DNA of 64,000 nucleotides from the NCBI GenBank assembly GCA_017619675.1, contig JAFZRX010000009.1, positions 281,033-345,032 on the forward strand. Direction: 5' to 3'. Both the position numbers and the translations under genes were made by a program. The notes beneath the pieces are model-generated. The model saw only the letters and a list, made by a program, of their open reading frames with translations, was not told the origin of the DNA and did not search any database. How positions within the stretch are numbered: position 1 is the first letter of the stretch; each line of letters opens with the position of its first letter. Source of the DNA: Bacteroidales bacterium. Lineage in GTDB: Bacteria; Bacteroidota; Bacteroidia; Bacteroidales; UBA932. Positions 1 through 64,000 of the stretch are shown here, piece after piece.

Positions 1-583
1 GGAGGGTGTTGACCAGCGTCAGTCCGTCCGCCCCGGCTTCCTCGCAGGCCTTTGCTATGGCCACGATGTCCGTGACGTTGGGGCTCAGTTTTATGAACAC
101 GGGCTTATGGCACAGGGCCTTGACCGCCGCGGTAACTTCCGCGGCCGCACAGGCCGAAGTGCCGAACGCCATCCCGCCGCCGTGTACGTTGGGGCAGGAG
201 ACGTTGACTTCCAGTATGTCAACCCCTTCGCATTTGTCCGCTATGGAGCAACTCTTCACGTATTCTTCCAGGGAGAATCCGCTTATGTTGGCTATCACCG
301 CTCCTCCGAATATCTTGCGCAACTGGGGAATCTTCTCTTCCACCAGGGCGTAAACACCCGGGTTCTGGAGGCCCACAGAATTGAGCATCCCGTCCGGGGT
401 CTCCGCTATGCGGGGGCACTCGTTACCGAAGCGCGGTTCCAGGGTGGAACCCTTCAGCGATATGCCTCCCAGCACGTTCAGGTCGTATTCCCCGGCCATC
501 TCTAAGCCGAAGCCGAAGGTGCCGCTGGCCGGAATCACCGGATTCTTGAGCGTTACTCCGCAAAGGTTTACTTCAGTTACCAT
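1..583 (-). CDS. pyrD: Dihydroorotate dehydrogenase catalytic subunit, partial (3' end outside window)
   Basis: Oxidises dihydroorotate to orotate in pyrimidine synthesis; the class 1B enzyme works as a complex with PyrK. The visible N-terminal ~194 residues contain the family pattern: VTLKNPVIPASGTFG near the start, the glycine-rich GGISLKG segment, and VNVSCPN followed by KPVFIKLSPNV, the substrate/FMN region. The ATG at 581-583 overlaps the pyrK stop by 7 bases (ATGGTAA) and is preceded by a purine-rich AAGGAGGA. The overlap with pyrK fits a 1B (PyrD-PyrK) heterotetramer. The C-terminal part, with the remaining FMN site, lies beyond the left edge. Confidence 0.95.
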   Translation of the reverse strand, partial: MVTEVNLCGVTLKNPVIPASGTFGFGLEMAGEYDLNVLGGISLKGSTLEPRFGNECPRIAETPDGMLNSVGLQNPGVYALVEEKIPQLRKIFGGAVIANISGFSLEEYVKSCSIADKCEGVDILEVNVSCPNVHGGGMAFGTSACAAAEVTAAVKALCHKPVFIKLSPNVTDIVAIAKACEEAGADGLTLVNTL

Positions 584-1314
584 ATTATGTCCTCCTTCTT
601 GAAAACGGGGCCGTCGGCGCATACTCGCCTGGGCCCGGATGCGGTATGGCAGGTGCAGCCGTAGCAGATGCCGCAGCCGCAGCCCATGCGCTCCTCAAGG
701 CTGGCCTCGCCAGGGCCTTCCAGGCTGGCGCAGACAGCCTTCATCATCGGCGCGGGGCCGCAGGTGTAGAAGTAGTCGAACTCCGGCTGAACGGCCTTTA
801 TGGCATCGGTCACAAAGCCCTTTATTCCCAGCGAGCCGTCCAGCGTGGCCAGGTGGACATCGGCGCCCATGGCCTTGAAATCGTCCACCAGGACGGCGTC
901 GGCGTCGGTGTTGAACCCCATCACCACGCAGACCTTCTTTCCTTGTGCGATGAGTTCCTTTGCCAGGCTGAAGACGGGGGAGGCGCCAAGGCCTCCGCAG
1001 GCTATGAGCGCGCTCTGGCGGCAGGCACCGGCGTCAAAGCCGTTGCCCAGCCCGCAGAGCAGCTCCAGGACCTGCCCCGGCTGCATGGCGCTCATCACTT
1101 CCGTGCCCTGTCCCACCACCTTGTAGATGACGGCCAGGCTTTCCGGGTCCCATTCCTGCGCGGCCAGAGGCCTCCGCAGGAAGAACCCGTCAATTGCCAC
1201 GTCCACGAACTGCCCGGCGCGCTTGAGCGCACCCGTAGGCCCCTGCAGGCGCATCCTGTAGGTCTTGTCCGCGATCAGTTCGTTGGACAGTATTGTATAG
1301 AGGGCTTTTTCCAT
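577..1314 (-). CDS. pyrK: Dihydroorotate dehydrogenase electron-transfer subunit
   Basis: Iron-sulfur flavoprotein that passes electrons from PyrD to NAD+. The ~245-residue protein has the ferredoxin-reductase fold order: FAD-binding RRPL (about residue 48), a nucleotide-binding CGGLGASPV segment (about 107), and a C-terminal [2Fe-2S] region with clustered cysteines (ERMGCGCGICYGCTC, then a further Cys in RRVCADGPVF). A TTG just upstream could add one residue, but the ATG at 1312-1314 overlaps the carB stop (TGATG), the usual coupled arrangement in this operon, so I chose it. Confidence 0.94.
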   Translation of the reverse strand: MEKALYTILSNELIADKTYRMRLQGPTGALKRAGQFVDVAIDGFFLRRPLAAQEWDPESLAVIYKVVGQGTEVMSAMQPGQVLELLCGLGNGFDAGACRQSALIACGGLGASPVFSLAKELIAQGKKVCVVMGFNTDADAVLVDDFKAMGADVHLATLDGSLGIKGFVTDAIKAVQPEFDYFYTCGPAPMMKAVCASLEGPGEASLEERMGCGCGICYGCTCHTASGPRRVCADGPVFKKEDIIW

Positions 1315-4300
1315 CAATGGTTGTATTCTTCGTCAATCGTAGATATACCGAGCGTGATCTCTTCCAGGACGTCAAGCAGCACGCGGACAGTCTCCAGCGA
1401 AGTGAATATTGTAACGTTGTTCTCAACCGCGGCACGGCGGATATCGTATCCGTCAAGCCTTGAACTGTGCTGGTTGATGTCTATGGTGTTGATCACATAG
1501 CTTACGTGGCCCTGGCGGAGGCTGCTTATGATGTCCTTGCTGCCCTCGCTCAGCTTATCGAGGCTGCGGGTCTTTATGCCGTTCTTCTTGAGGAACTCGG
1601 CGGTTCCCTTTGTAGCCTCGATATTGAATCCCAGGTTGTAGAAGCGGCGGATGAGCGGCAGCGCCTCCTCCTTGTCCTGGTCCGCTATGGTGGCGAATAT
1701 GGTTCCGTAGTTCACTACGCTCACGCCGGATGCCTGCAAGGACTTGTAAAGCGCGCGGTTCAGCGAATCGTCATATCCGATGGCCTCACCGGTGGACTTC
1801 ATCTCAGGGGAGAGGTAGGTGTCTATTCCCTTTATCTTTCCGAAGGAGAACGCCGGGCTCTTCACGTAGTGCCTGTGGCGCTCGGGATAGTAAACCTGGC
1901 TTATGCCCTGCTCCTTGAGGGAGTGTCCCAGCATGATCAGGGTGGCTATCTTGGCCATCGGTACACCTGTTGACTTGGACAGGAACGGTACTGTACGGGA
2001 TGAACGGGGGTTGACCTCGATCACGTATACGTCGTTCTTTGAATCCACTATGAACTGGATGTTGAACAGTCCCACGATGCCAATTTCCAGGCCCAGTTTC
2101 ACGGTGTAGTCCACTATCTTGTCCTTCACGTCCTGGCTCAGGGAGAAGGAAGGATATACGCTTATGGAATCTCCGGAATGGATACCCGTGCGCTCCACAT
2201 GCTCCATGATTCCGGGGATGAACACGTCCTTGCCGTCGCAGATAGCGTCAACTTCGCACTCCTTGCCCTGGATGTACTTGTCCACCAGGACAGGGGAGTT
2301 CTCGTTGATCTCCACCGCGTTGTGCAGGTAGTGGCGGAGGGCTTCCTCGTTGCCCACTATCATCATGGCGCGGCCTCCGAGCACGAAGGACGGGCGCACC
2401 AGCACCGGATAGCCTATCTCGGCCGCGGCCTTGACGCCTTCCTCCACGTCAGTCACGGCCTTGGCCTTGGGCTGAGGAATTCCGGTCTTGCGCATGATGG
2501 CCTCGAACAGCTTGCGGTCCTCAGCGTTGTCAATGGCCTCGATCTGGGTGCCGATGATCGGTACGTCGAACTCGGCCAGCGGGCCGGCCAGGTTGATGGC
2601 GGTCTGTCCTCCAAGGGTCACTATGATGCCCTGAGGATTCTCCATCTTTATGACGTTCATGACGTCCTCTACGGTAAGCGGCTCAAAGTAAAGCTTGTCT
2701 GAGATGGAGTAGTCCGTAGAAACAGTTTCGGGGTTGTTGTTTATGATAATTGCCTCATATCCGGCCTCCCGGATGGCCCAGATGGCGTGTACGGTGGAGT
2801 AGTCGAATTCTACTCCCTGACCGATCCTGATAGGACCTGCGCCCAGCACCAGGATCTTCTTGCGGTCGCTGACCACGGTCTCGTTCTCCTGCTCGTAGGT
2901 GGAGTAGAAGTAAGGTACGTCAGCGTCGTGCTCCGCGGCGCAGCTGTCGATGAACTTGTATACGGGGTTGATGCCCAGGGACCACCTGTACTCGATGGCT
3001 TCCTTTTCCGTCATTCCCCACAGCTGGCCAATGAACTTGTCGCTGAATCCCAGCCTCTTGGCCTGTAACAGCGTCTCCTTGTCCTTGGGATTTGCCTTGA
3101 GGGCTTCCTCCATGCGCACAATGTTGCATATCTTCTCAAGGAAGAGCATGTCAATCTTGGTGCGGTCATATATGTGCCTGATATCCACGCCGTTGCGTAT
3201 CAGCTGGGCTATTGCCAGGTAATGGTCGTCCGGGAACTTTGTGATGTACTGGAGCATGTCCGCGTCGCTCATTGACTCGAACTTGCGCTTCCACAGGTGG
3301 CAACAGCCGATCTCCAGCGAGCGGATGGCCTTGAGGAAGCTCTCCTCGAAGGTACGGCCTATGCTCATGACCTCTCCGGTGGCCTTCATCTGGGTCCCCA
3401 GTTCATTGGAAGCCTCGCTGAATTTGTCGAACGGGAAGCGGGCCACCTTGCTCACTATGTAGTCGATGGAAGGCTCGCAGCAGGCGGGGGCGCCGGCCAC
3501 GGTGATTTCGTCCAGGGTAAGTCCCACCGCTATCTTCGCGGTTACGCGGGCGATGGGGAAGCCGCTGGCCTTGGAAGCCAGGGCGGATGAGCGGGAAACG
3601 CGAGGGTTAACCTCGATTATGTAGTAGTTGAAGGACAGCGGGTCCAGTGCGAACTGGATGTTGCATCCGCCTTCGATCTTCAGGGCGCGGATGAGTTTCA
3701 GGGCGCTGGCGCGGAGGATTTCGTATTCCTTGTCGGCCAGGGTCTGCACGGGGGCAACGACCACGGAATCTCCGGTGTGGATGCCTACGGGGTCAACGTT
3801 CTCCATTGAGCAGATGGTGATGGCGGTGTCGTTCTTGTCGCGCATCACCTCGAACTCGATCTCCTTGTAGCCCTTCACGCTCTTCTCGATGAGCACCTGA
3901 TGGACAGGGGAGAGGGCCAGGGCGTTGCGCATCATGTCGGTCAGTTCAGCGGCGTTGTTGGCGAATCCGCCGCCCGTTCCTCCAAGGGTGAAGGCGGGGC
4001 GCAGCACCACGGGGTAGCCTATCTTGTCGGCGGTAGCCAGGGCCTCTTCTATGCTGTAGCATATCTGGGAGGGGATCACGGGCTCGCCGAGGCTGATGCA
4101 CAGTTCCTTGAACAGTTCGCGGTCCTCCGCCTGCTCGATGCTGTGGAAGGAGGTTCCAAGGATTTCTACGTGGCACTCGTCAAGGACGCCCTTGCGCGCC
4201 AGTTTCACGGCCAGGTTGAGGCCTGTCTGGCCTCCCAGGCCGGGAACTATGGCGTCCGGCCTCTCATATCGGATTATCTTGGCAACATATTCCAGGTCCA

Positions 4301-4505
4301 GGGGCTCCATGTAAACCTTGTCCGCCATCTGGGTGTCCGTCATGATGGTGGCTGGGTTGGAGTTCACCAGCACCACCTCATAGCCTTCTTCCTTGAGGGC
4401 GAGGCAGGCCTGGGTGCCTGCATAGTCGAATTCGGCGGCCTGGCCTATCACGATAGGGCCGGAGCCGATAACCATTATCTTGTTTATGTCAGTTCTCTTG
4501 GGCAT
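1314..4505 (-). CDS. carB: Carbamoyl-phosphate synthase large subunit
   Basis: Makes carbamoyl phosphate from bicarbonate, ammonia and two ATP; it normally receives ammonia through a tunnel from CarA. The 1063-residue length is normal. Two homologous ATP-grasp halves are visible: the first starts with GSGPIVIGQAAEFDYAG (about residue 14) and the second with GAGPIRIGQGVEFDYS (about 557). Each carries its glycine-rich and EVNPR metal/ATP motifs. The C-terminal ~130 residues form an MGS-like regulatory domain. It lies 3 bases after carA and its stop overlaps the pyrK start. Nothing looks degraded here, unlike its partner CarA. Confidence 0.97.
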   Translation of the reverse strand: MPKRTDINKIMVIGSGPIVIGQAAEFDYAGTQACLALKEEGYEVVLVNSNPATIMTDTQMADKVYMEPLDLEYVAKIIRYERPDAIVPGLGGQTGLNLAVKLARKGVLDECHVEILGTSFHSIEQAEDRELFKELCISLGEPVIPSQICYSIEEALATADKIGYPVVLRPAFTLGGTGGGFANNAAELTDMMRNALALSPVHQVLIEKSVKGYKEIEFEVMRDKNDTAITICSMENVDPVGIHTGDSVVVAPVQTLADKEYEILRASALKLIRALKIEGGCNIQFALDPLSFNYYIIEVNPRVSRSSALASKASGFPIARVTAKIAVGLTLDEITVAGAPACCEPSIDYIVSKVARFPFDKFSEASNELGTQMKATGEVMSIGRTFEESFLKAIRSLEIGCCHLWKRKFESMSDADMLQYITKFPDDHYLAIAQLIRNGVDIRHIYDRTKIDMLFLEKICNIVRMEEALKANPKDKETLLQAKRLGFSDKFIGQLWGMTEKEAIEYRWSLGINPVYKFIDSCAAEHDADVPYFYSTYEQENETVVSDRKKILVLGAGPIRIGQGVEFDYSTVHAIWAIREAGYEAIIINNNPETVSTDYSISDKLYFEPLTVEDVMNVIKMENPQGIIVTLGGQTAINLAGPLAEFDVPIIGTQIEAIDNAEDRKLFEAIMRKTGIPQPKAKAVTDVEEGVKAAAEIGYPVLVRPSFVLGGRAMMIVGNEEALRHYLHNAVEINENSPVLVDKYIQGKECEVDAICDGKDVFIPGIMEHVERTGIHSGDSISVYPSFSLSQDVKDKIVDYTVKLGLEIGIVGLFNIQFIVDSKNDVYVIEVNPRSSRTVPFLSKSTGVPMAKIATLIMLGHSLKEQGISQVYYPERHRHYVKSPAFSFGKIKGIDTYLSPEMKSTGEAIGYDDSLNRALYKSLQASGVSVVNYGTIFATIADQDKEEALPLIRRFYNLGFNIEATKGTAEFLKKNGIKTRSLDKLSEGSKDIISSLRQGHVSYVINTIDINQHSSRLDGYDIRRAAVENNVTIFTSLETVRVLLDVLEEITLGISTIDEEYNH

Positions 4506-4508
4506 GTC

Positions 4509-5576
4509 CTATTCCTCCATCATTGCTATGAATTTGTCAAAAAAGTCGCTCTCCTGCGGGCCCGGGGCTCCTTCAGGATAGAACTGTACGCTGTATACCT
4601 TGTCGGCGGGGCACTGGAGGCCCTCTATGGTGCCGTCGGAGGCGTCCTTGTAGACAACCTCAAGCGGGGTGCCGGCCAGGGAGGCCTCGTCAACCGCGTA
4701 GTTGTGGTTGTGCTCGGTTGTGATGATGCGTCCGGTCTCCATGTTGCGGACAGGATGGCCGCCGTGGTGTCCGCAGAGCATCTTGAATGTCTTGGCTCCG
4801 TATGAACGGGCTATGATGAGGTGTCCCAGGCAGATTCCAAAGAGGGGGAGCCTTCCCTTCAGGTCCTTGACAAGCTTGTCAAGGGAAGGGAGGTTGTCAG
4901 GGCTGCCGGGGCCGTTGGATATGATCACTCCGTCAGGGTCGAAGGCCAGGATGTCCTCCACCGTGGAGTTGTAGGGAACCACGGTGACGTTGCATCCGCG
5001 CTGGTTCAGGGCGGACACTATGCTGTGCTTGAGGCCGCAGTCCACTATCACCACGTCATATTTGTGCTGGGGGGTGCGGGAGAACCAGCGCTTGGTGCAG
5101 CTGACCCTGGCCACCTGGTCCGTCTGGACCGGGGCCTGGGCTATGAGCACCAGCGCGTTGCCGGTGGACATGCCTTCGTCCACTATGGCCGCCTTCATGC
5201 TGCCCTCCGTACGTATGATGCGGGTGAGCATGCGGGTGTCGGGGCCGCTCAGGATTGGAATCCCGTGTTCGTCCATCTCCTCAGACAAGGTCTTTGTGTA
5301 GCGGAAGTTGGACGGGGTGTCGCAGTACTCGCGGACTATGAGGCCGCCAAGTGAGAAGATGCGGGACTCAAAGTCGTCGTCGGTGATACCATACTGGCCT
5401 ATCAGGGGATAGGTCATCACTACTAACTGTCCGGCGTATGCCGGGTCGGAAGCTATTTCCTGATACCCCACCATTGAGGTATTGAAAACTATTTCCCCCA
5501 CGACAGGGCTCTGTGACCCGTATCCCAGGCCGTGGAACTCCTGTCCGTTTTCGAGAACAAGCTTCATTTTCTTCAT
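4509..5576 (-). CDS. carA: Carbamoyl-phosphate synthase small subunit with altered glutaminase site
   Basis: Normally hydrolyses glutamine to feed ammonia to CarB. The 355-residue protein has the CarA N-terminal domain and a class I glutamine amidotransferase domain. The nucleophile Cys249 is kept in FGICLGH, and Glu335 is kept. The catalytic His of the Cys-His-Glu triad is Tyr333 (FYPEGAPGP; codon TAT at 4578-4580). Three glutamine-pocket positions also differ from the E. coli enzyme: the Gln after CLGH is Leu253, the Gly of the NHG motif is Asn292, and the Ser of DPSY is Ala46. From established CarA biochemistry, loss of this His removes glutaminase activity but leaves ammonia-dependent synthesis possible; that this applies here is inference. 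A start 9 bases downstream (MKLVLEN) is also possible. Confidence 0.93.
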   Translation of the reverse strand: MKKMKLVLENGQEFHGLGYGSQSPVVGEIVFNTSMVGYQEIASDPAYAGQLVVMTYPLIGQYGITDDDFESRIFSLGGLIVREYCDTPSNFRYTKTLSEEMDEHGIPILSGPDTRMLTRIIRTEGSMKAAIVDEGMSTGNALVLIAQAPVQTDQVARVSCTKRWFSRTPQHKYDVVIVDCGLKHSIVSALNQRGCNVTVVPYNSTVEDILAFDPDGVIISNGPGSPDNLPSLDKLVKDLKGRLPLFGICLGHLIIARSYGAKTFKMLCGHHGGHPVRNMETGRIITTEHNHNYAVDEASLAGTPLEVVYKDASDGTIEGLQCPADKVYSVQFYPEGAPGPQESDFFDKFIAMMEE

Positions 5577-5580
5577 TTTC

Positions 5581-6699
5581 CTATATCTTAAATATTGTCT
5601 TTCCTTTGTAAACGGTCTTCACGCACTTTCCGTAGACTTCCCAGCCGTCGAAGGGGGTGCTGTGCCCCTTGGACTGGAACTTTGAGGAATCTATGACGAA
5701 AGGCTCTCCAACTTCGAAGAAGGCCCTGTCGCGCCCCGCTTCCGGAAGGCGGAAGCGCCTGCGCGGGGCCGTGCTCATCAGGTCCACCAGTTTCTCAAGC
5801 GTGATGACGCCTTTCAGGACCAGATGCGTGTACAGGACTGGGAATGCTGTCTCCAGTCCCGTGATGCCCATTGCGCTGTCCTTAAGGCCCTTGGACTTTT
5901 CCTCCGCGCTGTGCGGGGCGTGGTCCGTGGCAATCATGTCTATGGTTCCGTCCTGGATGCCTTCCAGCAGGGCGTCCCTGTCCGCCGCGCTGCGGAGGGG
6001 AGGGTTCATCTTGAAACGGCCGTCTTCCTGGAGGTTGTCGTCGCACAGGACAAGGTAGTGGGGCGCCGTCTCGCAGGAGACGTTCACGCCGCGGGCCTTG
6101 GCCTGGCGTATCAATTGGACGCTTTCCTTTGTGGAGATGTGGCAGACGTGGTATGCGCAGCCGCATTCCTCCGCCAGCGCCAGGTCCCTTTCTATCTGCG
6201 CCCACTCGCTGGCGGCGCAGATGCCCTTGTGACCATGGGTGTGGGCGTACTCGCCGTCGTTTATGTAGCCGCCGCGAAGCAGGGAGTTGTCCTCGCAGTG
6301 GGCGGCCAGGATGCAGTCCTGCGCGGCAATGAGTTTCATCGCCCTGCGCATGACGGCGTCATCCTGCACGCCGCTGCCATCGTCGGAGAACGCCACGCAG
6401 CCGCCCTTGAGGGCCGCCACGTCCACTACCTCCAGGCCCTTGCGGCCCAGGGTGATGGTGGCGTACGGCCTCACGTCAATGAAGGCGTCCCTGCGGATTA
6501 TGTCCAGTTCCTCCTGCAGGTGCTCCGGGGTGTCCGGAGCGGGGGAGAGGTTGGGCATGGGGCACACCGCGGTATAGCCGCCGGCCGCGGCTGCACGGCA
6601 TCCCGTCAGGATGGTCTCCTTATATGGGGAACCCGGCTCGCGGAAGTGCACGTGCACGTCGGCAAGGGCGGGGATCTCTATTACATTCTTCAACGACAT
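5581..6699 (-). CDS. pyrC: Dihydroorotase (class I)
   Basis: Cyclises carbamoyl-aspartate to dihydroorotate. The 372-residue amidohydrolase shows the metal-ligand motifs in order: DVHVHFREPG (about residue 14), FSDDGSG (about 105), AAHCED (about 134), VCHIST (about 165), TAPHY (about 187) and ATDHAPH (about 248). It is the first gene of a pyrC-carA-carB-pyrK-pyrD unit, 4 bases ahead of carA. Its ATG (6697-6699) lies three bases after the U-tract of a terminator-like hairpin, so the leader probably controls how much transcription reaches the gene. pyrB and pyrI are not visible in the window. Confidence 0.96.
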   Translation of the reverse strand: MSLKNVIEIPALADVHVHFREPGSPYKETILTGCRAAAAGGYTAVCPMPNLSPAPDTPEHLQEELDIIRRDAFIDVRPYATITLGRKGLEVVDVAALKGGCVAFSDDGSGVQDDAVMRRAMKLIAAQDCILAAHCEDNSLLRGGYINDGEYAHTHGHKGICAASEWAQIERDLALAEECGCAYHVCHISTKESVQLIRQAKARGVNVSCETAPHYLVLCDDNLQEDGRFKMNPPLRSAADRDALLEGIQDGTIDMIATDHAPHSAEEKSKGLKDSAMGITGLETAFPVLYTHLVLKGVITLEKLVDLMSTAPRRRFRLPEAGRDRAFFEVGEPFVIDSSKFQSKGHSTPFDGWEVYGKCVKTVYKGKTIFKI

Positions 6700-6702
6700 G
6701 GC

Positions 6703-6731
6703 AAAAAAAATGACGACTTATAAAAGCCGTC
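6703..6731 (-). terminator. Intrinsic terminator (attenuator) in the pyr operon leader
   Basis: On the minus strand an 8-bp stem with a 4-base loop (GACGGCTT-TTAT-AAGTCGTC, one G-U pair; plus-strand 6712-6731) is followed by one A and eight U (6710-6703), directly before the pyrC start. This is a canonical intrinsic terminator placed inside the leader of the operon it would stop. The 5' arm begins at the stop codon of the leader reading frame (6730-6819), so a ribosome finishing that frame would cover the arm. Confidence 0.82.
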
Positions 6732-6819
6732 AACCAATTAAAAAATAAAAATGGAACAGTTTGTCTGACACATTGCCGGAAGCCGGAGAATACTGTATGC
6801 AGCTGTAAATCTGATCCAT
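6730..6819 (-). CDS. Putative pyr leader peptide (29 codons)
   Basis: The ATG at 6817-6819 opens a 29-codon frame ending with TGA at 6730-6732. The end of the frame is very U-rich in RNA: codons 22-28 read UUC CAU UUU UAU UUU UUA AUU, giving FHFYFLI. The stop touches the first bases of the terminator stem. The 5' UTR between the promoter and this ATG is A-rich (ACAAACAAAAAAACA), which is typical of good initiation regions in Bacteroidota. The layout of short leader frame, U-rich pause tract and terminator is that of the E. coli pyrBI attenuator. No product has been shown; the call rests on architecture alone. Confidence 0.68.
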   Translation of the reverse strand: MDQIYSCIQYSPASGNVSDKLFHFYFLIG

Positions 6820-6835
6820 TGTTTTTTTGTTTGTG

Positions 6836-6866
6836 CAAAGTTAGATATTTTCCAAAATACCGCAAG
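6836..6866 (-). promoter_or_regulatory. Promoter of the pyr operon
   Basis: The minus strand carries TAACTTTG at 6843-6836, a perfect match to the Bacteroidota -7 box TAnnTTTG, with CTTG at 6866-6863 (19-base spacer) as an approximate -33 TTTG. Expected transcription start is near 6830, about 10 bases ahead of the leader-peptide ATG. Confidence 0.75.
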
Positions 6867-6872
6867 TTTTTT

Positions 6873-6903
6873 TTCGTTTTTTGCTTTATGGATTGTAACT
6901 TTG
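6873..6903 (+). promoter_or_regulatory. Promoter of the purine operon
   Basis: TAACTTTG at 6896-6903 matches TAnnTTTG exactly. The -33 element is weak (TTCG at 6873-6876, 19-base spacer). It is divergent from the pyr promoter, with the two -7 boxes about 50 bases apart. It leaves a leader of roughly 160 bases before purE. Confidence 0.6.
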
Positions 6904-6909
6904 TCACTC

Positions 6910-7070
6910 GCAAAGGATCAATGTTGATGGAACTCTTTTACATACGTAAAATAAAGAATTCCCCTTCTTCCGGAAGCTCTCCGGAGACGTATCCCAGCCT
7001 ACCCTTATCGTCAAAGCCCGGCCGGCAGAAACCGACCAGGTGAGTTATTGTATTATAGTAGTTTATAGTT
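6910..7070 (+). other. purE leader with two adjacent palindromes
   Basis: Untranslated stretch between the pur promoter and purE. It holds two side-by-side perfect palindromes, CTTCCGGAAG (6967-6976) and TCTCCGGAGA (6978-6987), in a GC-rich block (about 6960-7040) that stands out from the AT-rich surroundings. A short open frame ending at 7043 runs across the block. I recognise no riboswitch or known operator. Confidence 0.35.
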
Positions 7071-7538
7071 ATGAAAGTTGGAGTTATAATGGGGTCGACA
7101 AGTGATCTGGAGGTCATGTCGGCTGCCTTCGACGTGCTTGACCGCTTCAGGGTCCCGTACGAGAAGAAAGTGATCAGCGCCCACCGCGCACCCGCCCTTC
7201 TGGCGGAGTACGCCACCACCGCCCGCGACCGCGGCCTTGACATTATAATTGCCGGAGCCGGCGGAGCCGCGCATCTTCCGGGAGTCACCGCCTCTATGAC
7301 CACCATCCCCGTGATAGGCGTACCTATCAGCGGAAAGGCCTTCGGCGGAATGGACGCGCTCCTCTCAATGGTCCAGATGCCTTCCGGAATCCCGGTAGCA
7401 ACGGTTTCCGTGAACGGGGCTAAGAACGCCGCCCTCCTGGCCATATCAATACTCTCACTTTCCAATCCGGGCCTTGCCGCGTCGCTTAAATCCTTCCGCG
7501 ACCAGCAGGCGGAGATTATCAAGCGCACAGAAATCTAA
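7071..7538 (+). CDS. purE: N5-carboxyaminoimidazole ribonucleotide mutase
   Basis: Moves the carboxyl group of N5-CAIR to give CAIR in purine synthesis. The 155-residue length and motifs fit class I PurE: GSTSD near the N-terminus, ISAHRAP (about residue 41) and AGAGGAAHLPGV (about 61), which form the nucleotide pocket and catalytic His region. It is the first gene of the purE-L-C-F-M-N-H-D cluster. Class I PurE needs PurK, which is not in the window. Confidence 0.95.
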   Translation: MKVGVIMGSTSDLEVMSAAFDVLDRFRVPYEKKVISAHRAPALLAEYATTARDRGLDIIIAGAGGAAHLPGVTASMTTIPVIGVPISGKAFGGMDALLSMVQMPSGIPVATVSVNGAKNAALLAISILSLSNPGLAASLKSFRDQQAEIIKRTEI

Positions 7539-7547
7539 CCGTCTCCG

Positions 7548-10500
7548 ATGAACAGCAATACCAACCGAATATTCGTAGAGAAAAAAGAGGGTTTCAGGGT
7601 AGAGGCCCGGAGCCTTCAGAGCGAACTTAACGAGAACCTTGGCCTCAAGATCCGCGAACTGCGCCTCCTGAACGTCTATGACCTTGGCGGATTCTCCGCC
7701 GCCCTCCTGGACAAATGCCGCTACTCCGTCTTTGGAGAGATTGTCACCGACACGGTAATGGATTCCTTCCCCCTGGAAGGCCATAAGTACCTGGCGGTGG
7801 AGTACATCCCCGGACAGTTCGACCAGAGGGCCTCATCCGCGGTTGACTGCGTGCACCTTATAGACCCGCAGGCGGACGTGCAGATACGCAGCTCCCGCCT
7901 CCTGGTATTCGATCCGGACATGTCGGACGAGGACCTCAAGGCCGTAAAGCACTATTATATAAATGCGGTTGAATCCCGCGAGAAAGACCTCTCCAAACTG
8001 AACCTCCAGGACAAGGCGGACGTTAAGCCCATAGCCATCCTGGACGGCTTCACCGACATGCCGGAAGAGGAATACCACAAGTTCTGCGCTGACTGGGGCC
8101 TGGCAATGAATACGGACGACCTGCGGGAGGTTGTCAACTACTTCAAGAAGGAAGGCCGCAACCCCACGGAGACGGAGCTCCGCATACTTGACACCTACTG
8201 GAGCGACCATTGCCGCCACACCACCTTCACCTCCGAACTCACGGAGATTACGGTGGACGACTCCTTCATGAAGGACGAACTGGAGTCCGAGTTGGGACGC
8301 TTCCACGACATACGCCGCGAACTGGGCAGGCAGGGCAAGAGCCTCTGCCTGATGGAGCTCGCGACCATAGGGGCGCGCTACCTGCGCTCCAAGGGCCTCC
8401 TGGACGACCAGGAGCAGAGCGAGGAGAACAACGCCTGCAGCATTTACGTTAACGTGGACGTTGACGGCGTGCAGGAGCGCTGGCTTCTGATGTTCAAGAA
8501 CGAGACCCACAACCATCCTACGGAGATCGAGCCTTTCGGAGGCGCGGCAACCTGCCTTGGCGGAGCCATCAGGGACCCGCTTTCCGGGCGCGCGTACGTA
8601 TATCAGGCTATGCGCGTGACGGGCGCGGGCGATATCTGCAAGCCCGTTTCCGAGACCATCCCGGGCAAGCTCCCGCAGAAGGTAATCTCCCGCAAGGCCG
8701 CCCAGGGCTATTCCAGCTATGGAAACCAGATAGGCCTTGCAACCACGCACGTGCGTGAGATATACCACCCCGGCTATGTGGCCAAGCGCCTGGAGATAGG
8801 CGCCGTGGTGGGGGCTGTGAAGGCGGACAACGTCCGCCGCGAGAGCCCCGCCCCCGGCGACGTGATCCTGCTCCTTGGCGGACGTACCGGAAGGGACGGC
8901 ATAGGCGGAGCCACGGGATCGTCCAAGGAGCACACCGAGGCTTCCCTGGAGTCCTGCGGAAGCGAGGTCCAGAAAGGAAACGCCCCTGAGGAGCGCAAGC
9001 TCCAGAGGCTTTTCCGCAGGCCGGACGTCACCCGCCTGATAAAGAAATCCAACGACTTCGGGGCCGGAGGCGTGAGCGTAGCCATCGGCGAGCTCGCCGC
9101 GGGCCTGGACATATATCTGGACAGGGTTCCCACCAAGTACAGCGGACTCAACTCCACCGAACTTGCCATCAGCGAATCCCAGGAGAGGATGGCCGTGGTT
9201 GTTGCCGCCGCTGACAGGGAGCGCTTCCAGGAATTCTGCGCCAGCGAGAACGTGGAGGTCACCTACGTGGCCGACGTCACCGACAGCGGCCGCATGCGCA
9301 TGTACAATGCGGGCGTGAAGGTGGCGGACATCACCCGCGAATTCATCGACAGCGCCGGCGCCCGCCACTTCGCAAAGGCCGCCATCTCCGCTGTCGAGGA
9401 CAAGGACCCGTTCCTGCGGGAGTCGGCGGGGGACAGCCTTTCGGACAAGATCTGCAACGTGCTGTCATCTCCCAACGTGGCTTCGCAGAAGGGCCTCATA
9501 GAGATGTTCGACTCAACCATAGGACGCTCCACGGTGCTCATGCCGTTCGGCGGCGTGCTTCAGAGCACGGAAACCCAGGTTTCCGTCCAGAAGCTCCCGG
9601 CCGACGGGTACACTGACACCGCCAGCATCATGGCCTTCGGCTATGATCCTTACGTGGCGGAGTGGAGCCCGTATCACGGAGCCGCCTACGCGGTGGTCGA
9701 GGCCTGTACCAAGGCCGTGGCCGCCGGTGCGGACTGGTCCGGGATGCGCTTCTCCTATCAGGAATACTTCGAGAGGATGACCCACGACCCTCACAGCTGG
9801 GGCAAGCCTCTTTCCGCGCTCCTTGGAGCGCTCAAGATGCAGGTCGCCCTTGGCCTTCCGTCCATTGGCGGAAAGGACTCCATGAGCGGCACCTTCGAGG
9901 ACATAAGCGTTCCTCCAACCCTTGTGGCATTCGGCATCACTACCGTCAAGGCCTCCAAGGTAATCTCCCCTGAACTCAAATGGGAAGGCAACAAACTGTA
10001 TCTGGTTAAGCACACGCCCCTGGCCAACAGGATGCCTGACACTGACCAGCTGAAGGCCAACTGGAACTTCGTCCACAGCCAGATAGAGGCCGGAAACATT
10101 GTTTCAGGATGGTCCGTAGGATACGGCGGAGTGGCAGAGGGACTGGCCAAGATGTCCTTTGGAAACGCCTTTGGCGTAAACGTGAAGGTAGCCCCGGAGG
10201 ACCTGTTCAACCTGTCCTACGGCTCCATAATAGTTGAATCCGAGAAAGAACTGGATTATCCGAACGCCATATATCTGGGAGAGGTTACTTCCGGAGAGGA
10301 CTTCAAGTCCCGCATCAACGGAAGCTCCATTTCCCTTGACCGCATGGTGGAGGCCTGGAGCGGCAAATACTCCAAGGTTTATCCCCAGACGGCTGAGGCC
10401 TCGTTCAAGAGGCTCATGCCGGAAGGCTTCAGGCCCTGCAAGGCGTGCTGTGCCAAGACCCCGGCGCCGGTAAAGGGCTTCGACGGCGGTAAGCCGCTCG

Positions 10501-11291
10501 TCTACATCCCCGTGTTCCCGGGCACCAACTGCGACTACGATTCCGCCAAGGCCTTCCGCAAGGCCGGCGCGGACGTGCGCTTCGGGGTGTTCCGCAACCT
10601 TACGGGCCAGGACGTGCTTGACTCCATCGCAGCGATGAAGAAGGACATATCGGAATGCCAGATATTCATGCTCAGCGGCGGCTTCTCCTCCGGAGACGAA
10701 CCTGACGGAAGCGGCAAGTTCATAGCCAACGTGCTTAACAACAGTGAGATAGCGGCGGAAATCCACGCCCTGCTGGACCGCGGCGGCCTCATCCTTGGAA
10801 TATGCAACGGATTCCAGGCCCTTGTAAAGAGCGGCCTCCTTCCGTACGGCCGCCTGGGCAAGGTCAGCCCGGATTCCCCAACCCTGTTCCGCAACGACAT
10901 CAACCGCCATATCTCCCAGATGGTCACCACCCGCGTGGCCACGGTGAACTCGCCCTGGCTTGCCGGGCTGTCCGTGGGAGACCTCCACACCATTGCCGTC
11001 AGCCACGGCGAGGGCAAGTTCGTGGTTAACCCCCAGCTTGCCAAGGAACTCTTCGAGAACGGCCAGGTAGCGTTCCAGTACGTCAATCCCGTTACCGAGC
11101 AGCCAACCATGGAGTCCCCGTACAACCCCAACGGATCCTATTACGCCATCGAGGGTATCATAAGCCCTGACGGCCAGATCCTGGGCAAGATGGGACACAC
11201 GGAACGCTACGAGCAGAACGTATACAAGAACATAGACGAGGAACTTGAGCAGCCTCTATTCAGAAACGCAGTGTATTACTTTACAAAATAG
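7548..11291 (+). CDS. purL: Phosphoribosylformylglycinamidine synthase, single-chain
   Basis: Converts FGAR, ATP and glutamine to FGAM. At 1247 residues it is the long single-chain type: N-terminal PurS-like domain, linker containing ETELRILDTYWSDHCRHTTF, two AIR-synthase-like halves, and a C-terminal class I glutaminase. The glutaminase appears complete: Cys in LGICNGFQAL, and His and Glu in KMGHTERY. This is a useful contrast with CarA and PurF in the same window. It starts 9 bases after purE and is followed 3 bases later by purC. Confidence 0.97.
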   Translation: MNSNTNRIFVEKKEGFRVEARSLQSELNENLGLKIRELRLLNVYDLGGFSAALLDKCRYSVFGEIVTDTVMDSFPLEGHKYLAVEYIPGQFDQRASSAVDCVHLIDPQADVQIRSSRLLVFDPDMSDEDLKAVKHYYINAVESREKDLSKLNLQDKADVKPIAILDGFTDMPEEEYHKFCADWGLAMNTDDLREVVNYFKKEGRNPTETELRILDTYWSDHCRHTTFTSELTEITVDDSFMKDELESELGRFHDIRRELGRQGKSLCLMELATIGARYLRSKGLLDDQEQSEENNACSIYVNVDVDGVQERWLLMFKNETHNHPTEIEPFGGAATCLGGAIRDPLSGRAYVYQAMRVTGAGDICKPVSETIPGKLPQKVISRKAAQGYSSYGNQIGLATTHVREIYHPGYVAKRLEIGAVVGAVKADNVRRESPAPGDVILLLGGRTGRDGIGGATGSSKEHTEASLESCGSEVQKGNAPEERKLQRLFRRPDVTRLIKKSNDFGAGGVSVAIGELAAGLDIYLDRVPTKYSGLNSTELAISESQERMAVVVAAADRERFQEFCASENVEVTYVADVTDSGRMRMYNAGVKVADITREFIDSAGARHFAKAAISAVEDKDPFLRESAGDSLSDKICNVLSSPNVASQKGLIEMFDSTIGRSTVLMPFGGVLQSTETQVSVQKLPADGYTDTASIMAFGYDPYVAEWSPYHGAAYAVVEACTKAVAAGADWSGMRFSYQEYFERMTHDPHSWGKPLSALLGALKMQVALGLPSIGGKDSMSGTFEDISVPPTLVAFGITTVKASKVISPELKWEGNKLYLVKHTPLANRMPDTDQLKANWNFVHSQIEAGNIVSGWSVGYGGVAEGLAKMSFGNAFGVNVKVAPEDLFNLSYGSIIVESEKELDYPNAIYLGEVTSGEDFKSRINGSSISLDRMVEAWSGKYSKVYPQTAEASFKRLMPEGFRPCKACCAKTPAPVKGFDGGKPLVYIPVFPGTNCDYDSAKAFRKAGADVRFGVFRNLTGQDVLDSIAAMKKDISECQIFMLSGGFSSGDEPDGSGKFIANVLNNSEIAAEIHALLDRGGLILGICNGFQALVKSGLLPYGRLGKVSPDSPTLFRNDINRHISQMVTTRVATVNSPWLAGLSVGDLHTIAVSHGEGKFVVNPQLAKELFENGQVAFQYVNPVTEQPTMESPYNPNGSYYAIEGIISPDGQILGKMGHTERYEQNVYKNIDEELEQPLFRNAVYYFTK

Positions 11292-11294
11292 ATT

Positions 11295-12014
11295 ATGTCA
11301 ACCAGAGAATTGATTTTTGACGGCAAGGAAAAGAAGATTTATTCCACCGACAACCCGGACATCGTCCTCATCCATTACAACGATGTCACAACGGCCTACG
11401 GCGGCATAAAGAGGGCCATCATCAAGGACAAGGGAATATGCAACAACCATATTTCCGCCCTGGCCTTCAAGGTCCTTGCGAAAGAAGGCGTAGAAAACCA
11501 TTTCATCAGCCTGGAGAACGACAGGGAGCAGCTCTGCCGCAGGATTGAGATCATCCCCCTTCAGGTAGTTGTCCGCAACCGCCTTGCAGGCAGCACCGCA
11601 CGCATGCTGGGCGTGGAAAACGGAACACGCATTCCCAACACGGTCTTCGAGCTCCGCTACAACAACGACCGCCTGAAGGATCCTATGATAAACGACACCC
11701 ATGTGTTGGCGCTGGGCATTGTCACCGCAGAGGAACTCAAGCGCATATACGAGCTTACGGCCCATGCCAACGAGGTCCTCAAGGCATTCTTCCACAAGGC
11801 CGGCATGGAACTGATAGACGTGAAACTGGAGTGCGGAAGGGCTACGGACGGGACCATCATCCTCTCTGACGAGATCAGCCCCGACAACTGCCGCATCTGG
11901 GACGAGAATACAGGGGAAGTGCTTGACAAGGACCGTTTCCGCCACGATATGAGCGATGTCACGGTATCCTATCAGAAAGTTATGGAAAGGTTGGAAAAAG
12001 CAGCTGAATTATGA
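11295..12014 (+). CDS. purC: Phosphoribosylaminoimidazole-succinocarboxamide synthase
   Basis: Ligates aspartate to CAIR (SAICAR synthase). The 239 residues show family features: GKEKKIYSTD at the N-terminus, QVVVRNRLAGSTARM in the middle and LILSDEISPDNCR-like ATP/Mg motif (here IILSDEISPDNCRIWD) towards the C-terminus. The stop overlaps the purF start by 4 bases (ATGA), which suggests translational coupling. Confidence 0.96.
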   Translation: MSTRELIFDGKEKKIYSTDNPDIVLIHYNDVTTAYGGIKRAIIKDKGICNNHISALAFKVLAKEGVENHFISLENDREQLCRRIEIIPLQVVVRNRLAGSTARMLGVENGTRIPNTVFELRYNNDRLKDPMINDTHVLALGIVTAEELKRIYELTAHANEVLKAFFHKAGMELIDVKLECGRATDGTIILSDEISPDNCRIWDENTGEVLDKDRFRHDMSDVTVSYQKVMERLEKAAEL

Positions 12015-13366
12015 GCGTATTTGGAGTATATGGGGTAAGCAACCCCGCACAGGTAATATATTTTGGCCTTCACGGCCTGCAGCACAGGGGCCAGGAAGGC
12101 GCCGGAATAGCCACCTTCGACCATGACGGCAAATGCTATCACCACAGGGGGATGGGACTTGCCGGAGAGGTGTTCCCACAGGAGAGGATGGCGCAGTTCG
12201 GCGGCAACCTGGGCATTGGCAGCACGCAGTACGCCAATGCGGAGAAGGGTGGCCTGGACAACGTCCAGCCGCTGTTCTTCCACCACAAGTCAGGGGACTT
12301 CGCCATCGCCGGGGAAGGCAATCTGGTGAACGCCCCGCAGATAGCGAGTTACCTGGAAGACCTGGGAAGCATCCTTCAGACCGACACGGACGCGGAACTC
12401 CTCGCCAACCTCATCAAGAAGGACGGCAGCGAGGACCGTATCCACCGCATCGTGGACGCGCTGAACATGATGGAAGGCGGCTTCGCGTTCCTGATACTGA
12501 CAAAGAACCGCATCTATGCGGTGCGCGACAAATACGGCATCCATCCCCTTGCCATAGGACGCCTGTCCGACGGCTGGGTGGTCAGCAGCGAGACCTGCGC
12601 CTTTGAACTTGTAGGCGCTGACTACGTGCGCGACGTGGAGCCGGGAGAGATAGTCTCCCTTGACAGGCACGGCCTGCGCAGCAACCGCTACTCACAGTTC
12701 CAGAAGCACAAGGTGTGCGCCATGGAATACATATACATCGCCCGTCCGGACAGCAACATTGACGGCTGCAACGTGCACAAGTACCGCGAGGAGGTGGGCC
12801 GCCGCCTGGCCATAGAGGCCCCGGCGGACGCCGACATAGTGGTGGGCGTGCCTGATTCCGGCCTCAGCGCCGCTATGGGATACGCCCAGCAGAGCGGCAT
12901 CCCTTACGAGATGGGCCTTGTCAAAAACCGCTACATTGCGCGTACCTTCATCCAGCCTTCCCAGGCGATGAGGGAGAAGAGCGTGCAGCTGAAGCTTTCC
13001 GCGGTGCGCAGCATCGTGGAGGGCAAGCGCCTGGTGATGGTGGACGATTCCATCGTCCGCGGCACCACGTCGCTCAAGATAGTCAAGCTCCTGCGCGCCG
13101 CGGGAGCCAAGGAGGTGCACGTGCGCATCGCCAGTCCAATGATGAAATATCCTTGCTACTACGGCGTTGACACACCCACAAGGGAGGAACTCCTCTGTTC
13201 AACGCGCACGCTTGAGGAGGCCTGCAAGATGATCGAGGCCGATTCGCTGGGCTACACCAGCTGCGAGTCCTCCATCGCTTCCACCATGGGCTGCTCCGAA
13301 CTCTGCCTGGCCTGCTTCAACGGGGAGTACGCCACGGCTCTGTATGAGCACGAGACAAACGAATAA
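12011..13366 (+). CDS. purF: Amidophosphoribosyltransferase lacking the glutaminase nucleophile
   Basis: PurF normally makes phosphoribosylamine from PRPP and glutamine, using an N-terminal Cys exposed by processing. This 451-residue protein begins MSVFGVYG: there is no Cys at or near the N-terminus, and an in-frame TGA at 12005-12007 excludes a longer form. Other glutaminase residues are also changed: the Arg of GHxRY is Gln73 (GIGSTQYAN) and the Asn of HNGN is Glu102 (AGEGNLVN). The phosphoribosyltransferase half looks normal (PRPP motif VMVDDSIVRGTT), and the Cys residues expected for the [4Fe-4S] cluster of B. subtilis-type PurF remain (KVCAMEYIY, YPCYYG, CLACFNG). Ammonia-dependent activity is inference. 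Confidence 0.93.
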   Translation: MSVFGVYGVSNPAQVIYFGLHGLQHRGQEGAGIATFDHDGKCYHHRGMGLAGEVFPQERMAQFGGNLGIGSTQYANAEKGGLDNVQPLFFHHKSGDFAIAGEGNLVNAPQIASYLEDLGSILQTDTDAELLANLIKKDGSEDRIHRIVDALNMMEGGFAFLILTKNRIYAVRDKYGIHPLAIGRLSDGWVVSSETCAFELVGADYVRDVEPGEIVSLDRHGLRSNRYSQFQKHKVCAMEYIYIARPDSNIDGCNVHKYREEVGRRLAIEAPADADIVVGVPDSGLSAAMGYAQQSGIPYEMGLVKNRYIARTFIQPSQAMREKSVQLKLSAVRSIVEGKRLVMVDDSIVRGTTSLKIVKLLRAAGAKEVHVRIASPMMKYPCYYGVDTPTREELLCSTRTLEEACKMIEADSLGYTSCESSIASTMGCSELCLACFNGEYATALYEHETNE

Positions 13367-13381
13367 AGAATAAACAGGAAT

Positions 13382-14413
13382 ATGGCTAAAACTTACGAAA
13401 AGGCGGGAGTGAACCTCCAGGCGGGCTATGAGGTAGTCAGCCGCATCAAGAAACACGTTGCGTCAACCGCGCGCCCGGGATCCATGGGCGGCATAGGTTC
13501 CTTTGGGGGAATGTTCGACCTGGCTTCCCTGGGGATAAAGGAGCCGGTGCTGGTGAGCGGTACTGACGGCGTGGGCACCAAGCTCAAGATTGCGTTCGCC
13601 ATGGACAAGCACGACACCGTTGGGATCGATGCCGTTGCTATGTGCGTGAACGACGTCCTGGCGCAGGGCGCCGAGCCGCTGTTCTTCCTGGATTACGTGG
13701 CCATCGGCCACAACATCCCGGAGAAGGTCGAGGCCATAGTGGCCGGAGTGGCGGAAGGCTGCCGCCAGGCGGGCTGCGCCCTCGTGGGCGGCGAGACCGC
13801 CGAGATGCCAGGTATGTACCAGGGCGGCGAGTACGACATAGCCGGCTTCACCACCGGAGTGGTGGAGAAATCCAAACTGATTGACGGCAGCAAGGTGAAG
13901 GTAGGGGACGTGCTGGTGGGAATCGCTTCCACCGGAGTGCACTCCAACGGATTCAGCCTTGTGCGCAAGATAGTCGCCGATTCCGGGCTGTCCTACAAGG
14001 ACCCAATCACCGAGTTCGGCGGCAGGCTGCTTGGAGACGTGCTTCTCACGCCTACAAAGATTTACGTGAAGCAGGTGCTGGATGTTATCCGCAACTGCGA
14101 CGTTCACGGCATCTGCCACATAACCGGAGGCGGCTTTGACGAGAATATCCCGCGCGTGCTTCAAGAGGGACAGGGACTGGAGATAGAGGAAGGCACCTGG
14201 GAGATCCTGCCGGTGTTCAAGATGCTGGAGAAATGGGGCCGCGTGCCTCACAGGGAGATGTTCAACATCTTCAACATGGGAGTGGGAATGGTGGTTGTGC
14301 TGGACGCTTCAGAGGCGGAAAAGGCCATAAAGATTCTTGAGAGCCACGGAGAGAAGGCTTCCATCATTGGAAAGGTAACTTCAGAAGAAGGCGTAAACAT
14401 AATCCTGAAATGA
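13382..14413 (+). CDS. purM: Phosphoribosylformylglycinamidine cyclo-ligase (AIR synthetase)
   Basis: Closes the imidazole ring to give AIR. The 343-residue length is standard. The conserved features are visible: IGSFGGMFDL, the metal/ATP segment SGTDGVGTKLKIA (about residue 59), DAVAMCVNDV (about 83) and GGETAEMPGMY (about 137). It lies 15 bases after purF, and its stop overlaps the purN start (ATGA). Confidence 0.96.
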   Translation: MAKTYEKAGVNLQAGYEVVSRIKKHVASTARPGSMGGIGSFGGMFDLASLGIKEPVLVSGTDGVGTKLKIAFAMDKHDTVGIDAVAMCVNDVLAQGAEPLFFLDYVAIGHNIPEKVEAIVAGVAEGCRQAGCALVGGETAEMPGMYQGGEYDIAGFTTGVVEKSKLIDGSKVKVGDVLVGIASTGVHSNGFSLVRKIVADSGLSYKDPITEFGGRLLGDVLLTPTKIYVKQVLDVIRNCDVHGICHITGGGFDENIPRVLQEGQGLEIEEGTWEILPVFKMLEKWGRVPHREMFNIFNMGVGMVVVLDASEAEKAIKILESHGEKASIIGKVTSEEGVNIILK

Positions 14414-14982
14414 AAAGGCTGGCTGTATTCGCAAGCGGAAGCGGAAGCAATTACGAGGCGATAGCGCAGGCCTGCGCGGACGGACGCATAAAGGCGTCCG
14501 TAGCGCTGCTGGTGTGCGACAAGCCGGGCGCGTACGTCCTTGAGAGGGCAAAGCGCTTCGGGGTTGAGACCCTTGTCTTCAACCCCAAGGCCTATGCCCG
14601 CAAGGCTGACTACGAGCGCGAGATAGCGGACCGCATGGACGAACTTGGAATTGACCTGGTGTGCCTGGCGGGCTATATGCGCATAGTGGGGGAGGAACTG
14701 CTCTCCCGCTACAAGGGACGCATCATAAACATACATCCGTCGCTGCTGCCGTCCTTCAAGGGCGCGCACGCGGTGGAGGACGCCGTGGCTTACGGGGTGA
14801 AGGTCTTCGGCATTACCATCCACTGGGTTGACGAGACCCTGGACGGAGGTAAGATCATCGCCCAGAGAGCCTTCGAATATGAGGGCGGCGATCCCGATGA
14901 GGTACACGCCATCGGGCATAAGATAGAACATCAACTTTATATTGAAACCATAAACAAACTACTTGATGAGAGCGTTAGTTAG
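14410..14982 (+). CDS. purN: Phosphoribosylglycinamide formyltransferase (folate-dependent)
   Basis: Formylates GAR using 10-formyl-THF. The 190 residues show the N-terminal FASGSGSNYEAI phosphate-binding loop, the catalytic stretch IINIHPSLLPSFKGAHA (Asn/His), and VDETLDGGKII with the conserved Asp. The downstream purH ATG lies inside the end of this gene (17-base overlap). Confidence 0.95.
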   Translation: MKRLAVFASGSGSNYEAIAQACADGRIKASVALLVCDKPGAYVLERAKRFGVETLVFNPKAYARKADYEREIADRMDELGIDLVCLAGYMRIVGEELLSRYKGRIINIHPSLLPSFKGAHAVEDAVAYGVKVFGITIHWVDETLDGGKIIAQRAFEYEGGDPDEVHAIGHKIEHQLYIETINKLLDESVS

Positions 14983-16495
14983 CGTAAGCGACAAGACCGG
15001 ACTGGTGGACTTCGTGAAGGGTCTGCAGGGATTCGGTTGGGAGATCATTGCCACGGGCGGTACACAGAAGCTGCTCGAAAGCAACGGAGTAAAGACAATA
15101 GGAATAAGCGAAGTTACCGGATTCCCGGAGATATGCGACGGCCGCGTGAAGACTCTGCACCCAAAGGTGCACGGGGCTCTGCTGGCCCGCCGCGACGAGC
15201 CTTCCCACCTGAAGGCCCTGGCGGACAACGGTATCGAATTCATAGACATGGTCTGCGTGAACCTGTATCCGTTCCGCCAGACAATAGCCAAGCCTGACGT
15301 TACCATGGAGGACGCCATCGAGAACATTGACATAGGCGGACCTTCAATGCTGCGCAGCGCCGCAAAGAACTGGAAGGACGTGACCGTGGTATGCGACCCT
15401 TCCGACTACGACGGCATCCTCGCGGAGATAGGCGCCAACGGCAACACCCTGCCTGAAACCCGCCTCAAACTCTCCGCTAAGGCATATACCCATACTGCGG
15501 AATATGACAGCTGCATAGCCACCTATATGCGCGCAAAGGCCGGCCTGAACGAGAAACTCTTCCTGGAGTATGACCTCAAGCAGGGTCTCCGCTACGGAGA
15601 GAACCCTCACCAGAGCGCCAAGTTCTACGCTGCCATGCAGCCTGCGGCCTTCTCCCTTGCATACGCAAAGCAGATCCAGGGCAAGGAACTGTCCTACAAC
15701 AACATACAGGACGCAAACGCCGCCCTTAACGTGGTACGCGACTTTGACGAGCCGTTCTGCGTTGCCCTCAAGCACATGAACCCTTGCGGTGCCGCAGTGG
15801 GCAAGACCATCGAGGAGGCATGGCAGGCCGCGTACGAGGCGGACAAGGTGAGCATTTACGGCGGCATAGTAGCCGTAAACCGCGAACTCACCGCCGAGGT
15901 GGCCGCCGGGATGAAGCCTATCTTCCTGGAGATTGTCCTGGCCCCTTCCTATACGCCGGAGGCGCTGGAGATCCTTTCGGCAAAGAAGAACCTGCGCGTT
16001 ATGCAGGTGGACATGACAAAGAGCGATGCTCCCGTACCCCAGTACATCAGCGTGAACGGAGGCCTGCTGGCACAGCAACTGGACACCCAGATAGAGAAGG
16101 TCACCCCCGAGATGTGCGTTACCAAGGTTAAGCCTACCGCTGAGCAGCTGGCTGACCTGGATTTCGGCTGGAAGATAGTCAAGCACGTGAAATCCAATGC
16201 CATAGCCGTCGTCAAGGACAACCATACCGTTGGCGTGGGCGCCGGCCAGACAAACCGCGTGGGCTCCGCCGAGATAGCCCTCAAGGAGGCCAATGCGGCA
16301 GGTTTCACCAAGGACCTGGTGCTGGCTTCGGACGGATTCCTCCCGTTTGGGGATACCGTCGAACTGGCCGCCAAGTACGGCGTTACCGCAATAGTGCAGC
16401 CTGGAGGAAGCATCCGTGACGAGGAGTCCATCCAGAAGGCCGACGAACTCGGCATCACAATGTTATTCACCGGAGTAAGACATTTCAAGCATTAG
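14966..16495 (+). CDS. purH: Bifunctional AICAR formyltransferase / IMP cyclohydrolase
   Basis: Catalyses the last two steps to IMP. The 509-residue protein has the MGS-fold cyclohydrolase domain at the N-terminus (LVSVSDKTGLVDF, TGGTQKLLESNG) and the AICARFT domain afterwards (LRYGENPHQSA, KHMNPCGAA, and the late SDGFLPFGDTVE). A TTG three bases upstream is possible but ATG 14966-14968 is preferred. It overlaps the end of purN by 17 bases. Confidence 0.96.
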   Translation: MRALVSVSDKTGLVDFVKGLQGFGWEIIATGGTQKLLESNGVKTIGISEVTGFPEICDGRVKTLHPKVHGALLARRDEPSHLKALADNGIEFIDMVCVNLYPFRQTIAKPDVTMEDAIENIDIGGPSMLRSAAKNWKDVTVVCDPSDYDGILAEIGANGNTLPETRLKLSAKAYTHTAEYDSCIATYMRAKAGLNEKLFLEYDLKQGLRYGENPHQSAKFYAAMQPAAFSLAYAKQIQGKELSYNNIQDANAALNVVRDFDEPFCVALKHMNPCGAAVGKTIEEAWQAAYEADKVSIYGGIVAVNRELTAEVAAGMKPIFLEIVLAPSYTPEALEILSAKKNLRVMQVDMTKSDAPVPQYISVNGGLLAQQLDTQIEKVTPEMCVTKVKPTAEQLADLDFGWKIVKHVKSNAIAVVKDNHTVGVGAGQTNRVGSAEIALKEANAAGFTKDLVLASDGFLPFGDTVELAAKYGVTAIVQPGGSIRDEESIQKADELGITMLFTGVRHFKH

Positions 16496-16501
16496 GATAT
16501 T

Positions 16502-17752
16502 ATGAAGACCGTTCTGGTAGTAGGCGGCGGCGGCCGAGAGCACGCTATAGTTGACGCGCTGAGCCGTTCCCCTCAGGTAGGAAAGATTTATTGCGCTCCC
16601 GGCAACGCCGGAATAGCCGCGCAGGCGGAGTGCGTACCAATCAAGGACACTGACGTGGAGGCCCTGAAGGCCTTCGCGCAGGAAAAGGCGGTTGACCTTA
16701 CGGTGGTGGGACCGGAGGCGGCGCTGGCCGCAGGCCTCACGGATGCCTTCCGTGCGGCCGGAATGCCCGTTTTTGGCCACACTAAGGCCGCTACCAGGAT
16801 AGAGAGCAGCAAGGAGTTCGCCAAGCAGGTAATGGAGCGCTACGGCGTTCCTACGGCCGCATACAGGAGTTTCACGGACTATGACCAGGCCGTGGAGTAT
16901 GTGGCGGCCAGGCCTTTCCCGGCCGTGCTCAAGTATGACGGCCTTGCCGCCGGCAAGGGCGTCATCATCGCGGAAGACCTGGACCAGGCCAGGGCCGCCC
17001 TCAAGGACATGCTCCTTGACGAGGCCTTCGGCAAGGGCAAGGTGGTCATAGAGGACTTCCTCACCGGCCCCGAGTTCTCCTTCATGTGCTTCGTGGACGG
17101 CCACAAGGTTTACCCCATGCCACTGTCACAGGATCACAAGCGCGCCTATGACGGGGACAAGGGCCCCAATACCGGAGGAATGGGCGCATACACCGGCCTT
17201 CCTTTCATCACTGAAGAGGACAGGACCTATGCGCTGGAGTTCATCATGCAGAGGACCGCGCACGCCATGGCAACCGAAGGCTGCCCGCTGAGCGGCGTCC
17301 TCTACGGCGGCCTCATGAAGACCCCCCAGGGAATAAAAGTTATTGAGTTCAACGCCCGATTCGGCGATCCGGAGACGGAGGTAGTCCTCCCGCTCCTGGA
17401 TTCAGACATCTACGATATGTTCTACAGCGTTGCCACCGGACAGCCTGCCCAGCCGCTCAAATGGAGCGACGATGTCACGATGGGCGTGGTACTGGCCTCC
17501 AAGGGCTATCCGGGATCTTATCAGAAAGGATTCGAGATCGAAGGCTGCGAGAATGTGAAGGGACGCATCTTCCATATGGGTACCAAGACCCAGGACGGCA
17601 AACTCCTCACCGCGGGCGGCCGCGTGATGATGTGCGTAGCCCGCGCCGCCAGCCTCTCCGAGGCGCGCGCCGCCGTCTACGCGGACATCGCCGCCATCCG
17701 CTGCCCCAACCTTTTCCACCGCAACGACATCGCCCACATCGCCTTCGAATAA
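16502..17752 (+). CDS. purD: Phosphoribosylamine-glycine ligase (GAR synthetase)
   Basis: ATP-grasp enzyme joining glycine to phosphoribosylamine. The 416-residue protein starts with VLVVGGGGREHAIV and contains KYDGLAAGKGV (ATP-binding, about residue 142), GPNTGGMGAY (about 222) and FNARFGDPETE (about 283). It is the last gene of the purine cluster. The window therefore lacks purK and purB for full IMP synthesis, and these must be elsewhere. Confidence 0.96.
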   Translation: MKTVLVVGGGGREHAIVDALSRSPQVGKIYCAPGNAGIAAQAECVPIKDTDVEALKAFAQEKAVDLTVVGPEAALAAGLTDAFRAAGMPVFGHTKAATRIESSKEFAKQVMERYGVPTAAYRSFTDYDQAVEYVAARPFPAVLKYDGLAAGKGVIIAEDLDQARAALKDMLLDEAFGKGKVVIEDFLTGPEFSFMCFVDGHKVYPMPLSQDHKRAYDGDKGPNTGGMGAYTGLPFITEEDRTYALEFIMQRTAHAMATEGCPLSGVLYGGLMKTPQGIKVIEFNARFGDPETEVVLPLLDSDIYDMFYSVATGQPAQPLKWSDDVTMGVVLASKGYPGSYQKGFEIEGCENVKGRIFHMGTKTQDGKLLTAGGRVMMCVARAASLSEARAAVYADIAAIRCPNLFHRNDIAHIAFE

Positions 17753-17806
17753 CATCTGGCATCGGATATAGGATACTCAGTCCAACAGGGACCTGTCCCG
17801 TCTCCG

Positions 17807-18094
17807 TCAGGACTGCGGACTCTTGTCTTTATTCATGAAGTGGGATGGAAGCACCCCGAACTGTTTCACGAAAGATTTGGTGAAATAAGAAGGAGAAGAA
17901 TAGCCTACAAGGTACGCGACCTCATTTATCCTGTGCTTGTTCTCCTTGAGAAGTTCCACGGCCTTCTTCATGCGGCATATCCTGATGAAGTCGTTCACCG
18001 TCACGCCCATGAGGGCCTTGACCTTGCTGGTGAGAGTGTTCCTTGATACCGCCATGGCATCCGCAATCTTGTTGATCGAGAGGTCTGGATCCAA
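17807..18094 (-). pseudogene. C-terminal AraC-type DNA-binding fragment (probably of a hybrid two-component regulator)
   Basis: About 95 residues of a double helix-turn-helix AraC domain: LSINKIADAMAVSRNTLTSK (first HTH) and INEVAYLVGYSSPSYFTKSF (second HTH), ending at a stop at 17807-17809. Homology begins abruptly near 18094. Beyond that the frame only reads antisense through a SusD fragment on the other strand. Such domains commonly form the C-terminus of hybrid two-component regulators of polysaccharide loci, so this is most likely the tail left after a deletion. Confidence 0.75.
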
Positions 18095-18674
18095 CGATCT
18101 GTCACAGGAAGAGAAGGCGAAGGATCCCAAGAGGGGCATAAAAAACACCGACGGACTTTACGGCAACAATATCTACATGCCTCTCAAGAACATGCCTCTC
18201 AAGGAGGACGTGACCAACAACTCCAGGACATTCGGTTACAGCAACCAGCTTGTATTCAGATATGCTGAGGTTCTCCTCATGTATGCCGAGGTTGCCGCTG
18301 TTGACGGTGATTCCGACGGCCTTGGCCTCAAGTGTCTCAATGATATCCAGAGGCGCGCCGGCGCTCCCGTCACCGCGCTTACGCTGGATAACGTAAAGAA
18401 GGAGAAAGGCTTTGAGATGTGGCTTGAGTGCTGCCGCTGGCCGGATCAGATCCGCTGGGGCGACACCGAGAAACTCAAGCATCACGGAGACAAGATCCCC
18501 AGCCTGAAGGACGCCTACTTCGCAGACGGCGAGCCCACACACAGGCTTTATGTGACATATTCTTATCCGAACGGCGAAGGATACTCCGCTTTCCAGGATA
18601 AGCACAAATTGTTCCCTTATCCGTATGCAGCCATGCAGACCAAACCTAACCTGGAGCAGAATCCTGGCTGGTGA
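18091..18674 (+). pseudogene. C-terminal fragment of a SusD/RagB-family outer-membrane lipoprotein
   Basis: About 190 residues with the typical SusD C-terminal order: KDPKRG, then FGYSNQLVFRYAEVLLMYAEV (the conserved RYAEVLLMYAEA motif), LNDIQRRAG, a GFEMWLECCRWPDQIRWG segment in place of the usual E-R-E-L-...-RW-D stretch, and FPYPYAAMQTKPNLEQNPGW at the end. The N-terminal two thirds, signal peptide and partner SusC are missing. The fragment begins at about 18091, exactly where the AraC fragment on the other strand begins. Confidence 0.82.
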
Positions 18675-18737
18675 TACTGAATCAGAAAAATAGACCACAT
18701 ATTTAGTAGGTTAAAAATAAGGTATAAAATGTGCGTG

Positions 18738-18759
18738 GGGCGGCTCGGGAGAGCCGCCC
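18738..18759 (+). terminator. Strong hairpin after the SusD fragment
   Basis: A perfect 9-bp GC-rich stem, GGGCGGCTC / GAGCCGCCC, with loop GGGA. The tract that follows (TCACTATTTGG) is only weakly U-rich, so this is terminator-like rather than a textbook intrinsic terminator. It separates the SusD fragment from the hydrolase promoter. Confidence 0.6.
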
Positions 18760-18793
18760 TCACTATTTGGGGGACAGTTTATGGTAAAAACAT

Positions 18794-18801
18794 TATATTT
18801 G
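18794..18801 (+). promoter_or_regulatory. Promoter -7 box of the secreted hydrolase
   Basis: TATATTTG matches TAnnTTTG exactly, about 40 bases before the ATG at 18842. A TTTG at 18766-18769 lies 24 bases upstream, longer than the usual spacing, so the -33 element is uncertain. Confidence 0.55.
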
Positions 18802-18841
18802 TATCATTAACCGTACAGATAATTCACTAAATACTGATAAT

Positions 18842-19921
18842 ATGAACCTTAAAAAACTTCTTGCACTTGCAGTGGCCGTCCTGGCCGCCGGTGCAGTCTG
18901 CTCTGCGCAGACAACCAATTCGCAGATGATCGAGAACGGTGGAACAGGAGAGTACAAGGCAGTTGCCATTGGCGACGCCAGTCTCCCTACCCATATGATC
19001 TACCGCCCTCAGAACCTCAAGGCATATGTCCAGGAAAACGGAAAGATTCCCGTGCTCCTGTATGCCAACGGCGCTTGCGCCAACAACAGCCTTGAGATGA
19101 GCCGCCTTCTCACCGAGGTTGCATCCCATGGTTATTTCGTTATAGCCATAGGCCCTTATCAGGATATGCCGGACGACGCTTTCTACGCTCAGTGGAGAGG
19201 TGTGGTAAGAGGCAGCTATCCTGAGACCAAGGTCAACGCCATCATGGGTAACGGTGAGAGGCTCACCCCTTACACCGATGCTGAAAGGGCTGCGATGGCA
19301 GCAGAACGCGAGGCTGCCCGCCAGGCCGCGACCAGGAACAACAGGAATAACAGGAACAGGCAGGCCCAGCCGGCTCCACAGCAGCAGTTCCGTACCTATG
19401 CAAGGCAGCTCCTTGAGGCCCTTGACTGGATCACCGACCAAAACGGAAACGATGAGAGTGAGTACTATCACCTCATTGACCTTGAGAAGGTTGCGGCAAT
19501 GGGACAGTCTTGCGGCGGCGCCCAGGTACTTGCAGTTGCCCACGATCCCCGTATCAAAACCTGTTTGATTTTCAATTCCGGAATGGGTGACATGGAAATG
19601 AGCGGTGCCTCAAAGAAGTCCCTTGCAAACCTCCACACCCCTATGCTCTATCTCAATGGAGGAAAGGTTGACCAGGCTTACAACAATGCCAACGGAGACT
19701 GGGGAAGGATTGCGGATGACATCCCCGTAGTAAAGATTTCTACCCTTGACGGACATCACGGAACATACTACGAGAAGAACGCAGGAGCATTCGCAGTTGT
19801 AGCCCGCAAGTGGCTCAACTGGCAGCTCAAGGGCCAGGTAGGTGACTCCGCACTCTTCATGAATGACGAGTACGAGAAGACCTTCTATCCCGAGTGGACC
19901 TTTGACCGCAAGAACTGGTAG
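18842..19921 (+). CDS. Secreted alpha/beta hydrolase
   Basis: The 359-residue protein has an N-terminal signal peptide (MNLKKLLALAVAVLAAGAVCSAQ). The alpha/beta-hydrolase fold is shown by PVLLYANGACANNSLEMSRL (oxyanion region), the nucleophile elbow AMGQSCGGAQVLA (Ser in G-Q-S-C-G, about residue 223), and a late STLDGHHGTYY with a candidate catalytic His. A low-complexity Asn/Arg/Gln insert (about residues 165-182) interrupts the fold. Related proteins include esterases and dienelactone-hydrolase-like enzymes; the substrate is unknown. Its position beside the SusD scar suggests it belonged to a lost polysaccharide locus. Its stop is one base from the convergent hisIE stop. Confidence 0.75.
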   Translation: MNLKKLLALAVAVLAAGAVCSAQTTNSQMIENGGTGEYKAVAIGDASLPTHMIYRPQNLKAYVQENGKIPVLLYANGACANNSLEMSRLLTEVASHGYFVIAIGPYQDMPDDAFYAQWRGVVRGSYPETKVNAIMGNGERLTPYTDAERAAMAAEREAARQAATRNNRNNRNRQAQPAPQQQFRTYARQLLEALDWITDQNGNDESEYYHLIDLEKVAAMGQSCGGAQVLAVAHDPRIKTCLIFNSGMGDMEMSGASKKSLANLHTPMLYLNGGKVDQAYNNANGDWGRIADDIPVVKISTLDGHHGTYYEKNAGAFAVVARKWLNWQLKGQVGDSALFMNDEYEKTFYPEWTFDRKNW

Positions 19922-19922
19922 C

Positions 19923-20525
19923 CTATCTGTGGCGGAGGGCGAGTTCTTTTTCGATATCGGAAATTGAGACACCCATCTGCTCCAGGAGGACCAGATAATG
20001 ATACATCACGTCGCAGGCTTCGTATAGGAATCTATCACGGTTGCCTGCGACGGATTCTATTATGCATTCGCTGCTCTCCTCACCGAACTTCTTGGCGATG
20101 GTCTTGGAACCCTTGATGAAGAGTTTGGTGGTGTAGGAGCCTTCCGGCATGTTGGCGTGGCGGTCCTGGATGAGGCGGGAGAGTGCGCGGATGAAGCCTT
20201 CGTCATCCGGGGTGTCGAAGCAGGACAGGGTGCCGCGGTGGCAGGTGGGGCCCACGGGATCGGCCTTGATGAGGAGGGTGTCCGCATCGCAGTCTGCGTA
20301 TATGTCCTTGACCAACAGGTAGTTGCCGCTGGTCTCGCCTTTGGTCCAGAGGCGGCCCTTGCTGCGTGACCAGAAGGTGACCTTGCCTTCTTCCTGGGTC
20401 TTCTGGAGGGCTTCTTCGTTCATGTAGCCCAGCATGAGGACCTTGAGGGTGGTGAAGTCCTGGATTATCACGGGGACCAGGCCGTTGGCGTTCTTGGCCA
20501 GGTTCAGATCTTTAAACTGTATCAT
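19923..20525 (-). CDS. hisI: Bifunctional phosphoribosyl-AMP cyclohydrolase / phosphoribosyl-ATP pyrophosphatase
   Basis: Catalyses steps 2 and 3 of histidine synthesis. The 200-residue protein has the HisI domain first (VLMLGYMNEEALQKT, TFWSRSKGRLWTKGETSGN, then DCDADTLL and the zinc-binding CHRGTLSCF), then the HisE helical domain (GSKTIAKKFGEESSECII). It is the last gene of the his operon, and its start overlaps the hisF stop by 4 bases. Confidence 0.96.
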   Translation of the reverse strand: MIQFKDLNLAKNANGLVPVIIQDFTTLKVLMLGYMNEEALQKTQEEGKVTFWSRSKGRLWTKGETSGNYLLVKDIYADCDADTLLIKADPVGPTCHRGTLSCFDTPDDEGFIRALSRLIQDRHANMPEGSYTTKLFIKGSKTIAKKFGEESSECIIESVAGNRDRFLYEACDVMYHYLVLLEQMGVSISDIEKELALRHR

Positions 20526-21280
20526 AACCTTACGTTTATTCCTTGTTCTGCGAGGGCCTTCTTGACCTCTCCTATAGTGTATGTGCCGTAGTGGAAGATG
20601 CTGGCGGCAAGGGCGGCGTCAGCCTTGCCCTTGATCAGCACGTCCGCGATGTCCTGGATGCTGCCGGCGCCGCCGGAGGCGATCACCGGGATGCTGAGCT
20701 GTGAGCAGAGTTCTGCGTACAGCTCGCAGGGGTAGCCCTGGCGGACGCCGTCGTGCTCCATGGACGTGAGCAGGATCTCCCCGGCGCCGCGCTCCTGGAC
20801 CTCGTGAGCCCAGGTGAACAGTTCCTTGTCAGTGAGGCGGCGGCCGCCGTGGGTGGTGGCCAGCCATCGGCCGTCAGGCGCCAGCTTGGCGTCGATGGCG
20901 CTCACCACGAACTGGTTGCCGTAGCGGGTGGCCAGGCTGTCAATTATCTGCGGATTGGCTATGGCGGCGCTGTTCACGGAAATCTTGTCCGCTCCTGCGT
21001 TGAGGAGCCTTTCTGCGTCTTCCATTGTGGAAATGCCTCCGCCCACGGTGAAGGGGATATTGATGTGGTCCGCGATGCGCTCCACCAGTTTGGTGAAGGT
21101 GTGGCGGCCTTCGTGCGTGGCGCTGATGTCCAGATAGACAAGTTCGTCAGCGCCTTCGCGGGCGTAGTGCGCTCCCAGTTCAACCGGGTCGCCCACGTCC
21201 CTCAGGCTCACGAAGTTGATGCCCTTTACCGTCCTGCCCTCATTTACGTCCAGGCAGGGTATTATGCGTTTTGCCACCAT
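20522..21280 (-). CDS. hisF: Imidazole glycerol phosphate synthase, cyclase subunit
   Basis: Uses ammonia from HisH to form the imidazole ring. The 252-residue (beta-alpha)8 barrel shows IIPCLDVNEGRTVKG with the catalytic Asp, GGGISTMEDAERLL, and the second catalytic Asp in TSMEHDGVRQGY. It overlaps hisA by 19 bases at its start and hisI by 4 bases at its end. Confidence 0.96.
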   Translation of the reverse strand: MVAKRIIPCLDVNEGRTVKGINFVSLRDVGDPVELGAHYAREGADELVYLDISATHEGRHTFTKLVERIADHINIPFTVGGGISTMEDAERLLNAGADKISVNSAAIANPQIIDSLATRYGNQFVVSAIDAKLAPDGRWLATTHGGRRLTDKELFTWAHEVQERGAGEILLTSMEHDGVRQGYPCELYAELCSQLSIPVIASGGAGSIQDIADVLIKGKADAALAASIFHYGTYTIGEVKKALAEQGINVRL

Positions 21281-21987
21281 TTTTCCAGTTCTTTAAGCGT
21301 TATGCGGCCTTCGTAATAGGCTTTCCCCACGATGACGCGGGGGAGTCCCAGTTCTTGGATGCGCTCGATGTCCGCGTTCTTGCTGATGCCGCCGGATACG
21401 GTGAATTCCATTTCCGGGAAACGGGTTTGCAGTTGGGTGTACATCTCCTCAGAGGGGCCGCAGAGCATCCCATCCTTGGATATGTCAGTGCAGATCACCT
21501 GCACCAGCCCGTACGGGCGGAACTTCTCCAGGAGGTCCTCAATGCCCAGGGCAGACTCCTCCAGCCAGCCTTTTACCGCTATCCTGCCGTTCTTGACATC
21601 GGCGCCAAGGATCAGCCTTTCAGGGCCGAAGGCCTGGAGCCACTGGGCGAAGAGATCCGGCTCCAGGGCGGCGATGCTGCCCACGATGGCGTAGTCCGCG
21701 CCGGCGTCAAAGACGCTGCGCAGGGCAGCGGCGGACTTGATTCCGCCGCCCCATTCGGAGCGCATGGCGCCCAGCGAGGCTATCCTCTCCAGAACGGCCA
21801 GGTTGGCGGGGGAGGATGCCTTGGCGCCGTCCAGGTCCACAAGGTGGACACGGGACGCCCCGGCATCCGCGAACGCCTTGGCCATGTCCAGCGGATCTCC
21901 GTAAACCTTGGAGCGGTTGTAGTCTCCCTGGCTCAGGCGGACGCAGCGCCCGTCAATTATGTCTATTGCGGGAATTACCTCTATCAT
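21262..21987 (-). CDS. hisA: Phosphoribosylformimino-AICAR ribotide isomerase
   Basis: Amadori isomerase of histidine synthesis. The 241-residue barrel shows IPAIDIIDGRCVRL with the catalytic Asp near the N-terminus, EWGGGIKSAAALR, and ICTDISKDGMLCGPS with the second Asp. The ATG overlaps the hisH stop (ATGA), and the 3' end extends 19 bases into hisF. Confidence 0.95.
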   Translation of the reverse strand: MIEVIPAIDIIDGRCVRLSQGDYNRSKVYGDPLDMAKAFADAGASRVHLVDLDGAKASSPANLAVLERIASLGAMRSEWGGGIKSAAALRSVFDAGADYAIVGSIAALEPDLFAQWLQAFGPERLILGADVKNGRIAVKGWLEESALGIEDLLEKFRPYGLVQVICTDISKDGMLCGPSEEMYTQLQTRFPEMEFTVSGGISKNADIERIQELGLPRVIVGKAYYEGRITLKELEKWWQNA

Positions 21988-22568
21988 AGGGCCAGGAAGT
22001 TTGAAAGTATCTTTTCTCCGGCGTCCCCGCTCTTTTCAGGATGGAACTGGGTTCCGTAGAAGTTCTCGTATTTGAGGGCGGCGCTGAAAAGTTCGCCGTG
22101 CCTTGAAGTTGCGATTGTGTCCTGGCATAGCCCCGGTCGGTAGGAATGCACAAAGTAAACGTATGTGCCTTCCGGGACGCCCTTAAATAACTTTGAATCC
22201 AGGTTGCTGATGGAGTTCCAGCCCATGTGGGGCACTTTGAGGCCCTCCTCCGCCTTGAACAGGCGGACGTCGGTGTCAAAGATGTCCAGGCATGGGGTGT
22301 CGCCCTCCTCGCTGTAGCGGCAGAGCACCTGCATGCCTATGCAGATGCCCAGCACGGGCTGCCGCAGGCCGCGGATGACGTCCACAAGGCCGCGGGCGCG
22401 CAGGTTTGCCATGGCTTCCGCGGCGTATCCCACGCCGGGCAGCAACACCTTGTCCGCAGCGATAATTGCTGCGGCATCGTCCGTGACCGTATATTCCGCT
22501 CCCAGCCTTGTGAGGGCGTTCTTTACGGAACGAAGGTTCCCCATCTTGTAGTCTATGATCGCTATCAT
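21984..22568 (-). CDS. hisH: Imidazole glycerol phosphate synthase, glutaminase subunit
   Basis: Supplies ammonia to HisF. The 194-residue class I amidotransferase keeps the whole triad: Cys in [10 protein letters not shown], and His and Glu in [10 protein letters not shown]-terminal [11 protein letters not shown] and [10 protein letters not shown] are typical. It is an internal control: the glutaminase site is intact here although it is altered in CarA and PurF of the same window. Confidence 0.96.
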
Positions 22569-23629
22569 AACAGTCCTTTGCTGCTTGGAAGTTCGTAATT
22601 GAAGACGTCACGCTTGATTGCCATGCGCAGGGCGCGGGCGTATGCCTTGAATACGGCTTCCGCAATGTGGTGGTTGTTCTCACCCTTTGCCTCTATGCGC
22701 AGGTTGCACTTGGATGCGGTGCACAGGGACTGGAAGAAGTGCTTGAACATCTCGGTGGGGGTGTCGCCCACATATTCGCGGGTGAATGTCACGTCCCAGG
22801 CGAAGTCAATCCTTCCGCCAAAGTCCAGCAGCACCAGGGCGCGGCTCTCGTCCATGGGCAGGGCGAAGCCGTACCGGCCTATGCCGCGCTTGTCTCCAAG
22901 CGCCGCGGCTATGGCCTCTCCCAGCGCTATTGCAACGTCCTCCATGGTGTGGTGCTCGTCCACCTCCAGGTCTCCCTTGCACTTTACCAGCAGGGAGGCT
23001 CCGCTGTGGTGGGCTATCTGGTCCAGCATGTGGTCGAAAAACTTGAGCCCGGTGTCAATGCCGTAGGGGCCCTTTCCGTCCAGGTCAATCACAACCTGTA
23101 TGTCCGTCTCCTTGGTCTTGCGGGAGACCTCGGCCCTGCGGACAGTCCTGCGCAGCGCTTCCGCTATCTGCGCCCAGCTGTCCGGGCCCTCCACCTTCAG
23201 GAACCCAGTACCCAGGTTGGCCGCCAACTGCTGGTCAGTATCGCGGTCGCCTATCACCCAGCTGCCTGCAAGGTCATATTCCGGATTGTCCAGATACTTG
23301 CCGAACATCCCGGTTCCGGGCTTGCGCATAGGGGAGTTGTCAGCGGGGAAATGCTCGTCTATGAGGAAGTCATCGAATACTACGCCCTCTCCCTTGAGAG
23401 TGCCCAGCATCTTGTTGTGGGCCGGCCAGAAATCCTCTTCCGGGAAGGCCGGGGTGCCCAGTCCGTCCTGGTTGGTTGCCATGACCAGCTCGTATCCCAG
23501 GCCGGCAATGCTCCGCAGGCCGCTTATGGCTCCGGGAACGAATTCCAGCTTTTCCAGGGAATCCACCTGCTCGTCCGCCGGTTCGGCTATTATGGTGCCG
23601 TCGCGGTCAATGAACAAAACTCTTTTCAT
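22565..23629 (-). CDS. hisB: Bifunctional histidinol-phosphatase / imidazoleglycerol-phosphate dehydratase
   Basis: The 354-residue protein fuses two enzymes. The N-terminal HAD-type phosphatase has FIDRDGTI (nucleophile and general acid Asp), a TNQDG motif and GDRDTD. The C-terminal dehydratase begins about residue 170 and carries the metal-binding [10 protein letters not shown] and [16 protein letters not shown] motifs. This enteric/Bacteroidota-type fusion is common. It overlaps the hisC part upstream and hisH downstream by 4 bases each. Confidence 0.96.
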
Positions 23630-25938
23630 AGACTCTGCAATATACTAATAAGTTTGTCGTTTTCCTCTTCAGTGCCCACGGTAATGCGCAGGCAACCCTT
23701 GCAAAGCGGTGCGGAATCCCTGTTGCGGACTATGATGCCGTTGGCGATCAATTGGTTATAAACCTTCCCAGGGTCATCGAAGCGGACCAGCAGGAAGTTG
23801 GCCTCGCTTGGCCATACCTTCTTCACCAGTTCAATCTTAGGTAGCTCTTCCAGCAGCCTTTCCCTCTGCTCCATTATCATCTTCACCTGGCTGTCTGACG
23901 GGGCGCTGAGCCTTTCCATGGCAACGTCCATTGCGGCCTTGCTTATGTTGTACGGGTATTTTACCCTTGAGAACATCCTTATGATGCGCTTGTCAGCGAT
24001 TGCAAGGCCTATCCTGAGCGCGGCAAGGCCCCAGGCCTTGGAAAGCGTCTGCAGGACTATAATGTTGTCACGCATGAGCGCGGCGCTCTGCTTTGAACAG
24101 AAGTCGGAATAGGCTTCGTCCACCACCACTATGCCGCGGAACCCCTTGGCTATGCGCATTATCTCCTCAATGCTGAAGGCGTTTCCGCTGGGGTTGTTTG
24201 GCGAACACAGGAAAATGACCTTTGTGGATGCGTCCACGGCCTTTTCCAGTCTCTCTATGTCAAGGGAGAAATCCTCGTTCAGGAGGACTTCCCTGAACTC
24301 CACGTCGTTGGTTTCCGCCGCAACGCGGTACATTCCGTAACTTGGACTTATGGCAACTACGTTGTCCCTTCTAGGGTTGCAGAACACCCTGTAGACCAGG
24401 TCTATGGCCTCGTCGCTGCCATTGCCCAGGAACAGGTTGTCCGGGTTGAGGCCCTTGATGGCGCAAATCTTCTTCTTGAGGGCCTTCTGGTGAGGGTCAG
24501 GGTAGCGGTTATATCCGTTCTGAAACGGGTTCTCGTTGGCGTCCAGGAAGATGCCCAGGTCGCCTTCGTATTCGTCCCTTGCGGTGGAGTAGGGCTTCAG
24601 GCTGCGGATGTTGTCGCGGACGACATCTTCCAGCCTGAACACTCCCTTGGGGGCGCCGGAGGCCTCCTCCATGCGCACGCGCACTGCGTTCGCGTGTGCG
24701 TCAAGTCCTTCGGCCTTGGCCATTGTCTCAATGCATCCTCCCAGGATCCGCAGTCCCGCAGGGCTGATCTCCTGTATGGTGGTCTTGCGCATGAAACTGT
24801 CAAGGTTGAGACCGCTGAAGGAACGCGCCCAGCCTGACGTAGGCAGGGTGTGGTTGGTTCCTGAAGCGTAGTCTCCCGCGCTTTCCGGGCTGAAGTTGCC
24901 CACGAAGATGCTTCCCGCGCAGTCGATCACTTCCGCAATCGCACGGGCGTTCTCCATGGATATTATCAGGTGCTCCGGGGCGTAGGTTTCCTCGAACCGG
25001 AGCATGTCAGTTAGGTCGTCGAAGACAATTATCCTGCTGTTGGCAAGGGAACTGCTTATCATTTCCCCGCGAGGAAGCAGTGAGGCCTGCAGCCCGATCT
25101 GCTCCTGCACCTTCCTGGCGAAGTCCACGCTGTTGCAGACCAGGATTGCCTGGCTGTCGCGCCCGTGCTCGGCCTGTGACAGCAAGTCCGCCGCCACATA
25201 TTCCGCCCTGGCGCTGCCGTCTGCCAGTACCATCACCTCGGATGGTCCTGCAGGCATGTCAATGGCCGTGTTCTCCGTGCTGACAATCTGCTTTGCCATT
25301 GTCACGTAGCGGTTTCCCGGACCGAATATCTTGTCAACCTTGGGAATGCTGCGCGTTCCGTATGCCATGGCTCCAATTGCCTGTGCTCCGCCTGCCTTGA
25401 AGACATCGGTGATGCCGCACAGGCGCGCGGTGAACAGCACCTCCGCGTTCACCCTGCCGTCCTTGCCCGCCGGGGTGCACAGCACGCGCGTGCGGCATCC
25501 CGCGATTTCCGCGGGTACGGCCAGCATGAGCACCGTGGAGAACAGGGGAGCGGTACCACCCGGGATATACAGGCCCACGCGCCCTATGGGCACGCTTTTC
25601 TGTATGCATTTCACCCCGGCGGCAGTCTCCATCTCCACACGGATTGGCTTCTGCGCCTTGTGGAACGCGTAAATGTTTCCGTAAGCCGTCCTGATGGCCT
25701 CTTTCACTTCTTCCGGCACTGCCTGTTCCGCATAGGCGAACTCCTCAGGAGTGACCCTGAGGCTGTCCAGTTCCACGCCGTCAATCTGAAGGGTAAGTTC
25801 CCTGATGGCGTCGTCGCCGTCCTGCCGGACCTGGTCCAGGATACCGCGCACGCGGCCCAGTATCTCCTGGTTGTCCTTGACGGCCCTTTGGCACAGGCCC
25901 GCCCATTTCTCCCGGGGCGGATTCACACAAATATCCAT
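23626..25938 (-). CDS. hisD: HisD-HisC fusion: histidinol dehydrogenase + histidinol-phosphate aminotransferase
   Basis: One uninterrupted 770-residue frame. Residues 1 to about 427 are histidinol dehydrogenase ([48 protein letters not shown] with zinc/catalytic residues, [11 protein letters not shown]). From about 440 to the end it is HisC ([59 protein letters not shown], and [16 protein letters not shown] with the PLP Lys). The linker ([20 protein letters not shown]) is short, with no stop and no internal Met start at the junction. In Bacteroides, as far as I recall, these are two adjacent genes. Confidence 0.93.
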
Positions 25939-26789
25939 TACAGTATAATTTTATCTAGATCAATAACCAGTATTCCTTCCGCGCCTATGGCCTTGAGCAG
26001 GCGCACTTTCTCCCACAGGGTATCCGCCTCCACCACTGAATGCAGCGAGCACCATCCCTCCGATGCCAGCGGCATCACGGTGGGGCTGCGCATCGCCGGC
26101 AGTATCTTGACCGCCTCATCCAGGGCCGCCGTGGGAATATTCATTAACAGATACTTCTTGCCGCTGCTCAGCAGGTGTGACTCGATCCTGAACAGGATCT
26201 CGTCCAGAGTCTCCCTGTCCTCCGCGGACAGATTCCTGTTGGCGATGAGCACGGCCTCCGACTCGAAGACCCTCTCAACCTCCACCAGCCCGTTGGAAAC
26301 CAGCGTGCTTCCTGACGATACTATGTCAAAAATGCAGTCAGCGATTCCCGCCGCCGGCGCGATCTCCACTGAGCCCGTGATGAGTTCAATGTCCGCCTCG
26401 ATGCCGTTCTTGTCCAGGAATTCCTTGAGGATCCTTGGATACGAAGTGGCGATGCGCTTGCCGCGGAAATAATCCAGCCCCTGGTACTCGTCCGCCTTGG
26501 GGATGGCCAGGCTTATGCGGCATCCGCCGAAGCCGAGCTGCTTGACGATTTCAACGTCAGCGCCCTTCTCGGCCACCTCGTTCAGCCCCACTATTCCCAG
26601 CGAAGCGGTTCCTGACGCCACTACCAGGGGGATGTCGTCGTCCCTAAGGAACAGCGTCTCTATATTGAAATTCCTGGCCTTGGATATGAATTTGCGCTTT
26701 GGCTCGTCAACGTTTATACCTATGCTTGCAAGCAGAGAGAGGCTCTCCTCATTGAGCCTTCCTTTGGATTGAAGTGCGATCTTTAACAT
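25938..26789 (-). CDS. hisG: ATP phosphoribosyltransferase, long form
   Basis: First committed step of histidine synthesis. The 283-residue length is that of the long form, which has a C-terminal ACT-like regulatory domain and is inhibited by histidine. Motifs include IALQSKGRLNEESL at the N-terminus, GIVGLNEVAEKG, and the PRPP-binding region near DIVSSGSTLVSNGL. It is the first enzyme gene after the his leader, and its stop overlaps the hisD start by one base. The ATG is 11 bases downstream of the attenuator U-tract. Confidence 0.96.
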   Translation of the reverse strand: MLKIALQSKGRLNEESLSLLASIGINVDEPKRKFISKARNFNIETLFLRDDDIPLVVASGTASLGIVGLNEVAEKGADVEIVKQLGFGGCRISLAIPKADEYQGLDYFRGKRIATSYPRILKEFLDKNGIEADIELITGSVEIAPAAGIADCIFDIVSSGSTLVSNGLVEVERVFESEAVLIANRNLSAEDRETLDEILFRIESHLLSSGKKYLLMNIPTAALDEAVKILPAMRSPTVMPLASEGWCSLHSVVEADTLWEKVRLLKAIGAEGILVIDLDKIIL

Positions 26790-26800
26790 AACCTAAAAAT

Positions 26801-26828
26801 AAAAAAAACTTGCCAACCCGGGGCAAGT
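26801..26828 (-). terminator. Intrinsic terminator (attenuator) of the his operon
   Basis: On the minus strand a perfect 7-bp stem ACTTGCC / GGCAAGT (plus-strand 26822-26828 and 26808-26814) with a 7-base loop is followed by a run of seven U, then A and more U, just before hisG. It lies about 50 bases after the stop codon of the His-rich leader peptide, the arrangement expected of a his attenuator. Confidence 0.85.
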
Positions 26829-26881
26829 CCATACTACATAACTAAAATATATTAATTACAACAGCCTGAACCGCCTTATCT

Positions 26882-26932
26882 TCAGATACGGTGGTGATGG
26901 TGATGAAGGGTTATGATACTGTTGTTTGTCAT
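26882..26932 (-). CDS. hisL: his operon leader peptide with five consecutive His codons
   Basis: A 16-codon frame, MTNNSIITLHHHHHRI, with five His codons in a row (CAT CAC CAT CAC CAC, 26905-26891), directly ahead of the his operon. The frame ends at TGA 26884-26882. The last His codons and the stop lie in the 5' arm of a small hairpin (ACCGTATC / GATA-bulge-CGGT, 26892-26870). Together with the terminator at 26801-26828 this is the classical histidine-attenuator layout, where a ribosome stalled for charged tRNA-His favours read-through. The ATG is only about 10 bases after the -7 box. Confidence 0.88.
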   Translation of the reverse strand: MTNNSIITLHHHHHRI

Positions 26933-26941
26933 AGTCTTATG

Positions 26942-26973
26942 CAAAGTAAATAAATTTTTAATATAATTTCAAA
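26942..26973 (-). promoter_or_regulatory. Promoter of the his operon
   Basis: The minus strand carries TTTG at 26973-26970 and TTACTTTG at 26949-26942, separated by 20 bases. This is the Bacteroidota -33/-7 arrangement, with one mismatch in the -7 box. Transcription would start within a few bases of the hisL ATG. Confidence 0.65.
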
Positions 26974-26978
26974 AATAT

Positions 26979-27009
26979 CTTGCAAAAAGAGGAACTTCTG
27001 CTAACTTTG
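26979..27009 (+). promoter_or_regulatory. Promoter of the arginine cluster
   Basis: CTTG at 26979-26982 and a perfect TAACTTTG at 27002-27009 with a 19-base spacer, about 28 bases before the ArgR-fusion ATG. The sequence around 27005-27025 (CTTTGCAT ... ATACAAAAG) is an imperfect inverted repeat over the start site and could be an ArgR operator; that part is only a suggestion. Confidence 0.72.
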
Positions 27010-27037
27010 CATAAAAATACAAAAGAAGTGTATATAT

Positions 27038-28066
27038 ATGCAAGCAGAAAAATCTAAGGCCGAAAGGCAGGCAGCCATCAGGGCATTGGTCTCAGCGGCC
27101 CGTATTTCCAACCAGGAAAGGCTTGCCTCGCTCCTGAAGGACAAAGGCTTCTCCTTCACGCAGGCCACGCTTTCCAGAGACCTTAAAGAACTCCATATTG
27201 TCAAGGTTCCCACGGAGGATGGATATGTTTACAGGATCCAGCCTTCAACCGTAACCCATTCAAGGCCAAAGCCTGTCCCCACCATCCTGGACGGCATAGT
27301 GAGCATCGAGTTCAACCACTCCCTGGCCCTGCTCAAGACAATACCCGGTTACGCAAACCTGGTTGCATCCACAATAGATCAGAGGGTGAAGTCCTCATAT
27401 ATCATGGGTACCGTGGCGGGGGACGACTCCCTGATCCTGGCCCTGAGGGACAATTTCACCCAGGAGGCCGTGATGAAGGACCTTGCAGTGTACATCCCCG
27501 GAATAGAGGATAAGCAACTCACCAAGAGTTTCCTCATTGAGGTGGCTTCCACGGAGCATATCAAGTATATCCCCGAGATCCTCAAGACCATCGAGGACGC
27601 CGCCAAGGTTCGCGGCACCGGCATTGCCAAGCGCGACCCAGAATACGTGGAGAAGAAGATGCGCGAGGGCAAGGCCGTGATAGCCCTCTACAGGGACGAG
27701 TTCGCCGGCTTCTGCTACATAGAGAGCTGGGGACACGGCAAGTTCGTGGCCAATTCCGGACTTATAGTAAAGGAGAAGTTCCGCGGCAAGGGCCTGGCAA
27801 AGGACATCAAGCACAAGGCGTTTGAACTGTCTCGCGAGAAATTCCCCAGCGCCCGTATATTCGGCCTCACCACCGGCCTGGCCGTGATGAAGATAAACAC
27901 GGAACTGGGATACGTCCCCGTTACGTTCTCTGAACTTACGGACGATCCGGAGTTCTGGAAGGGCTGCCAGAACTGCGTCAACTTTGACATCCTGCAGAGG
28001 AACAATTACACACGCTGCCTGTGTACAGGTATGTTGTACGACCCTGAGAAACACCGCGGCAAATAA
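27038..28066 (+). CDS. argR: Fusion of arginine repressor (ArgR) and GNAT N-acyltransferase
   Basis: Residues 1 to about 155 are ArgR: a winged-helix DNA-binding part (NQERLASLLKDKGFSFTQAT, then LSRDLKELHIVKV) and a C-terminal arginine-binding/oligomerisation part (PGYANLVASTID, IMGTVAGDDSLILALR). Residues from about 165 to 342 are a GNAT domain (KRDPEYVEKKMREGKAVIAL, FAGFCYIESWGHGKFVANSG, VKEKFRGKGLAKDIK with the acyl-CoA loop, GLTTGLAVMKINTELGYVPV). The join is in frame with no stop. In related bacteria these appear to be separate neighbouring genes ahead of argG. The GNAT part probably acylates glutamate, possibly with succinyl-CoA given the argF' type; that is inference. Confidence 0.88.
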   Translation: MQAEKSKAERQAAIRALVSAARISNQERLASLLKDKGFSFTQATLSRDLKELHIVKVPTEDGYVYRIQPSTVTHSRPKPVPTILDGIVSIEFNHSLALLKTIPGYANLVASTIDQRVKSSYIMGTVAGDDSLILALRDNFTQEAVMKDLAVYIPGIEDKQLTKSFLIEVASTEHIKYIPEILKTIEDAAKVRGTGIAKRDPEYVEKKMREGKAVIALYRDEFAGFCYIESWGHGKFVANSGLIVKEKFRGKGLAKDIKHKAFELSREKFPSARIFGLTTGLAVMKINTELGYVPVTFSELTDDPEFWKGCQNCVNFDILQRNNYTRCLCTGMLYDPEKHRGK

Positions 28067-28078
28067 AAGATTCACGAT

Positions 28079-29296
28079 ATGGCAAAGAAAGTAGTAGTAG
28101 CATACAGCGGCGGACTGGATACATCGTTCACCGTAATGTACCTTACCAAGGAATATGGTTATGAGGTTTACGCGGCCTGCGCGGATACGGGCGGCTTCTC
28201 AAAGGAGCAGCTCAAGACCAACGAGGAGAACGCGTACAAGCTGGGAGCCAAGGGTTACGTGACCCTTGACGTGACAAGGGAGTATTATGCCAAGAGCATC
28301 AAGTACATGGTTTACGGAAACGTGCTCCGCAACGGCACATACCCCATCTCAGTGTCTTCCGAGCGCATTTTCCAGGCCATGGCAATCGCGCGTTACGCCA
28401 AGGAGATCGGCGCTGACGCCATTGCGCACGGCTCCACCGGCGCGGGAAACGACCAGGTCCGCTTTGACATGACCTTCCTGGTGATGGCTCCCGGAATCGA
28501 AATCATCACCCTTACCAGGGACATGGCGCTCACCCGCCAGTTCGAGGTGGACTACCTTAACAAGAACGGTTTCCCGGCAGATTTCAAGAAACTGAAGTAT
28601 TCCTACAACGTGGGCCTCTGGGGCACCTCCATCTGCGGAGGAGAGATCCTGGATTCCGCCCAGGGACTTCCGGAGAGCGCATACCTCAAGCAGGTTACCA
28701 AAGAGGGATCCGAGATAATCAAGCTGGGTTTCAAGGAAGGTGAACTGTGCAGCGTCAACGGCAAGGAGTTCGCTGACAAGGTGGAGGCCATCCAGTATGT
28801 GGAAAGCATAGCCGCTCCGTATGGAGTGGGCCGCGACATGCACGTGGGCGACACCATCATAGGCATCAAGGGCCGCGTAGGGTTCGAGGCGGCCGCGCCG
28901 ATGCTCATCATATCGGCTCATAAGTTCCTTGAGAAGTTTACGCTGAGCAAGTGGCAGCAGTACTGGAAGGACCAGATTGCAAACTGGTACGGAATGTTCC
29001 TGCACGAGAGCCAGTATCTGGAGCCCGTGATGAGGGACATGGAGGCCATGCTGGAGAGCAGCCAGCGCAACGTGAACGGCGTGGTTTCAATGCAGCTGCA
29101 GCCGTACTGCTTCTCGACGGTGGGCGTCGAGTCCGCTGACGACCTGGTAAAGACCAAGTTCGGCGAGTACGGAGAGATGCAGAAAGGCTGGACCAGCGAG
29201 GACGCCAAGGGATTCATCAAGGTTTCTTCCACCCCTCTGAGGGTTTATTACGCCAATCATACGGAGGAAGGCAAGGATCTGGAAAAAGACTTGTAG
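28079..29296 (+). CDS. argG: Argininosuccinate synthase
   Basis: Condenses citrulline and aspartate. The 405-residue protein begins with the PP-loop VVAYSGGLDTSF and contains AHGSTGAGNDQVRFD (about residue 118), characteristic of the family. It lies 12 bases after the ArgR-GNAT gene and 3 bases before argC, the start of a continuous biosynthetic run. Confidence 0.96.
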   Translation: MAKKVVVAYSGGLDTSFTVMYLTKEYGYEVYAACADTGGFSKEQLKTNEENAYKLGAKGYVTLDVTREYYAKSIKYMVYGNVLRNGTYPISVSSERIFQAMAIARYAKEIGADAIAHGSTGAGNDQVRFDMTFLVMAPGIEIITLTRDMALTRQFEVDYLNKNGFPADFKKLKYSYNVGLWGTSICGGEILDSAQGLPESAYLKQVTKEGSEIIKLGFKEGELCSVNGKEFADKVEAIQYVESIAAPYGVGRDMHVGDTIIGIKGRVGFEAAAPMLIISAHKFLEKFTLSKWQQYWKDQIANWYGMFLHESQYLEPVMRDMEAMLESSQRNVNGVVSMQLQPYCFSTVGVESADDLVKTKFGEYGEMQKGWTSEDAKGFIKVSSTPLRVYYANHTEEGKDLEKDL

Positions 29297-29299
29297 GCA

Positions 29300-30265
29300 A
29301 TGATCAAAGCAGGAATAATAGGAGCTGCCGGATACACCGGGGGCGAACTTATAAGGCTGTTGCTGGGGCATCCGCAGGTGCGGATAGCGTTCGCGCAGAG
29401 CACCAGCCACGCCGGCGAACCCCTCTGGAAGGCCCATTCAGACATGGTGGGGGAGACTGACATGACATTCAGCGCCGATGCGCCCGTAATGGATGCGGAC
29501 GTCGTCTTCCTGTGCGGAGGACACGGAAACTCCAAGGATACCATAGCGGCGTTCCCCCCGGAATTCAAGGGGGCCATTATTGACCTGGCCAACGATTTCA
29601 GGCTCAAGGCCGATGCCGGAGACTTCGTCTACGGCCTGACCGACGCCTTCAAGGACAGGATAGAGAAAGCGCGGCATATAGCCAACCCCGGATGTTTCGC
29701 GACATCCATCCAGTTGGCCGTCCTGCCGCTTGCCGCAATCGACAAGCTGGGAGAGGTGCACGTAACCGCAATCACCGGTTCCACCGGCGCGGGTCAGAAA
29801 CTCCAGGAGACGGGACATTTCAGCTGGAGGACCGACAACCTTTCCGTATACAAGGCATTCACCCATCAGCACCTGGCTGAGATCAAGGAAACCCTTTTCA
29901 GTTTCAGCCCTGACTGGTGCGGAAAGATAAACTTCGTGCCCGTGAGGGGAGACTTCGCCCGCGGAATAATGGCGTCCGTATATACGGAATGCGACGTTCC
30001 GGAGGATCAGGCCGTGAAACTTTACAAGGACTTTTATGCAAAGTCCCCGTTCGTAACCGTGGTGGATTCCAATCCTGACCTCAAGATGGTGGTGAACACC
30101 AACAAGGCCGTGCTCTATGTACGCAAGTACGGAGACAAGCTCCACATTATCAGTATGATAGACAATCTGCTGAAGGGCGCCTCCGGGCAGGCGGTGGAGA
30201 ACATGAATATAATCTTCGGGTTCCCGCAGGACGCGGGCCTGAGGCTGAAGGCATCCAAATTCTGA
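29300..30265 (+). CDS. argC: N-acyl-gamma-glutamyl-phosphate reductase
   Basis: NADPH-dependent reductase of the acylated arginine route. The 321 residues start with the nucleotide-binding GIIGAAGYTGGELIRLL and contain the catalytic Cys in ANPGCFATSIQLAV (about residue 132), plus GSTGAGQKLQETGHFSWR. Whether the natural substrate is N-acetyl or N-succinyl cannot be told from this sequence. Confidence 0.95.
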   Translation: MIKAGIIGAAGYTGGELIRLLLGHPQVRIAFAQSTSHAGEPLWKAHSDMVGETDMTFSADAPVMDADVVFLCGGHGNSKDTIAAFPPEFKGAIIDLANDFRLKADAGDFVYGLTDAFKDRIEKARHIANPGCFATSIQLAVLPLAAIDKLGEVHVTAITGSTGAGQKLQETGHFSWRTDNLSVYKAFTHQHLAEIKETLFSFSPDWCGKINFVPVRGDFARGIMASVYTECDVPEDQAVKLYKDFYAKSPFVTVVDSNPDLKMVVNTNKAVLYVRKYGDKLHIISMIDNLLKGASGQAVENMNIIFGFPQDAGLRLKASKF

Positions 30266-30269
30266 CACA

Positions 30270-31394
30270 ATGCAACTGTTTGACGTATATTCACTGTTTG
30301 ACGTAACCCCGGTGAAGGCCAAGGGCTGCACCATCTGGGATGACAAGGGCCAGGAGTACCTGGACCTGTACGGAGGCCACGCGGTCATTTCCGTGGGCCA
30401 CTGCCATCCGCACTACGTGCAGGCGGTCAAGGACCAGCTGGACAGGATAGGGTTCTATTCCAACAGCGTGCGCAACCCCCTTCAGGAGGAACTGGCCGCA
30501 AGGCTGGGAGACATATCGGGTTATCCTGATTACTCCCTGTTCCTGGACAACAGCGGCGCGGAATCCAACGAGAACGCGCTCAAGCTGGCGTCCTTCCACA
30601 CGGGGAAGGACCGCGTGATCGCGTTCCGCAAGAGTTTCCACGGCCGCACTTCCGGCGCCGTGGCGGTTACGGACAATCCCAACATTGTGTCCCCGTTCAA
30701 CGCCGTGCACAAGGTGACCTTCTGCGACCTGAATGACGCCGAAGGTGTCGAGAAGGTGCTCCAGGGAGGCGACGTATGCGGCGTGATCATAGAGGCCATC
30801 CAGGGCTGCGGAGGCATCAACATCCCGCGCCCGGGATTCCTGGTCGAGCTCCGCGCCCTGTGCGACAAGTATGGCGCCTGCCTCATAATGGACGAAGTCC
30901 AGTGCGGCTACGGCCGCAGCGGCAAGTTCTTTGCCCACCAGTGGGACAATGTCCGTGCGGACATTATCACGCTGGGCAAAGGCATTGCCAACGGCCTGCC
31001 GTGCGGCGGCATACTCATCGCCCCAAAGTTCAAGGCGTCAAAGGGACTGCTGGGAACCACGTTCGGAGGGAACTACCTTGCAATGGCCGCCGCCCTTGCG
31101 GTGCTTGATATCATTGAGGACGAAGGCCTGGTGCAGAACGCCCTCGAGGTGGGAGAGTACCTCAAGGCCGCCATCCCCGCCTCGCCCCTCATCAAGGAGG
31201 TGCGCGGCCGCGGCCTCATGATAGGAATGGAGTTCAACGTCCCGGTTGCCCCGCTCCGCGAGAAACTGTTGTATGAGAAGCATATCTTCACCGGCGTGGC
31301 CGGTAAGAACATGATAAGGCTCCTGGCCCCGCTGGTGCTCACAAAGGCACAGGCTGACACATTTATCCAAGCATTAAAAGAAGTGTTGATATGA
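30270..31394 (+). CDS. argD: N-acylornithine aminotransferase
   Basis: PLP-dependent class III aminotransferase. The 374 residues include LDLYGGHAVISVGHCHP, NSGAESNENALKLA, SFHGRTSGAVAVT, IIEAIQGCGGI, MDEVQCGYGRSG and the PLP Lys in ITLGKGIANGLPCGG (about residue 235). The end overlaps the argF' start by 4 bases (ATGA), so the two are probably translated together. Confidence 0.93.
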   Translation: MQLFDVYSLFDVTPVKAKGCTIWDDKGQEYLDLYGGHAVISVGHCHPHYVQAVKDQLDRIGFYSNSVRNPLQEELAARLGDISGYPDYSLFLDNSGAESNENALKLASFHTGKDRVIAFRKSFHGRTSGAVAVTDNPNIVSPFNAVHKVTFCDLNDAEGVEKVLQGGDVCGVIIEAIQGCGGINIPRPGFLVELRALCDKYGACLIMDEVQCGYGRSGKFFAHQWDNVRADIITLGKGIANGLPCGGILIAPKFKASKGLLGTTFGGNYLAMAAALAVLDIIEDEGLVQNALEVGEYLKAAIPASPLIKEVRGRGLMIGMEFNVPVAPLREKLLYEKHIFTGVAGKNMIRLLAPLVLTKAQADTFIQALKEVLI

Positions 31395-32338
31395 AATCAT
31401 TCTTTCACGTACAAGATATAGGCGACCTGTCCAAGGCCCTTGAAGAGGCGAAGCAGGTAAAGGCTACCCCTTATGCATGGCAGCATCTGGGAAAGAACAA
31501 GACAATAATCCTGGTGTTCTTCAACAGCAGCCTGCGCACGCGCCTGAGCAGCCAGAAGGCGGCCCTGAACCTGGGCCTGGATCCTATAGTGCTCAACGTC
31601 AACGGCGACAGCTGGAAGCTGGAGACCCGAATGGGAGTGGTGATGGACGGTGACAAGTCCGAGCACCTGCGCGAGGCCATCCCCGTGATTGGCAGTTACT
31701 GCGACCTTATCGGGGTGCGCTCCTTCGCCGGACTCACGGACAAGGAATTCGACTACAACGAGACAATCCTTAAACAGTTCATAGATTATTCCGGAAAGCC
31801 GGTCATAAGCCTGGAATCAGCCACCGTGCACCCTTGCCAGGCGTTCGCTGACCTGTTTACGATAGAGGAGTACAAGACGGTCAAGCGCCCCAAGGTGGTG
31901 ATGACCTGGGCGCCTCATCCGCGCGCCCTGCCGCAAGCGGTGCCCAATTCCTTCGCGGAATGGATGAACGCCGCGGACGTGGACTTTGTGATAGCCCAGC
32001 CGGAAGGCTATGAGCTTGACCCACAGTTCGTTGGCAATGCCCGCGTGGAGTATGACCAGATGAAGGCCATGGAGGGAGCGGACTTCGTATACGCCAAGAA
32101 CTGGTCCGCGATGAACCCGTACGGTCAGGTAATAAACAAGGATATGAGCTGGACCGTGGGAGCAAGGCAGATGGCGGTCACCAACAACGCATATTTCCTG
32201 CACTGCCTTCCGGTGCGCAGGAACATGATAGTGACGGACGAGGTCATCGACTCCCCAAGGAGCCTGGTAATACCCGAGGCCGCCAACAGGGTGGTTTCCG
32301 CCCAGGTGGTCATGAAAAGAATGCTGGAGGAAATGTAG
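31391..32338 (+). CDS. argF': N-succinylornithine (or N-acetylornithine) carbamoyltransferase
   Basis: Bacteroidota-type transcarbamylase acting on an acylated ornithine. The 315 residues resemble the B. fragilis enzyme along their length (FFNSSLRTRLSSQKAALNLG carbamoyl-phosphate site, TWAPHPRALPQAVPNSF, HCLPVRRNMIVTDEV). The residue known to set specificity (Pro90 in the B. fragilis succinyl enzyme, Glu92 in the Xanthomonas acetyl enzyme) is Ser90 here (MDGDKSEHL). As I recall the published swap mutants, Ser at this position gives the succinyl activity, so N-succinylornithine is the more likely substrate. It sits between argD and argB. Confidence 0.92.
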   Translation: MKSFFHVQDIGDLSKALEEAKQVKATPYAWQHLGKNKTIILVFFNSSLRTRLSSQKAALNLGLDPIVLNVNGDSWKLETRMGVVMDGDKSEHLREAIPVIGSYCDLIGVRSFAGLTDKEFDYNETILKQFIDYSGKPVISLESATVHPCQAFADLFTIEEYKTVKRPKVVMTWAPHPRALPQAVPNSFAEWMNAADVDFVIAQPEGYELDPQFVGNARVEYDQMKAMEGADFVYAKNWSAMNPYGQVINKDMSWTVGARQMAVTNNAYFLHCLPVRRNMIVTDEVIDSPRSLVIPEAANRVVSAQVVMKRMLEEM

Positions 32339-32339
32339 T

Positions 32340-33110
32340 ATGAAAAAGAGTCTGAACATAGTAAAGGTAGGCGGGCAGGTAGTCGAGGACGACGCCAGCC
32401 TGAACACCCTCCTGGGTTCCTTCTGTTCAATACCGGGGAACAAGATACTGGTTACCGGCGGAGGCCGCACGGCAACCAAGATCGCTTCCGACATGGGAAT
32501 AGAGAGCCTGATGGTGAACGGCCGCCGCATCACTGACGAGCCAATGCTCAAGATAGTGACAATGGTCTATGCCGGCCTGGTGAACAAGAACGTGGTGGCT
32601 GAACTGCAGGCCAAGGGCATCAATGCCGTGGGCCTCTGCGGCGCCGACCTGAACATAATCCGCAGCGCCAAGCGCCCGGAGGGAGTGATTTCCTACGGCT
32701 TCGTGGGCGATGTCAAGGAGGTGAATACCAAGGCCTTGAAGATGCTCATAGACTCCGGCGCGGTACCCGTGCTCTGCCCTATAACCCACGACGGCCTGGG
32801 GCAGCTGCTCAACACCAATGCCGATACCATCGCTTCCTCGCTGGCCCAGGCGCTGGCGGTGGAGTATGACGTCACCCTGACCTTCTGCTTCGAGAAGAAC
32901 GGCGTGCTGCTCAATCCCGACGATCCTTCCAGCGTGATACGCGAGATGCGCAAGGCGGACTACGAGCGCTACCTTGAGGAAGACGTGATCAGCGGGGGAA
33001 TGATCCCCAAGCTGGACAACGCCTTCGCCGCTATCGACGCGGGAGTCAATAAAGTGGTCATTACAAACGCAAACAACCTGGGAACCGATTCGGGAACCGA
33101 AATAATATGA
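32340..33110 (+). CDS. argB: N-acylglutamate kinase
   Basis: Amino-acid-kinase fold, phosphorylating the acylated glutamate. The 256 residues contain IVKVGGQVVEDD, VTGGGRTATK, VNGRRITDEPMLKIV, LTHDGxGQLLNTNADT-like stretch (here ITHDGLGQLLNTNADTIA) and SGGMIPKLDNAFAAIDAGV. It starts one base after the argF' stop and overlaps the deacylase start by 4 bases. Confidence 0.94.
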   Translation: MKKSLNIVKVGGQVVEDDASLNTLLGSFCSIPGNKILVTGGGRTATKIASDMGIESLMVNGRRITDEPMLKIVTMVYAGLVNKNVVAELQAKGINAVGLCGADLNIIRSAKRPEGVISYGFVGDVKEVNTKALKMLIDSGAVPVLCPITHDGLGQLLNTNADTIASSLAQALAVEYDVTLTFCFEKNGVLLNPDDPSSVIREMRKADYERYLEEDVISGGMIPKLDNAFAAIDAGVNKVVITNANNLGTDSGTEII

Positions 33111-34138
33111 TAGACCTGCTTAAACAGCTGATTTCAATTCCCCGGCCGAGCCGCGGCGAGGACGCCGGCGCAGATTTCCTGGAAGGATACCTGCGCGGCA
33201 TAGGCCTTGACCCACGGCGGAAGGGCAACAACCTGTGGGTGGAGTCCGAACTGGAGTCCTCAAAGCCCACGTTACTGCTGAACGCCCACCTGGACACCGT
33301 AAAGCCGGCGTCGGGTTACACCCGCGACCCGTATCAGGCATCCGAGGAGGACGGAGCGGTTTACGGCCTGGGCAGCAATGACTGCGGCGGCGCGCTGGTG
33401 GCGCTGCTGGAAGTCTACAGGCGCCTTAGCGCAAAGCCGCAGCCGTACCGGCTCATCTATTCCGTTACGGCGGAAGAGGAAGTTGGCGGAGTGAACGGCA
33501 TAGAGGCCATAATCCCGCTGCTGGGAAAGGTGGACCTTGGAGTGATAGGGGAGCCTACCGGAATGCAGATGGCCGTGGCGGAGAAGGGCCTCATGGTGCT
33601 GGACTGCACCGCATACGGCAAGAGCGGCCACGCCGCCCGCGAGGAAGGCGTGAATGCCATCTACAAGGCCATGGAGGACATTGAATGGATACGTACCTTC
33701 AAGTTCGACAAGGTGTCCGAGTTCTGCGGGCCGGTAAAGATGACGGTTACCATGATAAATGCCGGTACCCAGCACAATGTTGTGCCGGATATGTGTAAAT
33801 TTGTAGTGGATATACGATCCAACGGCATATACGACAACAAGCAGATACTGGAAGTGCTGCGGCAGAACCTTAAATGCGAGTTCGCCCCGCGTTCCACCCG
33901 CCTGAACGGCGCCCACATAAGGCTCGACCATCCGGTTGTGCAAAAGGGCCTTTCGCTGGGACTTGGAACATACGGTTCACCTACCACCAGCAACCAGTCC
34001 GTATGTCCGTTCACTACGATAAAGATAGGGCCCGGGGATTCGTCCCGCTCGCACACCGCGGACGAATTCATCCTGCGCTCCGAAATAGAACAGGGAGTAG
34101 AAATATACACCGCCCTCCTTGACGGGCTTCAACTATAG
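33107..34138 (+). CDS. argE: M20-family deacylase, probable N-acylornithine/citrulline deacylase
   Basis: Zinc hydrolase expected to remove the acyl group in the arginine route. The 343 residues carry M20 landmarks: LNAHLDTVKP (metal His/Asp, about residue 62), GLGSNDCGGALVALL (bridging Asp), SVTAEEEVGGVNG (catalytic Glu), GEPTG and a C-terminal SRSHTADEFI with a metal His. Since carbamoylation occurs on acylated ornithine, the substrate is likely an acylcitrulline; this is inferred from context. Confidence 0.85.
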   Translation: MIDLLKQLISIPRPSRGEDAGADFLEGYLRGIGLDPRRKGNNLWVESELESSKPTLLLNAHLDTVKPASGYTRDPYQASEEDGAVYGLGSNDCGGALVALLEVYRRLSAKPQPYRLIYSVTAEEEVGGVNGIEAIIPLLGKVDLGVIGEPTGMQMAVAEKGLMVLDCTAYGKSGHAAREEGVNAIYKAMEDIEWIRTFKFDKVSEFCGPVKMTVTMINAGTQHNVVPDMCKFVVDIRSNGIYDNKQILEVLRQNLKCEFAPRSTRLNGAHIRLDHPVVQKGLSLGLGTYGSPTTSNQSVCPFTTIKIGPGDSSRSHTADEFILRSEIEQGVEIYTALLDGLQL

Positions 34139-34143
34139 GTATC

Positions 34144-35481
34144 ATGGCTGGAAAACTTTGGGATAAAGGTTACGATGTAGACGCTCAGATAGAGCGCTTC
34201 ACGGTTGGAAAGGACAGGGAACTTGACGTTGTCCTTGCCCCGTACGACGTTTTGGGAACGATGGCGCATATCACTATGCTCCAGAAGGTCGGCCTGCTTG
34301 AGAAAGCGGAACTGGAAGCCCTTCTCCCGGAACTTAAGGCAATCTATCAGAGCGCGGTAGACGGCACTTTCGTGATTGAGGAAGGAGTGGAGGATGTCCA
34401 CTCACAGGTGGAACTCATGCTCACCCGCAAACTGGGTCCCGTGGGCAAGAAAGTGCACACAGGACGCTCCCGCAACGACCAGGTGCTCGTGGACCTGAAA
34501 CTTTATTCCAGGGACCAGATAAAGAAGATCGCCGCCAAGGTGCAGAAACTCTTCGAGGTGCTCCAGACGCGCAGCCAGGAGTGCAAGGACATCCTTATGC
34601 CGGGGTACACCCACCTTCAGGTGGCCATGCCTTCGTCCTTCGGACTCTGGTTCGGCGCGTATGCGGAAAGTCTCACCTCGGACATGCAAATGCTCCTTGC
34701 AGCATGGGAGGTGGCCAACCGCAACCCGCTGGGAACAGCCGCCGGATACGGCTCTTCAGCCCCTCTGGACAGGGAACTTACCACAGAACTGCTGGGCTTC
34801 GCTGACCTGGACTATAACAGCGTCTACGCGCAGATGGGCAGGGGCAAGACGGAGCGCATAATTGCCATGGCCCTGTCCTGCATCGCGGAAACAGTGGGGC
34901 GCCTGGCCTATGACTGCTGCCTGTTCAACAGCCAGAACTTTGGCTTTGTGACCCTTCCGGTTCAGATGACCACCGGTTCCAGCATAATGCCTCACAAGAA
35001 GAATCCGGACGTCTTTGAACTGCTCCGCGCCCACTGCAACCGCATTTCCGGAATCCCGGGTGACATCCGCCTCATAAGCGGAAACCTGCCGTCAGGATAT
35101 TTCAGGGACATGCAGCTGATAAAGGAACTCTTCATCCCCATGTTCGACGAGATGTCAGACTGCCTGGACATAGCCTGCTTTGCCATAGAGAATATCCAGG
35201 TGAAGGAAGGCCTGATGGACGATCCGCGCTATGCGCTCGCCTTCAGCGTGGAGAAAGTCAACGCCCTGGCTGCTTCCGGCGTGCCCTTCAGGGACGCCTA
35301 CAAGCAGGTGGCCGCCGAGATCGGCGACGGAAGTTTCAGTTACAGCGGCGAACTGCATCACACACACGAGGGCTCAATTGGCAATCTGTGCAACGATGCC
35401 GTGGCTGCGCGCATGCAAAAAATAACCGCACGGTTTGGTTTTGACCAGGTTGACCGCGCGGTAGATTCTCTTTTGGGTTAA
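34144..35481 (+). CDS. argH: Argininosuccinate lyase
   Basis: Last step to arginine. The 445-residue fumarase-superfamily protein has VEDVHSQVE, KVHTGRSRNDQV, GYTHLQVAMP and the signature loop TTGSSIMPHKKNPDVFE (about residue 278). It closes the arginine cluster, ending 5 bases from the convergent folD stop. Confidence 0.96.
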   Translation: MAGKLWDKGYDVDAQIERFTVGKDRELDVVLAPYDVLGTMAHITMLQKVGLLEKAELEALLPELKAIYQSAVDGTFVIEEGVEDVHSQVELMLTRKLGPVGKKVHTGRSRNDQVLVDLKLYSRDQIKKIAAKVQKLFEVLQTRSQECKDILMPGYTHLQVAMPSSFGLWFGAYAESLTSDMQMLLAAWEVANRNPLGTAAGYGSSAPLDRELTTELLGFADLDYNSVYAQMGRGKTERIIAMALSCIAETVGRLAYDCCLFNSQNFGFVTLPVQMTTGSSIMPHKKNPDVFELLRAHCNRISGIPGDIRLISGNLPSGYFRDMQLIKELFIPMFDEMSDCLDIACFAIENIQVKEGLMDDPRYALAFSVEKVNALAASGVPFRDAYKQVAAEIGDGSFSYSGELHHTHEGSIGNLCNDAVAARMQKITARFGFDQVDRAVDSLLG

Positions 35482-35486
35482 TCCCT

Positions 35487-36359
35487 CTATTGTCTGTTGA
35501 GGAAGCACTCTATGGTGTTCTCCATAAGCATTGTTATGGTCATCGGGCCTACGCCTCCCGGAACGGGGGTGATGTAGCCTGCTACCTGGCTGGCGGCATC
35601 GAAATCCACGTCCCCCACAAGTTTGTTCACGGGTTCCCCGTCAGGGCCCGGTACGCTTATGCGGTTGATGCCCACGTCAATGACAACGGCGCCCGGCTTG
35701 ACCATATCTGCGGTGACCATCTTTGGACGGCCCACGGCGGCTACAAGGATGTCAGCCTCCGCCGCGACCTTTGCCAGGTCCTTTGTGCGTGAGTGCGCTA
35801 TTGTAACGGTGGCGTTGCGGTCAAGCAGGAGCTTTGCAACCGGCTTGCCCACGATGTTGCTGCGTCCTATCACCACGGCTTTCTTGCCTTGGATGTCCAC
35901 TCCGGTGCTCTCAATCATCGTTATGATGCCCTTGGGGGTGCAGGGAACTATGCATTTGCGTCCCAGCCACAGGTTGGCCACGTTCTGGGGGTGAAAGCCG
36001 TCCACGTCCTTCTCTATGGCTATTGAATCTATGACCTTGTCCTCGTCGATATGCTTTGGAAGGGGGAGCTGGACCAGGATGCCGTCCACGGCGGCTTCCG
36101 CGTTCAGGCCGGCGATCACGTCAAGCAGTCCGTCCTGGGAAACATCCTCCGGAAGTTCCACCAGGCGGCTGTCCATGCCGGTGAACTCCGCGGCCTTGAT
36201 CTTGCCGCGGACGTAGGAGCGGCTGGCGGGATTGTCACCCACTATGATAACGGCCAGGCAGGGCTTGCGGCCATACTTCGCTTCCAATTCCACTATTCTG
36301 TCCCTCATCTGCTCCTTGAGCGAGAGGGAAAGGGCTTTACCGTCAATAAGAGTACTCAT
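35487..36359 (-). CDS. folD: Methylenetetrahydrofolate dehydrogenase / cyclohydrolase
   Basis: Interconverts one-carbon folates, including 10-formyl-THF used by PurN and PurH. The 290-residue protein has the catalytic Lys region ([17 protein letters not shown]), [12 protein letters not shown], the NADP-binding [15 protein letters not shown] and C-terminal [18 protein letters not shown]. The frame extends 19 codons further upstream, but a TATCTTTG promoter box at 36375-36368 lies within that extension, so the ATG at 36357-36359 is the real start. Confidence 0.95.
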
Positions 36360-36367
36360 AGCGGACA

Positions 36368-36375
36368 CAAAGATA
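36368..36375 (-). promoter_or_regulatory. Promoter -7 box of folD (near-leaderless)
   Basis: TATCTTTG on the minus strand, only 8 bases before the folD ATG, so the transcript would have almost no 5' UTR. No clear -33 TTTG is visible. Confidence 0.55.
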
Positions 36376-36398
36376 GTCATTATATTCCGGAATAATGT

Positions 36399-36406
36399 TA
36401 TATTTG
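36399..36406 (+). promoter_or_regulatory. Promoter -7 box of the small lipoprotein gene
   Basis: TATATTTG matches TAnnTTTG exactly, 24 bases before the ATG at 36431. It is divergent from the folD box 23 bases away. Confidence 0.6.
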
Positions 36407-36430
36407 CCTCACCCAAAAATACTGAAGATT

Positions 36431-36874
36431 ATGAAACAATGGCATATCATCCTCTCCCTTGCGCTGGCAATGTTCTCGTTGACTTCATGTTTCAATCATG
36501 AGAATGCGGTTGCCCAGATAGGCAATTTTGACCTTATGGGTTACTGGGCCGTGACAGAGGATTCCAGATACGAGACAACCCTTAACATAAAGGCGTATTA
36601 TTCTCTGTCAGAGCAGGGAAACCTGTATTATTACGAGTGTAACAATATGGTTGGAGTGCCGTTTGACGGCCAGTCCATAGATACGGGGAAAAACTTCAAC
36701 TGCGTTTTCGCGTCCGGCTTCGAACTGTCCGGAAGTGACCTGAATCTAATGGACGGAACCCAGTCCGTCAAGTTTGCGACGGTAACCATAACCTCTCCCA
36801 ATACGTTCCTCCTGTCATTTGAAGGAAGCAACGCTTACACGCAAACCTGCCAGCGGATCATCAGCTTCAAGTAA
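36431..36874 (+). CDS. Small putative lipoprotein, unknown function
   Basis: 147 residues starting MKQWHIILSLALAMFSLTSC, a signal peptide ending in a lipobox (LTSC), so probably membrane-anchored after the Cys. The remainder predicts a compact beta-rich domain with repeated aromatic residues (YWAVTEDSRYETTLNIKAYY, YYYECNNMVG). An upstream in-frame ATG at 36395 is excluded by the promoter box at 36399-36406. I recognise no family. The gene is convergent with the flavoprotein gene, with no gap between them. Confidence 0.7.
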   Translation: MKQWHIILSLALAMFSLTSCFNHENAVAQIGNFDLMGYWAVTEDSRYETTLNIKAYYSLSEQGNLYYYECNNMVGVPFDGQSIDTGKNFNCVFASGFELSGSDLNLMDGTQSVKFATVTITSPNTFLLSFEGSNAYTQTCQRIISFK

Positions 36875-38254
36875 TCAGCCGTTCAAGAGAGATCTGGCGG
36901 CGCTTACACCCGCCAGGCAGCCTGTGCTGAAGGCTGTCTGCAGGTTGTAGCCGCCGGTGTCGGAGTCAATGTCAAGGACTTCTCCGCACCAGTAGAGTCC
37001 CGCCACAAGGCGGGATTCCATCGTTTTTGGGATGACCTCGTCAGTGCTAACGCCGCCCGCAGTGACCACGGCGCGCTCGTAGCCTACGTAACCGGCAAGG
37101 TCAAACACCCATTCCTTGAGAGCCTTTGCAATGGCGTTTACCTTCACGGTGGTCTTTACGCCCTTGCGCGGCAGGCGCTCTGTCTTTAGTATGTCGGGAT
37201 TGCAAAGGGTAAAGCCGGGAATGAGGTCCCAGGGCATCAGTTTTCCAAGCAGGATGCGGCATTTCTCCTTCTCGCGGAGGCGCTCGCTGCGGGGATCCTT
37301 GCGCACTTCCTCCCAGAGTTCATTGACCCTCTGGGATATCTCTTCCGCGGGAACGCCGCTCTTGAGGTCCAGGGTCAGGGAGGCCTTTGAGCCGTTGAAG
37401 ATGGCCTTCACGGCCTTGCGGCTGAGCTGGAAGCCCGCAGGGCCCTCGATGCCGCCGTCCGTGAAGTCCACGTCCCCGAAAACGGAATCCACCGCCTTCC
37501 CGTCAATGGAAAGGCTCAGGCCCACGTTCTTGAGCTGGACGCCACACAGTGCCTTCCCTATGTCCGAAAGGGGAGAGGAGCGGTCAATGTGGCCTTTCAT
37601 GCCGCTGGAGACTATGGCGTCAGGGGATTTGTAGCCCTTGGGGACCAGGGCGGTAAGGCTGGGGAGGCACTGCTTTACGCTGTGCCCCAGGGCCGAAGCC
37701 CAGGCGTAGCCGTCGCCGCTGCTGCCGCTGGAAGGATAACTGAGGCCGCCGGTGGCTATTATGAGCCTCCGGCAGGCATATTTCCTTCCGTCAGCGGCCT
37801 CCACGGCAAAGGTGCCGCCCGCGCAGGATACGGACCTCACTTCAAATTCGGTCTCTATCTTCACGCCGCGGCTGTGGCAGGCGTTCACCAGCGTGTCCAC
37901 CACGTCTGACGCGTGGTGGGACTGTGGGAACGCCCTGTCGCCGCGCTCCACCACTGTCTTGAGCCCGTAGGACTCCAGGAACTCCAGCATTGCTCGGCTG
38001 CTTAGGTTGAAAAACGACGGCTTCACGAAGGAGGCTCCGCTCCTGATATGCCCGCTGAAGTCATTCCAGTCCTTTATGTTGCTGAAATTGCACCTTCCCT
38101 TGCCGGTGATCATGATCTTGCGGCCGGGGCGCGGCATCTTTTCCAGGATGGTCACGGACGCATCCGCCCCGGCTTCCACCAGGGTGTTCGCAGCGGCGTA
38201 TGCCGCCATCAGTCCGGAAGCTCCGCCTCCAATTACAATTATGTCGCTTTTCAT
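36875..38254 (-). CDS. NAD(P)/FAD-dependent oxidoreductase, BaiN/HI0933 family
   Basis: 459-residue flavoprotein with an N-terminal Rossmann FAD motif (IIVIGGGASGLMAAYAAA), the family hallmark KMPRPGRKIMITGKGRCNFSN, an internal RRLIIATGGLSYPSSGSSG, and the C-terminal TAGGVSTDEV and GLYWCGEVLDIDSDTGGYNL. Members have been called HI0933-like or YhiN; the physiological reaction is poorly defined, so I assign no specific substrate. Confidence 0.88.
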   Translation of the reverse strand: MKSDIIVIGGGASGLMAAYAAANTLVEAGADASVTILEKMPRPGRKIMITGKGRCNFSNIKDWNDFSGHIRSGASFVKPSFFNLSSRAMLEFLESYGLKTVVERGDRAFPQSHHASDVVDTLVNACHSRGVKIETEFEVRSVSCAGGTFAVEAADGRKYACRRLIIATGGLSYPSSGSSGDGYAWASALGHSVKQCLPSLTALVPKGYKSPDAIVSSGMKGHIDRSSPLSDIGKALCGVQLKNVGLSLSIDGKAVDSVFGDVDFTDGGIEGPAGFQLSRKAVKAIFNGSKASLTLDLKSGVPAEEISQRVNELWEEVRKDPRSERLREKEKCRILLGKLMPWDLIPGFTLCNPDILKTERLPRKGVKTTVKVNAIAKALKEWVFDLAGYVGYERAVVTAGGVSTDEVIPKTMESRLVAGLYWCGEVLDIDSDTGGYNLQTAFSTGCLAGVSAARSLLNG

Positions 38255-38265
38255 AAAAATTTTTC

Positions 38266-38273
38266 TATCTTTG
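38266..38273 (+). promoter_or_regulatory. Promoter -7 box of tRNA-Thr
   Basis: TATCTTTG, an exact TAnnTTTG, 8 bases before the first base of the tRNA. No clear -33 TTTG at the normal distance. Confidence 0.6.
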
Positions 38274-38281
38274 CAGTCCTT

Positions 38282-38354
38282 GCCACTTTAGCTCAGTCGG
38301 TAGAGCAGCGCATTCGTAACGCGCAGGTCGGGAGTCCGAGTCTCCCAAGTGGCT
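38282..38354 (+). tRNA. tRNA-Thr (anticodon CGT)
   Basis: A 73-base cloverleaf. The acceptor stem GCCACTT/AAGTGGC is perfect, the D-arm is GCTC/GAGC, the anticodon loop is TTCGTAA (CGT, Thr), and the T-stem GGGAG/CTCCC is perfect with discriminator T. CCA is not encoded. Two deviations: positions 31 and 39 form an A-C mismatch in the anticodon stem, and the T-loop reads TCCGAGT with C at position 55. The last base overlaps the stop codon of the convergent unknown gene. Confidence 0.92.
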
Positions 38355-38902
38355 CAGATTACCCTGAAATCCATCAGCCGGGCGTCACCAAGCGTGGCAT
38401 TGACGTGGGCGGGTCCTTCACAGAGGAAAGCCCTTTCCTTCAGTTCCACCGCAATGAAATCACCGGACCGGATATAGATCATTGCCGTCGCCTCAGCGAT
38501 GGCTTTTTCTATTTCCTCCCTTCCCTCATAGGTGCACCTGAAAATCTCTTCCGAATCCCTGTACAGCCTGAATTCCGCGCCCATGGCGGGGAAGTCCTCC
38601 TTTAAAGGATAGTTCAGGAAAGAGATGTGGTTCATGCTGATTGCGGAGGCATAACCCTCCGGAGTCCCGTCAAGAAGGCCCTCCGGATACAGCAGGATGC
38701 CATATGAGATACAGTCATAGTACCTGCCCGCATAACGGAATCCCACGCTCCTTCCGGGTCTGCTTATATGCGCGAAAATAATAGGGGAATAGGACAGGGG
38801 ACCTGCGTTGTCCGGCAGGTAAAGGTCTCCGCTCTTCCTTTCCCAACTGGTATCCGGACGCACCAGACAGTGCCCGGAGGCTGTTTTTACTATTATGTTC
38901 AT
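38354..38902 (-). CDS. Conserved-looking hypothetical protein, faintly like fumarylacetoacetate hydrolase
   Basis: 182 residues. The stretch VGFRYAGRYYDCISYGILLYP and the late RSGDFIAVELKERAFLCEGP faintly resemble a shortened fumarylacetoacetate-hydrolase fold, where a GD-I-A segment follows the catalytic core, but the metal-binding glutamates of that family are not evident. It starts at the stop of the upstream exonuclease (TGATG), so the two are likely co-expressed with dnaN. Function unknown. Confidence 0.55.
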   Translation of the reverse strand: MNIIVKTASGHCLVRPDTSWERKSGDLYLPDNAGPLSYSPIIFAHISRPGRSVGFRYAGRYYDCISYGILLYPEGLLDGTPEGYASAISMNHISFLNYPLKEDFPAMGAEFRLYRDSEEIFRCTYEGREEIEKAIAEATAMIYIRSGDFIAVELKERAFLCEGPAHVNATLGDARLMDFRVI

Positions 38903-39879
38903 CAGAATAGGCGTCCCTGGAAATTGTCCTGGAGCATACGTATGGCGTCGGCAGTCTCCTGGTCTGTCAGGGGCCGGTTCCTCTCCTCTTTCTTCTCCCT
39001 GTCAAACTGCTCCTTGAGCAGGGCGAACTGGCGCTTTGTGTCAAGTGTGAACTCTCCGTTCATCACCCACGCGAAATAGGACGGCTCCTTCTGGTACACG
39101 TCGCGCGCCGTCCTGCCCTTGTGCTTGCCAAAGTTTATGGTGGGCTCGCCGTCGTCGTTCAGGTACAGGCGTCCGGCAAAGTCAACGTTGCGGGCCCTTC
39201 CGCCAATCTTGGAGAGGGCGTCCACGTCGTTCTTGAGCACTTCCTGCTGGTATTTTGTGGGCTCCTTGTAGCGGTCCAGCTGGGCTTTGAGCACCTCGTA
39301 GGTGGCCAGTGTGTCCGCTTCGGCCGTATGGGCGTTCTCGAAGTCCTCCCCGCCGCAGTAGAAGCGGTAGGCGGCCCTGAGGTTGCGCGGTTCCATATGG
39401 TGATAGATGGTCTGCACGTCAACCATCCTGCTCTGGTGGAGGTCTATCTTCTCTATGCGGGCGAGCATCTCGGCGGCCTTGTCATGTGACTTCCTGTCCG
39501 GCAGGCGGGTGTAGCAATAGGCGCGGACGCGCTCTATCTCCTCCGCCAGCATGGGGAGGTCGAACTTGACGGAGTTGAAACCCGCCAGGTCGCTGCCGTC
39601 AAGCCATTCCGCCACCTCAGGGAGCACCTCGATGAACTTGGGACAGTCCACAAGGTCCTCGTCCTTTACGCCGTTCACTTCTGAGGCGCTGGGATTGATG
39701 GGGATGACGCAGTTGTTCTGGTAGTCCCACGGCTTTATCTTCCAGGTCTTTACCAGAGGCTCACCGCCGTCCGGCAACACCTTCACGAAACTGAGTTCTA
39801 TTATGCCGTCAGTCGCAATGTTAAGGCCCGTGCTCTCTATGTCGAAGAAGAGTAGGGGCCTTTCCAGATTCAGGTTCAT
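38902..39879 (-). CDS. 3'-5' exonuclease of the DnaQ/DEDDh type
   Basis: 325 residues. The N-terminal exonuclease domain has ExoI FFDIESTGL (two acidic ligands), ExoII-like LAGFNSVKFDLPML and ExoIII NAHTAEADTLATYEVL (His and Asp). A C-terminal ~90-residue part (INFGKHKGRTARDVYQKEPSYFAWV) resembles the extra domain of exodeoxyribonuclease X-type proteins. It directly follows dnaN, which fits a proofreading or repair role. Confidence 0.87.
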   Translation of the reverse strand: MNLNLERPLLFFDIESTGLNIATDGIIELSFVKVLPDGGEPLVKTWKIKPWDYQNNCVIPINPSASEVNGVKDEDLVDCPKFIEVLPEVAEWLDGSDLAGFNSVKFDLPMLAEEIERVRAYCYTRLPDRKSHDKAAEMLARIEKIDLHQSRMVDVQTIYHHMEPRNLRAAYRFYCGGEDFENAHTAEADTLATYEVLKAQLDRYKEPTKYQQEVLKNDVDALSKIGGRARNVDFAGRLYLNDDGEPTINFGKHKGRTARDVYQKEPSYFAWVMNGEFTLDTKRQFALLKEQFDREKKEERNRPLTDQETADAIRMLQDNFQGRLF

Positions 39880-39892
39880 ATCTTACAGATTA

Positions 39893-41014
39893 TTAAACCA
39901 TTATAGGCATCAGGATGCCACAGATTTTCTCGCTTTCCTCCTCTTCCGGAGCCGGAACTATGAGGGCGGCCCTGCGGGAGTCCAGGAACTTCATCACGAT
40001 TGTTCCGCAGGTCATGTTGCCCAGGATATCTCCCAGGAAAGAGGACTTGAAGCCGATTGTGAGGTCATCTCCGCTGTAGTCGCAGGCCAGTTTCTCATAT
40101 GCGGCTATCGCAAATCCAAGGTCCTGCGCGGAAACTTCCAGCTGGCCCGGCTTGAAGTCGAACTTGATGTGGTTGGAAGCCTTGTTGGCGCATACGGATA
40201 CGCGGCGCACGGTGTTCAGCAGCTGCATGCGGTCCATCTTGAGGATGTTGGAGTTGTTCTGGGGGATTACGTCCTTGTAACGGGGGAACTTGCCAACTAC
40301 CAGGCGGCAGATCATTGTGGTGTTGTCGAACTGGAAGAGGACGTTGGTGTCGTCAAACAGGATGGCCACGTCTGTTGAATCCTTGCTGACCAGGCCCTTG
40401 AGCACGCCCGCGGCCTTCTTGTGAAGGATGAAGGAGCACTTGTCAGGGGCGCTGACATCAGTGGAGGTGTAGCATATGAGCTTATGGGAGTCCGAAGCCA
40501 CCAGGGTGGTGGACATTGTGTCGATGTCAAAGAAGATACCGTTCATGGCGGGGCGCATCTCATCGTCCGCGGTAGCGTAGATGGTGCTGTTCACACCGTC
40601 CAGGAGGGTCTGGGCGGGGAAGACGACCTTGCGCGCGTCCTCTCCAACCGTCTTGATCTGCGGGTAGTCGTCCGCAGGGAAGAAGGGGAGGGTGGAGACG
40701 CCGCTGTTCCAGCTGCACTCGAACGATGCGCTCTCGTTGAGGGTCTTGATGGAGACAGGCTGGTCCGGAAGGGCCTTGAGCAGTTCCGTCACGTGGCGTG
40801 CCGGAACGGCTATGCTGCCTTCCTCCTGTACCTTCTCAACCTCTATGCTGGTGCGGAGGGTAAGGTCAGAATCGGATGCGGTTATTTCCAGGATGTTGTC
40901 CTTGAGGACTAACATGAAGTTTTCAAGTATAGGCTGGACGGACTTGGCGGGAATAGCCTTTGAAACATCCATGAGACCTTTGAGAAGTTCGGCGCTGGAG
41001 ACGGTAAATTTCAT
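39893..41014 (-). CDS. dnaN: DNA polymerase III beta subunit (sliding clamp)
   Basis: 373 residues with the three-domain clamp pattern: N-terminal MKFTVSSAELLKGLMDVSKAI with PILENFML, central ATDDEMRPAMNGIFFD and TSTLVASDSHKL-like stretch, and the C-terminal VRRVSVCANKASNHIKFDF. The C-terminus ends in ICGILMPIMV, close to the usual LVMPMR-type end. Start codon ATG at 41012-41014. It heads a short minus-strand unit with the exonuclease and the unknown gene. Confidence 0.96.
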   Translation of the reverse strand: MKFTVSSAELLKGLMDVSKAIPAKSVQPILENFMLVLKDNILEITASDSDLTLRTSIEVEKVQEEGSIAVPARHVTELLKALPDQPVSIKTLNESASFECSWNSGVSTLPFFPADDYPQIKTVGEDARKVVFPAQTLLDGVNSTIYATADDEMRPAMNGIFFDIDTMSTTLVASDSHKLICYTSTDVSAPDKCSFILHKKAAGVLKGLVSKDSTDVAILFDDTNVLFQFDNTTMICRLVVGKFPRYKDVIPQNNSNILKMDRMQLLNTVRRVSVCANKASNHIKFDFKPGQLEVSAQDLGFAIAAYEKLACDYSGDDLTIGFKSSFLGDILGNMTCGTIVMKFLDSRRAALIVPAPEEEESEKICGILMPIMV

Positions 41015-41061
41015 ATCGAATAAACTTTTAGTTATCTTGTGTGTCTAATATTATGTGTTCA

Positions 41062-41069
41062 CAAATATA
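41062..41069 (-). promoter_or_regulatory. Promoter -7 box of dnaN
   Basis: TATATTTG on the minus strand, about 47 bases upstream of the dnaN ATG. The -33 element is not obvious. Confidence 0.5.
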
Positions 41070-41161
41070 GTATAATTCCGCCAATAATGGCACATAATTT
41101 GACTTTTTATCCCCGTGTCCAAACGGACTTCAAAAGTTAATTCAAAATAATAGTATAGATT

Positions 41162-42622
41162 ATGAAAAAGAGTGTATTGATTGTATTGGCTTCAGTGCTC
41201 CTGAGCGGCCTAACTGCTTATGCAGTAGTTAAATCCGTGAAGCCGGAGCAAGCCCAGGCTACTACTTCCTATCCTACTGACGGGTCCCTTTACAGGACTG
41301 TCAATTTGGCACAGACAGACTATCCTGACTTCACATATGCGGCAGAATCGGCTGTCGACGCCGTTGTATTCGTAAAGGTTACAATGCAGTCCCAGTCACG
41401 CAGCAATTATCAGATAGATCCGTTCTTCGAATATTTCTTCGGTTATGGCGGCGGCCAGCAGCAACAGCCCAGGGAAAGGCAGGGCTCAGGCTCCGGCGTA
41501 ATCATCCGTTCTGACGGTTATATCGTAACCAACAACCACGTAGTCCAGGATGCCACCAAGGTGGAAGTTACCCTGAACAACAACAAGACCTACGAGGCCA
41601 CCGTAGTGGGCACCGACGCCGCAACTGACGTCGCCCTCATCAAGATCGACGCGGAAGGCCTTCCCACAGTCCCGTTCGCAGATTCTGACGCCCTCCGCCT
41701 TGGAGAGTGGGTTCTGGCAATCGGAAGCCCTATGGGAGAGCAGCTCCGATCAACCATCACTGCGGGTATCGTCAGCGCAAAGGGCCGTTCAATGCCAAGC
41801 AACGACGGCGCATTCAAGATTGAGTCATTCATCCAGACCGACGCGGCCGTAAACCCTGGCAACAGTGGCGGCGCGCTGGTCAACAAGGCCGGACAGCTGG
41901 TGGGCATCAACACTGCCATAGTTTCCACAACCGGCTCATACACAGGCTATTCATTCGCGGTCCCTTCCAACATTGTACGCAAGATCGTGGGCGACCTCAT
42001 CGACTACGGTTCAGTTAAGAGGGTTATGCTTGGCATCACCGGCGGAAATGTTAACGAAGAAATTGCACAGGAGTTGAAACTTCCTTCAGTTAACGGCGTA
42101 TATATTAACGAGGTTTCTAAGGGAAGTTCAGCCGACAAGGCAGGCCTCAAGAAGGACGATGTAATCATCTCTCTTGACCAGACCCGCATCGGTACAATGG
42201 CTTCCCTGCAGGAAAAGGTCAACAGTTTCCATCCGGGAGACCGCGCCGATATGCAGATTATCCGCGACGGAAAGCCAATGACGGTTTCCGTAACATTCCA
42301 GGAAGCGACAACTGAAGTCAACGGTGCGGTATCCGACGACGGTACGGTATCATTCTACGGAGCACAGCTCGGAACTCCTTCCCAGGAGACTCTCCAGAAG
42401 ATCAGGGCAAGGGGCGGCGTAGAGATCAAGAAACTTTCCGCCGGAAAGCTTAAGGATGCCGGAGCAACTGAAGGATTTATCATCCTGTACGTAAACGACC
42501 AGCCTGTAAGTACACCTCAGGAAGTGGTAGAAATAGCTCGCCAGAGCAGGCGTGCAGTCTTCATCGAGGGCTACACCGCAAACGGAAAGGCGTCCTATTT
42601 CGGTTTCGGAAAGGATGAATAA
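41162..42622 (+). CDS. degP: HtrA/DegP-type periplasmic serine protease
   Basis: 486 residues. An N-terminal hydrophobic segment (VLIVLASVLLSGLTAYAVV) acts as signal or anchor. The trypsin-like domain shows all three catalytic residues: His in VTNNHVV, Asp in ATDVALIKID and Ser in NPGNSGGALVN. Two PDZ domains follow (about residues 285-375 and 395-486). A Gln-rich flexible loop (GGGQQQQPRER) precedes the protease core, as in other HtrA proteins. Role: envelope protein quality control. It lies 10 bases ahead of rpoD. Confidence 0.93.
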   Translation: MKKSVLIVLASVLLSGLTAYAVVKSVKPEQAQATTSYPTDGSLYRTVNLAQTDYPDFTYAAESAVDAVVFVKVTMQSQSRSNYQIDPFFEYFFGYGGGQQQQPRERQGSGSGVIIRSDGYIVTNNHVVQDATKVEVTLNNNKTYEATVVGTDAATDVALIKIDAEGLPTVPFADSDALRLGEWVLAIGSPMGEQLRSTITAGIVSAKGRSMPSNDGAFKIESFIQTDAAVNPGNSGGALVNKAGQLVGINTAIVSTTGSYTGYSFAVPSNIVRKIVGDLIDYGSVKRVMLGITGGNVNEEIAQELKLPSVNGVYINEVSKGSSADKAGLKKDDVIISLDQTRIGTMASLQEKVNSFHPGDRADMQIIRDGKPMTVSVTFQEATTEVNGAVSDDGTVSFYGAQLGTPSQETLQKIRARGGVEIKKLSAGKLKDAGATEGFIILYVNDQPVSTPQEVVEIARQSRRAVFIEGYTANGKASYFGFGKDE

Positions 42623-42632
42623 ATTCTAAATA

Positions 42633-43493
42633 ATGAGACAACTTAAGATAACCAAATCGATCACCAACCGTGAGAGCCAGTCCCTTGACAAATACCTCCA
42701 GGAAATAGGCCGCGAAGAATTGGTATCACCTGAAGAAGAAGTAGAATTGGCGCAGCGTATCCGTAACGGAGACCAGAAGGCGCTTGAAAAACTCACCAGG
42801 GCAAATCTCAGATTTGTTGTATCGGTGGCAAAGCAGTATCAGAACCAGGGACTCAGTCTCCCTGACCTGATCAACGAAGGAAACCTTGGCCTTATAAAGG
42901 CTGCTGAAAAGTTTGACGAGACAAGGGGATTCAAGTTCATATCCTACGCGGTATGGTGGATCCGCCAGTCAATACTCCAGGCGCTTGCCGAACAGTCCAG
43001 GATCGTCCGTCTGCCGCTCAACCAGGTTGGCTCATTGAACAAGATTAACAAGGCTCTGTCCAAGTTCGAGCAGGAGAACGAGCGTCTCCCTTCAAACGAC
43101 GAGCTTTCGGAGATGATAGAAGTGCCTAAGGACAAGATCGCAGATACCCTGCGCGTGTCCGGTAGGCACGTCTCCGTTGATGCCCCCTTCGTTGAAGGCG
43201 AAGACAACAGCCTCCTCGACATCCTTCCCAACGACGATTCCCCCAGTGCTGACAAGGGACTTGTCAACGAGTCCCTCAGCACGGAGATCGACAGGGCCCT
43301 TCAGATTCTCACCCCGCGTGAGCGCGAGATCATCAAGTCATTCTTTGGCATCGGCTGCCAGGAGATGACCCTTGAGGAGATTGGTGAAAGGCTTGACCTT
43401 ACCAGGGAGAGGGTACGCCAGATCAAGGAGAAGGCTATCCGCAAACTCAAGAAACCAAGTGCAAGCAAACTCCTCAAAACATATCTTGGCTGA
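42633..43493 (+). CDS. rpoD: Primary sigma factor RpoD, short Bacteroidota type
   Basis: 286 residues, starting almost directly at region 1.2 ([26 protein letters not shown]), with regions 2.3-2.4 ([26 protein letters not shown]), region 3, and region 4.2 helix-turn-helix ([28 protein letters not shown]). Region 1.1 and the long non-conserved insert of E. coli sigma-70 are absent, as usual in this phylum, whose sigma factor reads the TTTG/TAnnTTTG promoters seen through this window. Its stop overlaps the argS start (TGATG). Confidence 0.95.
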
Positions 43494-45223
43494 TGACTCC
43501 GGAATCATTTATCGCATCCAAGGCCGCACAGGCCATCAGTGAATTATACAATACGGGCGTGGAGGCTTCCACCCTGCAGGTGCAGCTCACCCGCAAAGAG
43601 TTCGAAGGCGACTTTACACTGGTCGTCTTCCCTCTTTTAAGGGTGTCACGCACCAGCCCGGAGGCCACGGGCGCCGCGATAGGGGACTGGCTGAAAGCCA
43701 ACGTCCCCGAGATCAGCGGCTTCAACGTGGTCAAGGGCTTCCTGAACATCCTGCTTTCCCCGCTTTACTGGAACGAACTGCTCGTTTCCATATCGCAGGA
43801 CGCCGCCTTCGGGCAGCTGCCCGCCACGGGGCGCAACGTGATGGTGGAGTTCTCTTCGCCGAATACCAACAAGCCCCTTCACCTGGGCCACATCCGCAAC
43901 AACCTCCTGGGTTCTTCCGTATCGGACCTTCTCAAGGCGGCCGGACACAACGTGATCAAGACCACGCTTGTGAACGACCGCGGCGTGCATATCTGCAAGA
44001 GCATGTACGCCTGGCAGAAGCGTTTCAACGGCGCCACCCCTGAATCCACCGGAAAGAAGGGCGACCACCTTGTGGGAGACTGCTACGTGGAGTTCGCCAA
44101 GATGGAGAAGGAGGACCCGTCCGTAATGGACGCCGTCCACGACATGCTTGTGAAATGGGAACAGGGCGACAAGGAAGTCCGCGAACTGTGGGCCATGATG
44201 AACGGCTGGGTGTTCGAGGGCTTCGAGGAGACCTACAAGGCCCTTGGAATCTCATTCGACAAGGTATATTACGAATCGCAGACCTACCTTCTGGGCAAGG
44301 AACTGGTGCAGAAAGGCTTGGACATGGGCGTGTTCGAGAGGGAGCCGGACGGATCCGTCTGGTGCGACCTCACCGCCGACGGCCTTGACCGCAAACTGCT
44401 GCTCCGCTCGGACGGCACGTCGGTATATATCACCCAGGACCTGGGAACCGCGGAGCGCCGCTTCAGCGAGTTCAACCTGGATTCCCACGTCTATGTTGTG
44501 GGCGACGAGCAGAACTACCACTTCCAGGTGCTCAAGCTCATCCTTGGCAAACTTGGCTTCGGCTGGGCGAAGGATATCTTCCACCTCTCATACGGAATGG
44601 TGGAACTCCCGGAGGGCAAGATGAAGTCCCGCGAGGGCACCGTTGTCGACGCGGACGACCTCATTGAGAAGATGTACCAGGAAGCCAAGGCCACCTCGGA
44701 GGAATCCGGCAAGCTTGAGGGAATGGATGAGGAAAGCAAGGAGGAACTCTACAGGATGATAGGCCTGGGAGCCCTCAAGTACTTCATCCTCAAGGTGGAT
44801 CCCAAGAAGAAGATGCTCTTCAACCCCAAGGAGTCCATAGATTTCAACGGCAACACCGGACCGTTCATCCAGTACACCCACGCCCGCATCAAGTCCATCC
44901 TGCGCAAGGCGGAAGAAAAGGGCCTGGTGGGCGCCGTAAGCCCGTCCTTCGAGCCCGGGGCCAAGGAGATACGCCTCATAAAGCTGCTCAACGGCTATCC
45001 GCAGAAGATAGAAGACGCCGCGGCGGACTTCTCTCCCGCGATCATAGCAAATTTCGCATACGATATAGCCAAGGAGTTCAACCAGTACTACCATGACACT
45101 CCTGTCCTCAGGGAGACGGACCAGGACGCGCTCAAGGCAAGGCTGGTGCTCATAGACACCCTGGCCTGCGTGCTCCGCAAGGCCATGGGCATCCTGGGCA
45201 TATCACTTCCTGACAGAATGTAA
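43493..45223 (+). CDS. argS: Arginyl-tRNA synthetase
   Basis: 576-residue class I synthetase. It has the N-terminal Add-1 domain, a HIGH-type motif in FSSPNTNKPLHLGHIRNNL (about residue 118), a KMSKS-like GKMKSREGTVV (about 376), and the C-terminal all-helical anticodon-binding domain with INTDNAT-type ending replaced by HDTPVLRETDQ. Translation is probably coupled to rpoD by the one-base overlap. Confidence 0.95.
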   Translation: MTPESFIASKAAQAISELYNTGVEASTLQVQLTRKEFEGDFTLVVFPLLRVSRTSPEATGAAIGDWLKANVPEISGFNVVKGFLNILLSPLYWNELLVSISQDAAFGQLPATGRNVMVEFSSPNTNKPLHLGHIRNNLLGSSVSDLLKAAGHNVIKTTLVNDRGVHICKSMYAWQKRFNGATPESTGKKGDHLVGDCYVEFAKMEKEDPSVMDAVHDMLVKWEQGDKEVRELWAMMNGWVFEGFEETYKALGISFDKVYYESQTYLLGKELVQKGLDMGVFEREPDGSVWCDLTADGLDRKLLLRSDGTSVYITQDLGTAERRFSEFNLDSHVYVVGDEQNYHFQVLKLILGKLGFGWAKDIFHLSYGMVELPEGKMKSREGTVVDADDLIEKMYQEAKATSEESGKLEGMDEESKEELYRMIGLGALKYFILKVDPKKKMLFNPKESIDFNGNTGPFIQYTHARIKSILRKAEEKGLVGAVSPSFEPGAKEIRLIKLLNGYPQKIEDAAADFSPAIIANFAYDIAKEFNQYYHDTPVLRETDQDALKARLVLIDTLACVLRKAMGILGISLPDRM

Positions 45224-45228
45224 TCCTG

Positions 45229-46953
45229 ATGGAGAACCCTGCAGCATATATGTTTCCCACTTCCGTCAAGGAGGTAGAAGCCCTCGGGTGGGATTACATA
45301 GACATCATTTTCTTCACCGGCGACGCTTTTGTGGACCATCCCTCATTCGGGACGGCCTGCATAGCCCGCTACCTGCAGAAATTCGGCTACAGGGTGGCGG
45401 TTGTCCCGCAGCCCAACTGGAGGGACGACCTGCGCGACTTCAAGAAACTAGGCGCGCCGCGCCTATATTTCGCGGTGAATTCAGGAGCCATGGATTCCAT
45501 GGTGAACCATTACACCGCGGGGCGCCGCCTGCGCCACGACGACGCCTACACGCCGGAGGGGCGCGCAGGCCAGCGCCCGGACAGGGCGGTCACCGTCTAC
45601 TGCCGCATCCTCAAGAAACTCTATCCGGAAGTCCCCATCGTCATAGGAGGCATAGAGGCTTCGCTCCGCCGCCTCACGCACTATGACTACTGGGAGGACC
45701 GTCTGATGCCTTCCATCCTCATTGACAGCCGTGCGGACTGGCTCTGCTACGGAATGGGGGAGAGGCCCATGCTGGAACTCACCAGGGCCATAGAGCACCA
45801 GCGGAACATGAGCGACATCCGCCGCATCCCGCAGATTGCGTTCTTCTCCCACGGAAGGCACAGGGCGCCTGACGCCCTGGTGCTGAACTCGTACGAAGAA
45901 TGCCTGGCCTCCAAGCAGGCCTTCGCGGCGAACTTCCACCAGATTGAGACCCACGCCAACATGATGCATCCGCAGACCATAGTGGAGCGGTACAAGGACG
46001 GCTACGTCCAGGTGAACCCTCCGTATCCTCCTGCAACGGAGGCGGAGATGGATTCCTTCTGGGATCTCCCGTTCACAAAACTGCCGCATCCGCGCTACAA
46101 GGGCAAGCGCATCCCGGCGTACGACATGATAAAGTTCTCCATCATCACCCACAGGGGATGCTTCGGAGGCTGCAATTTCTGCACGATAGCGGCCCACCAG
46201 GGCAAGTTCATCCAGTCCCGCAGTGAGAATTCCATAGTGGCCGAGGCGCGCGCCCTGAACAAGTTGCCCGGCTTCGCGGGCAACATATCAGACCTTGGCG
46301 CCCCCACGGCCAACATGTATGGCATGAAAGGCAAGAACCCTGTCATGTGCGACATCTGCCGCCGCAAGTCCTGCCTCTATCCTTCCGTCTGCAAGAACCT
46401 GGACCGCTCGCACGCCCGCGTGCTGAACATGTATCACAGGGTGATGAAGACCAAGGGCATCCGCAACGCCTACATAGGCAGCGGAATCCGCTATGACCTT
46501 TTCCTGAACGAAAACGGCTTTGTGGACGACACATCCTATCCCTATCTGAAAGAACTGGTGCTGGAACACACCTCCGGACGCCTCAAGGTGGCGCCGGAGC
46601 ATACGGAGGACAACGTCCTCAGGTACATGGCCAAGCCGTCGTTCAAGCTCTTCGAGCGCCTGCGCAAGGAATTCGACAAGATAAACGCCCAGGCAGGCAC
46701 CCACGTGGAACTGGTCCCGTACTTCATCTCCTCCCATCCGGGCTGCACTGCAAGGGATATGTCCAAGCTTTCCCGCAACAGCACCCTGAAGGGCCTGTAC
46801 ATGGACCAGGTGCAGGATTTCACCCCAACTCCAATGACGACATCCTCCGTAATGTTCTATACGGGGCTGGATCCCAGGGATATGAAACCGGTGTTCGTGG
46901 AGAGGGACCCGGAGCGCAAAAAAGCGCAGAAATCATTCTTTTTCAAAAAATAA
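45229..46953 (+). CDS. YgiQ-family radical SAM protein
   Basis: 574 residues. The family N-terminus is clear (GWDYIDIIFFTGDAFVDHPSFG, IARYLQKFGYRVAVVPQPNW), as is VIGGIEASLRRLTHYDYW. The radical SAM cluster motif C-x3-C-x2-C is in HRGCFGGCNFC (about residue 308). A second Cys group (MCDICRRKSCLYPSVC) may hold another cluster. The reaction of this family is not established. It follows argS by 5 bases. Confidence 0.9.
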   Translation: MENPAAYMFPTSVKEVEALGWDYIDIIFFTGDAFVDHPSFGTACIARYLQKFGYRVAVVPQPNWRDDLRDFKKLGAPRLYFAVNSGAMDSMVNHYTAGRRLRHDDAYTPEGRAGQRPDRAVTVYCRILKKLYPEVPIVIGGIEASLRRLTHYDYWEDRLMPSILIDSRADWLCYGMGERPMLELTRAIEHQRNMSDIRRIPQIAFFSHGRHRAPDALVLNSYEECLASKQAFAANFHQIETHANMMHPQTIVERYKDGYVQVNPPYPPATEAEMDSFWDLPFTKLPHPRYKGKRIPAYDMIKFSIITHRGCFGGCNFCTIAAHQGKFIQSRSENSIVAEARALNKLPGFAGNISDLGAPTANMYGMKGKNPVMCDICRRKSCLYPSVCKNLDRSHARVLNMYHRVMKTKGIRNAYIGSGIRYDLFLNENGFVDDTSYPYLKELVLEHTSGRLKVAPEHTEDNVLRYMAKPSFKLFERLRKEFDKINAQAGTHVELVPYFISSHPGCTARDMSKLSRNSTLKGLYMDQVQDFTPTPMTTSSVMFYTGLDPRDMKPVFVERDPERKKAQKSFFFKK

Positions 46954-46981
46954 TTCCAAACCTGTTTGTAGTAAAGAAAAA

Positions 46982-47001
46982 TTCCCTATTATTGTAGGGA
47001 A
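46982..47001. repeat. Inverted repeat upstream of the small acidic protein
   Basis: TTCCCTA / TAGGGAA, 7-bp perfect arms with a 6-base spacer, 14 bases ahead of the ATG at 47015. It could form an RNA hairpin near the start site or be an operator. No U-tract follows on the plus strand. Confidence 0.5.
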
Positions 47002-47014
47002 AACTGATAGACTT

Positions 47015-47371
47015 ATGGACGGAAAAACTAGACACGTAGTCAGCTATGAAAAGATGTCGGAAGAGCTCGCCAAGGCTTTTGCTGAAAAGTACCCAAAAGG
47101 CTTTTCAGATTACCTTCCGGACCTCACCAAGTACCCTAAACCTGACGGTACGTGCTTTTATGCTGTAACGGTAGAAATCCCCAACGCTATATACCTTGTA
47201 AAGATACAAGTCAAGACAGATGACCTGGAAGACATTGAAAAATGGCTTGACGGGGACGATGACAACGACAACGTTCAGGGCGGAGGCTCCGACAACGAAG
47301 GCGAAACCCTCCCGGACGAAAACATTTCCCAATATGGAGGGGATGAAGATTCCTCAGAGGTCGAAGCTTAA
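47015..47371 (+). CDS. Small acidic hypothetical protein
   Basis: 118 residues. The N-terminal ~85 residues look folded (YEKMSEELAKAFAEKYPKGF, CFYAVTVEIPNAIYLVKIQV) and the tail is a disordered acidic run rich in Asp, Glu, Gly and Asn. No signal peptide or membrane segment is visible. The end overlaps the ClC channel gene by 29 bases in another frame, which suggests co-translation. Family not recognised. Confidence 0.7.
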   Translation: MDGKTRHVVSYEKMSEELAKAFAEKYPKGFSDYLPDLTKYPKPDGTCFYAVTVEIPNAIYLVKIQVKTDDLEDIEKWLDGDDDNDNVQGGGSDNEGETLPDENISQYGGDEDSSEVEA

Positions 47372-49124
47372 GCTCCGGCCTTTTTACAATCTGCCGGAGA
47401 ACACCAGGGTGCTGATCCTGGCCCTGGCGGCGGGCCTCCTCTCAGGAGGCGCCGCTGTCTTGCTGAGGGCCCTCATAGAGTGGATCAAGCAGGCCCTGAT
47501 ACCGCTGTCCTCCGGTTTCTCCTACCGCTTTGCAAACCTGATAATACCGGGCGTGGGAATGCTTATTTCCCTGCTCATAGTCAAGTATTTCGTCAAGGAC
47601 AACATCAGCCACGGCGTGACGCGCGTGCTGGAGTCCGTGTCCCGCAACGAATCCCATATCAAGAGCCACAACGTCTGGTCATCCATGGTAACCAGCGCCG
47701 TGACAATTGGCTTCGGAGGCTCCGTTGGAGCCGAGGCGCCAATCGTCTACACGGGCGCGGCCATAGGTTCCAACCTGGCACGGCTGGCCAAGTTCTCGTA
47801 CGCCAACATCACGGTGCTGCTGGGATGCGGCGCCGCAGGGGCCATAGCGGGCATTTTCAAGGCCCCTCTGGCCGGTATACTGTTCACCATGGAGATCCTT
47901 ATGTTCAACATCTCCATGGCGTCCCTGTTGCCGCTTCTGCTGTCAACAATGTCAGCCACGGTTGTGTCATACATCTTCACGGGCCAGACCGCAATGTTCC
48001 ATTGCACCCTGACGCCGTTCTCAATGCAGAACATACCATTCTATATCCTCATGGGAATGCTCTGCGGGGTTGGCTCAGTGTTCTTCATGAACGCCACGCT
48101 GGGCCTGGAGGACAGGCTTGGCAAGATCAAGCGCCCGTACCCCCGCTGGCTCCTGTGCGCGCTTGGCCTTGGAATCTGCATCTTCCTGTTCCCCGTGCTT
48201 TACGGAGAGGGATACACATCAATAATATCGCTCCTGAACGGCCACGTACTGTCCCTGGACACCCAGACGCCGCTGTCCTTTATGCTTGACAGCCCCTGGG
48301 GCGTGCCGCTGTTCTTCCTGCTGGTATTCTTCGTGAAGGTTCTGGCAATGACCCTCACCAACATGGGCGGGGGAGTGGGAGGCACCTTCGGACCTACGCT
48401 GTTCGCCGGGGCCATACTGGGCTTCGTGATAGCCAGGAGCCTCAATCTGCTGTTCGCGGCGCGCGGCATCAGCGTCCCGGAACAGAACTTCGTGCTTGTG
48501 GGAATGGCCGCCATGATGGCGGGCGTGATGCAGGCGCCGCTCACCGCCATCTTCCTTATTGCGGAGATCACCGGCGGCTACGAACTGTTCCTCCCGCTGA
48601 TCATCGCCGCAACCATCTCCTTTGGCACCACCCGTCTTTTTGAGAAGTACTCTATCTACACCAAGCGCATCGCCCTGGCGGGAGACCTGCTTACGCACGA
48701 CAGCGACCAGGCGGTGCTCACACTGCTCAGGACCGGGGACCTTGTGCGCGACAAGTATCCGCGCATCGGGCCGGAGGCCAGCCTCAGGGAACTGGTGGAC
48801 GTCATCTCAGGGAGCAACGCCGCGCTTGTGGCTGTGGTTGACGACAAGGGCGCCTTCCAGGGCCTGGTGAACATAGAAGACATACGCAAGCTTCTCTTTG
48901 ACGAGAAGAAATACGACAATCTCAAGGTTTACAACCTTATGGCCCAGCCTCCCGCATACGTCTATGAGGACGAGAAGATGGAGAGCGTGATGGCCAAATT
49001 CGACAGGACCGGGGCCTGGAGGCTTCCGGTGGTGGATTCTGAAAAGAAATACAAGGGCTTCGTCTCTAAGTCGCGCATCCTTATGGCGTACCGCAGCGAG
49101 CTCAAGGAAATATCCAGGGCATAG
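47343..49124 (+). CDS. ClC-family chloride channel/transporter with CBS domains
   Basis: 593 residues with about ten or more hydrophobic segments. The ClC selectivity motifs are present: GFGGSVGAEAPIVYTGAAIG (GxGxE type, about residue 122), GAIAGIFKAPLAGILFTMEI (about 163) and GGGVGGTFGPTLFAGA (about 340). The C-terminus carries a pair of CBS domains (LRTGDLVRDKYPRI onward). I chose the ATG at 47343 (MKIPQRSKLKLRPFYNL), since upstream codons overlap a real gene in another frame. It overlaps the small acidic gene at its start and tex by one base at its end. Confidence 0.9.
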   Translation: MKIPQRSKLKLRPFYNLPENTRVLILALAAGLLSGGAAVLLRALIEWIKQALIPLSSGFSYRFANLIIPGVGMLISLLIVKYFVKDNISHGVTRVLESVSRNESHIKSHNVWSSMVTSAVTIGFGGSVGAEAPIVYTGAAIGSNLARLAKFSYANITVLLGCGAAGAIAGIFKAPLAGILFTMEILMFNISMASLLPLLLSTMSATVVSYIFTGQTAMFHCTLTPFSMQNIPFYILMGMLCGVGSVFFMNATLGLEDRLGKIKRPYPRWLLCALGLGICIFLFPVLYGEGYTSIISLLNGHVLSLDTQTPLSFMLDSPWGVPLFFLLVFFVKVLAMTLTNMGGGVGGTFGPTLFAGAILGFVIARSLNLLFAARGISVPEQNFVLVGMAAMMAGVMQAPLTAIFLIAEITGGYELFLPLIIAATISFGTTRLFEKYSIYTKRIALAGDLLTHDSDQAVLTLLRTGDLVRDKYPRIGPEASLRELVDVISGSNAALVAVVDDKGAFQGLVNIEDIRKLLFDEKKYDNLKVYNLMAQPPAYVYEDEKMESVMAKFDRTGAWRLPVVDSEKKYKGFVSKSRILMAYRSELKEISRA

Positions 49125-51262
49125 TGAAAGAGATTTACATAAACCACATAGCACAGCAGATGCAGGTCAAAGCCTGGCAGGTGGAGAACTGCGCAATGAT
49201 GTTCGAACAGGGTGACACCATCCCGTTCATAAGCCGCTACCGCAAGGAACGCACCGGCGGCCTTGACGACGCCTCCGTGGCGGAGCTCAAGCACTGGGTT
49301 GACCTGTACCAGGATATGGAAAAGCGCAAGGTTACCATCCTTGAGACGATAGCCTCCCAGGACAAGTTGACGCCGGAACTGAAATCAGCCATCGAGGTTT
49401 GCGTGATTCCGGCCCAATTGGAGGACCTGTACCTGCCGTACAGGCCCAAGCGCCGCACCAGGGCTACGGCCGCCAGGGAGGCGGGATTGGAGCCTCTGGC
49501 GGACGTGATGTACGCGGTGCGCACGCGCAACCCGCAGGCGGAGGCCGCAAAATACCTGAACGACAAGGTACCAGGCGTTGAAGAGGCCCTTGCGGGCGCG
49601 AGGGACATAATTGCCGAGCGCCTCTCCGAGACCGCCTCCGTGCGTGAGACGCTGCGCGGGATTTTCCGCTCAAGGCGCATCGTGGCCAAAGCCACGAAGG
49701 CCGCCCAGGACAATCCCGAAGCAGCCAAGTACCGCAGCTACTTCAACTTCACCATGCCCATCCAGCGCATCCCCGCCCACAACCTGCTGGCCATCCTTCG
49801 CGCCCAGAACGAGGGCTTCCTGTCCGTTGACATAGACGCCGATGCGGAGAAATGCTCCAAGAAACTCTACTACGATTTCTGTCAGGAGCACTCCTACCCG
49901 GCCGAACCCCTCGCGGAGCAGATCAGAATGGCGGTTGAAGACTCTTTCAAGCGCCTTCTGGAGCCGTCAATAAGCAATGAGATAATCAAGGAGGCCAAGG
50001 AAAAGGCCGATATAGAATCCATAAAGGTATTCGGGGAGAACCTAACCCAACTGCTTCTCAGCGCCCCTCTCGGCCAGAAGCGCACCATGGCCATAGACCC
50101 TGGTTTCCGCAACGGCTGCAAGATTGCCTGCCTTGACGAGCGCGGTTCTCTCCTCTGCCATACCGTCATCTTTCCGCATCCCCCTCAGAATCAGAAGGTT
50201 AAATCCATCATAGAGGTCCAGGAGATGCTGGAACAGTACTCCATCCAGGCCATCGCCCTGGGCAACGGCACCGCCTCCAGGGAGACCGAGGAGTTCCTCA
50301 AGAAGATCCAGCTCCCGGAGGGTTGCAAGGTCTGGCTGGTAAGCGAGGACGGAGCATCCATCTACTCCGCCTCGGAGGCCGCCAGGAAAGAGTTCCCTGA
50401 CGAGGACGTCACCGTCCGCGGCGCCGTCTCCATCGGCCGCCGCCTGATGGACCCCCTCGCAGAACTGGTCAAGATAGACCCAAAGAACCTTGGCATAGGC
50501 CAGTACCAGCACGACGTTGACCAGAACCTCCTCAAGGAGAAACTTGACAACACGGTGGAGCATTGCGTCAATAGCGTTGGCGTGAACCTGAACACCGCCA
50601 GCCCCTATCTGCTGTCCTACGTGGCCGGCGTGGGTCCCGCGCTCGCCGCGAACATCGTCTCCTTCAGAGACTCCGCCGGTGGCTTCCGCTCCCGCCAGCA
50701 ACTGCTCAAGGTGCCTAGGCTTGGCGCCAAGGCCTTCGAGCAGTGCGCCGGCTTCCTCCGCATCCGCGGCGCGGAAAACCCCCTTGACAACTCCGCAGTG
50801 CATCCCGAGGCTTACCACATAGTTGACCGGATGGCAAGGGACCTCGATGTCCCCGTAACGGACCTGATAGGCAACCAGCAGCTCATAGCAAAGATCCAAC
50901 CGGAGAACTACACGGACAACCAGTTCGGTCTCCCCACAGTCAACGACATCCTCAAGGAACTCCTCAAACCCGGCCTTGACCCCCGCCAGGCCGCCCAGGA
51001 ATTCGAATTCGCCCAGGACGTCCACACCATTGACGACTTAAAGGTTGGAATGGAACTCCCCGGCATTGTCACCAACATCACCAACTTTGGCGCCTTCGTG
51101 GACATTGGTCTCCACGAGAACGGCCTCATCCACGCCTCCAAGATGGGCGTCAAGGGCATGGCGGACCCCTCCAAGATCCTCAAGCTCCACCAGCACGTCA
51201 CCGTCACCGTCCTCCAAGTGGACCTGGACCGCTCCCGCATCTCCCTCGCCCTTAAAAAATAA
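49124..51262 (+). CDS. tex: Tex-like transcription accessory protein
   Basis: 712 residues. N-terminal Tex domain (GDTIPFISRYRKERTGGLDD), YqgF-like RNase H fold (TMAIDPGFRNGCKIACLDE), helix-hairpin-helix segments (NTASPYLLSYVAGVGPALAANIV) and a C-terminal S1 RNA-binding domain (GMELPGIVTNITNFGAFVDI, VDLDRSRISLALKK). The start codon is GTG 49124-49126, which overlaps the ClC stop TAG by one base. Nucleic-acid binding and a role in transcription are known for the family. Confidence 0.93.
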   Translation: MKEIYINHIAQQMQVKAWQVENCAMMFEQGDTIPFISRYRKERTGGLDDASVAELKHWVDLYQDMEKRKVTILETIASQDKLTPELKSAIEVCVIPAQLEDLYLPYRPKRRTRATAAREAGLEPLADVMYAVRTRNPQAEAAKYLNDKVPGVEEALAGARDIIAERLSETASVRETLRGIFRSRRIVAKATKAAQDNPEAAKYRSYFNFTMPIQRIPAHNLLAILRAQNEGFLSVDIDADAEKCSKKLYYDFCQEHSYPAEPLAEQIRMAVEDSFKRLLEPSISNEIIKEAKEKADIESIKVFGENLTQLLLSAPLGQKRTMAIDPGFRNGCKIACLDERGSLLCHTVIFPHPPQNQKVKSIIEVQEMLEQYSIQAIALGNGTASRETEEFLKKIQLPEGCKVWLVSEDGASIYSASEAARKEFPDEDVTVRGAVSIGRRLMDPLAELVKIDPKNLGIGQYQHDVDQNLLKEKLDNTVEHCVNSVGVNLNTASPYLLSYVAGVGPALAANIVSFRDSAGGFRSRQQLLKVPRLGAKAFEQCAGFLRIRGAENPLDNSAVHPEAYHIVDRMARDLDVPVTDLIGNQQLIAKIQPENYTDNQFGLPTVNDILKELLKPGLDPRQAAQEFEFAQDVHTIDDLKVGMELPGIVTNITNFGAFVDIGLHENGLIHASKMGVKGMADPSKILKLHQHVTVTVLQVDLDRSRISLALKK

Positions 51263-51289
51263 CCGGATAATTTTAAACCTAATACTGAT

Positions 51290-52822
51290 ATGAAACGTTT
51301 AGTTGGACTTATTGCAGTAGCGTTGATACTGCAGGGCAGCGCGCTGTACGGACAGAATGCCGTCATCCGCTTTGACAAAGACAGGGCTACTGGTGAGATT
51401 GACCGTAACATTTACGGTGTGTTCATGGAGCCCATAGGCCGAGGGAACTACAATATTGTCTACGGCCCCCTGTACGACCCTTCATCACCGCTCGCAAACG
51501 CGGACGGCTTCCGTACGGATGTGATTGACGCAATGCGTGAACTCAAGATTCCCAACATGCGCTGGCCTGGTGGAAACTACATTTCCAACTATAACTGGCA
51601 GGACGGAATAGGCCCCAAGGAGCAGCGCCCGGTACGCATAGACCCGGCCTGGGGAGGCAGGGACACCAATCACGTGGGAACCGACGAGTGGGTGGCCCTC
51701 AACCGTGCCATAGGCAGCGAGAACGTGGTCTGTCTGAACCTGGCCTTCGGCGACGTGGACCAGACCCGTTTCTGGCTGGAATACTGCAACCTGCCAACTG
51801 GCAGCTACTATGCAGACCTTCGTGCCAAGTACGGCCATCCGGAGCCCTACGGCATCAAATACTGGTGCCTTGGCAACGAGGTGGACGGAAAGCCCTGGAT
51901 AATGGGGCATCTGGATGCGGTGGACTATACTAAGAAGGCCTATGAAGTTGCCAAGCTCCTGCGCGCCTTGGACAAAGACGTGAAGTTCGTCGCAAGCGGA
52001 TCGTCATGGTATGAGAATTCCCCCAACGGAACCACCCCCCGCGGAGCCTGGATAGACTGGAACCACACCATAGTGAAGGAACTCTACGGAATGGCGGACT
52101 ACATTTCCATCCACCGTTACTGGGAGTACAGCGCCGGAGACTATTACCAGAGAATGGCGGACAATGTGATGGACGTAGAGGAAAAGATCCTGGTCACCAA
52201 GTCCCTGATAGACATAGAGAAGGTGAACTATCCTGCCAAACGCCCCATGTACATCTCATTTGACGAATGGGGCGCCAACGGCCAGGGAGGCTGGATGAAG
52301 GCACTTGGTGACGCCCAGTACCTGAACGCCTTTGTGCGTCATTCTGACGTGGTGAAGATGGCCAACTACACGATGATGACCTCTCTGCTGACAACAGACC
52401 GTGCAAGCGGCAGGAACTACAAAGGACCCTTCTTCCAAATTTATAAGCTTTACTCCAACAACGTGCAGGGTTCCACAATCGACTCATACGTCCAGTGCGA
52501 GACCTTTGACGGTGAAGTCTATAAAGATGTCCCATATCTGAACGTGACCTGCGTATATTCCCCGGAGACCGGTGAAGTGCTCATAAACGTAATAAACGTC
52601 AACAAGGACAAAGCCATCACGGCCGACATAGAGGCCGTTTCCGGCTCCTATGACCGCAAGGCCGAGGTCCGCACCATTGCACGCGCCCTGGACGAGACCT
52701 TCTCCATTGCCAACGAGAAAGACTATGAGCCTAAAATCACAACCGAGAACGTGAAGGACGGTCGTCTGACCCACACGTTCCCGGCTGCGTCATTCACCCA
52801 GATATCCCTCACCGTGAAGTAA
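51290..52822 (+). CDS. Alpha-L-arabinofuranosidase, GH51
   Basis: Secreted glycosidase removing arabinose from hemicellulose. The 510 residues begin with a signal peptide (MKRLVGLIAVALILQGSALYGQ). GH51 landmarks: RFDKDRATGEIDRNIYGVFMEP, MRWPGGNYISNYNW, acid/base Glu in YWCLGNEVDG (about residue 199) and nucleophile Glu in YISFDEWGANG (about 326). A C-terminal beta domain follows. With the SusD scar and secreted hydrolase earlier, it points to plant-fibre use. Confidence 0.93.
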   Translation: MKRLVGLIAVALILQGSALYGQNAVIRFDKDRATGEIDRNIYGVFMEPIGRGNYNIVYGPLYDPSSPLANADGFRTDVIDAMRELKIPNMRWPGGNYISNYNWQDGIGPKEQRPVRIDPAWGGRDTNHVGTDEWVALNRAIGSENVVCLNLAFGDVDQTRFWLEYCNLPTGSYYADLRAKYGHPEPYGIKYWCLGNEVDGKPWIMGHLDAVDYTKKAYEVAKLLRALDKDVKFVASGSSWYENSPNGTTPRGAWIDWNHTIVKELYGMADYISIHRYWEYSAGDYYQRMADNVMDVEEKILVTKSLIDIEKVNYPAKRPMYISFDEWGANGQGGWMKALGDAQYLNAFVRHSDVVKMANYTMMTSLLTTDRASGRNYKGPFFQIYKLYSNNVQGSTIDSYVQCETFDGEVYKDVPYLNVTCVYSPETGEVLINVINVNKDKAITADIEAVSGSYDRKAEVRTIARALDETFSIANEKDYEPKITTENVKDGRLTHTFPAASFTQISLTVK

Positions 52823-52865
52823 TTTACCGTATTGAGGCTACAAAAGACACAGGATTCGGCCTGGA

Positions 52866-52897
52866 CTTGCATGTAATAAGAAAAGTATATATCTTTG
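52866..52897 (+). promoter_or_regulatory. Promoter of the toxin-antitoxin pair
   Basis: CTTG at 52866-52869 and TATCTTTG at 52890-52897 with a 20-base spacer, 14 bases ahead of the antitoxin ATG. Confidence 0.7.
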
Positions 52898-52911
52898 CAA
52901 AAAGTATATAT
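52881..52911 (+). repeat. Direct repeat AAAAGTATATAT flanking the -7 box
   Basis: AAAAGTATATAT occurs at 52881-52892 and again at 52900-52911, 19 bases apart, on either side of the -7 box. This spacing on one face of the helix is what an autoregulatory antitoxin operator would look like. Confidence 0.6.
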
Positions 52912-53172
52912 ATGAACGGGGCGACAACAAGAAAACTGATAGATATTAAACCATCAGTAATAAACGCGCTGAAGATCAAGGCTCGCAGGAAAGGAGTTTC
53001 ATTGAAGCGATATATAGAGGATTTGTTGGAGGAGGATTCCAACAAAGACGTTCTGCATGTCCCTGAAGGCGTTACAAATGCTAAAGTAATAGCCCTGATA
53101 GGTGTTGCAAAGCCATCAGTTGATGTTGACAAGATAGATGACGAACGCCTTCAATATATATTGTCCAAATGA
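52912..53172 (+). CDS. Antitoxin of a PIN-domain toxin-antitoxin pair
   Basis: 86 residues starting MNGATTRKLIDIKPSVINAL. The N-terminal part (KLIDIKPSVINALKIKARRK, then GVSLKRYIEDLLEE) reads as a ribbon-helix-helix DNA-binding domain; the remainder would wrap the toxin. The frame opens 15 codons earlier, but the promoter lies within that stretch, so the ATG at 52912 is preferred. Its stop overlaps the toxin start by 4 bases (ATGA). Confidence 0.8.
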   Translation: MNGATTRKLIDIKPSVINALKIKARRKGVSLKRYIEDLLEEDSNKDVLHVPEGVTNAKVIALIGVAKPSVDVDKIDDERLQYILSK

Positions 53173-53606
53173 AGCCGCATGTTTTCTTTGATACCAACAT
53201 AATGTTGGACCTGATTCTGGAGAGGCCGGGCTATCAAGATGCGGCCAGACTGTTACAAAGGCATGAAGACGGAGAGATTACAGTGTGCCTTTCCATTCTT
53301 TCCATGGCCAATATTGCATATGTTCTGCGAAAAACCATACCCCAGAATCTTCTTGTCCCAACATTGAAACAAATATCCTCCATCGTGGAAGTAATCAAGA
53401 TGGACGATGATCAGCTTCAGAAAGCCTTATTGATGGAAGGACCGGACTTTGAAGATACTCTGCAGGCTTCATGTGCTGCCTCTTGTGGTTGTCAAGTCAT
53501 CATTACCCACAATCCCCGGGATTTTAAGATACGTAATGGCCTTTGTGAAAACATCACCCTTCCTTCAGTGATGACCCCGGAAGAATATGAGTATGGACGA
53601 TCATAA
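53169..53606 (+). CDS. PIN-domain ribonuclease toxin (VapC-like)
   Basis: 145 residues with PIN acidic residues: Asp in FFDTNIMLDLIL (residue ~8), Glu in LSMANIAYVL-adjacent region less clear, then Asp/Glu in GPDFEDTLQASCA (about 97-100) and THNPRDFK (about 120). PIN toxins cleave RNA, often tRNA. Overlap with the antitoxin gene shows a type II module. The exact cleavage target is unknown. Confidence 0.82.
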   Translation: MKPHVFFDTNIMLDLILERPGYQDAARLLQRHEDGEITVCLSILSMANIAYVLRKTIPQNLLVPTLKQISSIVEVIKMDDDQLQKALLMEGPDFEDTLQASCAASCGCQVIITHNPRDFKIRNGLCENITLPSVMTPEEYEYGRS

Positions 53607-53849
53607 TAATGACAGCGATATGACATATATGAAAGAATATGAATCGTATGTCGAGTTTCGGTTGTCCTTCCAGAACTGCTGGGAGATATCCCCTCCCCAG
53701 CGGGCTGTAGCGCCATTCTGGTACTTGAGCTCTTCCGTGAAAAGCGGCTTGCCCCAGAGGTCGAGCCTGAACCAATCCTTCTCGACCTCGCCCAAATGGG
53801 TGGACGAGCGGTGCTGTACCACCTGCGCCTTGTAATCATAATAGCTCAC
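53601..53849 (-). pseudogene. RHS-protein fragment with two internal in-frame deletions
   Basis: Encodes a piece that matches the large RHS gene nearby (54362-61204): SYYDYKAQVVQHR-STHLG-EVEKDWF, then LDLWGKPL, then FTEELKYQNGATARWGGDIS and WKDNRNSTYDSYSF. Relative to the full gene, about 30 residues are missing after KDWF and about 55 after the KPL segment, yet the frame stays open. There is no start context or signal peptide, and homology stops at about 53847 and 53615. It overlaps the toxin gene end by a few bases. Confidence 0.75.
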
Positions 53850-53877
53850 AGTAGTTAGCCATTAATCAGATTAACAT

Positions 53878-54411
53878 CTATATTTTATAAATTAAGTATA
53901 ATAATTTCTTATCTATAGGGCAATAGGAAAACCAATAGGACACATTCTGAGATATTATATAACAATGATACACGGAACTGTCATTCCAGTACTCGGAAAA
54001 AATCCTCTTAATTCTAGAATCTGCCAACTCATTAAATCTATCAATTATCAATACCTCCTTAGTCCATTGTTGTGTTATTGGTTCCGTAACAATCTTAAGA
54101 TTTTCCCATTTTGATTCTGTCAGTGGATACTGCTCGTTGACAGAGGCATTTTCAACTAGAAATGTATGGAGTTCATATATTTCTCCGTGAATGCTCTCAA
54201 TAAGTACATCCTGGCTACTAATTTTCCTTACTGAAGTGTAGTGGGGGAATAAGTTGCTGAAATCTTTATCTGAAAGAGGTCTGTAGAGATACAATTCAAT
54301 CTTCCATGCCAAAAATAAACTTACCACAAATATGAATATGGATAAGATAATTAATACAACTTTATTTTTTGACGGATTTCTTTTTTTTGACAGGTATCCT
54401 TGTTTTTCCAT
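53878..54411 (-). CDS. Small membrane protein overlapping the RHS gene; candidate immunity protein
   Basis: 177 residues from the ATG at 54409-54411. After a basic N-terminus (LSKKRNPSKNK) comes one strong transmembrane segment (VVLIILSIFIFVVSLFLAWK, about residues 19-38), then a ~135-residue soluble part. The start lies 50 bases inside the RHS gene, in another frame. Position (directly after a variable RHS tip), size, low GC and a single membrane anchor fit an immunity protein to the RHS tip. No family is recognised, so this is inference from context. Confidence 0.6.
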   Translation of the reverse strand: MEKQGYLSKKRNPSKNKVVLIILSIFIFVVSLFLAWKIELYLYRPLSDKDFSNLFPHYTSVRKISSQDVLIESIHGEIYELHTFLVENASVNEQYPLTESKWENLKIVTEPITQQWTKEVLIIDRFNELADSRIKRIFSEYWNDSSVYHCYIISQNVSYWFSYCPIDKKLLYLIYKI

Positions 54412-57400
54412 ATCCAATAATATAAAAGTCTTTACCCTCTTTTCCTGGACGACCAATTTTAGTAGCCATATTTCGTAATGGACGACCTTTCTGCATAGAG
54501 AAATCATATTCATCGACGAAACTTTGGTTACCAATCAAAACCTCCCCGGTATTTTTATCCAAAAGCTCAATTCTGAGAGTACCATATGTTTTTCCAGTAT
54601 TAGACAATCCCCATATGAAGTTTTTATAAATGACACTATTATCTTCAGGAAAAGACTCAGTTGTAATATCCGGAAGGTCAATTTCACTTATATCTACATA
54701 CAATGGATTACCTGATCCTTCTAACCACCACTTGTCGGCTTCTTCTTTAGTTAAATAACCGTCATAATCTGGTCGAGAAGAAAGAGTTGCATAATGATCT
54801 TCTATTGAATTACGAACGTTGCTCTCTATGTCCATTAATTGCTTCTTCAAAGCATCTTTATGGAGCATTCCTTGGGTAAAGTCATCCTTTTTCATAACAA
54901 TATATATACCCTTAAGACCTCTATCATCCGTCCCTAGAAATACTCCTGTTGTACTATAGATTGGTGCCTTCCCTAAAGGATCAATATTATTCAAAGGATT
55001 ACCGGCACAAAAGAGATAAGGTGTATGGTTATAGTACTTTTCAGAGAGTGGATCCTGTGAGAGCCATCGGCCAATGGAAGGGTCATAGCGGCGGGCGCCG
55101 AAGTCGTAGAGGTTGAGGTCCACGCCATTGCCTGCGCCCCATTCCTTGCCCTGGAACTTGATTGGCTGTATGCCGGTGTTGGATGAAGATGACGGCAATA
55201 ATCCTCCGAGCGGATAATAGTGGTTGTATTCCTCTGCCGTTCCAGTTGCTGAAGCGACAACACGTACGGAACCCAGATGGTCTGTTATGAAATAGTGATA
55301 TGCATTGTCTGTTAAAGTCACGTATCCATTGCCGAACAAAAGGCGTGAGTTAGTTCCGTTTTCTTTGACGAGTGTCCCGGTATAATCTGTGGTTGCAGTA
55401 TTACTAGGTCCCGTCTTTACCTCCTGGAGTTTTGTTCCATCAGCGGCGTATTTGTAACTTATTGTAGAACCATCAGAGAATGTCACCGTCTGTGGCTGGC
55501 TGAGGATATTCCAGGTAATGGAAGATATACCCTTGCTGGCATCAGCAGTCATACGGCCTGCCGAATCGTATGTGTAGTTATAAGTGTTGTTCGTTCCGTT
55601 TGAGTACCTGAAGTCCGAGCTGTAAGCAGCGGATCCGGTGTCATTGACCGATGACAGCTTGTTGCCGCTATAAGTGTATGTCAGGTTGTCTATCTTACCA
55701 TATGAGGATAAACCTGTGCGGCCGAAACGTTCCAGACTCAAAATATTACCACTACTGTCATATGTCACATTCTCAGCGAAGTCCACCGATGAGTTATTGG
55801 AATGATCCGTATAAGAAGCATTCAACATTCGCCCGATGCCGTCATATGTAAAAGCATAAGAATCGTAAGAAGAATTCCTGTTGTCCTTCCATGACATATT
55901 GGAGATGTCTTCGCCCCAGCGGGCAGAGGTGCCGTCCTGATAGTTGAGCTGTTCTGTGAAGAGCGTCCCCGAAATGCCGGTCACCCATGAGCGGATGTTG
56001 TATGAATATGTAGAGGCAAGGGCAGAGGCTCCGTTGCGGGTATCCGAAGAAAGCCGTCCAACCTTGTCATAAGTCTTGTTGGAGATGGTCTTTGTGTCGT
56101 TCGAATTCGATCCTATCAGATGAGTACTAACCAGAGGCTTGTCCCAAAGGTCATATGTCTGGGTCGTGGTCTCAATCAAGGACGTGCCTGATGATGGCTT
56201 GTGCTCAGTCTTATGGGCCGTCACGTTGCCTACGAAGTCGTATCCGAACCAGTCCTTTTCGACTCCGCCAAGATGGGTGGAAACCCTGTGCTGCACCACC
56301 TGCGCCTTGTAATCATAATAGCTCACAGTCCAAAGGTATTGATTCCCGGTTGTATTGTCAAGCACTTTGAGAAGAGTTCCCGTAGGAAGGCCCTGGGCGC
56401 TTGGAGAGTAGTATGCCGTAAATGTCGTCCCAGTGTTGCTGTCATATGCGATATCTGCATTGTTGGCCGCAGGGAAGGGGCTGGTGCCGGCAAAGCCGTA
56501 GCCGTCATAATAGTCAACCTCCAGAAGGGTAGGAGATGATAACGTGATACCAGAGAGCACATATCCTTTATATGTTCCGGAATATGTCGGAGTCTTAGGC
56601 AGGGCGGCCTTGACCACGGCACTCTTGTACGGGTCAGAGAAAGCACTGACGGTCATGTTGACGGTGCCTCTTATTGCTGTTCTCCCCAGGTGATCCGGGA
56701 GCGAGAAAGCCCAGCAGTTACTGTTCTGGATTCGCAGGGCGGCGTCCTGTGTCAGGACAGGCCTGTTACCCTTGTCGTAGACTGTATAGGTCCATCCCGC
56801 ACCCGGCAATGAGCGGGCGATGCAATTGCCTCTGGAGTCGTAGCGGTAAAGATAGGCCAGGTCTGATAAGCCGTTGTAATTCCAAGACGTTGAATTGCCT
56901 ATCTGTGATACGAACTCTGGAGGCAGGACTGCGGCAAGACGTCCGAAGTTGTCGTAGACGTAATATGTGTCGCTGAAGGTTGAAGAGTCAAGGATCTGCC
57001 TTACGAGTACCGTCTGCCCGAAGTTGTCCTTGAACTCCAAGGTCCTCTGGCCGTCCTCGTCCTTGGTCTCCTCCACCCTCATTGTATTGGCAGACGGCGC
57101 GCTCTGCCTTGAAAGCGTAAGACTGGTGTTCCCGCTCCAGGTGATTGAGAATCCCCGGTAATAATAGGCGGAAGAAGTTGTTGAACTGTTGGTGGCCAGA
57201 GGATATTGCATCCGGTGTGTCGGACTAATGCGCCAGGCGTCACCAGGGCCGTACTGCTCGGCTATGCGGTCCTCCGGGTATGCGGCGTATATGATTTCTT
57301 CATACCTGTAGGTATTGTCAGCAGTATAGACTGAATCTCCTTTGGCCAGGATATCACCCGGATTAGTATATGCTCCCACGGAATGCCCTGTTCCAACCTG

Positions 57401-60400
57401 AACCGGAACCGGCAACCATTTTTTGTACTCGCGTCCGCTGGAGTCATAATCAAGATGGGTTACAAGGTCCCATCCCGTATCGGATCCGTTGACCAGGACG
57501 CTCTGAGAAGGCCTTCCCAGGCCATCCAGGTAATTCACTGTTCTTCTGTAGCTGGATGTTCCTGTATAAGTCTTTATCTCGACACTGTTTATTGTAGACC
57601 CCGTATCTGCGTAATCATAGTCATATTCTTCAACAATGCCGTCGTTGTTGTCCCGAATCCGTATGAGGCGCCTGAGACCGTCGTATTCATAACTCTCGGT
57701 GACGCCACGGGCATCGGTCTTGGAAGTCATCAGCCCAGCATCATTATAACTGGCGGTGGCAATGTCGCAGTCGGCCGGGAACACGCGGATGTTGTCTATC
57801 CTCTTGCCTGAAGCGCCAAGGGTCTTGCTCCCTCCCGTATAACTCTCCCTGTGGTAGTTCCACGCCCCATTCTCCTTGAGCATATAATCAACAATGTAGT
57901 TGCGGGTCGAAGGAACGGTATAGTTGATAGTGTAGGCGCCATTGTGGCTCTTTGCGCTTTTGTATCCGTCCGTTCCGTTTGCCTCGTCCTCAAAATCAAT
58001 TAAAGTGACCGCCTCTCCCGGAATCACGACCGTCCCATACTCCTTGTAGCTGCAGGATACCGAACCTGCCGGGTTGGAATTGGCCGAAGGGCTTTTCCTG
58101 AAATCGATGGCAGCCATTGAAACGGTGTGACTGCCGGCAGACAGGTTGAACTGGATCGAAGATGAATACTGGTCGAGGTAATCCTGCCATGTGTCAGGCG
58201 GATACTCCGGAATATTGGCGGAGACTATATATCCGGACTGGTTGTCGACCCACATGTGGACAAGCCAGTCATACTGATATGCCGCACTCACGGAAAAAGT
58301 GATCGTGGACGGCTCGCTTGTGGTGAATGACCAGTACTGTGAATTGTTCGAAGCATAGACTAAAGGATATACGACGTTCCGCTGTACGTCCTGCTGCACG
58401 GTCTGTCCAGGGTTGACGCCCCTGGCGACCAGGACTGGATGAAGCGCCGTGTCGTCCCAGGCGTATGTGGTCTGGATGCCGTCGCTGGTTTCAGTTCCCA
58501 GGATGTTCGCATGCTCGTCATATTGCAGATAGGTGATGTCAGGGGCGGACATGTAGTTTGACGGGTTGGCATAATATATTGCCTTGTTTACCGGGGACGA
58601 GAATTCAGCAGTGTATAGCGCCTCTGGTACTGGACAACTGGCGGTGCCGCTGGCGGTATTCACATCTATAAGTTTATATGTCAGTTCTTTTGCGGAAACG
58701 ATTTTCCCTTGCCTGACAGAGGCCTGCCCTACGGGGACCCCTGACATTCCCGCATTAATCAACGCTGTGTATATTCCTCCGTTTCGATCCTCCGGGTAAT
58801 AGGTTATGGTTCCGTCAGAGTCGTTCTGCACGGTATGGGTGTAGGACGTCTGACGGCGGTCTGAATTGTACTGATAGTCATTACTCTCATAATAGCTACG
58901 GCCTCCCCTGTAGTCCAGCACTTCCTTGGTTATCAGGGCTGGATAATGACAGTATCTCTTCACATAACTGAGGACGGAGAAGGCACCGTTGCAATACGAT
59001 TCCTCTGCGACTGACTTGAAATAATCCTGTGAGGTATTATTGTATGTATAGCGCTCTTCCCATAATAGGTCATTCCCGGAAGATCTGTGGGACATCTTCA
59101 GGAGCAGGCCGCGGTCAAGCGTCTTGGACTGGATGCGGCAATACGGAGTGTTTCCGGTACTGCGTCCAAGAGTGAGGGTGGGCGCCTGGTCCAGATATCC
59201 GGAAGTGTCATGGTTGCTATATTCATATGTCGTTGTGCTGCCGTCTCCAAAAGTCTCAACTACGCGGCTATATGTAACATGGTTGCCGTCAGTCTCAGAT
59301 AGAGGGAAGATAGGGTTCTCATTGTAGATGACAAAGTCTAGGTCATAGTCAATCACGCCATTGGGGAAATAAGGGTTGACAGTGACGTTCTCGTGAATAT
59401 GGGCGTGACCTGAGGTATATGTCTTGGGGTTACCTGAAAGGACCCCGGAAGACCTGCCTCCTGATGCTTGCAGGTATGAGAATGACCTTGTTTCGGTCTT
59501 GCCGTCTTTAGGGTAGTCGGTTATGGTTTTGATTCGCAGCCCGCCGGCCATCTGGTCCGTCGATACCGGGTCGATCAAGAAAGGATACTGAGTGGCGACT
59601 TTAGAATAACTGTGTGCTTCGTATTCGAATTCTGTCCTTCCCCCGGTAGGATAGGTGATGCCAGTGAGGATCTCAGCCTGCATCTTTGCTTCAACAGGTA
59701 CGCGCAGGGATTCGAGCTGACTGCCTAACGTGTTGCCGTAATAGATGTCATTATAATATCCCCATATGTCACTCTTCTTGGCATTGTAGGCGGGGAGTTG
59801 CGTGCTGTTATAAGTGAAAGAGTATTGATGGTCGACAGCCGCATTCGCCCCGGCTCCGTTTTTGAACAGCACTCCCGTCAGTTTAAGACGCCGTGTCGCG
59901 TCGGCCGTGAAAGACAGGGCGATATGCCTCCCCGTGCCGTCAATGGAGGTGAGCTGGTTGTAATAACTTCTGGCTTTCCACCCAGAGAATGGGAAGGATG
60001 CTCCATTGTAGTTGCTGAAATCGCCCACTCTATACTTGAAATCCGCTTCCGCTATGTCGTAATCCAACTCCGTAGTGGGCGCCATAGAAAAAGAGAGGTT
60101 GTCTCCTGATACGCGGCAATGGATTTCCGTCAGGTAGGATGGCCTCAAGAAATAATACGAGAGGTTGTCTCGATAGGTGGGATTGAGGCGGGTGTCGAAG
60201 GAGTATCCGTCCATCGGCTGACCCTGGGTGATGGTATAAGCCTCACCACGATGGGCGTCATACTCAACAAGAGGAAAGCCATCGTGAGTATAACTGAAGG
60301 TTATCACCTCACCATCCGGACGTTCGATACGCGTCAGCATCCAGGTATTAGCCGTCGCGGCAGCCTGCCAGTTGTCGTTGTTCACGGGTGTGCCATTATT

Positions 60401-61204
60401 GTAATGATATGAGGCCTTAGGGGTTATGGAGTACTCAATCGCGGAGTCGTCACCACCGAAATGGTATTTGTTTCCTTCTCTGTCGCTGATGGTAAAACCA
60501 CTGATGTATGTGAAGCGGTTTGCAGTTAAGCTGTTCCCGTTTGTAGGGTGTGGATATACTATGATATCCTGACTGCTTGGCTGAATAACGACGTCAACGT
60601 GGGCGTCAAAGTCAGCATTCGAACGTGAAACGATCCTAATGGTATCCTGTCCGGTAAAGTAGAAAGATGCTTGGAGCCCCTCGATGTCAATAATGAATTC
60701 GTCCGGCTCGTAGTCATTGGCGTCATAAACCCCGGCAATTGAAACAAGGGTTGAAGTCTGGTTCCAGTTCTTGTCTGTCTGGGTCTCATGCATATGGTTG
60801 AAGTATCCGGGATTGATAGTTGTGGAACCGCCCCAGTAATTGTATTCTTCAGCGGAGCATTCGTCCTTCTGCCCATTTATTACCCGTGTAATGGAGCCGC
60901 CTGCATGAAGCGTCCATCCCAAGCCAACCCAACCGGGGTGCTGGTCGGGCTTGTTCCCTGAAGCGTGGTAGGTCAGGTAGATAGGGAGCGTATATCCCTT
61001 GGCGTTCACCTCTGTCAAGGGGATGGAGATGCTCGGCAACCCGTTAAAATAATTGACGGGAGTCCTGCCGTATTTGCCCAACTCCGCGGCGTTAGGTGAG
61101 AACATCTGTGGAATGGCCGGTTTTATAATAGGCTCTACATATTGAGCTGAAACAGAGTAACCAAGAGCCAAAACAATAGCAAGGGAAAGAAGTGTTTTTT
61201 TCAT
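54362..61204 (-). CDS. Secreted RHS/YD-repeat protein with variable C-terminal tip (putative polymorphic toxin)
   Basis: About 2280 residues. N-terminal signal peptide (MKKTLLSLAIVLALGYSVSAQ), a long N-terminal domain of Bacteroidota RHS proteins (RTPVNYFNGLPSISIPL), many YD-type repeats (YDSSGREYKKW, YRYDSRGNCIAR, YDNFGRLAAV, YTYDSAGRM), then the RHS core end LNLYDFGARRYDPSIGRWLS followed by DPLSEKYYNHTPY and NPLNNIDPLGK. After this, ~200 residues (54362 to about 54975) form a different, lysine-rich tip with visibly higher A/T than the core. No HNH, deaminase or other known toxin motif is apparent in the tip. ATG at 61202-61204; another ATG lies 6 bases upstream. Confidence 0.88.
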   Translation of the reverse strand: MKKTLLSLAIVLALGYSVSAQYVEPIIKPAIPQMFSPNAAELGKYGRTPVNYFNGLPSISIPLTEVNAKGYTLPIYLTYHASGNKPDQHPGWVGLGWTLHAGGSITRVINGQKDECSAEEYNYWGGSTTINPGYFNHMHETQTDKNWNQTSTLVSIAGVYDANDYEPDEFIIDIEGLQASFYFTGQDTIRIVSRSNADFDAHVDVVIQPSSQDIIVYPHPTNGNSLTANRFTYISGFTISDREGNKYHFGGDDSAIEYSITPKASYHYNNGTPVNNDNWQAAATANTWMLTRIERPDGEVITFSYTHDGFPLVEYDAHRGEAYTITQGQPMDGYSFDTRLNPTYRDNLSYYFLRPSYLTEIHCRVSGDNLSFSMAPTTELDYDIAEADFKYRVGDFSNYNGASFPFSGWKARSYYNQLTSIDGTGRHIALSFTADATRRLKLTGVLFKNGAGANAAVDHQYSFTYNSTQLPAYNAKKSDIWGYYNDIYYGNTLGSQLESLRVPVEAKMQAEILTGITYPTGGRTEFEYEAHSYSKVATQYPFLIDPVSTDQMAGGLRIKTITDYPKDGKTETRSFSYLQASGGRSSGVLSGNPKTYTSGHAHIHENVTVNPYFPNGVIDYDLDFVIYNENPIFPLSETDGNHVTYSRVVETFGDGSTTTYEYSNHDTSGYLDQAPTLTLGRSTGNTPYCRIQSKTLDRGLLLKMSHRSSGNDLLWEERYTYNNTSQDYFKSVAEESYCNGAFSVLSYVKRYCHYPALITKEVLDYRGGRSYYESNDYQYNSDRRQTSYTHTVQNDSDGTITYYPEDRNGGIYTALINAGMSGVPVGQASVRQGKIVSAKELTYKLIDVNTASGTASCPVPEALYTAEFSSPVNKAIYYANPSNYMSAPDITYLQYDEHANILGTETSDGIQTTYAWDDTALHPVLVARGVNPGQTVQQDVQRNVVYPLVYASNNSQYWSFTTSEPSTITFSVSAAYQYDWLVHMWVDNQSGYIVSANIPEYPPDTWQDYLDQYSSSIQFNLSAGSHTVSMAAIDFRKSPSANSNPAGSVSCSYKEYGTVVIPGEAVTLIDFEDEANGTDGYKSAKSHNGAYTINYTVPSTRNYIVDYMLKENGAWNYHRESYTGGSKTLGASGKRIDNIRVFPADCDIATASYNDAGLMTSKTDARGVTESYEYDGLRRLIRIRDNNDGIVEEYDYDYADTGSTINSVEIKTYTGTSSYRRTVNYLDGLGRPSQSVLVNGSDTGWDLVTHLDYDSSGREYKKWLPVPVQVGTGHSVGAYTNPGDILAKGDSVYTADNTYRYEEIIYAAYPEDRIAEQYGPGDAWRISPTHRMQYPLATNSSTTSSAYYYRGFSITWSGNTSLTLSRQSAPSANTMRVEETKDEDGQRTLEFKDNFGQTVLVRQILDSSTFSDTYYVYDNFGRLAAVLPPEFVSQIGNSTSWNYNGLSDLAYLYRYDSRGNCIARSLPGAGWTYTVYDKGNRPVLTQDAALRIQNSNCWAFSLPDHLGRTAIRGTVNMTVSAFSDPYKSAVVKAALPKTPTYSGTYKGYVLSGITLSSPTLLEVDYYDGYGFAGTSPFPAANNADIAYDSNTGTTFTAYYSPSAQGLPTGTLLKVLDNTTGNQYLWTVSYYDYKAQVVQHRVSTHLGGVEKDWFGYDFVGNVTAHKTEHKPSSGTSLIETTTQTYDLWDKPLVSTHLIGSNSNDTKTISNKTYDKVGRLSSDTRNGASALASTYSYNIRSWVTGISGTLFTEQLNYQDGTSARWGEDISNMSWKDNRNSSYDSYAFTYDGIGRMLNASYTDHSNNSSVDFAENVTYDSSGNILSLERFGRTGLSSYGKIDNLTYTYSGNKLSSVNDTGSAAYSSDFRYSNGTNNTYNYTYDSAGRMTADASKGISSITWNILSQPQTVTFSDGSTISYKYAADGTKLQEVKTGPSNTATTDYTGTLVKENGTNSRLLFGNGYVTLTDNAYHYFITDHLGSVRVVASATGTAEEYNHYYPLGGLLPSSSSNTGIQPIKFQGKEWGAGNGVDLNLYDFGARRYDPSIGRWLSQDPLSEKYYNHTPYLFCAGNPLNNIDPLGKAPIYSTTGVFLGTDDRGLKGIYIVMKKDDFTQGMLHKDALKKQLMDIESNVRNSIEDHYATLSSRPDYDGYLTKEEADKWWLEGSGNPLYVDISEIDLPDITTESFPEDNSVIYKNFIWGLSNTGKTYGTLRIELLDKNTGEVLIGNQSFVDEYDFSMQKGRPLRNMATKIGRPGKEGKDFYIIGYGKTRIPVKKKKSVKK

Positions 61205-61273
61205 AAGCATAATATTGGAAGGAAGGACTGCTCTAATCTTTCTTTCGCTAAAAAAACGGAATTATTCAAAAAG

Positions 61274-61287
61274 TTAAAACGTTTTAA
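61274..61287. repeat. Perfect 14-bp palindrome in the RHS/S8 intergenic region
   Basis: TTAAAACGTTTTAA, midway between the divergent RHS and subtilisin genes. Possible operator; no protein assigned. Confidence 0.5.
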
Positions 61288-61331
61288 ATATAAATTGAGA
61301 CTAATTGTGTTATTAATATAAAAACCTTTAA

Positions 61332-61346
61332 ATTAGTAGTACTAAT
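61332..61346. repeat. Perfect palindrome before the subtilisin gene
   Basis: ATTAGTA-G-TACTAAT, 7-bp arms around a central G, 17 bases ahead of the ATG at 61364. Possible operator or start-site hairpin. The 153-base gap holds nothing else that I can identify, and no clean TAnnTTTG box. Confidence 0.5.
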
Positions 61347-61363
61347 CATAAACCGAACTCTTT

Positions 61364-63370
61364 ATGAAAAGAATAACTATTCTCATTTGGCCCATCTTAT
61401 TGTTTGTACTTCTGGGCTGTGCAGACATCATGGATCCTTCCGGAGCTGCGAACGATATCCTTGTTGGAGGGACTAAAAGCCCTGCTTCTGATTACTATTA
61501 TTGGTATGAGGGGAGAAGGATTGATTTAATTGTAAACGAGGATTATGTCAACATCCTAGTAGACACTAACATCGTTAATAAGTCTAACTTTTCTGAATTA
61601 TGCTCTGAGATGGGTGTGGAAGCAAAGACAGATCTTGATAGTTACGGTCTGTTCAAGGCAATGGTCAGCAAAGAGGGAGATCATAATCTGGACTATCAAA
61701 AATCCGTTGATGTGTTACGAGCGGATTCACGAATTCTAAAAGTGCTCCCGTATTTTGAACGTGGTCACGGAGCTGAACCTATTGGCACATCTCATTTTTT
61801 CTATGTGCAATTGAAAAACCTATCTAATGAAGACACGCCTTACCTTGAAAGAGAGTATGATGTCGAGTCTCTTCAAGAGGAATCTGAAAGGCTTGGAACC
61901 AGTATTGTTAAAGGATTTTCAAATATGCCAGACTGGTATATCATGTCAATTGAGGGGTCTGAGTTCAAGACAGCTGTTGATGCCGCTAACTGTTTCCTTG
62001 AGACTGGTCGTTTTGAGGCAATTGATCCAGCATTCATGTTCAATTTCCGCCCGTCTGCCACCAATGATCCTAATTTTTATCAACAGTGGGGATTGAAGAA
62101 TACTACAAATCCTGGTTATGACATCAATGTAGAAGGGGCGTGGTCAATATCCACAGGTTCAGGAATAAACATTGCTATTGTAGATCAAGGTCCAGACCCT
62201 ACCCATTCTGATCTAGAATCTCATTATTCTTCCCTTAGTTATAATGCCCAAACTAATACTGTCCCTGCTAATTATGTTAATTATTATTATCATGGTACTC
62301 AAGTGGCAGGTATTGCGGCGGCCGTAGGTAATAATGGCAATCAAATAGCGGGAGTCGCTTATGACTCTTGGATAATGAGAGTTAGCCACGATTTAGATTT
62401 TTTCAATCCATTAGCATCATCCCAACTAGCATATGGAATTAATTGGGCATGGATAAATAATGCGGATGTCATTAACAACTCATGGGGAGACCAAGGCGGT
62501 TTTTTTGACATATATTCATCAATTCTTGAAAGTGCAATTGCTAATGCCCTTGATTACGGGCGTTCAAATCGAGGCTCTGTAGTAGTATTTGCATCTGGTA
62601 ATTATGGAATTATGGACTATCCCGCAAACTCGGATGACAGGATAATTGCCGTTGGTTCTGTCGGTCCCGGAGGATATCGTTCTTCTTTCTCAGGATATGG
62701 CCCAGAACTAGACGTTGTTGCACCCGGAGAACAAATATTGACACTTAAACCAGGAAGCCAACTTGACACTTTGACCGGAACTTCAGCTGCTGCACCCCAT
62801 GTGTCTGGCGTTGCTGCATTAATATTGGCGGTCAATCCATACCTGTCAAATGACGAAGTCGCAGGTATAATACAATTTACAGCTAATAAAATCAGTCCAG
62901 GTTCTCCTTCTACATATACTTATGGTACAAGGAGTAATTATATGTTTTCTGAAGAGACTTGGAATCAAGAGGTAGGTTGCGGTCTAGTAGATGCGACAGC
63001 AGCAGTATCTTTCGCTCAAGCACTTTCTACAATACCTTCTATTAACGATACAGGAATGGATGTTGAGTTATTATCTGGTCCTATAGCTGACCACCATTCT
63101 GCTACGATTAATGGTGGTTATTTCCCGGAATCAGCTGACATACTTTTAATGCCTCCTCTTATTAATTCAGCATACTCATATTACTGGCGTGTTTCAACCG
63201 CTTCATATCCTAATTGGCATCCATCTTTACAATACACTTATGGAAGCCATGCCGTTGTTAGTATCCCTCAACCGCCATCATCATCTACTCTATATATTCA
63301 ATGTTTTGTTTTTAACGGTTCTACATTAGTAGATGTTCCATCTTTTACATTTACAGTTAACCCATATTAA
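61364..63370 (+). CDS. Subtilisin-like (S8) serine peptidase, lipoprotein
   Basis: 668 residues. Signal peptide with lipobox (FVLLGC) places it on an outer-membrane or periplasmic lipid anchor. A ~250-residue N-terminal region precedes the S8 domain, whose catalytic residues are Asp274 (INIAIVDQG), His310 (YHGTQVAGIAA), oxyanion Asn413 (FASGNYG) and Ser474 (TGTSAAAPHVSG). A ~100-residue C-terminal beta domain follows. Low GC and divergent placement beside the RHS gene suggest they travel together; processing of the RHS protein by this peptidase is only a hypothesis. Confidence 0.9.
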   Translation: MKRITILIWPILLFVLLGCADIMDPSGAANDILVGGTKSPASDYYYWYEGRRIDLIVNEDYVNILVDTNIVNKSNFSELCSEMGVEAKTDLDSYGLFKAMVSKEGDHNLDYQKSVDVLRADSRILKVLPYFERGHGAEPIGTSHFFYVQLKNLSNEDTPYLEREYDVESLQEESERLGTSIVKGFSNMPDWYIMSIEGSEFKTAVDAANCFLETGRFEAIDPAFMFNFRPSATNDPNFYQQWGLKNTTNPGYDINVEGAWSISTGSGINIAIVDQGPDPTHSDLESHYSSLSYNAQTNTVPANYVNYYYHGTQVAGIAAAVGNNGNQIAGVAYDSWIMRVSHDLDFFNPLASSQLAYGINWAWINNADVINNSWGDQGGFFDIYSSILESAIANALDYGRSNRGSVVVFASGNYGIMDYPANSDDRIIAVGSVGPGGYRSSFSGYGPELDVVAPGEQILTLKPGSQLDTLTGTSAAAPHVSGVAALILAVNPYLSNDEVAGIIQFTANKISPGSPSTYTYGTRSNYMFSEETWNQEVGCGLVDATAAVSFAQALSTIPSINDTGMDVELLSGPIADHHSATINGGYFPESADILLMPPLINSAYSYYWRVSTASYPNWHPSLQYTYGSHAVVSIPQPPSSSTLYIQCFVFNGSTLVDVPSFTFTVNPY

Positions 63371-63378
63371 GGTTATAG

Positions 63379-64000
63379 ATGAAAAGATTGCACATAGTTA
63401 CAATATGTATCATGCTTCTGATGGAATTGCCTTCCTGCGTCAAAGACGTAATTATGGATGCGAAGGAGAAGCCGGAAGTGGCGGTGGCTTGCATCCTTTC
63501 TGACGATCCGGTCCAGGAACTGCATATCGTTTATACTAAGGGAGCATCTCTGAAGGAAGCACCAATAGTAATGGAGGCAGAGGCTTTGTTGAAAGATTTG
63601 ACGACCGGAGAGACTCGATATTTCGAGCGCAATGAGGATGGCATATGGAGGATGGACTATGCCGCTGTACCACTTCATAAATACAAACTGGAAGTAAACG
63701 TCCCAGGGTATGATACCCTATGGGCAGAGGATACCATGCCAGATTCAGTTAAAGTTGTCGTTAGTCACGTTTACTTTTTAGAGCAATATCTGGAAAGTCC
63801 AACAGGTTATGTTGATGGTGTTTATGCGGTTGAGCCACCCCATAATATCGTTAAGGATCGTTATTGGAAAGACGGAGAAGACCTTCCCAGAGGTGAATCA
63901 CGATTCACCCTGTTAGCATCCATCAATGATCCAGTCTGGCTCTATGCTTTGAATTATAACCCCGTTACCGGTCAGAGAGAGATAGCAGATGAGATATGTT
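63379..64000 (+). CDS. Lipoprotein resembling DUF4249 family, partial (3' end outside window)
   Basis: 207 visible residues starting MKRLHIVTICIMLLMELPSC, a signal peptide with lipobox (LPSC). The sequence then shows the DUF4249-like layout: VAVACILSDDP, LHIVYTKG, a LLKDLTTGETRYF segment and HKYKLEVNVPGYDTLWAEDTMP. This family is restricted to Bacteroidota and often found near TonB-dependent receptors; function unknown. It starts 8 bases after the S8 gene, so the two are probably co-transcribed. Confidence 0.65.
   Translation, partial: MKRLHIVTICIMLLMELPSCVKDVIMDAKEKPEVAVACILSDDPVQELHIVYTKGASLKEAPIVMEAEALLKDLTTGETRYFERNEDGIWRMDYAAVPLHKYKLEVNVPGYDTLWAEDTMPDSVKVVVSHVYFLEQYLESPTGYVDGVYAVEPPHNIVKDRYWKDGEDLPRGESRFTLLASINDPVWLYALNYNPVTGQREIADEIC

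Follow-up and report, generated by a model that had tools for sequence, protein, structure and literature searches.

What controls the pyrimidine operon at the edge of this stretch of DNA (64,000 nt; the whole stretch analysed is called the window here) is a question raised by the short region between a promoter box and pyrC, the first gene of the operon. A first-pass annotation had proposed that this region is a leader-peptide attenuator of the kind known from E. coli pyrBI. The operon comprises eight genes, pyrC-carA-carB-pyrK-pyrD-pyrF-pyrE-pyrB, and represents the whole UMP pathway; the annotation had followed it from pyrC to pyrD, and while these genes were found in that order, the operon continues with pyrF-pyrE-pyrB. 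The reading of pyrD extends over the edge of the window, and the gene was named from sequence and place, whereas the other seven genes are backed by NCBIfam scans. The features are listed in Table 1.

Table 1. Coordinates of the pyr leader, the pyr operon and the hisG leader
Feature	Position	Strand	Basis or remark
TAnnTTTG promoter box, TAACTTTG	6843-6836	(-)	Seen in sequence
Leader frame, 29 codons + TGA, peptide MDQIYSCIQYSPASGNVSDKLFHFYFLIG, ATG at 6819	6819-6730	(-)	
Start-codon arm of predicted leader helix, AUGGAUCAG	6819-6811	(-)	Predicted pairing
Partner arm, CUGUUCCAU, ends at U-run	6759-6751	(-)	Predicted pairing
U-rich run, UUUUUAUUUUUU, candidate tract for UTP-sensitive pausing	6751-6740	(-)	Pausing inferred
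Leader stop codon TGA	6732-6730	(-)	First three bases of hairpin
Predicted terminator hairpin, 9 pairs (one G-U, loop UUAU)	6732-6711	(-)	Stop codon at base
U8 tract of predicted terminator	6710-6703	(-)	
pyrC, dihydroorotase, Clostridia-like type	5581-6699	(-)	NCBIfam scan
carA	4509-5576	(-)	NCBIfam scan
carB	1314-4505	(-)	NCBIfam scan
pyrK	577-1317	(-)	NCBIfam scan
pyrD, extends beyond window edge	1-622	(-)	Named from sequence and place
pyrF, pyrE, pyrB, beyond pyrD	L288 19681-17263	Same strand	NCBIfam scans
hisG leader attenuator, MTNNSIITLHHHHHRI + stop, predicted terminator hairpin 26828-26808	26932-26808	(-)	hisG ATG 26789

The order that had been claimed for the leader (box, leader frame, U-rich codons, stop codon and hairpin, U8, pyrC) was recovered with every part in place, including the 29-codon frame with its U-rich end. 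Three details require correction. The stem, previously given as 8 bp, was counted at nine pairs; the stop codon, described as touching the 5' arm of the hairpin, itself provides the first three bases of the hairpin; and the U8 tract, described as lying directly before pyrC, is present but separated from the pyrC ATG by GCC. As the TAnnTTTG box is reported to occupy positions -12 to -5 (PMC9723704), its location places the expected transcription start near 6831, ~12 nt 5' of the leader ATG.

The hairpin with its U8 tract was predicted to fold at -11.5 kcal/mol (z = -8.0), with 0/200 shuffles as good, while the fold of the whole leader gave a z of -3.5. Over 344 kb of this contig (688,000 strand-bases), a strict scanner, the thresholds of which were fixed after first looks at the data, identified nine strong terminators, two of which are the pyr hairpin and the hisG attenuator. 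A looser consensus scan returned 12 terminator-like sites in 20 kb compared with 16.2 in shuffles, indicating that hairpins as such are not rare; among these 12 sites, only the pyr hairpin has a stem followed by 8 T, and only it and one other site have at least seven pairs. As in pyrBI, what appears to be an intrinsic terminator is located immediately 5' of the first pyr gene.

Of 400 genomes examined from the genus, 130 were found to encode PyrC of the window type (E <= 1e-100). The loci that were read included 80 of 89 added by this search, leaving out G439, G558, G623, G632, G403, G328, G595, G347 and G544. A tblastn search (1e-60) matched 208 loci, of which 65 with non-Bacteroidota titles were removed, and the remaining 143 included 132 distinct ones. 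A hairpin followed by a U-run and ending less than 50 nt before the pyrC start was present in 70 of the 132 distinct Bacteroidota upstream regions and absent in 62, with 17 of the latter carrying, according to our rule, a hairpin inside pyrC. Among the 70 hairpin-bearing regions, 65 were shown to possess the TAnnTTTG box and 63 both the box and an ATG. The frames of 61 of these 63 reach the hairpin, either running into it or ending no more than 15 nt before it; in 52, the frame ends at most 15 nt from the hairpin start. Median distances in these leaders were 23 nt from box to ATG, 84 nt from ATG to hairpin and 14 nt from hairpin to gene. Some of the seven regions that have no box or no ATG by our rule (L095, L182, L190, L210, L217, L224 and L273) may represent chance hairpins.

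Such hairpins were located directly upstream of pyrC in 70/131 cases, of pyrK in 4/29 and of pyrD in 2/60, and none was found directly upstream of carA (0/66), carB (0/65), pyrF (0/43), pyrE (0/33) or pyrB (0/4). The same leader and hairpin design precedes pyrK in L092, L266, L267 and L269, and pyrD in L231 and L236; among these loci, only in L236 is pyrC also preceded by a leader with hairpin. Across the order, upstream regions of pyrB were obtained for 92 of 148 genomes and classified as leader-like (12), uncertain (one), ends of upstream genes (30) or nothing (49), and most of the leader-like regions displayed no clear U-run by eye. In L155, L158, L161, L296, L305, L319, L321, L325 and L347, pyrB is preceded by a leader-like frame that stops close to or at a predicted terminator.

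The annotation had named conservation of frame and hairpin among relatives as a check on its proposal, and the pyrC upstream regions bear this out. In the PyrC tree, the window groups with four other loci, and frame, U-run and hairpin are retained in 5/5; a larger PyrC clade (40 members, support 93) retains the hairpin in 37/40, with leader letters that are unrelated. Across the tree, the element required 21 changes compared with 45.9 in shuffles, and is therefore clustered, yet often gained or lost. Related loci are not independent, and the small probabilities that were computed should therefore not be read literally; covariation in the stem was unusable, as the loci had been chosen for having a hairpin.

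The frame was assessed from the first ATG after the box in 34 long leaders, each representing a cluster. In 33 of the 34, no stop codon occurs until at most 15 nt before the hairpin or further on (shuffles, 34%), and in 27 the stop codon falls within 15 nt of the hairpin start (23% in shuffles). The pyr operon thus appears to be preceded, as is pyrBI, by a short frame between promoter and predicted terminator, and this frame extends far enough for a ribosome to be able to block the terminator. Single changes in the leader peptides were synonymous in 44 and nonsynonymous in 87 cases, with 22.6% synonymous expected by chance. The peptides differ from clade to clade and are weakly constrained, as would be expected if the position of the ribosome, and not the peptide, matters. 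A conserved CCGATG-like motif near -40 was also considered and then dropped, as it is absent by pattern from 13 of 31 leaders, including that of the window.

As far as the sequence can tell, these observations support both the parts and the mechanism proposed in the first-pass annotation, with a leader that would resemble pyrBI in function. We consider it likely that the pyr leader is a translation-coupled transcription attenuator which, like that of E. coli pyrBI, would sense UTP and set the whole UMP pathway. In the mechanism that we infer, from leader translation and ribosome loading to UTP-dependent pausing, termination and a start-codon gate, the transcript would begin ~12 nt 5' of the leader ATG. 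With ample UTP, the polymerase would pass the U-run before the first ribosome could catch up, the hairpin with its U8 tract would form, and transcription would end before pyrC. With scarce UTP, the polymerase would be slowed in the U-run, allowing the ribosome to close the gap; as translation of the leader would carry it up to or into the hairpin, it would then cover the 5' arm of the hairpin and the polymerase would continue into pyrC. Counting against this reading are the 62 of 132 upstream regions in which the element is absent and its frequent changes on the tree.

The U-run itself is positioned close to the hairpin. Within the 35 nt adjoining the hairpin, at least 8 T in 12 nt were observed for 45/69 leaders, compared with 1/69 for the 35 nt further upstream, so that a U-rich tract of the pyrBI type is present between start codon and predicted terminator. 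This proximal-distal comparison was used in place of one with other terminators (43 strict pyr leaders had a U fraction of 0.48, 13 control terminators one of 0.33), which is weak because the controls are few and at least five of them are pyr leaders themselves (L231 and L236 before pyrD; L266, L267 and L269 before pyrK). No real U-run was found in a group with short leaders (L113, L114, L115 and L117).

A further variant was identified within the clade of 28 loci that contains the window. Thirteen of its members have no separate leader and instead carry a strong hairpin inside the start of the pyrC coding region (L007, L011, L083, L084, L085, L173, L175, L176, L183, L216, L250, L255 and L264). 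These hairpins consist of nine to 12 pairs (12 being the scanner maximum) and are directly followed by no more than five U, the short U-run making for a weaker predicted terminator. Their stability was reached by synonymous recoding in only 0-6 of 300 trials, and the background of such hairpins within the operon was four in 461,340 nt. The distance from box to ATG is exactly 15 nt in 13/13, which, given a box occupying -12 to -5, would leave ~3 nt before the ATG and a nearly leaderless mRNA. The residues SYG occur near the PyrC N-terminus in all 13. Outside the main clade, in-gene hairpins were called in L206, L212, L213 and L237.

A second element would probably sharpen the choice between termination and read-through, as the leader AUG is predicted to pair with a stretch located where the U-run begins. 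In minimum free energy folds, 23 of 31 leaders (36% of shuffles) have at least two AUG bases paired within the final 50 nt preceding the terminator, the partner bases lying 10 to 32 nt before the predicted terminator in 20 of these 23. The whole AUG is paired in this manner at a probability of at least 0.5 in 20/31 leaders, with a value of 0.98 for the window, and the helix continues past the AUG, with letters that differ among clades. Leader RNAs were predicted to fold better than shuffles (mean z -1.7), and a separate duplex test gave values below 0.05 in only 8/31 leaders; taken together, the modelled AUG pairing is moderately above chance. The fold predicted for E. coli pyrL likewise pairs the AUG with bases just before the U-run (probability 0.97-1.0; 27-29% in shuffles), and the purine-rich stretch before the AUG with pyrimidines after the U-run.

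These folds raise the possibility, which we put forward tentatively, of an attenuator that closes itself. A leader not loaded in time would become inaccessible through its own pairing, whereas a polymerase held in the U-run would keep the partner segment of the AUG inside the enzyme and so prolong the time for loading. The AUG would thus be buried unless the polymerase is held at the U-run, and UTP would control both the loading of the ribosome and its pursuit of the polymerase. Such a gate may perhaps be general to pyr leaders, with the in-gene variant of a sister lineage representing a leader fused with pyrC on a nearly leaderless mRNA. To our knowledge, no such start-codon gate has been described for pyrBI, and none was found there in a literature search at the level of titles.

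The same pairing could also point to a translation-coupled attenuator that responds to general ribosome supply or growth, in which the U-run would merely form part of the AUG helix. The region of the U-run does pair with the AUG in the predicted folds, and the short-leader and in-gene variants retain the hairpin with no U-run before it; however, the U-run is longer than the pairing requires and is placed where pausing would help, and we regard this explanation as unlikely.

Attenuation by specific codons, with a ribosome stalling at leader Phe (or Leu or Ile) codons as in pheA or his leaders, would account for the presence of Phe within the last ten codons of 30/31 leaders. Phe codons are, however, as common in the other two frames (70, 71 and 68 for the three frames over the last 36 nt), indicating that the U-run is a nucleotide signal and not an amino-acid signal, and Phe has no metabolic link to UMP. 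The his leaders of the same genus allow a direct comparison. Among 61 genomes examined, 29 were shown to contain hisG, and 23 of these 29 loci have a leader with three to six His codons in a row, followed in 21 of the 23 by a predicted terminator 30-56 nt after the stop codon. These poly-His leaders with terminators indicate that ribosome-mediated attenuation may well be in use in the genus. The his, trp and phe leaders share with the pyr leader of the window a short frame and a terminator, but the hisG leaders possess runs of cognate codons and a gap between stop and hairpin, whereas the pyr stop codons are located at the hairpin. This leaves no room for an antiterminator, so that the ribosome itself would have to block the stem. 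Attenuation through Phe codons was accordingly rejected for want of an in-frame excess, and is in our estimation very improbable.

An RNA-binding protein, whether PyrR or a different one, could instead bring about antitermination with an incidental leader frame, which would be in keeping with leader RNAs that are more stable than shuffles. The PyrR attenuators of Bacillota likewise act by transcription attenuation of pyr operons, but require PyrR. No PyrR above the cut-off was found in 39 genomes of the family, including the genome of the window (94.5% complete), while 6/14 control genomes passed; 24 of the 39 contained only weak phosphoribosyltransferase-like matches, the best of which scored 32 bits against a cut-off of 138. 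PyrR attenuation was rejected on this basis. Rfam searches at the gathering score returned no match to the leader (the one match in the window being a tRNA) and none at nine related loci, where three matches of high E were at chance level; this negative is weak, as three comparison loci from outside the Bacteroidota were also without a match. Between clades, moreover, it is the frame that is conserved and not the leader letters, and control by such a protein is held to be highly unlikely. Both tested rivals, PyrR and Phe-codon attenuation, thus fare worse than the pyrBI-like reading. Least plausible of all is a fixed, non-regulatory terminator serving to insulate pyrC or to form the 3' end of a small RNA, since the hairpin with U8, although a good predicted terminator, ends 3 nt before pyrC and downstream of the nearest promoter box, and its position relative to the frame is retained.

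Comparison with the E. coli pyrL sequence, which was fetched for this purpose, revealed similar proportions, with the ATG 88 nt before the hairpin in pyrL and 87 nt in the window leader. Both leaders contain a U-rich cluster between ATG and hairpin, in both a pyr structural gene is preceded by a terminator, predicted in the window, with a U8 tract that the frame overlaps, and the predicted pairing of the AUG near the U-run is alike. They differ in that the pyrL frame ends 44 nt beyond the start of the stem, whereas the window frame ends at the stem base, with the U-run nearer to the hairpin than in pyrL. The window leader also belongs to another phylum, has a different promoter type and different letters, and precedes pyrC as the first gene of an eight-gene operon for the complete pathway. 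The E. coli pyrE attenuator, located behind rph, depends on coupled translation up to the terminator and is under UTP control, but the translated frame is a full gene and not a short leader. In pyrBI, a U-run at the start site allows reiterative transcription; no such run was seen at the predicted start of the window leader. Reiterative transcription is named for pyrBI in PMC6245113, and tight coupling across the pyrBI leader is described as necessary to prevent the terminator (PMC5021804).

A literature search returned no report of pyr attenuation or of pyr leader peptides in Bacteroidota, a weak negative given the thin coverage of subscription papers. Short frames in long 5' UTRs have been described for B. 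thetaiotaomicron (PMC7366714) and clues to leader peptides before amino-acid operons for Flavobacterium psychrophilum (PMC9723704), while Bacteroidetes are not named in the consulted part of an attenuator survey (PMC2965389). If the pyrBI-like reading is correct, a textbook enterobacterial mechanism would operate in a phylum that is dominant in the gut and uses another type of promoter, being either conserved from far back or evolved twice, and ribosome and polymerase would be closely coupled in Bacteroidota. The pyr and his leaders together would represent ready reporters for this question of coupling, and the start-codon gate could also be tested in E. coli. For a large uncultured genus of gut and rumen, the leader is also the point at which the complete UMP pathway is likely to be controlled.

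Two observations concern neighbouring genes. Divergent from the pyr leader is a gene at 7071-7538 (+) which we take to be purE-like, with other apparent pur genes behind it, so that UMP and purine genes would have a single intergenic region in common. The window PyrC exhibits 58-66% identity to dihydroorotases in Clostridia records, whereas its matches in many genomes of the same family are only 26-35% identical, a difference that suggests transfer of PyrC between phyla.
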